A model generated the notes under the pieces. That model was not told the origin of the DNA, searched no databases, and saw only the letters and a list, made by a program, of their open reading frames with translations. A stretch of 37,186 bases of DNA from a virus. The position numbers and the translations under genes are program-made. The stretch lies in IMG/VR virus record IMGVR_UViG_3300022890_000009, positions 1 to 37,186 of that record; one strand, written 5' to 3'. The first letter of the stretch is position 1. Each line of letters starts with the position of its first letter. Positions 1-37,186 of this stretch are shown one piece after another.

Positions 1-127
1 TCTGTTATATTTGCACAGTTTGTGCAGCGTACGTCAATTAACGGCATCGTTCTCCCATATTTCACCAATAATTAAACCTTTTAAATAGTCCAAGCTAAGA
101 CAACCGTCAACGGCGTATTCTTTGCCC
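1..127. repeat. Contig-end direct repeat, first copy
   Basis: Bases 1-127 are identical to 37060-37186. The length, exactly 127, equals a k-mer size commonly used as the maximum by de Bruijn assemblers, so the simplest reading is a circular contig with its closing overlap left in, not a physical terminal repeat. Two genes cross the junction, and both are intact when the circle is closed. Unique genome length is then 37,059 bp. Confidence 0.95.
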
Positions 128-240
128 CTTGAATTTATAGCATGTACTCGATTGACGTTAACCTTAGAATTAATATATCCAATAAAATTAAACCCATATT
201 CACTACCCAAACAGACTTCTTTAATACATGATTTACTCAT
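34..240 (-). CDS. Hypothetical 68-residue protein after the head-morphogenesis gene
   Basis: I do not recognise this protein. The start is set at 240: its ATG overlaps the stop of the Mu F-like gene as ATGA and a GGAGG lies just upstream. An in-frame ATG at 264 would only read back into the upstream gene. The sequence starts MSKSCIKEV and has the look of a small folded protein, with no membrane segment or metal motif. It sits between minor head protein and the FmdB-like zinc ribbon, so a minor morphogenesis role is possible. It lies partly in the 127-base contig overlap. Confidence 0.6.
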   Translation of the reverse strand: MSKSCIKEVCLGSEYGFNFIGYINSKVNVNRVHAINSRGKEYAVDGCLSLDYLKGLIIGEIWENDAVN

Positions 241-947
241 ATCCCCTCCACAAAAGGCACCCATTCATGCCTGCAGTTATACCCGCCACGAGTTATAAAC
301 GGTGTCCGGCTTGCGTTAATTTCAGCCATTGTCCAGCCTGTTGACTGTCTCGGGTCTTGCATCGTGGCAAGACAGTCATCTCTCGTTTTATTATCATTCG
401 GCCCAAAATAGTAGTACTTATCAATTCCGGCCTCTTCGAACATATCCTTCTTAATTACTGCATCAGAAATCCACATCCCCGTGAAGGCTTCTGTGTTTAA
501 CCTGCGGCCCATTGTACTAAACAACTCTTCCAAGCCTGTAGTGATTTCCTTTAAGCTGGCACCGCCAATCTCAGATTGTAAACCAAACTTCTGTATATCA
601 GCAACATAAAAATCATTTATCCCGGTCAGCTTCGATACATTGTTATCCCTCAGCAAAGCATAATCCCTGATCGCTCTCTTAGTCGGCGCAAAGCTTATAC
701 CTAATTCGCCGGCCATATCCTTACTGAATCTCAGCACTGCCTGATGACGTACAGCCCATCCTTCAGCGATTTCATCAAAATCAGCCATCACACTTTTAAT
801 AATGCCATCAGCAAATACACCCTGGCGAAAGAATTTGGCAATAGCTGTCCTGGCCTGCATCGAATAGGAATTAAACTCACTATCGAAAGCAGTAAGAAGC
901 TTGTCAAGGGCCGCGCCTTTTTTATTTATTATATCATTCAGCGCCAT
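237..947 (-). CDS. Minor head morphogenesis protein, Mu gpF/SPP1 gp7-like
   Basis: A 236-residue protein whose C-terminal part (about residues 175-236) has the Mu F-like pattern: YYYFGPNDNKTRDDC, then GWTMAEI and a final GGYNCRHEW with conserved Cys, His and Trp. Family members are minor capsid components that act with the portal in head assembly or DNA delivery. The N-terminal two thirds is helical and variable, as usual. The gene follows portal with a 14-nt overlap and is coupled by ATGA to the next gene. Terminase-portal-F-like order is the classic arrangement, which supports the call. Family assignment is from motif and order, not an alignment. Confidence 0.85.
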   Translation of the reverse strand: MALNDIINKKGAALDKLLTAFDSEFNSYSMQARTAIAKFFRQGVFADGIIKSVMADFDEIAEGWAVRHQAVLRFSKDMAGELGISFAPTKRAIRDYALLRDNNVSKLTGINDFYVADIQKFGLQSEIGGASLKEITTGLEELFSTMGRRLNTEAFTGMWISDAVIKKDMFEEAGIDKYYYFGPNDNKTRDDCLATMQDPRQSTGWTMAEINASRTPFITRGGYNCRHEWVPFVEGI

Positions 948-2379
948 TTGGTTCCGTCAACTTTTTAAGTTCATCGTCTAATGCCCGATCCCTGGGTGAA
1001 AGTTCCGTGTTTATTTCTTTAGTCTCTTCATGTCTCTGTTCAGCATCTTTTCTGTTCAATCCTTCCTTCAGCATGATATAATCGATTATAGATGCGGCGT
1101 TGTTTTTAATTTCCCAATCCCACTTTTCACGCTGTTCTGATTCATTTACCGGAAATTCTATTTCTTGGAAATCAACAATTAACTTAGTATTTTTTTCGCG
1201 CTTAGGAAGCCCAATTGATTTATATCCCCGCGTTCCTTTAAACTGTTCATCCTGTGCTTGGATCACATCGTAAATCTCGTCTTCCTGCATTTCAGCCCAT
1301 TCAACATCGTCCTGCCGGGTTTCCATCAAACCGATATTCTCAACTAATAAAGCAAACCCGCTGGCGGGATTACCCTTCTGCGACCACTGCACTTTTAAAT
1401 CATAATTGCCGGATATAAATTCAATTTGCCTTGAAATAGAATCAAGCAGCTCAATTATCTTGGGATTAAAATCCAGAACCCCGGGCAGCATATCCGACTC
1501 AGAAAACAAAGCGTATTTATCCGCCCCGACCTCCATTTCTTTAACATCGTCTTTCCTTGCTCCAATAATATACGGCTGAGAAAAAGCTTGATTATGCTGT
1601 GAATAAATAAGATCGCACCATGTTACATTTATCGCTTGGTTTGCCAAAACAATATCCATAGGCGGATCAGGCCAGTATTCACTTACTGCTTCTTTTTTTC
1701 TTAGTTCAACAAAAGGCAGCCGGCCGAATGGGTTTTTCATATCGTCATATTGTCCAGACGGATCCGGTTTCCTATTTCCGTCATTATCATGCCAGTAATA
1801 AAATTCATCACTCCAAAACATAAACCATTCTTTATCTTCGATCCTGTTTTTATCTGTGATAGTTGTATCTCTCTTAACAGGAATCGAATAAGCAAACGGC
1901 CTTAGCGGATCACCTTCTTTAAAGTATGGAATAAAATCAAATTCATACCATGAATTCCAGCAATTATTATACCACATTGGACGATATAATATATTAGACA
2001 TTGCGTTCTTATATCGCTCTGCTGTCTTATAGCCGTTTCTTAATGCCTTGTTTTCACTCATTAAATCGCTGAAAGAATTATCTTCTTCTCTCCCGGCGAT
2101 TATCTTCCTGCCCGGCGGTCGTTTATAAACAAGGCTGGTTTTCTTTATGATCTGTTCCATTAAATTTATAAACGGCTTTGGTATCTTTACCGGCCTATCT
2201 TTAAATCCATAGTTCTCAAGATACTCGGCTTTATTCCCGCGCCCCTCAAAAAAATCAAGTGACATGCCCCGGTTAAGTTCGTTCTGAGCTTCGTTCGCTT
2301 TTAATACTTCAGCAATCGTTTCCTTTACCATCGTCCCGGCAGGATTCAAATCGCTGTTAATTGTCATAATCCCTGACAT
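934..2379 (-). CDS. Portal protein
   Basis: A 481-residue protein directly after the large terminase gene and overlapping the head-morphogenesis gene. Length and position fit a siphovirus portal, the dodecameric ring at one capsid vertex through which DNA is packaged and to which terminase docks. Visible features are an N-terminal region with the basic run VYKRPPGRK near residue 90, a Trp/Tyr-rich middle (YNNCWNSWYEFDF), and a charged C-terminal helix ending in EEL-type acidic and basic residues, often seen in portals. The first in-frame ATG (MSGIMTINS) is used. An ATG four codons on is an alternative start. No catalytic function is expected. Confidence 0.8.
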   Translation of the reverse strand: MSGIMTINSDLNPAGTMVKETIAEVLKANEAQNELNRGMSLDFFEGRGNKAEYLENYGFKDRPVKIPKPFINLMEQIIKKTSLVYKRPPGRKIIAGREEDNSFSDLMSENKALRNGYKTAERYKNAMSNILYRPMWYNNCWNSWYEFDFIPYFKEGDPLRPFAYSIPVKRDTTITDKNRIEDKEWFMFWSDEFYYWHDNDGNRKPDPSGQYDDMKNPFGRLPFVELRKKEAVSEYWPDPPMDIVLANQAINVTWCDLIYSQHNQAFSQPYIIGARKDDVKEMEVGADKYALFSESDMLPGVLDFNPKIIELLDSISRQIEFISGNYDLKVQWSQKGNPASGFALLVENIGLMETRQDDVEWAEMQEDEIYDVIQAQDEQFKGTRGYKSIGLPKREKNTKLIVDFQEIEFPVNESEQREKWDWEIKNNAASIIDYIMLKEGLNRKDAEQRHEETKEINTELSPRDRALDDELKKLTEPNGAE

Positions 2380-2388
2380 ATTAATTCC

Positions 2389-3669
2389 TTATGCTGCAAT
2401 ATACACCTCCCGCTCTTTCACCGGCCAGTTATATGTAATTAAATAGCCAAGACCATCTGAGATATGTTTTAAGCCCTTCTTTTCCTGATCCCTGTTTAAG
2501 CGGCCGTCAGACAAGGCCTCTACTTTGTTAAAATCATTAACAGTTTTTGGGCACGTCTCAGGGTTTACTTTATATCTGATATTATCACGTTTCTTTACCA
2601 GTGAATTAACAGCGTTCACCCGATCTATTTGAAACGGGTTTCCCGCCCGCGCAGTTACCTTGAAACCAGCCCTTCTCAACAACGCTAAGTCGGACTCGTT
2701 TGCGTTTGAAGTCTCTCTTTTACCTGTTGAATCCGGGAATATTTCTATGCCTGTATCTGGGTACCTGTCAAGCAGTGTTTCAATAACTCTGCTTGTACGG
2801 GAGCGGTTTTGATATATCTCTGCAAACTGTTCGTATGTGTCGCCTATAATATGCCCTATCGTTGCTGTCATTGGATTAATATTAAAATCCATGCCTACGT
2901 GTATGCGATGTCCGGGCCTCTGTTGAACCATTGCTAAATTATGCTTGCCAAACTCTACATAAGCCAATCCTTCATAAGTCTCGAACGATCCTTCATACTC
3001 CTGCTTAAAAGTGCGTTCGTCCAGGTCAGCTTTTGCAGATGCTATCTCACCAGCAGAAAGTACGTCAGAACTAAACCAATGATAATAGGCCCACTCTGGA
3101 AAACCGTCTTCATTCAAAAAGTCTTTATCTGTATTCTCAGCAAACGACCCTATACCCGCCTTGGTTCTCGGTAATACACCATTAGCTGACCTAAGCGCTA
3201 AATCGTAATAATGATTCATGCCCTCGGGTACACCATCCAAATAAGCAAATCCATTTGTATCCGATAAAACAGGTCTTATATTCTCCGGCCATGCTTCAGC
3301 CTTTACGTTACCGATCTCAGTTATATGACACCCATTCCAGGGCTGGCCTTCAATTCGTTCCGGTTTATCTAATCCAACCACGTGAATTTCAGAGCCGTTA
3401 ATAAGCTTAACCATCATTGCAGTTTCACTCTTATCAATTCGGATTAAGGCTGTATTCTTCTTGAGATCGTTCCAAAATATGTTCTTGGCTTGTGTATGAG
3501 TAGGGGCACCATAGAAATATCTATTATCATCAGACCGCATTGCCTTCTGTAAAAGCTTGCGTTTGAATATTAACGTCTTTCTTGATCGTCTGCCTGCCGG
3601 CGTTACTATGAATCTATGCTCATCATTTAAACACTTAATCTGAATCGGAGTCAGATTTATTAAGCGCAT
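2389..3669 (-). CDS. Terminase large subunit (packaging ATPase-nuclease)
   Basis: The N-terminal ATPase begins with LTPIQIKCLND and a P-loop-like TPAGRRSRKT. A Walker B-like segment is HITEIGNVKAEAW. The C-terminal RNase H-type nuclease shows its acidic residues in order: GMDFNINP, FPDST and HISDGLGYL. It cuts concatemers and drives DNA into the procapsid through the portal. The reading frame is open much further upstream (to 3918), but that stretch overlaps most of the small-subunit gene and reads as an artefact, so I place the start at the ATG at 3669 (or 3675), giving 426-428 residues, normal for the family. The start overlaps the small subunit gene by about 35 nt. No strong SD is seen, so coupling to terS translation is likely. 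Confidence 0.88.
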   Translation of the reverse strand: MRLINLTPIQIKCLNDEHRFIVTPAGRRSRKTLIFKRKLLQKAMRSDDNRYFYGAPTHTQAKNIFWNDLKKNTALIRIDKSETAMMVKLINGSEIHVVGLDKPERIEGQPWNGCHITEIGNVKAEAWPENIRPVLSDTNGFAYLDGVPEGMNHYYDLALRSANGVLPRTKAGIGSFAENTDKDFLNEDGFPEWAYYHWFSSDVLSAGEIASAKADLDERTFKQEYEGSFETYEGLAYVEFGKHNLAMVQQRPGHRIHVGMDFNINPMTATIGHIIGDTYEQFAEIYQNRSRTSRVIETLLDRYPDTGIEIFPDSTGKRETSNANESDLALLRRAGFKVTARAGNPFQIDRVNAVNSLVKKRDNIRYKVNPETCPKTVNDFNKVEALSDGRLNRDQEKKGLKHISDGLGYLITYNWPVKEREVYIAA

Positions 3670-4096
3670 CGGCATAAGCAATAAGTTCGTTTTTAACATC
3701 GTCTGAAATCTCGGTTTCTGTTTTGTTAACTGATTTCCACCTGAGTCTATTTCGGTTGCATAGCCAAAAGATGCAAGCAGTAGTATCGGGAGGGTAATGT
3801 TTAGTAATGTTTGTAGTGGTGATTTTGCCTTTAAAATTGGATATATGAGTGTCTGGATGAGAATAGCCAGTGGCCCTATCGCGTAACGCAGTCTCGACTT
3901 CTCTTGTATCAAATTCATCCTTGCCCTTTTTTAACGACTGAAAGAATTCGGGGTATTTGGTCTTCCAATTATTTAAGGTCTTTTCAGTGACTTTAAAATA
4001 TTCAGATAGTCCTTTATCGTCTGCCCCAAGTATCGAACATAGGTTAAAGACGGTTTCGTTATATTCTTCTTTGTACTTTGTAGGCTGACCTGCCAC
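3635..4096 (-). CDS. Terminase small subunit
   Basis: A 153-residue protein with a GTG start and the SD-like AGGGAAG upstream. The N-terminal part holds a helix-turn-helix (LSEYFKVTEKTLNNWKTKYP, about residues 30-49). It continues with the small-terminase signature GYSHPDTHI...TKHYPPDTTACIFWLCNRN and a Trp-containing end, then an acidic Ser-Asp tail. Small subunits recognise the packaging site and load the large subunit. The gene precedes terL with overlap. The A/T-rich palindromes just upstream could be a control region for the late genes. Confidence 0.87.
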   Translation of the reverse strand: MAGQPTKYKEEYNETVFNLCSILGADDKGLSEYFKVTEKTLNNWKTKYPEFFQSLKKGKDEFDTREVETALRDRATGYSHPDTHISNFKGKITTTNITKHYPPDTTACIFWLCNRNRLRWKSVNKTETEISDDVKNELIAYADALNKSDSDSD

Positions 4097-4107
4097 AAAT
4101 TTCTACT

Positions 4108-4203
4108 TCCCTATCTGTTATACTCACTGTAACAATTAAGTGCAAAAAAATGGTTAATACGTTGCTCCAAATCTTATATAAATATCTGTTATATAATATA
4201 ACA
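4108..4203 (-). promoter_or_regulatory. A/T-rich palindromes upstream of terS, possible late operator or promoter
   Basis: The stretch between the small membrane gene and terS contains a perfect 8-bp palindrome, TGTTATAT-A-ATATAACA (4187-4203), and a second looser TGTTA...TAACA repeat near 4116-4134. TATCTGTTATA occurs in both as a direct repeat. On the minus strand TTGTTA and a TATATA box sit 18 nt apart, so a promoter here is possible. Function is inferred only from position. Confidence 0.35.
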
Positions 4204-4207
4204 AAAG

Positions 4208-4354
4208 TTATAGGAATGCAAGTTTATTTAATCCATCCAGCAAATAATAAACTGTTATGCAAACAGCAATTAAACAGATTAATGCAATTATTATATAGCA
4301 GCCACCCGGTTCATCCGGCAGTTTGTCAAAATCATCATATTCTTTTAAGTTCAT
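4208..4354 (-). CDS. Small single-pass membrane protein, 48 residues
   Basis: This short ORF begins MNLKEYDDFDKLPDE, followed by a hydrophobic helix of about 22 residues (YIIIALICLIAVCITVYYLL) and a short tail. Its ATG overlaps the stop of the preceding frame as TGATG, with GGGAGAG as SD, so it is well placed to be translated. The single membrane span and small size would fit a holin or an inner-membrane accessory protein, but nothing in the sequence proves either. It lies just upstream of terS in the leftward operon. Confidence 0.6.
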   Translation of the reverse strand: MNLKEYDDFDKLPDEPGGCYIIIALICLIAVCITVYYLLDGLNKLAFL

Positions 4355-4455
4355 CACTCTCCCTTGAATGCTGATACTATGTACCACCTAGGCCACAATC
4401 TAAATTTTGGATAAATTAATTCACAATCATTTATTTTCCATTCTGCCCTGGGCTC
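4354..4455 (-). other. Open frame continuing the preceding small gene after a +1 shift
   Basis: The +1 frame relative to the 48-residue gene at 4427-4573 is open for 33 codons. It reads a protein-like sequence (AEWKINDCELIYPKFRL, then a Trp/Tyr-rich end) and stops in TGATG overlap with the next gene. It has no ATG, GTG or good start of its own. It is probably the second half of the upstream gene, reached by a programmed +1 frameshift or separated by an indel in the nearby A-run (AAAATAAA). Removing one A would fuse the two. Confidence 0.4.
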
Positions 4456-4573
4456 TCATAAGTACAATGCCGCCTACTTTTTCAATAATATCTTCTGTCC
4501 TATCAAGCCAGGTATCGGGTGTACTTTTACTGGTTTTCCTGTAATTTATTTCTTCAGCAAACGGCAAATCCAT
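4427..4573 (-). CDS. Small hypothetical protein, possibly the first half of a frameshifted gene
   Basis: 48 codons starting MDLPFAEEINYRKTS. The SD is near perfect (GAGGTGATT directly before ATG) and lies immediately after the stop of the glycosyltransferase gene, so the start is convincing. The protein has no known motif that I recognise. Near its end the +1 frame opens and continues to a natural coupling point with the next gene (see the neighbouring entry), so the annotated stop may be bypassed or caused by an indel. Confidence 0.55.
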   Translation of the reverse strand: MDLPFAEEINYRKTSKSTPDTWLDRTEDIIEKVGGIVLMRAQGRMENK

Positions 4574-4580
4574 AATCACC

Positions 4581-5396
4581 TCACTTTTTTATTATCTTCA
4601 CACTCCGGGCATACTTTTTTAATTTAAAATTATCGATTATATTATCAGGCTCCAATTCGCTCCAATGCATCACAATTGAATCAGGATTTAGCAGATAGTT
4701 TTCCTGCGTAGCTCCCCAAATTACAATGCCTGGAATTCCGAGTATATCAGCCAAATGCATACCGCCGTTATCGGTCGATATATAATACTGACAAGTTTTT
4801 AAGTATTTAAAAAATGTACTTAAGGCCGGTGTATCTACATAGTCTGGGTGTTCGTGGCTGTCACCATATACAACTACATTCCAGCCTTTTAGTTTTAGCT
4901 TTTCAGCAAGCTCAATCCAGCGCAGATAATACTTGCCCTTCTTATTAGATGTTAACAATGCAATCTTTTTTATTTCTGGGCTGTGTCCGGGAAGACTGAA
5001 TAAGTGGATATCACAAGGTACAAGCTGATTATTCATTTCCACCTCGTTCATATCTTTTCCGCGCTGCTGAGAATTGATCGCTTTCTTGTATCCTAATGAA
5101 AAATATCTTTTCCCAAACTGCCATTTATAACCATAAAATTCAGCGAATGGATATTTAATCCGCTCTTTAAAGAAATTCTTTCTGTTATACAGATAAAGCA
5201 CATAGCATCTATCCGGACGGGTTTTGTCATCTTTGGGGCAGGCAAATTCTAACTGCTCATAAACGTCAGAATCACAGTAAACATAATGCCCCTGATTTAA
5301 CAGTTCCTTAATCTGCGGGATAAAACAAATGGCATTGCCAAGCCCTGTTCTTTTGCATAAAATCTTGATCTTCATTTTATTTTTTTGATATTTCAT
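4581..5396 (-). CDS. Family 9 glycosyltransferase (heptosyltransferase-like)
   Basis: About 264-271 residues. The N-terminal Rossmann-like half begins MKIKILCKRTGLGNAICFIP, the usual G-L-G-x phosphate loop of GT9 enzymes. The C-terminal half has CQYYISTDNGGMHLADILG followed by IPGIVIWG, the nucleotide-sugar-binding signature (DNGGMHLA, IWGAT). Known relatives transfer heptose from ADP-heptose to lipopolysaccharide core. The phage enzyme might modify host surface sugars or a phage product. Start is uncertain: ATG at 5396 overlaps the upstream gene, and ATG at 5375 follows its stop by one base. It is in a tight run with a membrane protein and a radical SAM protein. Confidence 0.8.
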   Translation of the reverse strand: MKYQKNKMKIKILCKRTGLGNAICFIPQIKELLNQGHYVYCDSDVYEQLEFACPKDDKTRPDRCYVLYLYNRKNFFKERIKYPFAEFYGYKWQFGKRYFSLGYKKAINSQQRGKDMNEVEMNNQLVPCDIHLFSLPGHSPEIKKIALLTSNKKGKYYLRWIELAEKLKLKGWNVVVYGDSHEHPDYVDTPALSTFFKYLKTCQYYISTDNGGMHLADILGIPGIVIWGATQENYLLNPDSIVMHWSELEPDNIIDNFKLKKYARSVKIIKK

Positions 5397-5697
5397 ATTG
5401 ATCCAATTCTATTTTTTCTCTAATCCATTTAATATTGTTCTGCAGCTCCCTCATACTTTTTGACTGCTTGAAACCAAAATCTGCCTGCTGTGGATAAATA
5501 AATAAGAAATCAAAAACAAGCCATATCAAAAATAATACTCCCAGAACATACAGCCACCAGTTTAAACCATAACGATCATAAAAAAGCGCAAATATCATTA
5601 TCTTGCCTGGTAAATTCATCCACATGCCCAGCCGAGTATAAAATTGGACAACAGCGCCAGCCTTGTTCCTGCTGGTTCTTATTTTTCTCAAGTCCAT
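5377..5697 (-). CDS. Two-helix membrane protein between radical SAM and glycosyltransferase genes
   Basis: A 106-residue protein. A basic N-terminus (MDLRKIRTSRNK) is followed by an amphipathic stretch, a hydrophobic segment (LPGKIMIFALFYDRYG), a clear membrane helix (WWLYVLGVLFLIWLVFDFLFIY) and a charged helical tail of about 35 residues. It overlaps the radical SAM gene by 10 nt and the glycosyltransferase ORF by about 20 nt, so all three are probably made together. It could anchor the pair at the inner membrane. I recognise no family. Confidence 0.6.
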   Translation of the reverse strand: MDLRKIRTSRNKAGAVVQFYTRLGMWMNLPGKIMIFALFYDRYGLNWWLYVLGVLFLIWLVFDFLFIYPQQADFGFKQSKSMRELQNNIKWIREKIELDQYEISKK

Positions 5698-6347
5698 GTT
5701 ATATCCTTTTTGATTTCACCATGAACATGTTCAAACCATGTCTGCCCTGGTGATGTGAATAACTTTCCATCCGGCCCATAACAAAAAACAGACATTTCTA
5801 AACATTCTTTCCATGCAAAAGTACCCGGCTTTATTATACCCTTATCCCCGGCCTCATTCCCAGAATTCACACCAAATTTGTTTTTGTTCATTATATCAAT
5901 ATCGGTTCTAATTCCGGCTGATTTATAACGATCACAATTTTTAAGAAACTGTTTTCTATCAGATCCATAGTGCATAGTTAAAATAAACTTCAGACGCGGA
6001 TTCGATTTAATTTTATCGTTAAAAATAGATCCATTTGAAAAGACCGTCACTATATACCCGCGATCAATAAGGCTGTTTATAAGCAGATCAATTTCGGGAT
6101 ATAATAAAGGCTCTCCGCCGCTGAATGTAACTACATCAATTTTAACCGGGAATGCTTCAATTCTCTGCATCCACTGATCAGCTATTAACATATTTTCATT
6201 TTCTTTTGGCGTCATCTTTCCGGTAAAGTGCCTCGTACAGTACGGGCAATCCTGAGTACAATAGAACGTTGGGAATATCTGCAGTCGTGTTCTTTCAAAA
6301 TGCCGGTGCCTAAACATCCGTAATTTAAGGTAGAATCCTTGTCTCAT
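5688..6347 (-). CDS. Radical SAM protein
   Basis: 219 residues. The [4Fe-4S]-binding motif CTQDCPYC (CxxxCxxC) is at about residues 30-37. It is followed by TFSGGEPLL, the GGE motif that contacts the SAM methionine, and by SNGS on the next strand. Family members cleave SAM to a 5'-deoxyadenosyl radical for modification reactions, and the substrate is not evident here. The size is near the minimum for the partial TIM barrel. There are further Cys residues near the C-terminus (WKECLEMSVFCYG) that might bind a second cluster. SD TAGGAGT precedes the ATG. It starts a three-gene block with a membrane protein and GT9 enzyme. Confidence 0.85.
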   Translation of the reverse strand: MRQGFYLKLRMFRHRHFERTRLQIFPTFYCTQDCPYCTRHFTGKMTPKENENMLIADQWMQRIEAFPVKIDVVTFSGGEPLLYPEIDLLINSLIDRGYIVTVFSNGSIFNDKIKSNPRLKFILTMHYGSDRKQFLKNCDRYKSAGIRTDIDIMNKNKFGVNSGNEAGDKGIIKPGTFAWKECLEMSVFCYGPDGKLFTSPGQTWFEHVHGEIKKDITWT

Positions 6348-6367
6348 ATTTTACTCCTAATTAAATT

Positions 6368-6511
6368 TTACCAAAACCCCGGATCTTCAATGTTCGGCAG
6401 CTCGACCGGCCGTTTGAAAATCAAGTTTATTCTGCACACGCATGGAATACTTATCTTCTTGCCCTTGCGGACGTTTGTTATCCATCCGGTGCCCTTGCAT
6501 ATCTTACACAT
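6368..6511 (-). CDS. Tiny zinc-finger protein, DnaJ-type CxxCxGTG motif
   Basis: 47 residues, beginning MCKICKGTGW with a later CVC pair, so one zinc-binding knuckle of the DnaJ Cys-rich type is complete, followed by a basic then Pro-rich tail ending EDPGFW. The stop lies 17 nt before the SD of the radical SAM gene, which fits one operon. The upstream SD is weak (GGTATT). The motif and spacing make it likely to be real. Role unknown. Confidence 0.6.
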   Translation of the reverse strand: MCKICKGTGWITNVRKGKKISIPCVCRINLIFKRPVELPNIEDPGFW

Positions 6512-6609
6512 ATCAATACCAAATTATTTTGTGAATATCAATTATTTATCTTTAAATAAATCCCCGGATTCCCGTTGATCTCAGCGCTCCGGAGATAAGT
6601 TCACGTAGT
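6512..6609. other. Short non-coding gap between tiny zinc-finger gene and methyltransferase remnant
   Basis: About 100 bases with no convincing ORF. A GTTAAAC sequence, which matches the integron core consensus GTTRRRY, lies at the truncated end of the methyltransferase remnant (minus strand, near 6607-6613). There is also a small imperfect ATCTC...GAGAT repeat. This may be the scar where the cassette array was cut. Confidence 0.3.
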
Positions 6610-6699
6610 TTAACTATGATCAGTCAGTATCAAATCCACACTTCCGCTTTCTATTTTATCGTTCTCAACAAGGCAATTCCCATGGTAAAGTTTAATCAT
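6610..6699 (-). pseudogene. 5' remnant of a DNA methyltransferase gene
   Basis: 29 codons reading MIKLYHGNCLVENDK...SVDLILTD and then H-S-stop. This is the standard beginning of an N6-adenine or N4-cytosine DNA methyltransferase, cut exactly where the catalytic DPPY motif should follow. The SD AGAAGGATT is intact. The remnant begins 25 bases after the last attC-like site, as a cassette gene would, so it looks like a cassette that lost its 3' part and its recombination site. Confidence 0.7.
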
Positions 6700-6723
6700 A
6701 TCAATCCTTCTTTTCGTTAAAAT

Positions 6724-6814
6724 GTCCCAACAAGCAAAATTAAGCAGACCACCAGAATTCGGCGCAAAGTAAATTTAAGGGTATCGCTGGTGGCTCCTTA
6801 TTCAGGCGTTATAT
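6724..6814 (-). repeat. attC-like site 1
   Basis: A 91-bp imperfect palindrome after the methyltransferase gene. On the minus strand it runs from ATATAAC to GTTGGGAC. The inner arms CCACCAG (6749-6755) and CTGGTGG (6787-6793) are perfectly complementary, with flanking AATAAG/CTTAATT pairing. The R'' end belongs to a 14-bp inverted repeat (GTTATATTTGCGCC at 6808-6821, complement at 7399-7412) that flanks the methyltransferase cassette. Confidence 0.65.
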
Positions 6815-6876
6815 TTGCGCCAAAAACGTCGGCCTATCAAGTTTATATCCTTCATCGGCACTCGCTTCCGGCTCGT

Positions 6877-7377
6877 TTAAATTGCTAATTTCAGCTGGTT
6901 CATTCTTTCAACTAGGCAAATTGTATCATTATGGTCTCCATTATGGCAAACCAAGCAAACGGCTATTTTTTCAAATCCTCGCGAACGTCCTAGTCCAACG
7001 CTATCATATCCATAGTGCAGTATCAGCCCACCAGGGTTTAAAACATTTATCATTTTATCTTTAATTTTCCGAAGAGATCCAAAATATTTCCCATTGTATT
7101 TTTCTCTTGATTTCCTCAAGTTGTATGGAGGATCAAAAATTATTGTGTCAAACTTTTCACCATCCCAGGTTTTTAAAAACTCATAAGCATCCATACAATA
7201 ATCTGGATTCACGTCTAGATCTAGGTCAACTCTTATTTCATCAACATTCAGCCTCGTTTTACCTGCAAACAAATTCAACACTTTACCAGTGGCCCATTTT
7301 TCAGTCCACTTTCTAAGGTCTACCTGTTCAAAGGTAAATTTCTTTGGCGGCTGGTGTAAGTAAGTAAAATCTATCAA
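6877..7377 (-). CDS. SAM-dependent methyltransferase with DPPY motif (cassette gene)
   Basis: 166 residues with a TTG start preceded by CGGAG. Motif I appears as VLNLFAGKTRLN followed by an acidic strand end (IRVDLDLD). The catalytic motif FDPPYN is at about residue 104, with basic residues after it (KSREKYNGKY). N-P-G-G near residue 133 is the usual strand before the last helix. DPPY is typical of N6-adenine or N4-cytosine methyltransferases acting on DNA, though no target-recognition domain is visible. It occupies one cassette flanked by a perfect 14-bp inverted repeat. It could protect phage DNA from host restriction. Confidence 0.75.
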   Translation of the reverse strand: MIDFTYLHQPPKKFTFEQVDLRKWTEKWATGKVLNLFAGKTRLNVDEIRVDLDLDVNPDYCMDAYEFLKTWDGEKFDTIIFDPPYNLRKSREKYNGKYFGSLRKIKDKMINVLNPGGLILHYGYDSVGLGRSRGFEKIAVCLVCHNGDHNDTICLVERMNQLKLAI

Positions 7378-7405
7378 TTCTTGTACTCCGTTAGTTCTGG
7401 CGCAA

Positions 7406-7470
7406 ATATAACAAGCTAATCAACCTGAATTCAAACGTCCTGTTTCAATCAGGTTATCATAGCGTTAGGA
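7406..7470 (-). repeat. attC-like site 2
   Basis: 65 bp. Cores are ATATAAC (7406-7412) and GTTAGGA (7464-7470). Inner arms AACCTGA (7422-7428) and TCAGGTT (7449-7455) pair perfectly, and an AAGC/GCG asymmetry sits next to the cores. The stop codon of the following gene lies inside the site, as is common for integron cassettes. Confidence 0.72.
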
Positions 7471-7685
7471 GTCTCCCAATAAGGGTCTTCTTTTGGCGTA
7501 GGCGCATCGATTGGGCGGCACTCCTCTGAGTAGGCAACCATTTCGCTATCCGCAGTTACGCAAATCCCAGTCTTTCCCATGTAGATGTGTTCAACGATTG
7601 TTCGACATTCACCGTCCCAAAGATGTTGTAGATCAGCGTCTTGATCCATTGTTTTTAAAAGTTCGATTGCTTGTTTAACCTTCAT
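7449..7685 (-). CDS. Small acidic hypothetical cassette protein, 78 residues
   Basis: Starts MKVKQAIELLKTMDQDAD. The start at 7685 is preferred because TTAGGAGAATT precedes it. The longer frame to 7754 only translates the attC-like site. It contains helical N-terminus, then a CRTIVEH...GICV beta-rich region and a proline-rich end. No family is recognised. The SD overlaps the R' core (GTTAGGAG), so recombination at this site would swap genes while keeping the ribosome binding site. Cassette flanks are GTTAGGAG (7464-7471) and its complement (7690-7697). Confidence 0.6.
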   Translation of the reverse strand: MKVKQAIELLKTMDQDADLQHLWDGECRTIVEHIYMGKTGICVTADSEMVAYSEECRPIDAPTPKEDPYWETPNAMIT

Positions 7686-7690
7686 AATTC

Positions 7691-7778
7691 TCCTAACCAG
7701 CGCGTTGAGATTTACGGTGACAACGCCCGTCGTTTTAGTTGTGTTTGTGAGCACCGAAACTCACGCTAGTCGTTATGT
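7691..7778 (-). repeat. attC-like site 3
   Basis: 88 bp between cores TCCTAAC (7691-7697) and GTTATGT (7772-7778). The arms pair as TAAC..GCG..TGAG.TTT.CGGTG, with CGGTG (7715-7719) and CACCG (7752-7756) innermost. The loop contains an 18-base stretch nearly identical to part of the gene at 11011-11406. Confidence 0.65.
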
Positions 7779-7884
7779 GTATTTACAGGGAGAGAGCGGT
7801 TCGTGTTGACTTCCATCTTTGCCCACTCTCAGCATGTCAACTTCAGCCAGGTTATAACACCCTCCCCGTGTAAATACACATAAC
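7772..7884 (-). mobile_element. Mini cassette with no convincing gene
   Basis: About 100 bp bounded by a perfect 16-bp inverted repeat, GTTATGTGTATTTACA (7772-7787) and its complement (7869-7884). A second repeat, GTTGAC/GTCAAC, lies inside. A short frame reads MLRVGKDGSQHEPL to a stop at the R'' core, and could reach 51 codons (to 7928) only by translating the neighbouring attC-like site. I regard it as non-coding or coding for a peptide of about 20-25 residues. Confidence 0.5.
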
Positions 7885-7947
7885 AAATCGTTCAACTCTG
7901 AACTCAAACGCTTCGCTTTTTTCGTCATGTTAACTCCACCGTTATAC
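7878..7947 (-). repeat. attC-like site 4
   Basis: 70 bp. Cores ACATAAC (7878-7884) and GTTATAC (7941-7947). The left arm reads TAACAAATCGTTCAACTCTGA on the plus strand and aligns with the complement of the right arm at TAAC, GTT.AAC and TGA, with unpaired bases on one side only, as in integron sites. Confidence 0.6.
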
Positions 7948-8181
7948 CACCTTAAATCCACAATTTCTCAAGGCGGCTTTATCCATCATATTAGGCCACG
8001 AATCGGGCCATTTCAAATAACATACAACATTATGTTTTGTGTCTTCAGCGCTCAGCTGCCAGCCCTCGCCAGTATCATGTGCTACTAAAATACAATCTTC
8101 TAGTGGTATAACATTATGTTGCAAGGGAACGCAAACGCGCTCCGGTTTTTCCCACGTAGGGTGTATAAATTTACCAACCAT
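7942..8181 (-). CDS. Hypothetical 79-residue cassette protein with attC-encoded N-terminus
   Basis: Start at 8181 follows AGGAGGACGTAATT, a strong SD. Residues 1-23 are translated from attC-like site 5 and include EKPERVCVPLQHNV. The cassette-specific part then reads IPLEDCILVAHDTGEGWQL and ends in a compact domain with KWPDSWPNM. No known family. Its stop lies inside attC-like site 4. The cassette flanks are GTTATACCACC (7941-7951) and AGTGGTATAAC (8102-8112), matching at 10 of 11 bases. Confidence 0.62.
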   Translation of the reverse strand: MVGKFIHPTWEKPERVCVPLQHNVIPLEDCILVAHDTGEGWQLSAEDTKHNVVCYLKWPDSWPNMMDKAALRNCGFKVV

Positions 8182-8225
8182 AATTACGTCCTCCTGTTTG
8201 CGCCCCCTGAACATGGGCGTTAGGC
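8106..8225 (-). repeat. attC-like site 5, long and leader-encoding
   Basis: 120 bp between GTATAAC (8106-8112) and GTTAGGC (8219-8225), the latter a perfect GTTRRRY core. Arms share ATGTT and TAAC. Internally it has GGGAACGCAAACGC (8125-8138) and CTCCTGTTT (8191-8199), both nearly repeated in site 8. The minus strand holds the SD and ATG of the next gene, so the site is translated. Confidence 0.62.
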
Positions 8226-9029
8226 AACCTTCTTATTGTAGGCCGCCGGTCTTGCCCATTTTCGAGCAAGTTTTTTCCATTCGTCTGAGTATTGTTTTTT
8301 ATTCGCACCTTGGTATAGTTGGCAAAAAGGGAAATATCCAAGTTCATATACTCGCTCCAACCTTCTTTCTGCATTTGTGATAGTTTCGCCATTAAAGCCG
8401 ATCATCACATAGCATCTTTTTTTGTATTGCGGAATCCCGTCTAATATTTTTGATGCTCTTTTAATGTTTTTTATCGATCCGGTAGTATCACAAGCAAACC
8501 ACAATTCCTTAAATGTTATGGAATCAAATAAATCCCGGTGCCAATCTTTCAAAAGCATTGCATCTAATCCACCACCAAAAACAGCCGCTTTTGATTGCCG
8601 TTTCAACATTTCAAAAACTGACCGGATATGCTGTTCACTACATGCAAGTAAATTATTGTCTTGGACTATCCAACCATTTTTTACTTTTAATTCCCTTATA
8701 GATCCTTCACGTTTCGAAGCAAAACACCATTTGCATTTTTTAGGACAACCACGGCTTGTAATTGTTACACCCTTTTTTATAAACAATCCAGGGGTAAATT
8801 CACCGCCCGGATCACCAAAGGCAGGGCCGCCAATTTGAACGTCATCAAAGTATCTTCCCCACGATTCAAGTAATTCATAAGCACGTGGAATATCCCACGT
8901 GAAAGCAACACTAATTTTTACAGGAATTGAACTATCTTTCGGATGGAAAAGATCGGGATATCCGACAAACGCAAGCTTATCTTTTGGAATCCATTTATTT
9001 CTATTTGGAAAAACTCTTATCATCAACAT
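8220..9029 (-). CDS. Radical SAM cassette protein
   Basis: About 267-269 residues. An N-terminal part with DLFHP and a FGDPGGEF loop precedes the cluster motif SRGCPKKCKWCFA (CxxxCxxC, about residues 95-102). Later segments AVFGGGLDAML and VMIGFNGETI resemble the strands of a radical SAM barrel. Proteins of this type occur in phages, but the reaction is unknown. Two ATGs are possible (9029, 9023), and AGGA suits the second. The gene fills a cassette with perfect 11-bp flanks (GTTAGGCAACC at 8219-8229, complement at 9040-9050). It is the second radical SAM gene in this phage and is not closely similar to the one at 5688-6347. Confidence 0.75.
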   Translation of the reverse strand: MLMIRVFPNRNKWIPKDKLAFVGYPDLFHPKDSSIPVKISVAFTWDIPRAYELLESWGRYFDDVQIGGPAFGDPGGEFTPGLFIKKGVTITSRGCPKKCKWCFASKREGSIRELKVKNGWIVQDNNLLACSEQHIRSVFEMLKRQSKAAVFGGGLDAMLLKDWHRDLFDSITFKELWFACDTTGSIKNIKRASKILDGIPQYKKRCYVMIGFNGETITNAERRLERVYELGYFPFCQLYQGANKKQYSDEWKKLARKWARPAAYNKKVA

Positions 9030-9043
9030 TCATCCTATCGGTT

Positions 9044-9102
9044 GCCTAACCACGCAATGCAGCCGAAAGGAAAACGCTTCGGCTGATCGGTGGTCGTTAT
9101 AT
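9044..9102 (-). repeat. attC-like site 6 (59 bp)
   Basis: The clearest site. GCCTAAC (9044-9050) fits RYYYAAC exactly, and its complement GTTAGGC fits GTTRRRY. The other core is GTTATAT (9096-9102). Inner arms CAGCCGAA (9060-9067) and TTCGGCTG (9078-9085) pair over 8 bp, and the CCAC/GTGG boxes also pair with extra bases on one side. Its length equals the classical 59-base element. Confidence 0.78.
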
Positions 9103-9381
9103 TCCTAATGCCGTCTTGATCTTATTCCTAACATCACGCCGTCCGTCTTCAATTAATGCGTCGTGCATGGATTGCGATCCGCAAAAATGTCTTCTCATAT
9201 AGTAAGCAAGCCCTTTTGGGATAAATATCTTGAGTCCTTCATCTGATGATAAGCAATCTTTTTCGCGGGCAATACAAAAAGGATCAACGTCATCAAGGTC
9301 AACTTTGCTAATAAAAAATCCCGCGGGTATCTCCATGGTTTGGTCTTGAACAGAAACACAATTTCTATATTCATCTTTCAT
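9097..9381 (-). CDS. Hypothetical 94-residue cassette protein
   Basis: Starts MKDEYRNCVSVQDQTME. GGAG lies about 10 nt upstream, next to the R' core. The middle reads DPFCIAREKDCLSSDEG and then IPKGLAYYMRRHFCG, with four Cys but no regular zinc motif. The C-terminus is a basic helix ending NKIKTALGI. No family recognised. It lies between sites 6 and 7, and its stop is inside site 6. Confidence 0.6.
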   Translation of the reverse strand: MKDEYRNCVSVQDQTMEIPAGFFISKVDLDDVDPFCIAREKDCLSSDEGLKIFIPKGLAYYMRRHFCGSQSMHDALIEDGRRDVRNKIKTALGI

Positions 9382-9395
9382 ATTTTAATGCTCCA

Positions 9396-9443
9396 TATAA
9401 CATCAAGATCAAGAGGGCAAGCCTCTTATCTTGGGTGTTATGT
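9396..9443 (-). repeat. attC-like site 7 (48 bp)
   Basis: Cores ATATAAC (9396-9402) and GTTATGT (9437-9443). Two stacked stems, CAAGAT/ATCTTG (9404-9409, 9428-9433) and AGAGG/CCTCT (9412-9416, 9422-9426), are separated by a small bulge. The arrangement is the standard short attC hairpin. Confidence 0.75.
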
Positions 9444-9446
9444 GGC

Positions 9447-9755
9447 CTAAAGCGACATCACAAGCATACGCTCGCTTTCAAGGCTTTTCAATACCTCAGA
9501 TCTTTCGCTATGCCACCATTCATTTAATTTATCAGCATATTTAATTGTTTTGCCCGTTCCGGCCTCCAACTTTGCTAACGTTGGCTGGGTAATTCCCAGT
9601 CGCCTTGCAAGCTCATTTTGTGTAATAGCCAAGTACATCCTGCATCGTCTAATCCGGTGTCCCGGCCACACAACAATGGCATTGACTGGGAACGTAAACG
9701 CTACTGGTTTTTCCCCGGTTTTTTCACTTACGCCAAAGTTTATTTCATCACACAT
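9447..9755 (-). CDS. XRE-type helix-turn-helix regulator with attC-encoded N-terminus
   Basis: 102 residues. Residues about 40-75 form a Cro/C1-type HTH (ITQNELARRLGITQPTLAKLEAG), followed by a short helical tail. The first 27 residues, including EKPVAFTFPVNAIVV, are read from attC-like site 8. AAACAGGAGACCAAT provides the SD inside the site. The HTH fold suggests a DNA-binding repressor or an antitoxin, but no toxin partner is next to it. Cassette flanks are GTTATGTGGCC (9437-9447) and GGCCACACAAC (9664-9674), 10 of 11 matching. It is the only Cro/C1-like protein in the phage. Confidence 0.75.
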   Translation of the reverse strand: MCDEINFGVSEKTGEKPVAFTFPVNAIVVWPGHRIRRCRMYLAITQNELARRLGITQPTLAKLEAGTGKTIKYADKLNEWWHSERSEVLKSLESERMLVMSL

Positions 9756-9796
9756 ATTGGTCTCCTGTTTACGTCACGTTATGCCCGGCGTTATAC
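9668..9796 (-). repeat. attC-like site 8, long and leader-encoding
   Basis: 129 bp from ACACAAC (9668-9674) to GTTATAC (9790-9796). The arms align as AAC..GGCAT..AAC. GGGAACGTAAACGC (9688-9701) and CTCCTGTTT (9762-9770) repeat the internal motifs of site 5. The start codon of the XRE gene lies within it. Confidence 0.62.
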
Positions 9797-10042
9797 ATTC
9801 ACACGGCTTTTAAAGTAATCATCTATTTCATTCAGAAGCCTACCACTGCAATCACCATTAGATTGTACTACCATCCAAAGTAAATCCGCCGCGCTCCCGT
9901 TCGTCGCTTCGTTTATTACACGGTCATATAATTTGTCAAATTCTTCAAAGCATTTAGTTGTCGGGTAAATGCCATTATCAGGGTTGTCCAGCATGTTTGA
10001 AATAATCCTGGTTCTTTCTGTTATAAAGTCTTCTTTATTCAT
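9791..10042 (-). CDS. Hypothetical 83-residue cassette protein
   Basis: Starts MNKEDFITERTRIISNML, preceded by GAGGAGC. It is an acidic helical protein with a Trp-Met segment (DLLWMVVQSNG) and a C-terminus of SRVNV just before the R'' core. No family recognised. The cassette lies between sites 8 and 9, with an 8-bp flank GTTATACA (9790-9797) and its complement (10058-10065). Confidence 0.6.
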   Translation of the reverse strand: MNKEDFITERTRIISNMLDNPDNGIYPTTKCFEEFDKLYDRVINEATNGSAADLLWMVVQSNGDCSGRLLNEIDDYFKSRVNV

Positions 10043-10058
10043 CTAAAGCTCCTCACTT

Positions 10059-10117
10059 GTATAACATAATTATACAGCGGACGATAAACGCCCGCCGCTG
10101 ATAATCGAGCGTTAGAA
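10059..10117 (-). repeat. attC-like site 9 (59 bp)
   Basis: GTATAAC (10059-10065) and GTTAGAA (10111-10117). Inner arms CAGCGG/CCGCTG pair exactly, and ATTAT/ATAAT pair next to them. GCG precedes the right core, as in sites 2 and 5. Confidence 0.72.
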
Positions 10118-10120
10118 CGC

Positions 10121-10420
10121 TTAATAAGTTTTATCATCAATCACCTTGAAATCTCTATCTTCGGCAAGTATGCACATATCATATCCATTGTTTTTCTGAT
10201 ACCAGCTTCCAATTCTAATGACTTTTCCGCCGCGTCTTCCGTAAAGTTGGTGTCTATCATGCAAGTAAATATATTCGTTTGGTTTTACGTCCTTTGATTT
10301 TGCGTAATTACGTGCTTGAGTATCTGTCCCGGCAAGTATAAAAAGCGTTCTAACAACAGTATTAACCGGAATTGAAACGCGCTCTTTTTTAGTGGAGTTT
10401 GTAGCTTTTTCTTTGTTCAT
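10121..10420 (-). CDS. Hypothetical 99-residue cassette protein with attC-encoded N-terminus
   Basis: Starts MNKEKATNST. Residues 1-22 include KKERVSIPVNTVV and are read from attC-like site 10. The cassette-specific remainder (from RTLFILAGTDTQARN) has a beta-rich middle with HDRHQLYGRRGGKVIRIG and an acidic end. No in-frame start exists after the core until late in the gene, so the leader must be part of the protein. The cassette flanks GTTAGAACGC (10111-10120) and GCGTTCTAAC (10345-10354) are a perfect 10-bp inverted repeat. Function unknown. Confidence 0.6.
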   Translation of the reverse strand: MNKEKATNSTKKERVSIPVNTVVRTLFILAGTDTQARNYAKSKDVKPNEYIYLHDRHQLYGRRGGKVIRIGSWYQKNNGYDMCILAEDRDFKVIDDKTY

Positions 10421-10475
10421 TGTTATCTCTCATTCATTGTTTAATGTTTCAATCCCGTTATACTCACCGTTATAC
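10348..10475 (-). repeat. attC-like site 10, long and leader-encoding
   Basis: 128 bp from TTCTAAC (10348-10354) to GTTATAC (10469-10475). The arms align as TAAC...AGTAT.AAC.GG on both sides. The start codon of the 99-residue gene lies inside. It resembles sites 5 and 8 in length and in the encoded peptide. Confidence 0.6.
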
Positions 10476-10619
10476 ATTCGCACGTTTCCACAACTTTGAC
10501 AATAATTCTTCAGCATCGCGCAACATTTGAATTCCATCGTCAAGCAACACATCATATTCAGCATCCCAATCACGTGTACCTTTTTTGTAATGCTTTGGTA
10601 TTCTGTCCATACTTTTCAT
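10470..10619 (-). CDS. Small helical hypothetical protein, 49 residues
   Basis: Starts MKSMDRIPKHYKK. The ATG overlaps the stop of the DUF551-like gene as ATGA, with CGGAGGAAAG as SD, so the start at 10619 is firm. The earlier in-frame ATG at 10652 would lie inside the upstream gene. It is an acidic and leucine-rich helix (MLRDAEELLSKLW) ending KRANV just before site 10. It forms a two-gene cassette with its upstream neighbour. Confidence 0.62.
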   Translation of the reverse strand: MKSMDRIPKHYKKGTRDWDAEYDVLLDDGIQMLRDAEELLSKLWKRANV

Positions 10620-10966
10620 CTTTCCTCCGGGGCTTTGGGTAATGAATGCCAACGAACCGGACTGTACTCGTCATCAATTTCTATTTCGCCTTCCCATTTA
10701 CCAGCATTCCGATTATACCAGATATTCCCATAACAATTACCGAACAACCATTCGTTATTGCTGACAATAGACCGACCGCCGATCCATACAAACTGGTCAT
10801 TGTCAAGGAAAACTATTTCATCCATATCCGGCAGTTTATCATCTACTGGAATCCACTGGTTTAATAATTCCACGTGCGCTGCGCCAAGCATCTTAATTAA
10901 TTCTTTCTTTGGGAATTTCAACATTTCTTTTTCCCACTCATCACCAAATAATTTATATTCACTCAT
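10616..10966 (-). CDS. DUF551-like protein
   Basis: 116 residues. From residue 38 it reads QWIPVDDKLPDMDEIVFL, then a Trp-containing middle (GNIWYNRNAGKWEGE), and ends PVRWHSLPKAPE. This W-I-P-V...L-P pattern with a final W.P-L-P..P is that of the DUF551 domain, frequent in phages and without a known function. A 37-residue helical N-terminus precedes it. The start MSEYKLFGD follows GAGGGTATT. It is coupled to a 49-residue gene. Confidence 0.72.
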   Translation of the reverse strand: MSEYKLFGDEWEKEMLKFPKKELIKMLGAAHVELLNQWIPVDDKLPDMDEIVFLDNDQFVWIGGRSIVSNNEWLFGNCYGNIWYNRNAGKWEGEIEIDDEYSPVRWHSLPKAPEER

Positions 10967-11010
10967 AATACCCTCACCCTGCTTTAAAATGGTAAAGTTT
11001 CTTCGGCTTG

Positions 11011-11406
11011 CTATTCATACAATACCTGAAAATCTCCTTGCCGACGATGGTCTAATTTATATTTTAACCAGGCATGAAATTCTTCCGGCTCTGGATATTT
11101 GTTTTCTATCAAACTCTTCATTAAACACCACTTTGATTTAGTGACCCTGTTCTTGTCAATCATAAACCTCATGCACCAAACCCGCCGGCGTAAAAACTCT
11201 ACTGGAAGCCTACCCACATACACCGCCGCCATATTGCCACGAATTCCGTGATGCTTTAAAACTGCTACCATTCTCCAATCCTGCTTCCAAGCTCTTTGTT
11301 TGATAATGCCGGCCGTTTTTTCTTTTACAAAGCATTCATTACAAACAAACTCGCCGTCCTGGACAACGCCTGTCGTTTTATTTTCGTCACATTTCGAGCA
11401 TTTCAT
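11011..11406 (-). CDS. Zinc-ribbon protein of 131 residues
   Basis: N-terminal MKCSKCDENKTTG...FVCNECFV gives two CxxC pairs about 16 residues apart, a small treble-clef or ribbon. The rest is basic and helical (RGNMAAVYVGRLPVEFLRRRVWC, DKNRVTKSKWC) and could bind nucleic acid. ACAGGAGC precedes the start. Eighteen bases in the ribbon region (11363-11380) match the loop of attC-like site 3 with one difference. No family recognised. Confidence 0.6.
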   Translation of the reverse strand: MKCSKCDENKTTGVVQDGEFVCNECFVKEKTAGIIKQRAWKQDWRMVAVLKHHGIRGNMAAVYVGRLPVEFLRRRVWCMRFMIDKNRVTKSKWCLMKSLIENKYPEPEEFHAWLKYKLDHRRQGDFQVLYE

Positions 11407-11451
11407 TCAAGCTCCTGTTTTAAGCATACCTGCCGCTTTTTACTGCCCAAC

Positions 11452-11838
11452 CTAAACCATGTTATCTAATATACGATTTACCCTTTCGTCATTCCACCTC
11501 GTGTGGTGAAACTTTTGGAAATGGCAAGTATGACAGACGGCTATTAAATCGCTCCACTCTTCCATCCCATATTTACGGTATTTCTTGTGGTGTACTTCTT
11601 TGTATGGTTCAAGTTTACATACCTGGCACTTTATCTTTTTTCTTAAAAATTTCTTTCTGATCCGCTTCCACAATGGGGACTTTAAATATTCTGAATATGA
11701 ATTAAAATCTGTTTTATATTTATCCCTCTGTTCAGGCTTGATTATTGTTTTGCATTTTACTTTCTTCCCGCACTTCTTTTTCTTTGGTAATAATGCATTT
11801 ACTCTGTTTTTAAACTCTCTTATACTTACTTGCTTCAT
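11452..11838 (-). CDS. HNH endonuclease
   Basis: 128 residues. A basic N-terminus (KKKKCGKKVKCK) leads to YLKSPLWKRIRKKFL and then the HNH fold: CQVC, VHHKKY and LIAVCHTCHFQKFHH, with the zinc CxxC pairs and catalytic His in place. Free-standing HNH nucleases of this size act as homing enzymes or as packaging partners of terminase. It is far from terminase here. The gene directly follows a highly structured 280-nt stretch, which suggests a homing or RNA-linked element. SD is weak (GTTGGATAAGT). Confidence 0.8.
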   Translation of the reverse strand: MKQVSIREFKNRVNALLPKKKKCGKKVKCKTIIKPEQRDKYKTDFNSYSEYLKSPLWKRIRKKFLRKKIKCQVCKLEPYKEVHHKKYRKYGMEEWSDLIAVCHTCHFQKFHHTRWNDERVNRILDNMV

Positions 11839-11840
11839 AC

Positions 11841-12121
11841 TTATCCAACTTCAGTTTGTGGTTTCAGAGCATAGAAAGCCTTCCTGAATAAAAACTCAGT
11901 TGCTTTCCATGCAAGGGTTATCCAACTTTCAGATGCGGCCCCTTCACACAGGCTGATTATTAATAAGGATGAATCAGCTCGTAAATTCAAGGCTCCTTAT
12001 TGCCCTGCGTCCTGGTCTTACTTTCGCCTTCAGTTACACTTTGACGCATTCCCCTGGTAGTGTCGATTATTGATAATATCCCCAGTGTCTTTCCATTGTC
12101 GGTATCCCGTCGAATATTATC
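11841..12121 (-). ncRNA. Structured RNA candidate upstream of the HNH gene
   Basis: The 329-base gap 11839-12167 holds no convincing ORF but several strong pairings: GATAATATCC/GAATATTATC (12072-12081, 12112-12121, one mismatch), TGCGTC/GACGCA (12006-12011, 12043-12048), GCTGATT/AATCAGC (11952-11958, 11972-11978), and a long hairpin GCATAGAAAGC/GCTTTCCATGC (11869-11879, 11902-11912) with CTGA/TCAG inside. A near-direct repeat TTATCCAACTTCAG occurs at 11841-11854 and 11918-11932. I could not fit group I or group II intron core motifs. Confidence 0.5.
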
Positions 12122-12167
12122 TACTATAGATTCGTGTAGCTATTTAAAAGCTAAATTTATTCCTTAA

Positions 12168-12428
12168 TTATAATTTTGTAGATGAATAGTATATATCTGG
12201 CTCTGCTCCGACACAATATTTGTTTCCATCAACGGTAATTTCTATAGTATCGTTCATCAACGCATAATCGCCATTTTCATTGTATAGTCTGGCAAATTCC
12301 AGCGCCGCCGCCTCTTCGTGGTTAGCATATATTTCGCGCTCTTCGCCATCATCATCTATTACCTTGAATGACTTACATTTACATGGCTCAAAAACATAAT
12401 TGCCACATTTTTTACAGAAAGCACCCAT
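12168..12428 (-). CDS. Small zinc-ribbon protein, 86 residues
   Basis: Starts MGAFCKKCGNYVFEPCKCKSF, a CxxC...CxC metal site at residues 5-18. AAGGAGAATGTT is a strong SD that fixes the start at 12428. The rest is acidic (IDDDGEEREI, EEAAALEFARLY) and beta-rich, with GNKYCVGAEPDIY near the end. No family recognised. It is preceded by a nested stem structure that could be its leader. Confidence 0.62.
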   Translation of the reverse strand: MGAFCKKCGNYVFEPCKCKSFKVIDDDGEEREIYANHEEAAALEFARLYNENGDYALMNDTIEITVDGNKYCVGAEPDIYYSSTKL

Positions 12429-12472
12429 AACATTCTCCTTAAAATATAAAATCCCCAAAAGCTAAATGGAGT

Positions 12473-12569
12473 GGCCTCTATAAGGCGGGTATACCTTTAA
12501 AGAGCAAAAAGCATAGACCACCCCCATTTAATTCCTGGGGAATACTCTTTAATCAGCCACCCGCTGGCC
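12473..12569 (-). ncRNA. Nested-stem RNA leader candidate
   Basis: Three fully nested perfect stems: GGCC (12473-12476, 12566-12569), GCGGGT/ACCCGC (12485-12490, 12559-12564) and TTAAAGAG/CTCTTTAA (12497-12504, 12545-12552), plus an internal ATTCC/GGAAT hairpin. An alternative pairing, TAAATGG with CCATTTA just outside, could compete. It lies between the tRNA and the 86-residue gene on the minus strand. I do not recognise a known family. Confidence 0.5.
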
Positions 12570-12587
12570 GTGTATGTCAAAAATCTG

Positions 12588-12662
12588 TTGCGCGGACGGG
12601 ATTCGAACCCGTGACCTTCAGGTTATGAGCCTGACGAGCTGACCGAACTGCTCCACCGCACG
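12588..12662 (-). tRNA. tRNA-Met(CAU), initiator-like
   Basis: 75 nt without an encoded CCA. D stem GAGC/GCTC, anticodon stem TCAGG/CCTGA around CTCATAA (anticodon CAT), T arm ACGGG-TTCGAAT-CCCGT, acceptor CGTGCGG/CCGCGCA. Position 1:72 is a C-A mismatch, the hallmark of bacterial initiator tRNA. The anticodon stem has AGG/CCT where initiators have three G-C pairs. The rest closely resembles tRNA-fMet (GGTGGAGCAG, GCTCGTC, CTCATAACC). Confidence 0.92.
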
Positions 12663-12701
12663 AAAACAATATAAGCATATAAATATCCGGATGCAAATTT
12701 A

Positions 12702-12821
12702 TCATAGGTTTTCAACAATTGGGCTGATTTGCGGAGGCCCGTCAAGCCGCTTACAAGCTTTAGCATGTCTCATTGCCGCAAGCCTGGCAAGTGCTCTGTT
12801 TTTATTTTTTTTAAATTTCAT
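12702..12821 (-). CDS. Tiny basic protein, 39 residues
   Basis: Reads MKFKKNKNRALARLAAMRHAK, then a Lys/Arg region and a Pro-rich end. Composition (about a third Lys/Arg) is unlike random sequence and suits a nucleic-acid-binding peptide. No good SD is seen (only GCACGTT), so translation is uncertain. It fills most of the gap between the tRNA and the next cassette gene. The rest of 12663-12848 shows nothing else I can support. Confidence 0.35.
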   Translation of the reverse strand: MKFKKNKNRALARLAAMRHAKACKRLDGPPQISPIVENL

Positions 12822-12848
12822 AACGTGCACGGTCTGTATATTCTTATG

Positions 12849-13172
12849 TTAGCAAGCCCAATTTGGGCTAAATGCACTTGCAGTTTCGGCATTCTTGCAA
12901 TGCTCAATAGCTTTATTGAAATATGGCTTTTCCCCGTCTGAATACTCACCATCTTTTAATCTTTCAGTTTTATATTCTTCGTAAGAGAGTCCACGAAATT
13001 CATTTCCGGTTCTTTTTAAAATTACCATAATATTTACCGCAACTCGCCCACATTCCCATTTCTTTAAAACAGAATCACTGGGGAATTTTGTGTAGTCACC
13101 CGGCTTGCTAACATTGGCATTAACTCCGACCGTTTCTGCAGTCTCTTTTTTCGTGGTTCTATCTTCAGTCAT
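12849..13172 (-). CDS. Hypothetical 107-residue cassette protein with attC-encoded N-terminus
   Basis: Start MTEDRTTKK at 13172, after CTGGAGAATTTCC. A longer frame to 13289 reads through the site and the next gene and is rejected. Residues 1-20 (including KKETAETVGVNANV) come from the attC-like site. The cassette part has KKWECGRVAVNIMVILKRTGNEFRG, then an acidic, Tyr-rich helix, and ends SPNWAC. No family recognised. The flanks GTTAGCAAGCC (12848-12858) and GGCTTGCTAAC (13102-13112) are a perfect 11-bp inverted repeat. Confidence 0.62.
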   Translation of the reverse strand: MTEDRTTKKETAETVGVNANVSKPGDYTKFPSDSVLKKWECGRVAVNIMVILKRTGNEFRGLSYEEYKTERLKDGEYSDGEKPYFNKAIEHCKNAETASAFSPNWAC

Positions 13173-13234
13173 GGAAATTCTCCAGTTTGTTAGTATATCA
13201 AAATTTACGCGGCGCGTTATGCCCGGCGTTAGCC
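13106..13234 (-). repeat. attC-like site 11, long and leader-encoding
   Basis: 129 bp between TGCTAAC (13106-13112) and GTTAGCC (13228-13234). Arms align as TAAC..GGCAT.AAC on both sides, the same pattern as site 8. SD and ATG of the 107-residue gene are inside. Confidence 0.62.
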
Positions 13235-13494
13235 TATTTCTTAATTTCTTTGCCACACCAAACGCAAACATCTTTGATATATATTTCATCTTTTAATGCT
13301 TCCAAATATTCTATAGTTATTCCCTCACCCTTAACCACATCTGGAAGTATTCTTGAATAGCGTGGACTAAATAAATGTTTATTGCCGCCATTATAGCATT
13401 TTGAATCCAATCCATTGTGGTATTCAAATACAAAAAGGGCTAACATTGCAATGCAAGCGACAAAAAACGCCGCTCGGGTTAGGTGTTTTTTCAT
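13234..13494 (-). CDS. Small membrane-anchored cassette protein with C-terminal CxxC
   Basis: 86 residues. MKKHLTRAAFFVACIAM plus LALFVFEY forms a basic start and one membrane helix or uncleaved signal. The exported or cytoplasmic tail has YNGGNKHLFSPRY and ends in VCVWCGKEIKK, a CxxC pair. The first 17 residues are read from attC-like site 12, in a different codon phase from the other leaders. AAAGGATAAATT is the SD. The topology suggests an envelope protein. Function unknown. Confidence 0.6.
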   Translation of the reverse strand: MKKHLTRAAFFVACIAMLALFVFEYHNGLDSKCYNGGNKHLFSPRYSRILPDVVKGEGITIEYLEALKDEIYIKDVCVWCGKEIKK

Positions 13495-13537
13495 AATTTA
13501 TCCTTTTGTTTTTTGCGCCTGATCGCTGGTGTTATAC
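13438..13537 (-). repeat. attC-like site 12
   Basis: 100 bp between GGCTAAC (13438-13444) and GTTATAC (13531-13537). The GGCTAAC core is the exact complement of GTTAGCC at 13228-13234, closing the cassette of the membrane protein. Internal pairing is weaker (TAAC and AGCGA only), so this is the least certain site of the array. Confidence 0.45.
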
Positions 13538-13540
13538 GGA

Positions 13541-13642
13541 TTACTGCATACTGGGTTTATCAATGCAATCACGTCCACCTTTACCTAAACAATAAAATCC
13601 GCAAACTGGGCATATTATTTCTGATGTATCTATTTCCTTGCA
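13541..13642 (-). CDS. Tiny zinc-ribbon protein, first gene after the leftward promoter
   Basis: The frame reads CKEIDTSEIICPVCGFYC, then LGKGGRDCIDKPSMQ and stop. CPVCG..C and a later C form a convincing metal site. The frame is open to about 13666 but lacks ATG or GTG. AAGGAG followed by GTG at 13644 is in another frame, so either an unusual start (ATA) or an indel is involved, and the 5' end given is only the first codon of the conserved part. It is the promoter-proximal position of the array. Confidence 0.45.
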   Translation of the reverse strand, partial: CKEIDTSEIICPVCGFYCLGKGGRDCIDKPSMQ

Positions 13643-13664
13643 CCCGTTCGCTCCTTTTTGGTTT

Positions 13665-13693
13665 AATATACATTAATGTTTTCTTGTATGCAA
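13665..13693 (-). promoter_or_regulatory. Leftward promoter for the accessory and late genes
   Basis: On the minus strand, -35 TTGCAT (13688-13693) and -10 TATATT (13665-13670) are separated by 17 nt. It is the only good promoter seen ahead of the cassette array, so it probably drives it. It is assigned by consensus alone. Confidence 0.55.
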
Positions 13694-13702
13694 ATGTATA
13701 TT
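13665..13702. promoter_or_regulatory. Operator-like inverted repeat in the divergent promoter region
   Basis: AATATACAT (13665-13673) and ATGTATATT (13694-13702) are perfect complements 20 bp apart. They cover the -10 and -35 of the leftward promoter and end 4 bp before the rightward -35. The adjacent HTH gene or the XRE cassette protein are candidate ligands. Confidence 0.5.
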
Positions 13703-13706
13703 TTAT

Positions 13707-13735
13707 TTGCTTTTTGTTTTTTAGTATATTATATT
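13707..13735 (+). promoter_or_regulatory. Rightward promoter for the early operon
   Basis: -35 TTGCTT (13707-13712) and -10 TATATT (13730-13735), 17 nt apart, 27 nt before the start of the HTH gene. Consensus match only. Confidence 0.55.
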
Positions 13736-13761
13736 GAAAATAAACAAACAGGGAATTAAAA

Positions 13762-13989
13762 ATGAAAAGAGAAGATTGCTATACAATGGCAGAAGCTGAA
13801 GAAGTAACTGGATACTCTCGGTCTACAATATACAAATTGCTCTTAGATGGTAAACTATCGAGATACAGTGAAGCCGGGAGGCAGGGGCTGGTGCTATTTT
13901 TAAAGACCGATATTGACAAATTAAAAAAAGTTGAAAAGAATAAGTATCGTTTAATTGAGAGAACCATAACCGAAAAGAGGGTAAAATAA
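13762..13989 (+). CDS. Excisionase/MerR-type helix-turn-helix protein
   Basis: 75 residues. YTMAEAEEVTGYSRSTIYKL is a helix-turn-helix of the excisionase (winged) kind, followed by a wing-like segment (GKLSRYSEAG..GLVLFLKTDIDKL) and a basic tail (IERTITEKRVK). Start follows AACAGGGAATTAAAA. As first gene of the rightward operon and next to the operator, it probably regulates the divergent promoters. No integrase accompanies it, so a true excisionase role is unlikely. Confidence 0.75.
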   Translation: MKREDCYTMAEAEEVTGYSRSTIYKLLLDGKLSRYSEAGRQGLVLFLKTDIDKLKKVEKNKYRLIERTITEKRVK

Positions 13990-13993
13990 CTAT

Positions 13994-14063
13994 GCAGGGG
14001 CGGCTCCCCGTGGGTGCCTTCCTCGTGAACCTTAAAAAGACTAACAGAAAAAGTCGTCCCTGC
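13994..14063 (+). ncRNA. Hairpin element between the first two early genes
   Basis: A 12-bp stem (two G-U pairs) joins GCAGGGGCGGCT (13994-14005) to AGTCGTCCCTGC (14052-14063), enclosing 46 nt with CCC-CGT-GGG and a short A-rich tract (TTAAAAAGACTAAC). It is not followed by a T-run, so it is unlike a simple terminator. It could be a regulatory or processing structure for the next gene. Confidence 0.45.
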
Positions 14064-14080
14064 TTTATAAAGGAAATAAA

Positions 14081-14362
14081 ATGAACGATATATATTATCC
14101 AGACATAATCAAAAAGTACAACGACTTGACAAAGGAAGAGCGAATGCTAATTTGGCAGAAAATTCTTGGCTGTGAGAAATTTGTTAGCTGGTACAATGAC
14201 TCTCTGTCTGAAGAAGAAGAACTCGAAGATTACCTGCTTCATTCTCCCGCCGCTGGGTATGATTTGTTAATCGATCATTATGTTGATAATGAGAATCCGC
14301 TTGGTATGTATCGTCCAGAGGCTTATGATATTAAAAAAGAACAACTATTAACGGAAGGATGA
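14081..14362 (+). CDS. Hypothetical acidic protein, 93 residues
   Basis: Starts MNDIYYPDIIKKYND after AAAGGAAATAAA. Predicted helical, acidic (LSEEEELEDYLL), with YDLLIDHYVDNENP and no recognised motif. It is followed within 5 nt by the next small gene, so they are probably cotranslated. Role unknown. Its early position suggests a host-takeover or replication accessory function. Confidence 0.6.
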   Translation: MNDIYYPDIIKKYNDLTKEERMLIWQKILGCEKFVSWYNDSLSEEEELEDYLLHSPAAGYDLLIDHYVDNENPLGMYRPEAYDIKKEQLLTEG

Positions 14363-14366
14363 AAAA

Positions 14367-14507
14367 ATGGAACTTAAATTTAAAATGACAAATGCGGGCT
14401 GTAAAAAAATATGGGAACGCCATGGAACCCATACGATAACAATTGACGGTAAAGATATTGAAATATCAGATGAAAGCTACCGGAATTTAAAGGAAGCTTT
14501 GAAATGA
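14367..14507 (+). CDS. Tiny early protein, 46 residues
   Basis: Starts MELKFKMTNAGCKKIWERHG. GGAAGGATG lies 5-6 nt upstream. It contains an ITIDGKDIEIS beta hairpin and ends in a basic helix. Its stop overlaps the next start as ATGA. No family recognised. The SD and overlaps on both sides make it likely to be real. Confidence 0.6.
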   Translation: MELKFKMTNAGCKKIWERHGTHTITIDGKDIEISDESYRNLKEALK

Positions 14508-14599
14508 GTCACTTCTTTGAGATGGTCGGAATGTATTCGTGCGTCTTAATTGTAGCACGTGTGATCGTTTGGTATGGGTGGACATTTTTAGAAAGGTGA
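14504..14599 (+). CDS. Very small membrane peptide, 31 residues
   Basis: MSHFFEMVGMYSCVLIVARV is followed by IVWYGWTFLER. One hydrophobic helix of about 18 residues with a Trp-rich edge. The start overlaps the previous stop (ATGA), and the stop is just before the next SD. Translation is plausible through coupling. Function unknown. Confidence 0.45.
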   Translation: MSHFFEMVGMYSCVLIVARVIVWYGWTFLER

Positions 14600-14601
14600 A
14601 A

Positions 14602-15507
14602 ATGATGAGTGAATTAATTGTAATCAACAAAGAGAATGCTTTAGAAGTATTCACCGGAGAAAGGCTTGACGATTTCTTAAAACAGATTGAAGATGATGCA
14701 ATGAATTTTATTCCTGATATTTCTACTGACAAGAGCCGGAAACAAATTGCATCAAAGGCTTTTTCTATTGCAAAAGAGAAAACCGCGATTGATCTTATAG
14801 GAAAAGAACTCGTTGCCGACTGGACTCAAAGAACAGCATTGGTTAATAAGAGCCGGAAAAAGAGCCGTGATTTTTTGGACGATTTAAAGGATCGTATCCG
14901 AAAGCCCTTAACGGATTTTGAAGATTCAGAAATAGAACGCATCGCCGCTGATAATGCCTTGAAAGAATTAACTGAGGCCTGGGAAGACGCTATAGGGGAA
15001 GATGGACTATTCGACCGGCAAAGAGCGCTTGAGATCAAAGAGGCAAAATTGCTGGCTGATGAAGATGCCCGTATTGAAAAACAACGAATCGAAGAAGAAA
15101 AACAGGCACAAATTGAACATGAAAAATGGATTGCAGACGAGGCTCGAATTAAAGCAGAGAATGAAGCAAAAGAAACAATTGAAAACGCCAAGCGTGAAAA
15201 GATCGAAGCAGAAATAAGGGCAAAACAAGAGGCCGAAAAAGCTGAGCGGGATAAGGCCGAGGCTGTTGAGCGTGCCAAAAAAGAAGAAGCTGACAGGCTG
15301 GCAAAAATTCAATATGCAAAAGAAGCAAATGAACGATTAGAAAAACAACTGGCTGAAAAGAAAGCGGCCAATATTCAGCACCAGAAAACAATAAACAATA
15401 CTGTTCTGGCTGATTTTGTGAAAGCTGGAATCAAAGAGCCTGAAGCGAAAAACATAATTAATTTAATCGGTAAATGCAAAATCAGGTACGTATCAATAAA
15501 TTATTAG
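14602..15507 (+). CDS. Long coiled-coil protein of the recombination module
   Basis: About 301 residues, starting MMSELIVINKEN after AAAGGTGAAA. The longer frame to 14539 lacks an SD. Residues 1-110 form a globular helical domain (GERLDDFLKQIEDDA, TAIDLIGKELVADWTQR). Residues about 130-265 are a nearly uninterrupted Glu/Lys/Ala coiled coil. The end is a short domain (VLADFVKAGIKEPEAKNII). Phages often carry such proteins next to Erf or RecT genes, which is the case here, but the exact role is unknown. Confidence 0.72.
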   Translation: MMSELIVINKENALEVFTGERLDDFLKQIEDDAMNFIPDISTDKSRKQIASKAFSIAKEKTAIDLIGKELVADWTQRTALVNKSRKKSRDFLDDLKDRIRKPLTDFEDSEIERIAADNALKELTEAWEDAIGEDGLFDRQRALEIKEAKLLADEDARIEKQRIEEEKQAQIEHEKWIADEARIKAENEAKETIENAKREKIEAEIRAKQEAEKAERDKAEAVERAKKEEADRLAKIQYAKEANERLEKQLAEKKAANIQHQKTINNTVLADFVKAGIKEPEAKNIINLIGKCKIRYVSINY

Positions 15508-15514
15508 GTGCATA

Positions 15515-15676
15515 ATGGACACCAACAAAAAACAAAGAATTGCATGGGCTGACCACCTTATTAAACTGCAGGTTAAATTAGTCAAACACTACGAGCGCAA
15601 TCTTCAGGAAGCAGAAGAGCACCTTGTACAATTGAAAGCTTATAAAATCTTAAAAGGTGAAAATAATGGAAAATGA
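15515..15676 (+). CDS. Small helical protein, 53 residues
   Basis: Starts MDTNKKQRIAWADHLIKLQ after TTAGGTGCATA. It is a single long amphipathic helix rich in Lys, Glu and Gln, ending KILKGENNGK. It overlaps the next gene by 11 nt. No family recognised. Confidence 0.5.
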   Translation: MDTNKKQRIAWADHLIKLQVKLVKHYERNLQEAEEHLVQLKAYKILKGENNGK

Positions 15677-15851
15677 TTATGAAACAAAAACAAAGAAAAT
15701 TATTGAATTGTACGAAAAAGTATTATATGGAAAAGGTGAAAATATGGGGCTGTTTGAGTGTTATGATACTTATTATGCCGGGTGCTGGCATAAAGACCTG
15801 ATTCAAATCGATAAAATTAAAAAAGACTTATTGAGGCTGGGCAATAAATGA
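15666..15851 (+). CDS. Hypothetical 61-residue protein
   Basis: Start MENDYETKTKKIIEL at 15666, with AAAGGTGAAAATA as SD inside the previous gene. A charged helix is followed by CYDTYYAGCWHKDL and a second helix. The two Cys and one His could bind a metal. Unknown function. Confidence 0.5.
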   Translation: MENDYETKTKKIIELYEKVLYGKGENMGLFECYDTYYAGCWHKDLIQIDKIKKDLLRLGNK

Positions 15852-15900
15852 ACCGCCGTATGCACGTATGTCAGACGAAGAATATTTTGGAGGGAAGGTC

Positions 15901-16560
15901 ATGGAAAATTTAGCGAAAGCTATAATATCTGTAATGAAAGAAGTTGAGGGAATGGAGAAAAATTCAAGGGTTGGCACTGGAAAAGCGGCTTACGATGGTA
16001 CAAAAGATCAAGATGTAAAAGAAGTGTTCAATGAGGCCCTTGCAAAAAACGGACTTTGTATTCTTCCGATTGACATCCAGGACGAAACAACCATCAGCCG
16101 ATGGGAAGAGACAAATAATTACGGCTCAAAACAGAAACAGTCAGTATTTACCAAAGTTAAAACTAAATACTTACTATTGCACGAGTCGGGCGAAAGCCAG
16201 GTTTTGAGCGGATATGGTCACGGCGTTGACCCTCAAGATAAGGGTGCCGGGAAAGCAACAACATACGCACTTAAAAACTGTTTATTGTTGACGTTTCTTA
16301 CTCCGGTTGGGAAGATGCCAGACACCGATTTGATTCATTCTGATGATATGGAGCCACCGTTGGAAGAAGGAAGGGGAAAGTTTAAATTGATCGAAGAAAT
16401 TAAAATCAAAATACTTGATACATCCCCGGACGATAAAACGGCCAGCGCCAAATTATTAGCATTAACGGGTAATAAAGCAAAATCAACGAAACAGCTCGAG
16501 TCCTGGGATTATGTTGAAGTGAGTAAATTACACAAAACCTTACACCAACCGGAGTTATAA
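15901..16560 (+). CDS. erf: Erf-family single-strand annealing protein
   Basis: 219 residues with the start at 15901 after GGAGGGAAGGTC. An upstream ATG at 15868 lacks an SD. The signature is YGHGVDPQDKGAGKATTYAL plus KNCLLLTFLTPVG near residues 105-140, which is the Erf core (D.KG..KA.TYA.K..L...F). Erf proteins anneal complementary single strands and can circularise phage DNA. The C-terminal third is variable (KFKLIEEIKIKIL, KSTKQLESWDYVEV). It is directly followed by ssb, the usual partner. Confidence 0.85.
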   Translation: MENLAKAIISVMKEVEGMEKNSRVGTGKAAYDGTKDQDVKEVFNEALAKNGLCILPIDIQDETTISRWEETNNYGSKQKQSVFTKVKTKYLLLHESGESQVLSGYGHGVDPQDKGAGKATTYALKNCLLLTFLTPVGKMPDTDLIHSDDMEPPLEEGRGKFKLIEEIKIKILDTSPDDKTASAKLLALTGNKAKSTKQLESWDYVEVSKLHKTLHQPEL

Positions 16561-16561
16561 A

Positions 16562-16975
16562 ATGTCAAAGGGAACCGTTAATAAAGTAATTCTAATCGGC
16601 AGGTTAGGCAAAGATCCTGATATGCGTTATGCGCCGAGCGGTACTGCGATTGCCAATTTTTCTGTGGCGACAAACCATTCCGTTAAAGACGCAGAGGGTA
16701 ATTATAATGACCAGGCCGAATGGCACAATATTGTAGTTTTTAGTAAACAGGCAGAATTTGCCGGCAAATATTTGAAGAAGGGCAGCCAGGTGTTTATAGA
16801 TGGCCGGCTACAGACAAGGAGCTGGGAAGACCAGGCCGGACAAAAGAAATATATGACAGAAATCATTGCTAATAATATCCAATCCTTAAGCAGGGCCGAG
16901 AGCGATCCGAAAGACCTGCCGCCTGCCGCACAAAGAAACCAGGAAGATGACGTACAAAACGAAGACCAATTTTAA
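16562..16975 (+). CDS. ssb: Single-stranded DNA-binding protein
   Basis: 137 residues beginning MSKGTVNKVILIGRLGKDPD, then YAPSGTAIANFSVATN and NDQAEWHNIVVFSKQAEFAG, the conserved OB-fold strands of bacterial SSB. YLKKGSQVFIDGRLQTRSWED follows in the usual place. The C-terminal tail is acidic and ends EDQF, a shortened form of the DDDIPF tip that recruits host repair proteins. The start is one base after the erf stop. Confidence 0.93.
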   Translation: MSKGTVNKVILIGRLGKDPDMRYAPSGTAIANFSVATNHSVKDAEGNYNDQAEWHNIVVFSKQAEFAGKYLKKGSQVFIDGRLQTRSWEDQAGQKKYMTEIIANNIQSLSRAESDPKDLPPAAQRNQEDDVQNEDQF

Positions 16976-16989
16976 TTGCGGGGCAAATA

Positions 16990-17075
16990 TGGCAGGGTAA
17001 TCAAAGGCGGCCCTTTAACCGAGGCTGATAATATCGGTTGCCAGTTATATGTACCCTGGCAGCCCTGCCATTTTT
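16990..17075 (+). promoter_or_regulatory. Riboswitch-like element with terminator
   Basis: CAGGGTA/TACCCTG (16993-16999, 17052-17058) closes a junction of two adjacent hairpins, AAAGG/CCTTT (17003-17007, 17012-17016) and AACCGA/TCGGTT (17017-17022, 17034-17039). The P2 loop CGGC is complementary to GCC at 17040. Immediately after, TGGCAG-CC-CTGCCA (17057-17070) plus TTTTT (17071-17075) forms a terminator that competes with the closing stem. The SD of the next gene follows. No known family is recognised. Confidence 0.5.
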
Positions 17076-17088
17076 AAAGGAGAATATT

Positions 17089-17427
17089 GTGACCAAAAAA
17101 GAAAGATTTATCAGAGCGTCAGAGATATGTATTAAAGGATATACTGAAGATAATTATAGCCGGGTTAATTGCCCTTTTTGCGGTGTGGCTATGGGTGCTA
17201 ATTGTGATTACTGCGTTATGTATAATATTAATACAAAGATGGGCTGCGAAGATTTTAAAACATATCGTCTGGCTCATTCGTTGTATTTATGTAATCCAAA
17301 AAATAATAAACCCCGTATTGGATTCCACAAGAAATTAATTAAACTTATGAAGGGCCTGCCGGCTGAAAGATTCACAAAAAAGGGCTGGGTTGGATTTCCT
17401 GAAATTGACAAGATAGAAAAACGATGA
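17089..17427 (+). CDS. Cys-rich zinc-binding hypothetical protein, 112 residues
   Basis: GTG start after AAAGGAGAATATT. The longer frame from 17038 reads the RNA element and is rejected. Residues 24-60 contain NCPFCG, GANCDYC and GC, a compact zinc site, and the remainder is basic (KKLIKLMKGLPAERF). It lies behind a riboswitch-like element and overlaps the next Cys-rich gene by 4 nt (ATGA). Role unknown. Confidence 0.62.
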   Translation: MTKKERFIRASEICIKGYTEDNYSRVNCPFCGVAMGANCDYCVMYNINTKMGCEDFKTYRLAHSLYLCNPKNNKPRIGFHKKLIKLMKGLPAERFTKKGWVGFPEIDKIEKR

Positions 17428-17612
17428 AAGAATTCGACCAAGAAAACTTTGAGAAGTATTGCAAAGAGTGCAGGCATAAATCAAAAGTTGAATCGATCAA
17501 GCTGCACTGCTGGCGAATTGGCGGGCTGTGTGAGTATGGTCATCCGCTATGCGAATATGATGAAGTAATAAAACGAGAGAAACCTGAAGACAATCAAGGA
17601 GACTTCTTTTGA
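17424..17612 (+). CDS. Cys-rich protein, 62 residues
   Basis: Starts MKEFDQENFEKYCKECRHK. It contains YCKEC, LHCW, LCEYGHPLCEY, so five Cys and three His that could form a zinc site. The end is acidic. The start is coupled to the previous gene by ATGA. Probably a partner of its upstream neighbour. No family recognised. Confidence 0.6.
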   Translation: MKEFDQENFEKYCKECRHKSKVESIKLHCWRIGGLCEYGHPLCEYDEVIKREKPEDNQGDFF

Positions 17613-17734
17613 ATATTGATATGTTTAAATTAATTATGAAAGCGCTGTTTATCCTCATAGATAGAGGCCCGTATAAACGTGATGTTTGGACGTTGGAAAG
17701 AAGTTACAATACTTTTATATCGGAGCAAAAATGA
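17609..17734 (+). CDS. Tiny early protein, 41 residues, TTG start
   Basis: TTG start eight bases after AAGGAG, overlapping the previous stop. An internal ATG lies at codon 5. It reads MNIDMFKLIMKALFILIDRG and a basic end. The stop overlaps the following ATG as ATGA. The double coupling supports translation. Function unknown. Confidence 0.5.
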   Translation: MNIDMFKLIMKALFILIDRGPYKRDVWTLERSYNTFISEQK

Positions 17735-18081
17735 AATTTCAAGTGCCGGCAACCATTACAAAAATATCAACTATGAAAGATCGCTGTTTAAGACTTCAAG
17801 TTGATACTCAAGAACTTGGTGAAGAAAGTGACGGAGTGTTTAAGCTGTACGATCAATTGGGCTGGTTTATATTCAGCCCCGCGGAAATTAACGAAGAGGA
17901 TTTAGTTGACCTGCCTGACATAAAGCCGGAGTTTGAAGAAAAAACACCGAGCAAGCGGCTCCGGGATCGACTGTTCGTCTATTACAAAGATACCCATATT
18001 AATATAGATGACTTTGACGAATGGTACAAGAAAGAAATGAACCGCATCGGACAGCACTACTTAGACAAAATTAAGGAGTGA
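17731..18081 (+). CDS. Hypothetical early protein, 116 residues
   Basis: Start MKFQVPATITKISTMKDRC at 17731, preceded by TCGGAGCAAAA and coupled by ATGA. A longer frame from 17686 lies in the previous gene. N-terminal half is beta-rich (LRLQVDTQELGEES..VFKLYDQLGWFIF). Then an acidic linker and a C-terminal helix follow. Proteins of this kind often accompany phage recombination genes, but I cannot name a family. Confidence 0.6.
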   Translation: MKFQVPATITKISTMKDRCLRLQVDTQELGEESDGVFKLYDQLGWFIFSPAEINEEDLVDLPDIKPEFEEKTPSKRLRDRLFVYYKDTHINIDDFDEWYKKEMNRIGQHYLDKIKE

Positions 18082-18082
18082 T

Positions 18083-18484
18083 ATGAGCAGACCAAAGAAA
18101 AAGCTTGAGGATATGACCATTAAGCAGTTAAAGAAAGTTCTTGATACTGAATTTTCTAAGTTTATTCGCCTAAGAGATTCAGTAGATGGAATAGGTTTGT
18201 GTATTACCTGTGGACGAATGAAAGAATGGAAGTATATGGATAACGGTCATTTCATCAAGCGTCAGTATTTATCTACCCGTTACGATGAGAAAAATTGTAA
18301 TCTTCAGTGTAAGCATTGCAACGCATTTGAACAGGGAGCAAATGAAAAATATAAAATTGCTATAGATAAAAAATGGGGGGCCGGTACTGCTGAAATGCTG
18401 GAGATTAAGAAGTATAATAAATCAAATTATGATAAGTTTACATACATTACTTTAATAAAGTATTATCGTGATAAGCTTCGATAA
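18083..18484 (+). CDS. ninG: NinG/Rap-like recombination endonuclease
   Basis: 133 residues. FSKFIRLRDSVDGIGLCITCG matches the NinG start (F..YIR.RD....CISCG), followed by DNGHFIKRQYLSTRYDEKN and CNLQCKHCNAFEQGAN. The two CxxC pairs with H and RYDE..N..QC are the family core. Lambda NinG is a Holliday-junction endonuclease of Red-dependent recombination. Last gene of the early operon, convergent with tRNA-Ile. Confidence 0.87.
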   Translation: MSRPKKKLEDMTIKQLKKVLDTEFSKFIRLRDSVDGIGLCITCGRMKEWKYMDNGHFIKRQYLSTRYDEKNCNLQCKHCNAFEQGANEKYKIAIDKKWGAGTAEMLEIKKYNKSNYDKFTYITLIKYYRDKLR

Positions 18485-18493
18485 ATTGTGAAG

Positions 18494-18568
18494 TGGTGCT
18501 GGATGGATTTGAACCATCGGCCGCCTGCGTATCAGGCAGGAACTCTAACCGGACTGAGTTACAGCACC
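18494..18568 (-). tRNA. tRNA-Ile(GAU)
   Basis: 75 nt. Acceptor GGTGCTG/CAGCACC with discriminator A, D stem ACTC/GAGT, anticodon stem CCTGC/GCAGG around CTGATAC (anticodon GAT), T arm GATGG-TTCAAAT-CCATC. CCA is not encoded. All stems pair perfectly. Confidence 0.95.
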
Positions 18569-18593
18569 CAACGTCAACAAATAGCTATTTGTG

Positions 18594-19415
18594 TCATTTT
18601 GCCCTCATAACATCCTGGTCGATAAAGCCTTGATCACCAATATACCGCATTAAAAAATTCATCCAATAGCCGCCAGATGGAGCAGAGCCCATTTCTCCTC
18701 GGGTTTCCCAATCACCAACTTCTTTAAATGACGGTAATTGTATATGTTCCTGTTCATATTTTATTATTTTATTTGACAGGCTTAACTTTATTCGTGTGGT
18801 TGGTACATTCCACGGCTGATGGACGTGAGCGCTAACGTATATATCAGCGTCAATAATATTCATTCTTCTTGAAATCTTTATCACGCCCTTCGTAACGGGA
18901 GCGTTCCCGCCTGAACCATGCGTATAGTACATTACTTTGCTTGACCTTCTGCCGCCATTAGATGCTTCAAATTTAAACCGTATAAAACCGGCATATTCAC
19001 CTTTGATGATATTTGGATTCAGTTCTTTGATGAATCGATCTATCATGCTGAATTCATGTTTTTTAGTAACGGTAAATTCATGGTTTCCAGGAGCAATAAA
19101 TAATATATTATCTTTGTAGGGCTGGAAATATTCAACGGCATCGTTAATTATTAAATCAAAATAATTCTTGCCTTTATATTTTTCTAATATATCACCCTTA
19201 TGAGTTCTGGGATCATACTTCCCGCCCATACAATCAAATAAATCCCCGAAGATCATTATAAAGGCATTGTCTTCTTTGGCTTGTTTTAAAAGCCTGGATA
19301 ATAATTTACGGTTGCATTTAGGTGAGTCAAAGTGTATGTCAGCAATCAGAAAATATAGTTGATTCCAATCGCGTTTAACATAATGAGAAAATACTGAGGC
19401 TTTACCATTTATCAT
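18594..19415 (-). CDS. Metallophosphoesterase
   Basis: 273 residues with the calcineurin-like motifs in order: ADIHFDS (D-x-H), FGDLFDC (GD..D), APGNHEF (GNHE), YTHGSGG and VSAHVHQ (GH.H-like). These bind two metal ions. Family members hydrolyse phosphodiesters or phosphomonoesters, including nucleic acids (SbcD, Mre11), nucleotides and lipids. Substrate here is unknown. It is the last gene of the long leftward unit, after the membrane-protein cluster. Start MINGKASVF, weak SD CGAGAAATT. Confidence 0.87.
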   Translation of the reverse strand: MINGKASVFSHYVKRDWNQLYFLIADIHFDSPKCNRKLLSRLLKQAKEDNAFIMIFGDLFDCMGGKYDPRTHKGDILEKYKGKNYFDLIINDAVEYFQPYKDNILFIAPGNHEFTVTKKHEFSMIDRFIKELNPNIIKGEYAGFIRFKFEASNGGRRSSKVMYYTHGSGGNAPVTKGVIKISRRMNIIDADIYVSAHVHQPWNVPTTRIKLSLSNKIIKYEQEHIQLPSFKEVGDWETRGEMGSAPSGGYWMNFLMRYIGDQGFIDQDVMRAK

Positions 19416-19487
19416 AATTTCTCGATATATAGGCTTGACTTATATTAGGCAGCTTATAATAGCATTGCTTATAATTTGTGTTCTATA

Positions 19488-19760
19488 TCACCTTGCGAAT
19501 AAAAAAAATAATCCAATAATATTGGCAGCAACCATCATAAAGAACCCAATCAGTATTTTTTTAGTTGTCTTTCGGAAGCTGGTGTTAAATTTTACCTTTG
19601 TTTTTAATCCATCGTCATCACCATTTTTCCCGTAAATTTCTTTCTCAATGCGGTCGTGTTCTTGGATATGCCGATCCCGGCCCCTTCCGTACTCTTCCTT
19701 GAAGTCATTAAACGATAAAATTAAATCGTCTATTTTCTGCTCAATTGCCGAAGCTGCCAT
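19488..19760 (-). CDS. Tail-anchored small protein, XhlA/holin-like
   Basis: 90 residues. An N-terminal helical region (IEQKIDDLILSFNDFKEEY), a charged middle (GRDRHIQEHDRIEKEIYG) and a C-terminal membrane helix (ILIGFFMMVAANIIGLFFLF). This is the topology of XhlA-type phage lysis accessories. The start overlaps the upstream stop (TAATG). Inference from topology and location only. Confidence 0.6.
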   Translation of the reverse strand: MAASAIEQKIDDLILSFNDFKEEYGRGRDRHIQEHDRIEKEIYGKNGDDDGLKTKVKFNTSFRKTTKKILIGFFMMVAANIIGLFFLFAR

Positions 19761-20038
19761 TACCCATACTTCCTATTGTAATAAGTTTTACCCAGCCATT
19801 TAATAGCCTTGCCCAATCCGATAAACAGAAGTGCTAATTTCTTATCATCAATCACGGCCCCGATCTTTTCAATATTGTCCGCATACTTAAAGATGTAATA
19901 CGGCAGAGCCTTCAGGAGCGTTTCTCTGCCGCTTTCTGTTTCGGGCATAGGAAGCATAGCCACCGGAGTCAAGTCGTTACCACGGCTGTTTATCAAAGGG
20001 ATAAGTGGCTCTATATAATCCGGTTTGATTGGCTTCAT
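19760..20038 (-). CDS. Hypothetical 92-residue protein in the lysis-region cluster
   Basis: Starts MKPIKPDYIEPLIPLINSRG, coupled by ATGA to the gene before and by TAATG to the one after. Pro-rich N-terminus, then helices including KLALLFIGLGKAIKWLGK, moderately hydrophobic. No family recognised. Confidence 0.58.
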   Translation of the reverse strand: MKPIKPDYIEPLIPLINSRGNDLTPVAMLPMPETESGRETLLKALPYYIFKYADNIEKIGAVIDDKKLALLFIGLGKAIKWLGKTYYNRKYG

Positions 20039-20271
20039 TTCTTAAATGCTACTTTGCCGCTATCGACCGCTTCGACCATTTCTTTCCCCAATGCAGTATA
20101 TTCAGCTTCGACCCACTTACCATCTTTGGCAAACTCGTCATATTTTGCATAAATATCAACGACCTCTTTTGCAAAACGAATATACTTAACAAACTTAACT
20201 AATTTGAATGCTCCGAATACGGCCACTATTGCGCCGACAATCATCACATAGTTTTCCAATAAAAACTCCAT
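20035..20271 (-). CDS. Single-span membrane protein, holin candidate
   Basis: 78 residues: MEFLLEN, then a membrane helix (YVMIVGAIVAVFGAFKLVKF) and a charged helix (FAKEVVDIYAKYDEFAKDG). AAAGGAGAAACAG is the SD. Small size, N-terminal span and neighbours make it one of the best holin candidates, but no family is recognised. Confidence 0.6.
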   Translation of the reverse strand: MEFLLENYVMIVGAIVAVFGAFKLVKFVKYIRFAKEVVDIYAKYDEFAKDGKWVEAEYTALGKEMVEAVDSGKVAFKK

Positions 20272-20283
20272 CCTGTTTCTCCT

Positions 20284-20610
20284 TTAATGATTAAATTTAT
20301 CTATCTTAATTATTGACAGCTGAGCAGTATCGATACTCGGCGCAAGCTGAGCAACACGTACTCCTGTGCTGTCGTACAATTGACAATACTTACGGTCATC
20401 TATTTTGTAATAATCGGCATAGGTATATTTTATAACAGAATCACTAACAGCAATCACAAATACAAACTCTTTCCCTTCACCTGGATAGATTGTGTTTTTA
20501 TCTTTGCATCCATAAAAAAACAACAGTATCAAGCATGCCGCGACAATAAACGAGCCGAATGCTACATCTCTTTTTTCTTGCCTGCTTAAACCAAAAACAC
20601 ATTTGCTCAT
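20284..20610 (-). CDS. Membrane or lipoprotein-like protein, spanin candidate
   Basis: 108 residues. Start at 20610 (MSKCVFGLSRQEK) by ATGA coupling. A hydrophobic segment (VAFGSFIVAACLILLFFYGC) ends in FYGC followed by KDKN, lipobox-like but without the usual Leu at -3. The rest is a soluble acidic domain (FVFVIAVSDSVIKYTYADY). It could be an outer-membrane-linked spanin component. This is an inference. Confidence 0.55.
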   Translation of the reverse strand: MSKCVFGLSRQEKRDVAFGSFIVAACLILLFFYGCKDKNTIYPGEGKEFVFVIAVSDSVIKYTYADYYKIDDRKYCQLYDSTGVRVAQLAPSIDTAQLSIIKIDKFNH

Positions 20611-20981
20611 AACACCACCCATATTAAATTACAAAGCAGCCCAGTCAAATAATAAACCCACTTGAACCTGAATACCCTTTTGTTAAATATCGTAAACCAA
20701 GTATTCCAATCCAGCCAGCCCCGGCAGGCCCATTTTATCAGGTAATAAAAATGATCTTCGTTCCAGACGCCCAATAGACCTATTAAGTAAATCCATCCAT
20801 AAACATAAGACAAAATCAGCACTAAAACAACGTAGGGAGCATTTATGATAAAGGCCCATAGCTTTCCCTTCTTCCAGAATGGCAGTTTGTTATAATCTAC
20901 ATCTGTCCAAACGCCCTTGCCCTTCAGGTTCCAATCTGCCAAAGCAGTCAATAGTTGGGCTGTTAATAATATTAAATACAT
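20607..20981 (-). CDS. Polytopic membrane protein, 124 residues
   Basis: Four likely membrane segments: MYLILLTAQLLTALADW, LWAFIINAPYVVLVLILSYV, YGWIYLIGLLGVW and YYLTGLLCNLIWVVL, with Trp-rich loops (HFYYLIKWACRGWLDW). The start overlaps the tail-fibre stop (TAATG). The function is unknown, and it is possibly part of lysis or superinfection exclusion. Confidence 0.6.
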   Translation of the reverse strand: MYLILLTAQLLTALADWNLKGKGVWTDVDYNKLPFWKKGKLWAFIINAPYVVLVLILSYVYGWIYLIGLLGVWNEDHFYYLIKWACRGWLDWNTWFTIFNKRVFRFKWVYYLTGLLCNLIWVVL

Positions 20982-22249
20982 TAATTGCTATGCTTGCTAA
21001 ATGAATTGGCCGTGTATGAGATCTCAAATTTTATAACCGTGAAATCACCAGTATAGGTATCACTCGTTGTTACATCTCTGAGTATTTTAAAGCCTACGTT
21101 ATCACCTTTTGTAAGCGGCTGGTTGCCGTTATCGAAATCGATTGCTGCCTCAAGCTCAATTAATATCTTGTCTGCTGCCGGGCTTGCCGTTTCTGTATAT
21201 GTTGGCGAAATTGTTACAGACGTTCCGTTATCGTATGGTTCACCCTCTGCAATGCTTCTATATTCTGCATCAAATTCTATAACTTCACCATTTTGCACTT
21301 GGTCACCGGCATCAGGAAAACCATATATCTTTAATGCCATATCAGAAGTACCATTCCAATCGTCCGGAATCTCAAATTCTATAAAAGCCAATTCAGTATT
21401 CGCATTAAATTTTAGCCCTCTCCATGTTTCAAGGGTTGTGGGTGTTGGGGCTGTCCCGCCCACTCCGGCCTGGCTTGACGCGATAGATATATATTGAGTA
21501 AAATCTGTCACTGTTAATGTCGCTCCGGTTATTGCCCCAGCTGTAGTAATTGATGTACACGTAGCAATTGCACCCAATTTGTTAACAACGAAAGAGCTAT
21601 CCCCAACAGCGCCATCGGTATCATTAATTAGTTCTAATAAATCTACAGCCCCTGCGTTACCATCCACGGATAGTTTAGCAGATGGTGATGTATTATTGTC
21701 TCCAATCCCAAGATTCCCATTCGAGATAATTCTCATTCTTGTGCCAGCATTAACCCTAAAATTCATAAAACTACCGGCAGGGTCATATTGGATTTGCCCT
21801 ACATTCCTTGCCACAGCTGTACCAAATTCAATATTATTTGAGCCAGATGCACCGGATAACAACACAACACGATTAACATCGGCGGCATCATCATTATTTT
21901 GAAATATGGCCGTTTCATCCCCGGCTAAACCTGGAACAGTGCCAGCCCCTTTAACAACGTGAAGCTTTACGGCAGATGGCGCAGCGGTTCCAATTCCAAC
22001 ACTGTTATTGGTTTTATCAACAACAAGAGTATTAGTATCGATCAATAACGAATCAGCCGTAATGCTGGCAGTAAATGTAGCCAATGCATTAAATGTAACC
22101 GCCCCGGAAAACGTATTCGTTCCTGTCCATGTATTGTTTTGAGCTATAACATAAGCAGTCATAGCAGACTTAGTCAAACGTCCATAGCCTTCGGGCCATG
22201 CCCAGCCAAACGACATCGTTAATAAAAGTATTAAAATTAGCTTTTTCAT
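20981..22249 (-). CDS. Tail-fibre-like protein with Sec-type signal peptide
   Basis: 422 residues. MKKLILILLLTMSFGWAWP is a textbook signal peptide. The rest is a Ser/Thr/Ala/Gly-rich beta protein with fibre repeats such as NNSVGIGTAAPSAVKLHV and GNLGIGDNNTSPSAKLSV and a TWTGTNTFSGAVTFNALATF stretch, all common in phage fibres. The C-terminal third (about 270-422) looks like a separate beta domain. It is the second of the two large proteins after the tail-tip genes. AAGGAGAAACT precedes the ATG. The signal peptide is unexpected for a virion protein. Confidence 0.7.
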   Translation of the reverse strand: MKKLILILLLTMSFGWAWPEGYGRLTKSAMTAYVIAQNNTWTGTNTFSGAVTFNALATFTASITADSLLIDTNTLVVDKTNNSVGIGTAAPSAVKLHVVKGAGTVPGLAGDETAIFQNNDDAADVNRVVLLSGASGSNNIEFGTAVARNVGQIQYDPAGSFMNFRVNAGTRMRIISNGNLGIGDNNTSPSAKLSVDGNAGAVDLLELINDTDGAVGDSSFVVNKLGAIATCTSITTAGAITGATLTVTDFTQYISIASSQAGVGGTAPTPTTLETWRGLKFNANTELAFIEFEIPDDWNGTSDMALKIYGFPDAGDQVQNGEVIEFDAEYRSIAEGEPYDNGTSVTISPTYTETASPAADKILIELEAAIDFDNGNQPLTKGDNVGFKILRDVTTSDTYTGDFTVIKFEISYTANSFSKHSN

Positions 22250-22258
22250 AGTTTCTCC

Positions 22259-24538
22259 TTATTCCAACGCTCTTGGAACTTTTGTTGTGTCTATTGAATT
22301 GGTTGCCGGGTTATAGTATAAATCATAAACACTATCTGTTGCTGAATTAATGAATACCTGCCCCAAGTATGAGCCCATATCACCATCAAGACCGTTGTTT
22401 AATCTGACTAAATTAGTAGCCGTAATGTCTACCCATGTACTCTGCCCGGTATCGTCCACAAGAAAATGCCCCGCAGGATTCAGCCATACATTGTTAGCGA
22501 AATACAGAGTACCATAACTTTTTCCAGTTCCATTTAAAGCTATGCCTCTTGTAAAATTAGCATCATAGATATTGTCTTTGAAAATCAAGGTTGCACTATA
22601 CGCACCGTGATAAATTGCCTGAACAAAGGTAGAGTCGCTAATATTACTAAAAATATTATTCTGATAAATGGCCGTTGTAATCGTGTCTGTCCCAGTATTA
22701 ATTATGTAGCTTGGTTCTTCAAATATCTCATCATCCACCAAGAAACTATTCCCGCTGAATAACCATCTATCGGCATTTGTAGTGCCTTGATTTAACCTGA
22801 TCCACCTGCTTGCATTACCATTATCATAAAACTCATTGTCTTTTATCTCACCAATTCTTGCATTTTGAATATATAAAACTTCGGTTGTACTGGTAGAACT
22901 GTCTGAATAAACCTTATTGTTGTCAAATGTAAAACGCTCTGCCCCAGTTACGCTTATACCATATCCACTAGTTGTGCATCCGTCCATGCTTAAAACCGGA
23001 TTATTTGTAATGGTCACTTTCTGTGCTGTGCTTGGAATAGAAACAATCCCGGTGTAATAAGAATACAACCTATTGTGGTCTATAATAGTTTCTTCACTAT
23101 CGTAGCTTCCAAGTCCCTGCTGAACGGATAGGCTGCTGTCACTTCTGACATAATTACCAGCTATTGTAATTACTCCTCCATTTGAAGTTTTTCCGCTTCC
23201 ACAGTTAATACCAATTCCCTCTACGTGTACATAGTTATTAAGTATATCAAGCTTCTTGCCTTCATAGCTTACTCGAATTCCTGTTCCAGATGCCGAAACC
23301 GCCGTTCTGTCGGGAATGTAAACATAATTACCCTCAACCTTCGAATCACAAGTAGTGTAAATTCCATAACCCGTAAAGCGCGCATCCTTGTAAACTATAT
23401 TACCAGTTATTAAACAATCATCTGATAACTCTTCTCCTTTTTCTGCAATACAGGCCTCGCCGACACCGCCATTCCAGAGGATATTCCCAACAATATTGCT
23501 TCCGATAGATTTAAGATAAATACCCTCAGCCCCAGATGTGTCATGCGTACTCCAAACATTTGAAATGATATTATTTGCCACAAGTACCCTGCGCCCAAAT
23601 GCCATTATTCCATGAACTTCTATTTCGGTTGTAGCCGTTGCATAAATAGAGTCACAAATATTGTTAGAGAATATGTAACCGTAATAAAGGCTGCTTGAAT
23701 ACCATCTATCTATAAGGGTATCTTTAGTATTGTTGCCGGCAGACATACAAATTGCACTTAAATTTTTTCCATTAATATTAGTAAATATATTGCTTTCAAA
23801 TAATGCTTTTTTAACATGGCCGTTAAAAACAAAACCGCCTCTGGAATTCTTAACAATGTTATTGGTTACACGTATATTATAAACAATACTATCGACATAG
23901 TTTGTGTAAAACCCGCCAGCCTTTATCCGCAAGCTGTCAAAGTAACAATTGTTAATAGTTAAATTTTCAATTGACCCGGAAGAAGATGGTTTTAAAATTA
24001 TCGGAGTGTACATGTGCCTGAAATTTAGCCCGTCAAATTCAACAGATCCATCCACAACATGAAAACCATTATCAAACCTCTCACTAACAGAAGATGTGTC
24101 CCCAATAAACCAAGTCTCGCCCGGAATGCCTCTGATTATCAATGTGTTGCCAGCGCCTGGGGCAAGTCTTACGCTGTCCGCCAGATAGTAAACTCCTGAA
24201 CTTAATACAATCTCACCGCCATTAGCAATTACACTGTCTACCATTGCCTGCATGTAAGCAGTATCATCATTTCCATCATTTGATACAGCACCATAGGATT
24301 CAACCAAACTCTGTTTCCTGTCCTGGATATAATCTCTAATATTTACTGATTTCCCTGCAATAGTGACAGTAAGCGAATCTTCAATCTGCCCCTGTGCCCA
24401 GGTACGCATTACCGCAGAGCTGTCGGTTGTTATAGATTTAATAGTATCTTTTGCCGAACTCGTTAAATCAATTCCGCGTACCCGCCTGTCATTTGCATAT
24501 AATAATAGCGGCAATAAAAGGAATAATAATATTCTCAT
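22259..24538 (-). CDS. Right-handed beta-helix tailspike-like protein with signal peptide
   Basis: About 759 residues. Start MRILLFLLLPLLLYAND at 24538 by ATGA coupling, an N-terminal hydrophobic signal with a YAN cleavage-like site. Residue 85 onward has the pectate-lyase-fold entry (YGAVSNDGNDDTAYMQAMVD). Many Asn-rich coils follow, such as IENLTINNCYFDS, NIRVTNNIVKNS and LFESNIFTNI, one per beta-helix turn. Such proteins often bind or cut polysaccharide at the cell surface. A catalytic site cannot be read. It overlaps the preceding tail gene and is probably the receptor-binding spike. Confidence 0.75.
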   Translation of the reverse strand: MRILLFLLLPLLLYANDRRVRGIDLTSSAKDTIKSITTDSSAVMRTWAQGQIEDSLTVTIAGKSVNIRDYIQDRKQSLVESYGAVSNDGNDDTAYMQAMVDSVIANGGEIVLSSGVYYLADSVRLAPGAGNTLIIRGIPGETWFIGDTSSVSERFDNGFHVVDGSVEFDGLNFRHMYTPIILKPSSSGSIENLTINNCYFDSLRIKAGGFYTNYVDSIVYNIRVTNNIVKNSRGGFVFNGHVKKALFESNIFTNINGKNLSAICMSAGNNTKDTLIDRWYSSSLYYGYIFSNNICDSIYATATTEIEVHGIMAFGRRVLVANNIISNVWSTHDTSGAEGIYLKSIGSNIVGNILWNGGVGEACIAEKGEELSDDCLITGNIVYKDARFTGYGIYTTCDSKVEGNYVYIPDRTAVSASGTGIRVSYEGKKLDILNNYVHVEGIGINCGSGKTSNGGVITIAGNYVRSDSSLSVQQGLGSYDSEETIIDHNRLYSYYTGIVSIPSTAQKVTITNNPVLSMDGCTTSGYGISVTGAERFTFDNNKVYSDSSTSTTEVLYIQNARIGEIKDNEFYDNGNASRWIRLNQGTTNADRWLFSGNSFLVDDEIFEEPSYIINTGTDTITTAIYQNNIFSNISDSTFVQAIYHGAYSATLIFKDNIYDANFTRGIALNGTGKSYGTLYFANNVWLNPAGHFLVDDTGQSTWVDITATNLVRLNNGLDGDMGSYLGQVFINSATDSVYDLYYNPATNSIDTTKVPRALE

Positions 24539-24912
24539 ACCCATTGCCCCTTTGCATGGGTCACGGCCCCGGCCCCGGATTTAGTTATTTGAAACTGTAC
24601 ACCGTTATTTTTAACCCACCAGCTTTTATTATAGCTCGTAATCTTAAATTCAGACGGTACGGCGGTTGCTGCCTGAATTGAAGTATACTCTGTCCAGGAA
24701 GTGCCGATATATAACCTAATGCTTATTTGAATTGTCGGCGTACTGGAATCATCATCCGGGCAGTTAAGAAGCAAAGTTCTCTCCGTTGTAGAGTCAGAAT
24801 CCTCTTTGATTTCTCTTGAGTAAATTACAGCATCTCCGGTTGCCTGAACAAGAGTAGTTGTAATAGATCCGCTGGTTTCACTTACTAAAAATATACCGCG
24901 ATTAGTTTCCAT
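24535..24912 (-). CDS. Small tail-associated beta protein, 125 residues
   Basis: Starts METNRGIFLVSETSGSITTT. Ser/Thr-rich beta strands (RTLLLNCPDDDSSTPTIQIS, RLYIGTSWTEY) and ends THAKGQWV. Start overlaps the previous stop (TAATG). By position, a tail-tip or fibre-attachment protein. No family recognised. Confidence 0.6.
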   Translation of the reverse strand: METNRGIFLVSETSGSITTTLVQATGDAVIYSREIKEDSDSTTERTLLLNCPDDDSSTPTIQISIRLYIGTSWTEYTSIQAATAVPSEFKITSYNKSWWVKNNGVQFQITKSGAGAVTHAKGQWV

Positions 24913-25775
24913 TATACTTCACTCTCAATATACATGCTGATTTTATATGCCTGAGCTTTTAATTTCTTAACATTAAAACTATTCTCAACATACCTGACAA
25001 AATATAAACACGGTGTAGCCTCTTCCCCAAGATCAATATAAAAAGGAAATCTTGGCCCTTCGATTGTGTCTAAAAGAGTCTCGAATAATATTTTATCTGC
25101 TTCTTCTACGATAGGCCATGTAAGTTTCCATGCCTGCCTTTTCCCATATCTTTTAACGCTTGAATTCTGCCCGCCTAAAGTTCTTGATACGCTTATCCCG
25201 TCAAAATTCCTGATGATTTCAGGCTGATCCGGTGCCATTGCGGGCGTGAAAGATTTACCTACAAACCATTCGCCGAGAGTTACATCTGCGGTAAAGGTGT
25301 TGTTGTCAGCGCATAAAACATTGAAGTTGGCCGAAGACTGAGCAGTGTGTTTCTCTAGTAAAATTCCGTCGTTAGTTATTACAAACTCAGTACCGCCGCC
25401 AAGAGACATAGCCGTTAACGCACTTCCTAAAGTACCAGAGTGACAGCTTGCAACCGTTAAGCCAGTATTGCCCGCTGCATATCTAAAAGTTAAATCGCCG
25501 TCGGCACTCCCGAAATTATGATTATCTAATATCATAAAATCAGAGCTTGCAATACTTGCGGTTAAATCTAAATCAAGCTGAAAATCTGTTGTTTCTCCAT
25601 TTGTGTCTACCGTGACGACCGTTCCTCGTTTAGCATCCACTAAATCATACACCGCATCAGATGTCTCAGCACCAGAGCAAGCATAGCCCTGAGTAACCAC
25701 ACTTGGCTCTGCTGTCACAGAATATCCAGCTCCCCAAATACCATTTGCATAAAATACTATCGTTCCTACTGCCAT
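24912..25775 (-). CDS. Tail-tip protein, 287 residues
   Basis: Starts MAVGTIVFYANGIWGAGY. The N-terminal two thirds resembles a beta-sandwich (FRYAAGNTGLTVASC, LGSALTAMSLGGG). The C-terminal part (from about 190, NFDGISVSRTLGGQNSSVKR, then WKLTWPIVEEADKILFETLL) resembles distal-tail or baseplate proteins with a final beta domain (PFYIDLGEEATPCLYFVRYV). Function by gene order after the 722-residue tail protein. Confidence 0.6.
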   Translation of the reverse strand: MAVGTIVFYANGIWGAGYSVTAEPSVVTQGYACSGAETSDAVYDLVDAKRGTVVTVDTNGETTDFQLDLDLTASIASSDFMILDNHNFGSADGDLTFRYAAGNTGLTVASCHSGTLGSALTAMSLGGGTEFVITNDGILLEKHTAQSSANFNVLCADNNTFTADVTLGEWFVGKSFTPAMAPDQPEIIRNFDGISVSRTLGGQNSSVKRYGKRQAWKLTWPIVEEADKILFETLLDTIEGPRFPFYIDLGEEATPCLYFVRYVENSFNVKKLKAQAYKISMYIESEV

Positions 25776-27944
25776 TTAAGCCTCGTATACTAATCTAAAT
25801 TTAATATTAAAACTTCCGGGCTGCCTGCGTGTTTCGGTCACTATAAAATATAAATCAGCCCACGCTTTTCCATAAGGAAGTCTAACCGTATCGCTAAATT
25901 TAATTATATCGCCTGACCTTAAATTACTCTTAAGCATGTTTTTGATTCTACATTCACCAATGATCTTAGGTGAGCCGGATATATTATCATAATACTTTGC
26001 AAAGCTTGCATTGGCCGTTGCTCCGGATGTTACCTTTGCTGCGGTTATAAAATCAAGATTTCCCTCGACTATGTTTTCATTTGTTGCATCTGGAAAATAA
26101 TCCGTTCGGCTTGCATTTGTAAAAGTCTCTGATTTCCTATACGAATTATTAGCCGGGTGCCTCTGATAATTTAAACTATACTTAGTAATTATTTCGCTAA
26201 GATCGGTCAAGCCTAGTTTCAAATCGTCATAATCATCGGCATCTAATGTATGCGTGACATCACCAGCCGCATAGGTATCATGCACCCATATATATTGCGC
26301 TCCTGCATTTCCAGAAGCATCAGAGTCGAATACAGGAAGCATAATAAAGCATCCTTCATATTGTATCTGCTCTAAAATTTCCTGTAAGTTTCTTGGCTCT
26401 AATTGCCACCAATGACAAGTCCAGCCGGATCTTGCAGAATTAAGATCATCTGTAAGATATTGATTAGTTGCTGAAAAACCCTTCATATAATCGTTATCGT
26501 AATCAAAGTCCGTAAACCGCTTTAATAAATCTCTATGTATTTCGTGCGGGAGATCTGCAATACCTCCATCATTATCTGTATAGCTCTGAGATAATCCGTC
26601 TCTTGAACAATAGGCTGTTTTGAATTCCTTAACAAATGTCTCGGCCGCCTCTGCTTCGTTTGCATAATCTAAAGCTAAATCGACTTTCAAATAAACGTCA
26701 TAAATATAAATATATCCATCCAGATCATCAACGTTAACGAATACTGCATCTAATGGAATTTCGTCATCAATTTTATAATCATTGGCCGCATATTCTACCG
26801 AGTAATCATGTGACCAGTAATCGACCAAAGTACTCCCCGGAACTCCGTCATCGGTATCGTGAGATACAATACTGTCAGATTCACCAAACAATGTTGATTC
26901 AAGCCTTGCCAAGTCTGGATTCGGAGCACCGCCGCCGCCAGAGTCAAGCCCAGCCCTTGCTTTTACATACAAAGTCAAAGCGATTCCCTTGCCAATCGGG
27001 TTTTCTATCTCTTCCACAAGCCAGTTTCGTGTGATCGATCCCTGTTCACTCTTATAAGAATAAGTTGTTTCATTGCTAGAACCGTCCGAATCTTGATCGT
27101 AAGCCCTTTCCGTATATGTAAAATCATCACCCGTTTTCTCTGCTGTAGGTCTTATATAAGCTGTCCTTGTTACCGGCTTATCCACTCCAAACAAATTAGT
27201 AGATCCAAGTGAAACGGTCACAGTACCGCCATTTGTTAGCGGTAAAAACTTGTCTAAATTGCTGTCGTAAAACGCTACCGAAGCCGAAACCGGCGAACCG
27301 TAACTCTGAGCAGGCAAGAAATAAATATTATCAAGCTTGATCGCAAAGGGCATCGGATAATAAAAGCCCGCTGAATAAAAGTTCGCTGCAGTATCGGGAT
27401 CAAAATCACCATACGCCAATGGGATAAAAATATCACTCGTAATAGTTGGGTTTAGTGAATTCTTAATAGAGGCCTTAGCAGTAGGAACCTTAATTCCGTA
27501 GGCCGGATCATAGCCCTCAACCACTAAGCCGATTTCATTGTCAGACGGATAGACTATATTTTTTAGAAATCCTTCATAAACCTGTACTGCATTTGCAAGC
27601 GTAGAAGTGTCAGCAGAATGCGTATAAATTTTAACCTTTCTATTTAGATACTTTTTCGAACCGCCGTACAGCTCCTCTGCCAGGGTTTTATTCTTGAATA
27701 TATTACTACACAAAATTTCGACTTCAGAAACAGCCGACTTGGAATTGGCTATGTCGATACTCTCTATAACTTCACCCCAATCTTTTACAAGCCCGTAAAA
27801 TTGATTGGAGTCTATTATTATATCCTTCTCAGCGATCCCTAAATAGCTCGACCCGGCATCGTAATAAAGCATCATAAACCAGTTCTCTGCAAACGCAGAA
27901 TTTTTGGCATTATATTTGTAGTGATCTGTTAATAATAAACTCAT
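25776..27944 (-). CDS. Large tail-tip/hub protein, 722 residues
   Basis: Follows the tape measure by a 4-nt overlap, where the distal tail or hub protein is expected. N-terminal residues 1-170 have a distal-tail-like beta region (WGEVIESIDIANSKSAVSEV, VYEGFLKNIVYPSDN). The middle contains a linker rich in Gly/Asp, and the C-terminal 250 residues include LKLGLTDLSEIITKYSLNYQ and LRSGDIIKFSDTVRLPYG, reminiscent of hub or tail-opening proteins. No enzymatic motif seen. The assignment is mainly positional. Confidence 0.68.
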   Translation of the reverse strand: MSLLLTDHYKYNAKNSAFAENWFMMLYYDAGSSYLGIAEKDIIIDSNQFYGLVKDWGEVIESIDIANSKSAVSEVEILCSNIFKNKTLAEELYGGSKKYLNRKVKIYTHSADTSTLANAVQVYEGFLKNIVYPSDNEIGLVVEGYDPAYGIKVPTAKASIKNSLNPTITSDIFIPLAYGDFDPDTAANFYSAGFYYPMPFAIKLDNIYFLPAQSYGSPVSASVAFYDSNLDKFLPLTNGGTVTVSLGSTNLFGVDKPVTRTAYIRPTAEKTGDDFTYTERAYDQDSDGSSNETTYSYKSEQGSITRNWLVEEIENPIGKGIALTLYVKARAGLDSGGGGAPNPDLARLESTLFGESDSIVSHDTDDGVPGSTLVDYWSHDYSVEYAANDYKIDDEIPLDAVFVNVDDLDGYIYIYDVYLKVDLALDYANEAEAAETFVKEFKTAYCSRDGLSQSYTDNDGGIADLPHEIHRDLLKRFTDFDYDNDYMKGFSATNQYLTDDLNSARSGWTCHWWQLEPRNLQEILEQIQYEGCFIMLPVFDSDASGNAGAQYIWVHDTYAAGDVTHTLDADDYDDLKLGLTDLSEIITKYSLNYQRHPANNSYRKSETFTNASRTDYFPDATNENIVEGNLDFITAAKVTSGATANASFAKYYDNISGSPKIIGECRIKNMLKSNLRSGDIIKFSDTVRLPYGKAWADLYFIVTETRRQPGSFNIKFRLVYEA

Positions 27945-29536
27945 GCTCTGCCGAGCCTCATTGCTTTCTGAATTCTTGGAATTATATAATCATCTACCAT
28001 TCTATGATCGACTACCTTTAGATCGTTGAAATTTACAGTTAACCCGCCGCCGCTTTCGCCGGTTGGGATAACTCTTTCCGGGCCTTGCTCTGCAAATGTA
28101 TATCCACGGCCCGACTGCACACCAACACCCACAACCGGCTCCGGGATTATACCGCCGCCGGCGAAGCCCATAAATTTGCCAAAGCCGCCAAAAACCTTGC
28201 CCATTAAGTCACCAGGCATAAACAAGCTCAATAATCCAAAGGTTGCCGTACGTGCAGCGAACTGTAAAAGCATACTTGTTAACGAATCAAAGAAAGCTTC
28301 AGCCACAGATTGCCCCTTCGTAAAGGCAGCAGAAAGCGGAGCGGCAATTAGCGATTCTGTCATACCGGCTATTTTTTGATAACGCTGTGAAATATCTTGG
28401 CCGATACTTCCCAAATCACTAAGCGATGCCGTGACATTAATGGCTGATATTTCTTTTAGCTTTGTTGACGTTGTTTCGAGCCTGTTAATATTACTATCTA
28501 ACATTGCCCCGCTTTGTAATAGTTGCTGGTTTTGGCTTGCCCAATACCTATACTCAAATTCAGTAAGCTCCTTTGCTTTTTCTAAAGCCACAGCCTTTTC
28601 TAGGGCCCATTTTTGGTAAGCTGTATCTTTCGCGCCCCCAGGCGGCTTATTCTCAAGCTTCTCTAACTTCAGACCATAATTAAGCATTTGCGTCCAATAT
28701 TCAGTATCTTTCTTGGTCTGAGCATTCCAAATATTCAGATGAGCCTTTTCCCTGTTTTTCTCAAGCTCTTCCATATTTGAATAAAAAGCTTTTGCCTTTT
28801 TGATAGGCAGGACACCGCCAAACCATTCAAAGTCCTCGCTGGCAAAATCAGCAATATTATTTAATACTCTTGTCAGCTGTAAAGAATTGTTTAACCATTT
28901 CCCAATCGCAATAGACGCATTGCTCCAAGCGGCTGTAAGTTTCTCAATCTGATCGGCAGATGTTAAACCAACTTCACCAACTTTTGCCAATTCCTCATTT
29001 GCAATATTAGCAACTGCTTGCGCCATATCCCCGGTTTTCTTAAATTCTTCCCGTACACGAACAACAGAAAGCCCAAGATTATCAAGGATTAATGGAGATT
29101 TTCTACCGATGCCCATTACAATCGAGTTGGTTAAAAATTCAACTGATTCGCCGGTATCCCTTGCGCGTGACTGAGCAAACTTTAAAAGAGACCCAAGGTT
29201 TTTTAAAGGTATATCAAAATTTTCTGCCCGGACAGCTGCTTTCATTAGTTCAAGATTAGATGCCGTGCCTTTTGTGGCCTCTCGTAAGTCATACAACATA
29301 CCAGGGCGATTTAATCTTTTAAACGCTCTCTCGACACCCTCAGCCTCGCCGGCAAGCTTGACCATGTGAACAGCACCAACGACCATAGCAGATGCAAACA
29401 CCCCGGTCATTACCATGCTCATAGTTCTTAATGAACCAATGGTTTTTTTTGTATTTGCTCCGAATGTTTTCATCTCGGCGGATGCCTTCTTTCCGCCCTT
29501 CAGGTTCATTCTTATGTCAAGCTTTTTCTTCGCCAT
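27941..29536 (-). CDS. Tail tape measure protein
   Basis: 531 residues. Basic N-terminus (MAKKKLDIRMNLKGGKKASA), then a hydrophobic helix pair (MSMVMTGVFASAMVVGAVHM), a long helical body and a second hydrophobic Gly/Ala region (LLSLFMPGDLMGKVFGGFGK). It ends with AEQGPERVIPTGESGGG, a motif common near tape measure C-termini. By the rule of roughly 0.15 nm per residue the tail would be about 80 nm. It directly follows the tail chaperone pair and its start lies within the second frame. No peptidase motif. Confidence 0.85.
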   Translation of the reverse strand: MAKKKLDIRMNLKGGKKASAEMKTFGANTKKTIGSLRTMSMVMTGVFASAMVVGAVHMVKLAGEAEGVERAFKRLNRPGMLYDLREATKGTASNLELMKAAVRAENFDIPLKNLGSLLKFAQSRARDTGESVEFLTNSIVMGIGRKSPLILDNLGLSVVRVREEFKKTGDMAQAVANIANEELAKVGEVGLTSADQIEKLTAAWSNASIAIGKWLNNSLQLTRVLNNIADFASEDFEWFGGVLPIKKAKAFYSNMEELEKNREKAHLNIWNAQTKKDTEYWTQMLNYGLKLEKLENKPPGGAKDTAYQKWALEKAVALEKAKELTEFEYRYWASQNQQLLQSGAMLDSNINRLETTSTKLKEISAINVTASLSDLGSIGQDISQRYQKIAGMTESLIAAPLSAAFTKGQSVAEAFFDSLTSMLLQFAARTATFGLLSLFMPGDLMGKVFGGFGKFMGFAGGGIIPEPVVGVGVQSGRGYTFAEQGPERVIPTGESGGGLTVNFNDLKVVDHRMVDDYIIPRIQKAMRLGRA

Positions 29537-30107
29537 TCATCTGCCATGTTATAGTTATAATCCATTATATCTACTGCATCCAGCCAGAAAGCAGGTAAAT
29601 CATCATAGTGCTTTCCGTAACTCGTTATACCGTATTGCTTCAGGTATTTGTGCCGCCTGAGTAATTCCAATACTTTAGGCGTAAATATAAACTCTGCATC
29701 TTTAACCTGAGTGCAGTAATCAAAGTACATCTCTTGTTCTGAGTTAAATATTTGTTCAAAAAACTCATCTGCATTTCCAATCGTTTCCCATTTCGGCCTA
29801 AATACCGCCGCCCATACCGCAATCGCTATTTTTTTTTATCAAGCTCTGAAATATGGCTGGCTTCATAAATTTTATTAAACAACTCGATAATTTCAACATT
29901 ATCAAGATCGGCAGGTACATTTTTAACCGCGTACTCAATTCCATCAAGAGCAATACCAAAACTAAACGGTGCACTGCTTACCTGCTCCGAATCCGTCAGG
30001 TCAACACCGAGCCTGTAATAATATTCTGTCATTGCATCGTCGATTTTAACCCTCTGCCTTTGAGTCCATTCTTTTACTTCTACTTCTCTGCCTGAACTTA
30101 ATTTCAT
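29512..30107 (-). CDS. Tail assembly chaperone G-T fusion made by -1 frameshift
   Basis: The 93-residue chaperone gene ends ...ELDKKK-stop in a run of nine A (29829-29837). A -1 slip there enters an open frame that reads IAIAVWAAVFRPKWET and continues with FTPKVLELLRRHKYLKQYG to a stop at 29512, about 197 residues in all. The second part has no proper start of its own. This mirrors lambda gpG/gpGT and similar pairs just before the tape measure gene, where a fixed ratio of short to long product is needed for tail assembly. Confidence 0.75.
29826..30107 (-). CDS. Tail assembly chaperone, short form
   Basis: 93 residues, MKLSSGREVEVKEWTQRQR, after TAGGAGAATAG. Helical and acidic, with GIALDGIEYAVKNVPADLD and a final EASHISELDKKK. 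Position between major tail protein and tape measure, and the frameshift extension, identify it as the gpG-type chaperone that binds the tape measure protein. Confidence 0.75.
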   Translation of the reverse strand: MKLSSGREVEVKEWTQRQRVKIDDAMTEYYYRLGVDLTDSEQVSSAPFSFGIALDGIEYAVKNVPADLDNVEIIELFNKIYEASHISELDKKK

Positions 30108-30115
30108 CTATTCTC

Positions 30116-31129
30116 CTATGATGCAGGCCATGATTTATCAGTTCCATCCGTGACCGCTATTGTAATCAAGCTGCCTGATTTATATACGCCTGTTAGCTCA
30201 ATATTAATTGCCGCGCCCTGTTCAAGCCCCTCGTCTGCGAAGCTTGTTATAATTGCCGCACCTATCTGTATATCAAGATAGGTTGTAACTGTATAAATTA
30301 ATGCTGTCGCTGTTCCGGCTAAATAAGCAGCCTTTAACGCCTGAACATTTGCGTCATACTTCACTGTCGCATTAGCTTTTATTTCCATACCATTACCGCC
30401 CACACCAATGGCATATCCTTCACAATTCCCGTCTGAATCATTGCCGATTCTCTCTGCGTTGTTCTCTATTTCAACATCGAGCTTGTAAAGCACAACATCA
30501 CTGCCCGCTATTGACTTTGTAGCCGCTTTGTGACCATCAATAAGGGTTTGCGTATTGACTGTCCAAGTACCTGAAAAAGTAGCTGTCGTATCGGCTGCGA
30601 AACCAGATATAAACACAATATCTGCCTTCCAGTTTCCATCGCCGCCCGGTGCACCTTCGTAGCTGAGCTTGATATTTTTACCAACGCACGAAGTAAATTT
30701 TTCGTGATATCCATCAATAAAAGTATCTAAACCAATTGTACAAAAGAACCCCGCATCTGCTGCAAAATTCGGCTGGGTTGTCCAGTCAATATTAAACGTT
30801 TTTAAAAAGGGAGTTTCCCCTTCTATCACATCCTGGCAGACTGCGTATAACAATTCAGCCGCATCTTTATTTCTTAACCGCAAGCCAGATATTGTAATTG
30901 TCCGAATTCCGCCCGTTTGCGATACATGGACATCGTCGTCGTCAATCATTCTCCGGCTTCTGTTTCTTACGCCCATTTCCTGAGTAAGTCCGTAATCAAC
31001 CGTAACGCTGTCAAACTCCGGATACTGAATAAAAGCCGCATTGTCTGCAATTGCTGTGCCAAACGTTGCTTCCTCGGCCAGCCCCAATAAAACATCTTTC
31101 GGCGTAAATACTACTCCATTAATCGCCAT
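30116..31129 (-). CDS. Major tail (tube) protein
   Basis: 337 residues, MAINGVVFTPKDVLLGLAEE, after GGGAGGTGAAAG. Beta-rich with many short repeats of Gly/Ala/Thr, GGIRTITISGLRLRNKDAAE in the first third and an Ig-like end (LTGVYKSGSLITIAVTDGTD). Size, composition and position before the chaperones fit the tube subunit that polymerises around the tape measure. Confidence 0.75.
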   Translation of the reverse strand: MAINGVVFTPKDVLLGLAEEATFGTAIADNAAFIQYPEFDSVTVDYGLTQEMGVRNRSRRMIDDDDVHVSQTGGIRTITISGLRLRNKDAAELLYAVCQDVIEGETPFLKTFNIDWTTQPNFAADAGFFCTIGLDTFIDGYHEKFTSCVGKNIKLSYEGAPGGDGNWKADIVFISGFAADTTATFSGTWTVNTQTLIDGHKAATKSIAGSDVVLYKLDVEIENNAERIGNDSDGNCEGYAIGVGGNGMEIKANATVKYDANVQALKAAYLAGTATALIYTVTTYLDIQIGAAIITSFADEGLEQGAAINIELTGVYKSGSLITIAVTDGTDKSWPAS

Positions 31130-31304
31130 CTTTCACCTCCCTGAATACCTTATATTTCTCAAATATAGAAATTGGGATTTCGGCTTCCTTGCCGCATTGC
31201 AAAGCCCTGAAATCCTTCTTATTCAATCCCAAAGCAATACAGCGATACTTTTCGAATCCCATATCTGCCTTGACTTTTATTGTGTCTTTTTTCGTTATGC
31301 CCAT
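31119..31304 (-). CDS. Small hypothetical tail-region protein, 61 residues
   Basis: Start MGITKKDTIKVKADMGFEK at 31304 with AAGAGG eight bases upstream. An ATG at 31310 is also possible. It has two basic helices around CGKEAEIPISIFEKY, and the end (FREVKDGD) overlaps the start of the tail tube gene. Possibly a short tail-completion or regulatory protein. No family recognised. Confidence 0.55.
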   Translation of the reverse strand: MGITKKDTIKVKADMGFEKYRCIALGLNKKDFRALQCGKEAEIPISIFEKYKVFREVKDGD

Positions 31305-31750
31305 TGACAAAACCTCTTCATGTTAAATTCTAAATGGATTGCCTTTTCACCAGTTTTATTGTCGTCTTCGTCCAGCACATCCACGATAACCATTGTTTCA
31401 ATTTCAATGTCATGCCATTTGTAAGCACTTGACGGCTGGTAAGTTGAATTCTCTTTTAACAACTGCCTGACCTGTTCATACCTGGCCCAGATTTTTGCAT
31501 CATAATCTTTCTTTTCAACATTGCGATTACTAAACCAATAGTCCAGTTCATAATCAAACTGCCGATCTTCCCCGCTTGAATTCCCACCCGCCGGGGGCTG
31601 ATCAATGTTATAGTATCTAATGCACTCACCAGACCTGAAATCAGGATCGTAATCATCGTAGGCCGAGTAATCAACTGGAATACTGAACTCACCCAATAAC
31701 AAAGCGTGGAGTGCATCATTGACAGTTTTAGTATGATTCGTATAGCTCAT
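31295..31750 (-). CDS. Tail terminator or completion protein candidate
   Basis: 151 residues, MSYTNHTKTVNDALHALLLG, coupled by ATGA to the connector gene. The middle has a beta pattern (DYELDYWFSNRNVEKKDYD) and a long IEIETMVIVDVLDEDDNKTG strand region. Small proteins in this slot (connector, then terminator, then tube) complete the tail top. Assignment is positional. Confidence 0.58.
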   Translation of the reverse strand: MSYTNHTKTVNDALHALLLGEFSIPVDYSAYDDYDPDFRSGECIRYYNIDQPPAGGNSSGEDRQFDYELDYWFSNRNVEKKDYDAKIWARYEQVRQLLKENSTYQPSSAYKWHDIEIETMVIVDVLDEDDNKTGEKAIHLEFNMKRFCQWA

Positions 31751-32724
31751 CTCACCACCGGAATAGATGATATTTTAGCATTTGTTGCCGTGTCGCCCTG
31801 CGGTATTAATTCCAAATCCCAATATTCATTAACTACCCATGTAGTTTCCGGAAACCTGACATATATTCCAGATGCAATAGAAAATCTGATTTGATTGTTG
31901 TCGTCATCCTTTGTTTTTTGCAAAGTCAAATCCCAATTAGAGCCTTGATCATAACTGACTTTATAAGTAGCCGTACCTAATGCTCCGCCGGTATCAATCT
32001 GGATTCTCCAAACCATTGGCTTATTTCCTGAATACGGCCCAAAAAATATAGGCTGGAAATCTACGGTATTGGATGAATATGGATTAACGTTAAAATTCTT
32101 TTCACCCGTTTCTCTGACTGATATTTGGTCTTGCAAAACAATTTCACCATCCATCAATAAGTTAAGCAGGCCCTTAGATTCGCCTTCTCCCGGATCCGGA
32201 TTCCAGACCTGCTTGTATAACATCTTAGCGTCTTTACAATCAGCATCACGTCTCGAAACAACTAACCAGCAAGTAAGTAAAGCAGTTACCCTGACAATAT
32301 CATATTCATAAACCGCAGTATTATGTATTTGCTGTGACCTCGGAACAAGCGGAGTTTCATATTTATTATTCAGCCTGGCATCCACCATCTGCTGCGCCCG
32401 GTCTCTGGACTTAGTTAATAACCCGTCCCAATCTTCACCAATGTAAATAGTATTTGCCGATGGATTACCATCTGCTGTAATATGAATATAAAGTATGTCA
32501 ACATCAGCTGAATAGTAATACTTTCCAGCATCCGGGGAAGTATCTGTATCAAGAGTGTATTGTGCTCCATCGACAAATACCGCAGCAACATTACCAGTGA
32601 AAGCCTTAGAGTAAACATTTGATGCCTCACTCGTCCAACTTTCAACTCTTTCCCTTAACTGGTATTTTTCCAGTCCTGGAAATACTTCTTCCAGATCCGT
32701 TGTTATGCTACAATAATCAGCCAT
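31747..32724 (-). CDS. Head-tail connector protein with a C-terminal beta domain
   Basis: 325 residues. Residues 90-170 are helical (LLTKSRDRAQQMVDARLNNK, YEYDIVRVTALLTCWLVVSR), as in gp6/DUF1320-type connector proteins. The N-terminus (TDLEEVFPGLEKYQLRERVE) fits too. The C-terminal 130 residues form a beta-rich domain (WRIQIDTGGALGTATYKVSY) that is uncommon in connectors and may decorate the neck. Its start overlaps the preceding stop (TAATG). Confidence 0.65.
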   Translation of the reverse strand: MADYCSITTDLEEVFPGLEKYQLRERVESWTSEASNVYSKAFTGNVAAVFVDGAQYTLDTDTSPDAGKYYYSADVDILYIHITADGNPSANTIYIGEDWDGLLTKSRDRAQQMVDARLNNKYETPLVPRSQQIHNTAVYEYDIVRVTALLTCWLVVSRRDADCKDAKMLYKQVWNPDPGEGESKGLLNLLMDGEIVLQDQISVRETGEKNFNVNPYSSNTVDFQPIFFGPYSGNKPMVWRIQIDTGGALGTATYKVSYDQGSNWDLTLQKTKDDDNNQIRFSIASGIYVRFPETTWVVNEYWDLELIPQGDTATNAKISSIPVVR

Positions 32725-33455
32725 TAGTGCATACTCTTTGTTTCTTTAGCCGCGTCATTATCTGATTGTGTAGTTCGCCGCATATCCTGATAGTATTCAA
32801 GCAGTGCCGGATAAGCAAAATTCCATTTACTGTCGATACTATCACATGACACGCCTTCTAAATCCAAAATAACTTTAATAAATTCAGGCGGCAATACTTT
32901 AGACACACTTCCAAGATAAACGTTAACAGCTGTCCACTGGATATCATCTGTCGTGTACGTCCCGGACGTGGTGTCAACTAAAGTTGTCGCCGTTGTTGAC
33001 CAATTAATATTACTGGCAGTTATTCTTGAACCATCATTCGGATGATAAATTAAATTACCCGGATACGCTTTGACTGTGTAGTAAACAGAATCAGCCGCAT
33101 TCTCCAAATCCCACCTATACCAAAAAGTCCCATAATATAATCTGGTAGAATTGCTGTAAACTGTTGCAACCGTAGAGCCGCTTTGTGCAATAGAATCCAC
33201 TCCCGTATCTATTGAATCGTCATAACCCGTTCCCATGAATGTATATATCTCATTAACGGTTAGCGGGTGCCAATCCATGTAATAATAATCCTGCATATCA
33301 AAAACAATCGTCACCGTCCCGTTTGAATCTAAATCAGCCGAGCCCGTTTGAGTATATGCAGTCCCCGCGGCCGAATAACCCCAGGTATAGTTAATCTGCT
33401 GTGCCTGCACTGCTATAAATAACAACAGCACAAACATAATTAATAATTTTTTCAT
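32724..33455 (-). CDS. Exported beta-rich protein in the head-tail gene cluster
   Basis: 243 residues with a clear signal peptide, MKKLLIMFVLLLFIAVQAQ. The mature part is a Thr/Ser/Tyr-rich beta protein (YTWGYSAAGTAYTQTGSADL, GTFWYRWDLENAADSVYYTV) ending in a helix with FAYPALLEYYQDMRRTTQSD. It sits directly between the capsid and connector genes, with one-base separations on both sides, and so is expected in virion assembly, which makes a Sec signal puzzling. No family recognised. Confidence 0.62.
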   Translation of the reverse strand: MKKLLIMFVLLLFIAVQAQQINYTWGYSAAGTAYTQTGSADLDSNGTVTIVFDMQDYYYMDWHPLTVNEIYTFMGTGYDDSIDTGVDSIAQSGSTVATVYSNSTRLYYGTFWYRWDLENAADSVYYTVKAYPGNLIYHPNDGSRITASNINWSTTATTLVDTTSGTYTTDDIQWTAVNVYLGSVSKVLPPEFIKVILDLEGVSCDSIDSKWNFAYPALLEYYQDMRRTTQSDNDAAKETKSMH

Positions 33456-33935
33456 TTAATATCCCCTTGCACTTGATCTGCTAAATTTTAAAGAATCTGC
33501 ACTGGCGCCCGGATTAAGAATTATTTTCATTCTATCAAATACATCCCACCAAAGTTCTCCTGCCGGATGATAATTCCATGGAGTCTCATCATTTACATAG
33601 CTCGAATCAATAGTCCCTAAATAAATCGAATCTACTGCAATAGAGTCTTTAGGGACTCCCCAATTACCGGCCCCGCTTTGAAACTTTGCATATACTGCAA
33701 TGTCCTTAGCAACAGAGCCTCCGTTGGCAACTGTATCAGATTGAATAGTTATAACCACCACCCCTTCAATGGTACCAATCTGGATTATGTTTGAATTCAA
33801 GTTTGCCGCTGATAGAATCGTATCACTGCCAGCTGTAAACAATTGATTCGGATAAGTAAGATTAGTATTCTTTTTTTCGCCGCCGGTCAAGAGCAAAGGC
33901 AATACTAAAAGCAATACAATATAAATCCTTTTCAT
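33456..33935 (-). CDS. Exported beta-rich protein with signal peptide, capsid neighbourhood
   Basis: 159 residues. Start at 33935 after AAAGGAGAAAAC, MKRIYIVLLLVLPLLLTGG then a short Lys/Asn linker. Beta-rich and Ser/Ala/Asp-rich (FTAGSDTILSAANLNSNIIQ, GVVVITIQSDTVANGGSVAK). A longer frame to 33992 overlaps the upstream gene and is rejected. It lies in tandem with another signal-peptide protein. Function unknown. Confidence 0.62.
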   Translation of the reverse strand: MKRIYIVLLLVLPLLLTGGEKKNTNLTYPNQLFTAGSDTILSAANLNSNIIQIGTIEGVVVITIQSDTVANGGSVAKDIAVYAKFQSGAGNWGVPKDSIAVDSIYLGTIDSSYVNDETPWNYHPAGELWWDVFDRMKIILNPGASADSLKFSRSSARGY

Positions 33936-34189
33936 GTTTTCTCCTTTAATACAGGGTTTAAAGGATTTGTTAATTTTGTAAAGACTTCCCATTCATCAAT
34001 TATATACTCTTTGCCTTCTACAAATTTATAATCCTTTGCACATAAACGTACCGAGCGGCTCACCAATGCAATACACTGTCGAGGCTTGAACCTTTTTGTT
34101 GGTTCTGCAGGTGTTTTATTATTCTCTGCTTCGGCAATAACCTGTTTCGACTTACCGCCCGATATTCTATGCATCCCATAACGTTTCAT
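33932..34189 (-). CDS. Small hypothetical protein, 85 residues
   Basis: MKRYGMHRISGGKSKQVIAE, overlapping the previous stop (TAATG) and the next start (ATGA). Contains RFKPRQCIALVSRSVRL and ends TKLTNPLNPVLKEKT. The same KLTNP appears near the end of the neighbouring 114-residue protein, so the two may be related or bind a common partner. No family recognised. Confidence 0.58.
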   Translation of the reverse strand: MKRYGMHRISGGKSKQVIAEAENNKTPAEPTKRFKPRQCIALVSRSVRLCAKDYKFVEGKEYIIDEWEVFTKLTNPLNPVLKEKT

Positions 34190-34533
34190 TATCCGACAAC
34201 CTCTACCATTTTATGCATTGGATTTGTCAGCTTTGCAATTATCTCTGGAAGAACCGTTTTTCCAAAGCGTTCTGAATCTGGGTTTTTGTCAACAAATTTT
34301 TTGCTGTCCAGTTCATAAACCACACCGACTTTAACTTTCTGCCCGCCTTGCTCTACCAGTTCAGTTTTAAAATCAAACTGATAACCGCATAGATCAGCAG
34401 GCAAAGCTCGGATAGTCCGAATCTTGACTTTGTAGGGCGAAACATCATTAATCGTTTTGATTATTTTCGGCCCCGGCCCATTCCTCGGCGTTCCCTGAAT
34501 TGTTGTATCTGTTGTTTCTTTTATTTCTGCCAT
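34189..34533 (-). CDS. Hypothetical head-region protein, 114 residues
   Basis: MAEIKETTDTTIQGTPRNGP, after GGAGTTACAGG. Pro/Gly-rich N-terminus, then beta-strands (YKVKIRTIRALPADLCGYQF) and a basic C-terminus with IIAKLTNPMHKMVEVVG. Just after the capsid gene, where decoration or head-completion proteins are found. No known family. Confidence 0.58.
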   Translation of the reverse strand: MAEIKETTDTTIQGTPRNGPGPKIIKTINDVSPYKVKIRTIRALPADLCGYQFDFKTELVEQGGQKVKVGVVYELDSKKFVDKNPDSERFGKTVLPEIIAKLTNPMHKMVEVVG

Positions 34534-34576
34534 CCTGTAACTCCTTAAATTAAAAGGGGCTGGTTAGCCCCGATTA

Positions 34577-35497
34577 TTATGTATTTGTGCCGAGTGAACT
34601 TGCGGCAGTCACGACATAGTGAGCGTTTGTGTCTACCAATCCATACGCAAACACACCATACCAACCGAAATCCAGAAAACGGGCCAAATTATCAAATGGC
34701 CCCGAAAGCAGGCCGTGCGGTTCTTCAGATTCGGAATAAGCAAAAGCGCCGTTTCCAAAGAACTGAGTATGATAAGAATCAACAGCCGCATTACCAGCAT
34801 CTGCATTTATAGTTACCAGCGGACTGTCTATTACTCTGTGGCCGCCAAACATTCCGACTTCATTTGCCAGAACGGAATCAGCATCAGCGTAAAGAGCATT
34901 TTCAGTCCAGCCCTGCGTGCCTGTTTCTGCTCTAAGATCGTATAAAATATCGTCATGTGATACTGCCCAAAACGGGCCCTGAATACCTGTTCGTCTGAAT
35001 TTATTAATCGGACGTTTCCAGTCTGCAGCAGTCATTATGTCCGAAGCCGTTAAAGATGATTCTGCGGCCTGGGTTACGATTATCTCGTTTGTCCCTGCTT
35101 CTCCAGCTAAAATCATAATATACTCAATAGACTCACGCATGTTATTTGCAACCAATCGAGCGGCGGCCAGATTCGGGATCCCGCCGGACTGCAGATTTGC
35201 CAGCTTTGTAGTCATTACAGGTTTACCATACTCAAGCGGGGTGATGGTAAATGCAGTGTCGCTCATTGCTTCCCGTGTTGCCTCGGTATCTTCTGTCAGT
35301 GCGGATGATACCTTTGTTAATTTGGTATAGATTGGGAAGCTGTGGGTTTTGACCATCCCTTCAAATTCACGATCAGCAAGACTTGCCAATCCTTTTGTTA
35401 GTGTGTACTCGGCAGAAATTAAAAACTCTAATTCATACGCTGTAATTAAATGAGCGTCCAGAGCTGTGGTATCACTCATATTTGTTTTAAAAGACAT
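34577..35497 (-). CDS. Major capsid protein
   Basis: 306 residues. Segments LEYGKPVMTTKLANLQSGGI and GTNEIIVTQAAESSLTASDI resemble the N4-gp56-like group of HK97-fold capsid proteins. NKFRRTGIQGPFWAVSHDDI is the usual P-domain strand with W.VSHDDI. The gene directly follows the scaffold gene, the canonical arrangement. The start MSFKTNMSD follows GGAGGTTTTAG. Confidence 0.85.
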   Translation of the reverse strand: MSFKTNMSDTTALDAHLITAYELEFLISAEYTLTKGLASLADREFEGMVKTHSFPIYTKLTKVSSALTEDTEATREAMSDTAFTITPLEYGKPVMTTKLANLQSGGIPNLAAARLVANNMRESIEYIMILAGEAGTNEIIVTQAAESSLTASDIMTAADWKRPINKFRRTGIQGPFWAVSHDDILYDLRAETGTQGWTENALYADADSVLANEVGMFGGHRVIDSPLVTINADAGNAAVDSYHTQFFGNGAFAYSESEEPHGLLSGPFDNLARFLDFGWYGVFAYGLVDTNAHYVVTAASSLGTNT

Positions 35498-35529
35498 CTA
35501 AAACCTCCATGTACATTTACGCCAAGACT

Positions 35530-36102
35530 TTACTTTTGCTGTTTTCGAAGACCGGCATATCTAATCACAATACGCTGTCTTTCCTGCGGAGTCTTGGCAT
35601 CTTTTAATTCTTTCCGTTCCTGTTCGTCAAGGGTGCCGCTGTCTCCAGACGGCCCTTTACCCCATTCACCAGGCCCGGCCTTTTGTTGTTTTAATTGTGC
35701 TATCAAATCAAGCTTTCCGTCCAAAGGCATCTGATCGATTAAAGCCTTATGCCCTTCGTCAAGGTCTTTCATTTCAATCTCGACCTTTTTAAGCAGCGCG
35801 GCCTTGCGGGTTTCTTCTTTATCATTAAAGCCCTTGATCAAATTATCCTTCTCAGTAGACGATTGTGTTAATTCATCATTCTGTTTTTTAAGCCTGTCAA
35901 CTTCTGATAGGTCTGCATTTTTACGCTCTTCTTCTTGCGCCTCAAGAGCGTCGAGGCGTGTTTGCAATTCTTTTGATTTCGTGTCAGCTTCACGCCTTGC
36001 GGCTGCGGCTGCACTGTCCAACTGCTCCTTTGTATAATTCACCGGAGGAGTTACCGGCGTAATTTCTCCGTTTGCGCCCGGAGTGGCGGAACCTTCGTAC
36101 AT
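35530..36102 (-). CDS. Capsid scaffolding protein
   Basis: 190 residues, MYEGSATPGANGEITP (Pro/Gly-rich start), then a long coiled coil from about 20 to 130 (AAAARREADTKSKELQTRLD, LKKQNDELTQSSTEKDNLIK). It ends in a Gly-rich linker and a basic tail (GLRKQQK), the helix-turn-helix-like C-terminus that contacts capsid in many scaffolds. Directly upstream of the capsid gene. High charge and coiled coil support the call. Confidence 0.85.
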   Translation of the reverse strand: MYEGSATPGANGEITPVTPPVNYTKEQLDSAAAAARREADTKSKELQTRLDALEAQEEERKNADLSEVDRLKKQNDELTQSSTEKDNLIKGFNDKEETRKAALLKKVEIEMKDLDEGHKALIDQMPLDGKLDLIAQLKQQKAGPGEWGKGPSGDSGTLDEQERKELKDAKTPQERQRIVIRYAGLRKQQK

Positions 36103-36118
36103 ATTTAATCCTTTTTGT

Positions 36119-36628
36119 TTATCCGACTCTAATTTTTACATTTTTTATTGCGTTAAACTGCTTGTCCACATTATCGCCCAGCATATCGACTATCCGATTC
36201 CATTCTTTATCGGGAATATCGTTGATCACATCCCTGCCGGCTTCTGCCTGCCATTGTACAATCTGGGCTCCCTCTCCCGCCCAGGTTAGTTCGTAATAAT
36301 CTGAGCCGTGTTTGCCAAGCTTGAAATTCGGCCCCATTGTAATACCCCGGAGCCTAAACTGCCTGCGGCTTATCTTTTCGCCTGAGGTAGTTAATGATAT
36401 ACCGCCTAAACCCTTATGCCTTCCACCTTTTCTCGGCCCCCGCTTAATCCGCATATCCCGTTCAAGTGCTTCTATGTAGCCCTTAGAATATTTAGGGAAT
36501 TGCTTACCGTCTTTATCGTGCCCCTTCTCAGTTACCCGATCCTTGAATAAAGCAAGGTGTTTTGCCTGGACGTTCTTAATAACCTTCGGATCAAAGAACT
36601 TTATCTTTTCAATATTCATTGACTTCAT
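36119..36628 (-). CDS. Virion morphogenesis protein, unassigned
   Basis: 169 residues. Start at 36628 by ATGA coupling (MKSMNIEKIKFF). A longer frame to 36652 is rejected. Basic middle (RDMRIKRGPRKGGRHKGLGG) and a Trp-containing end (ELTWAGEGAQIVQWQAEAGR, DKEWNRIVDMLGD). It resembles HK97 gp10-like or Mu virion-morphogenesis proteins in size and place, but I cannot fix the family. Confidence 0.55.
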   Translation of the reverse strand: MKSMNIEKIKFFDPKVIKNVQAKHLALFKDRVTEKGHDKDGKQFPKYSKGYIEALERDMRIKRGPRKGGRHKGLGGISLTTSGEKISRRQFRLRGITMGPNFKLGKHGSDYYELTWAGEGAQIVQWQAEAGRDVINDIPDKEWNRIVDMLGDNVDKQFNAIKNVKIRVG

Positions 36629-36855
36629 TCTATATACCTGTATTTTTCCCAAGCCTCAATTAAATCAAAGTAAATTTCATCTATACTTTTTTCTTCAAAC
36701 AAACCATCAATGTCATGTACCTGTGATTCAGCCGATCCCATGTATGTAATATAAACTACTCCATGAGTCTCACTTAGTTTATCCAAATTTATAGAGACAA
36801 TCTTGCCCAAATCAATAGAACAACCATTCCAAAGTTTTTTAATTGGTATACTCAA
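36625..36855 (-). CDS. Small hypothetical protein, 76 residues
   Basis: MSIPIKKLWNGCSIDLGKIV, coupled by ATGA at both ends. A small alpha-beta protein with an acidic helix near the end (SIDEIYFDLIEAWEKY). No family recognised. The position suggests a minor head or neck role. Confidence 0.58.
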   Translation of the reverse strand: MSIPIKKLWNGCSIDLGKIVSINLDKLSETHGVVYITYMGSAESQVHDIDGLFEEKSIDEIYFDLIEAWEKYRYIE

Positions 36856-37106
36856 AACAAGCTCTTTTCAAATGGTTTATTATCAGGCGTAAACTTTGTA
36901 CCATCGCCATGTTCTTTTAATACATCTTTGTTCGGCGTTTCATAATCCTGCTTGGACCAGCCTTCGCCCTTCAGGATAAATGGACAAGTCTGATATAGCC
37001 GCCTTGTCAAACCGCCGCACCTGCATCTGAAATTATCAAGCTCATTCAGTTCGATGTTTTCTGTTATATTTGCACAGTTTGTGCAGCGTACGTCAATTAA
37101 CGGCAT
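36852..37106 (-). CDS. FmdB-family zinc-ribbon protein
   Basis: 84 residues from the ATG at 37106 (GGGAGAACG as SD). A TTG-like upstream frame to 37127 is less likely. MPLIDVRCTNCANITENIEL, then CRCGGLTRRLYQTCPFILKG and EGWSKQDY match the FmdB regulatory-protein pattern (CxxC...CxCGG, F.LKG.GW...DY). Phages often carry such ribbons next to head genes. The start lies in the contig overlap, and the same bases occur at 1-47. Confidence 0.78.
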   Translation of the reverse strand: MPLIDVRCTNCANITENIELNELDNFRCRCGGLTRRLYQTCPFILKGEGWSKQDYETPNKDVLKEHGDGTKFTPDNKPFEKSLF

Positions 37107-37186
37107 CGTTCTCCCATATTTCACCAATAATTAAACCTTTTAAATAGTCCAAGCTAAGACAACCGTCAACGGCGTATTCTTTGCCC
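37060..37186. repeat. Contig-end direct repeat, second copy
   Basis: Exact copy of bases 1-127 (see that entry). It indicates circular closure of the contig. Confidence 0.95.

Follow-up and report, generated by a model that had tools for sequence, protein, structure and literature searches.

Clusters of attC sites without an integrase (CALINs) have been described in virulent phages by Qi et al. (2023), who found that IntI1 recombined five of six phage attCs; TJE1, of which two adjacent attCs recombine with attI1, and PH101 are phages with attCs shown to recombine (PMC9892861). The CALINs of TJE1, P12002L, PH101 and MW202573 (PMC9892861) lie in tailed phages and are accompanied by small genes and DNA methyltransferases, and the array reported here resembles them in all these respects, with attC model scores comparable to those of published phage CALINs. 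The sequence-only reading of this DNA had proposed that it reveals a new route of cassette spread, through phages, a route already known from the work of Qi et al. What is added here is a large array carried by a complete phage genome, together with a rule of direction, the genes running opposite to attC.

Results

The window (the whole stretch of DNA analysed, a 37,186-base virus record from IMG/VR) is the genome of a tailed phage of about 37 kb. An identical 127-bp repeat occupies its two ends (positions 1-127 and 37060-37186), and a contig from another sample (L001) is 100% identical to it over 8.8 kb spanning the terminal junction, which indicates a complete, circularly closed genome. Its assignment to tailed phages follows from the presence of terminase, portal, major head protein, Erf-like annealing protein, SSB and NinG genes. 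A family search of the complete genome found no tyrosine recombinase (PF00589), as had been proposed from the sequence, and also no IntI and no serine recombinase (PF00239). The array is known from one assembly, contig L001 covering other parts of the genome, and a search with the capsid protein matched the same phage only. A tRNA-Ile (GAT) lies elsewhere in the genome, at 18493-18568. At the divergent promoter region to the right of the array, a helix-turn-helix protein (13762-13989) has weak excisionase-family matches, in a genome without integrase.

Twelve palindromic junctions of the form TAAC/CAAC...GTTA lie between 6725 and 13537, so that all of the palindromes noticed earlier are present. 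They are listed below with their R'' / R' boxes and, where relevant, the results of a broader structural scorer, of a covariance model (R2) and of a strict test for canonical attCs.

6725-6814, plus: S0, attC-like, left end of the array; TCCCAAC / GTTATAT; scorer 14.0 with plus as top strand, 12.6 with minus; R pairing weak, tentative
7406-7470, plus: S1, attC; ATATAAC / GTTAGGA; R2 35.1 bits (E 6e-7); strict test positive
7691-7778, plus: S2, attC; TCCTAAC / GTTATGT; scorer 16.1 with plus as top strand, 0 with minus
7878-7947, plus: S3, attC-like, the weakest; ACATAAC / GTTATAC; scorer 9.7; GTT/AAC pairs flank the base at position 16
8106-8225, plus: S4, attC with long loop; GTATAAC / GTTAGGC; scorer 18.5; start of gene 7942-8181 inside
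9044-9102, plus: S5, attC; GCCTAAC / GTTATAT; R2 17.3 bits; strict test positive
9395-9443, plus: S6, attC; ATATAAC / GTTATGT; R2 16.6 bits; strict test positive; fold z -6.9
9668-9796, plus: S7, attC with long loop; ACACAAC / GTTATAC; scorer 16.2, 7.0 on the other strand; start of gene 9447-9755 inside
10059-10117, plus: S8, attC; GTATAAC / GTTAGAA; R2 21.8 bits (E 0.002); strict test positive
10348-10475, plus: S9, attC with long loop; TTCTAAC / GTTATAC; scorer 18.6, the window maximum; start of gene 10121-10420 inside
13106-13234, plus: S10, attC with long loop; TGCTAAC / GTTAGCC; scorer 14.4, 9.2 on the other strand; start of gene 12849-13172 inside
13438-13537, plus: S11, attC, right end of the array; GGCTAAC / GTTATAC; scorer 17.3; start of gene 13234-13494 inside

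Five of the twelve are long (100-129 bp). R'' ends in AAC and R' begins with GTT at every site, while the outer three R positions pair poorly. The cores had been said to fit RYYYAAC / GTTRRRY, which is not strictly the case, several R' boxes reading GTTATAT, GTTATGT or GTTATAC; departures from GTTRRRY occur elsewhere, in one TJE1 attC (GTTATGC) and in many bacterial attCs. The folding of attC leaves one base on the R''-L'' arm unpaired (PMC2727003), and at all 12 sites such an extrahelical base, flanked by pairs, stands at position 16 counted from the start of R'', the same position as in attC-aadA7 and in bacterial attCs. Between R' of S2 and R'' of S3, a 23-bp inverted repeat (7772-7884, 91% identity, 67 nt between the arms) fills an interval without a convincing gene and resembles an independent hairpin element.

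In the strict test, position 16 was taken from attC-aadA7, having also been spotted by eye in the window before coding. It gave exactly four matches in 37 kb, at the four best sites of the sequence-only reading (7406-7470, 9044-9102, 9395-9443 and 10059-10117), each having plus for its top strand, for a chance expectation of 0.15-0.3; with the unpaired base shifted to other positions from 11 to 23 there was no plus-strand match in the window. Applied to phage TJE1, the same test recovered two attCs, at 1016-1075 and 1462-1519. The broader scorer admits long loops and finds ten sites, two weaker ones bringing the total to twelve. At a cutoff of 16 or more it retains six plus-strand sites in the 6.8-kb array, and with this cutoff the array side of bacterial intI loci (349 kb) yielded 91 sense-strand matches, against nine false ones in non-array bacterial DNA amounting to about 1,100 kb of single strand. 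Regular expressions for strict RYYYAAC/GTTRRRY were discarded, since they proved nearly useless even on true integrons.

Model R2 was trained, independently of the window, on 24 loop-trimmed attCs from bacteria. A covariance-model check had been suggested with attc_4; performed with R2, it ranks the four sites then named first to fourth (35.1, 21.8, 17.3 and 16.6 bits for S1, S8, S5 and S6), all on the plus strand, and the attCs of the M16-3 integron score 38.7, 22.1 and 16.3, those of TJE1 26.5 and 23.3, and those of PH101 27-47. As a short-loop model, R2 detects neither the long sites of the window nor the long attCs of M16-3, and the calls of long sites depend on our own scorer. Single-strand folding was clearly better than in shuffled sequences for the four short sites, with no such gain for the long ones, which consequently rest on arm pairing. 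Over the 12 sites, 79.7% of cells are standard pairs, compared with 64.5% after shuffling (a value reached in 0 of 500 shuffles), changes on both sides affect 34 cells (16.4 when shuffled), and 11 of 16 pairs show compensatory changes. Covariation is 0.405, compared with 0.132 in shuffles, and is lost when partners are slid; this statistic leans towards structure because the sites were picked by a scorer that rewards pairing, a choice that does not affect the R2 result on the short sites. The identification of these sites as attCs is thus supported by their structure, by covariation and by a covariance model trained independently of them.

The genes bounded by these sites, all inverted relative to attC, and the one long attC-free interval are as follows.

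6877-7377, minus: DNA methyltransferase-like cassette gene (phrog_11619, E 6.8e-38)
7449-7685, minus: ORF, cassette gene with no assigned function; RBS overlaps R'' of S2, stop inside S1
7942-8181, minus: cassette gene with no assigned function; stop codon on R' of S3
8220-9029, minus: radical SAM-like cassette gene (PF04055, E 9e-4, below cut-off); stop on R' of S4
9097-9381, minus: cassette gene with no assigned function; stop codon on R' of S5
9447-9755, minus: helix-turn-helix regulator cassette gene (PF01381, E 2e-7)
9791-10042, minus: cassette gene with no assigned function; stop codon on R' of S7
10121-10420, minus: ORF, cassette gene with no assigned function
13234-13494, minus: ORF, cassette gene for a small protein with a hydrophobic N-terminus
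10476-13105, no strand: attC-free interval; several leftward genes, among them an HNH endonuclease (11452-11838) and a DUF551-like gene (10616-10966), and tRNA-Met (CAT) at 12587-12662

At least nine single-gene cassettes are bounded by attCs. That single small genes separate the sites is correct for most intervals and fails for 10470-13228, which holds several genes and a tRNA and is therefore not a single-gene cassette. Twelve attC sites without any encoded recombinase make the array a CALIN, a class defined by two or more attCs within 4 kb and no intI, and ten of the sites fall within 6725-10475; a complete integron has intI and attI, and this genome has no IntI.

The plus strand is the top strand at all 12 sites by structural score, by a small margin (1.4-2.8) at 6725, 7878, 8106 and 10348; among bacterial attCs the sense strand is favoured in 99%. 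The base after R'' is A or C and the base before R' is C or T at every site, as in bacterial attCs, and the minus strand reads the reverse. All cassette genes, including those with family matches (methyltransferase, helix-turn-helix), are on the minus strand. In a standard cassette a single gene and its attC share one sense; the attC/cassette layout recognized earlier therefore holds for the sites but not for the genes, which are mostly single and are inverted relative to attC in 11 of 11 intervals, whereas bacterial arrays gave 57 forward cassettes, four inverted and three ambiguous. Six R' crossover points (G/TTA) fall exactly on the TAA stop of the right-hand gene, one of these being the doubtful ORF 7773-7961, and five genes (7942-8181, 9447-9755, 10121-10420, 12849-13172 and 13234-13494) begin inside attC loops, so that their first codons double as an attC arm. 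This arm encodes a V-x-[VFI]-P-[VL] N-terminus, which makes unrelated proteins look alike at their start; the pattern is common to genes 7942-8181, 9447-9755 and 10121-10420, in the region 8106-10475.

Relatives of the methyltransferase, 58-69% identical, are found in viral contigs and phages without attC, so the cassettes include at least one phage gene. The product of gene 8220-9029 is 42.6% identical to an Alistipes plasmid protein. GC and GC3 of the cassette genes equal those of the phage core and so do not indicate recent import from a different host. No other genome was found in which a different cassette occupies the same attC, and the exact string CGTTATGCCCGGCGTTA gave just two chance matches in viral contigs, both inside genes. 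In viral contigs, the radical SAM, helix-turn-helix and 10121-10420 proteins had no match, and the 9097-9381 protein matched two contigs, both without an attC array, over a short part only. Two cassette proteins had no match in phages, nor did the array DNA match plasmids. Among the phage DNA matches listed for the array region, the matches were located at the tRNA. A scan of terminase-related phage loci (0.95 Mb) revealed no comparable array.

Discussion

We propose, with a probability of about 80%, that this phage carries a CALIN of 12 attCs and at least nine single-gene cassettes, on which a host integrase acts in trans and in which inverted cassettes have been selected. Cassettes would be excised and inserted at G/TT by the integron integrase of a host assumed to carry IntI, the recombining substrate presumably being the folded bottom strand, that is, the phage minus strand. 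Because attC has a fixed direction in the array and transcription of the phage runs leftward, expression would be limited to inverted cassettes, and selection would have filled the array with them. Alternatively, attCs might have been inserted between pre-existing leftward phage genes. An ordinary host cassette would sit antisense to the phage operon, and the inverted layout thus argues against simple import. A bolder version, which we hold to be rather doubtful, is that there exists a phage-specific class of cassettes whose genes run opposite to attC, read from the phage operon and moved by host integrases in trans, the recombining strand being the non-template strand.

The rival that deserves most weight, improbable as we consider it, is that the attCs are inherited relics, the cassettes between them being now immobile and their genes ordinary phage genes. 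The methyltransferase relatives in phages devoid of attC, a cassette GC3 equal to that of the core and the lack of a comparable array in the 0.95 Mb of terminase-related loci are in keeping with it. Decay, however, would erase AAC, GTT and compensatory pairing, which are kept at all 12 sites, and the absence of the array from the nearest phages implies that it was probably gained. Block transfer of ordinary host cassettes from a chromosomal integron by illegitimate recombination would account for single small genes without known function, typical of sedentary integron cassettes, and illegitimate entry is what Qi et al. propose for other phage CALINs (PMC9892861); it is nevertheless quite unlikely, given that cassettes of host arrays lie in the attC sense by 57 to 4 and that every interval here is inverted.

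Two further explanations concern the sites themselves. A divergent class of integrase might require the opposite arm to carry the unpaired base, in which case minus would be the true top strand and the genes would be forward; gene stops do overlap R-type boxes here, as is frequent in forward cassettes, but the base preferences beside both R boxes indicate plus and the TJE1 attCs, with forward genes, score forward, leaving little room for this idea. It is least credible of all that the palindromes resemble attC by chance and serve as intrinsic terminators or as regulatory hairpins. They do sit between co-directional genes, and attCs reportedly contain weak terminators (PMC9892861), yet the invariant AAC/GTT, the constant unpaired position, the covariation and the matches to a bacterial attC model would all remain to be explained, and the start of the next gene within the loop of five sites is unexpected for a terminator.

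Phage-borne attC arrays could swap genes with host integrons, and the uniform inversion seen here suggests that the phage selects which genes fit. The directional rule predicts which cassettes are usable by a phage, and that a host integron promoter would leave the same cassettes silent; if it is general, phages and hosts would use different subsets of one cassette pool.

A search of the open literature turned up no description of inverted cassettes in phages. Published phage CALINs have few sites, in contrast with the 12 sites and uniformly inverted genes of this array. TJE1 has forward genes and attCs that score forward, and PH101, judged from its ORFs, has mixed cassettes, with both forward and inverted genes. 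Two PH101 cassettes (25976-26080 and 27384-27470) share a near-identical leader of about 90 bp after R', ahead of forward ORFs, which is possibly a cassette-borne promoter. By our scorer, MW202573 is inverted, with four sites having minus as top strand among plus genes, evidence that is weaker since the covariance model misses these sites with its filters off. P12002L has one site with plus as top strand between minus genes. The Shewanella phage M16-3 integron (MZ568829) also places an attC array in a phage genome, but with intI and attI of its own and cassettes in the standard orientation. The sedentary chromosomal arrays of Shewanella, Vibrio, Marinomonas and others share with the present array the anatomy of attC and one small gene per cassette, and differ from it in that here IntI is lacking and the genes are inverted relative to attC.
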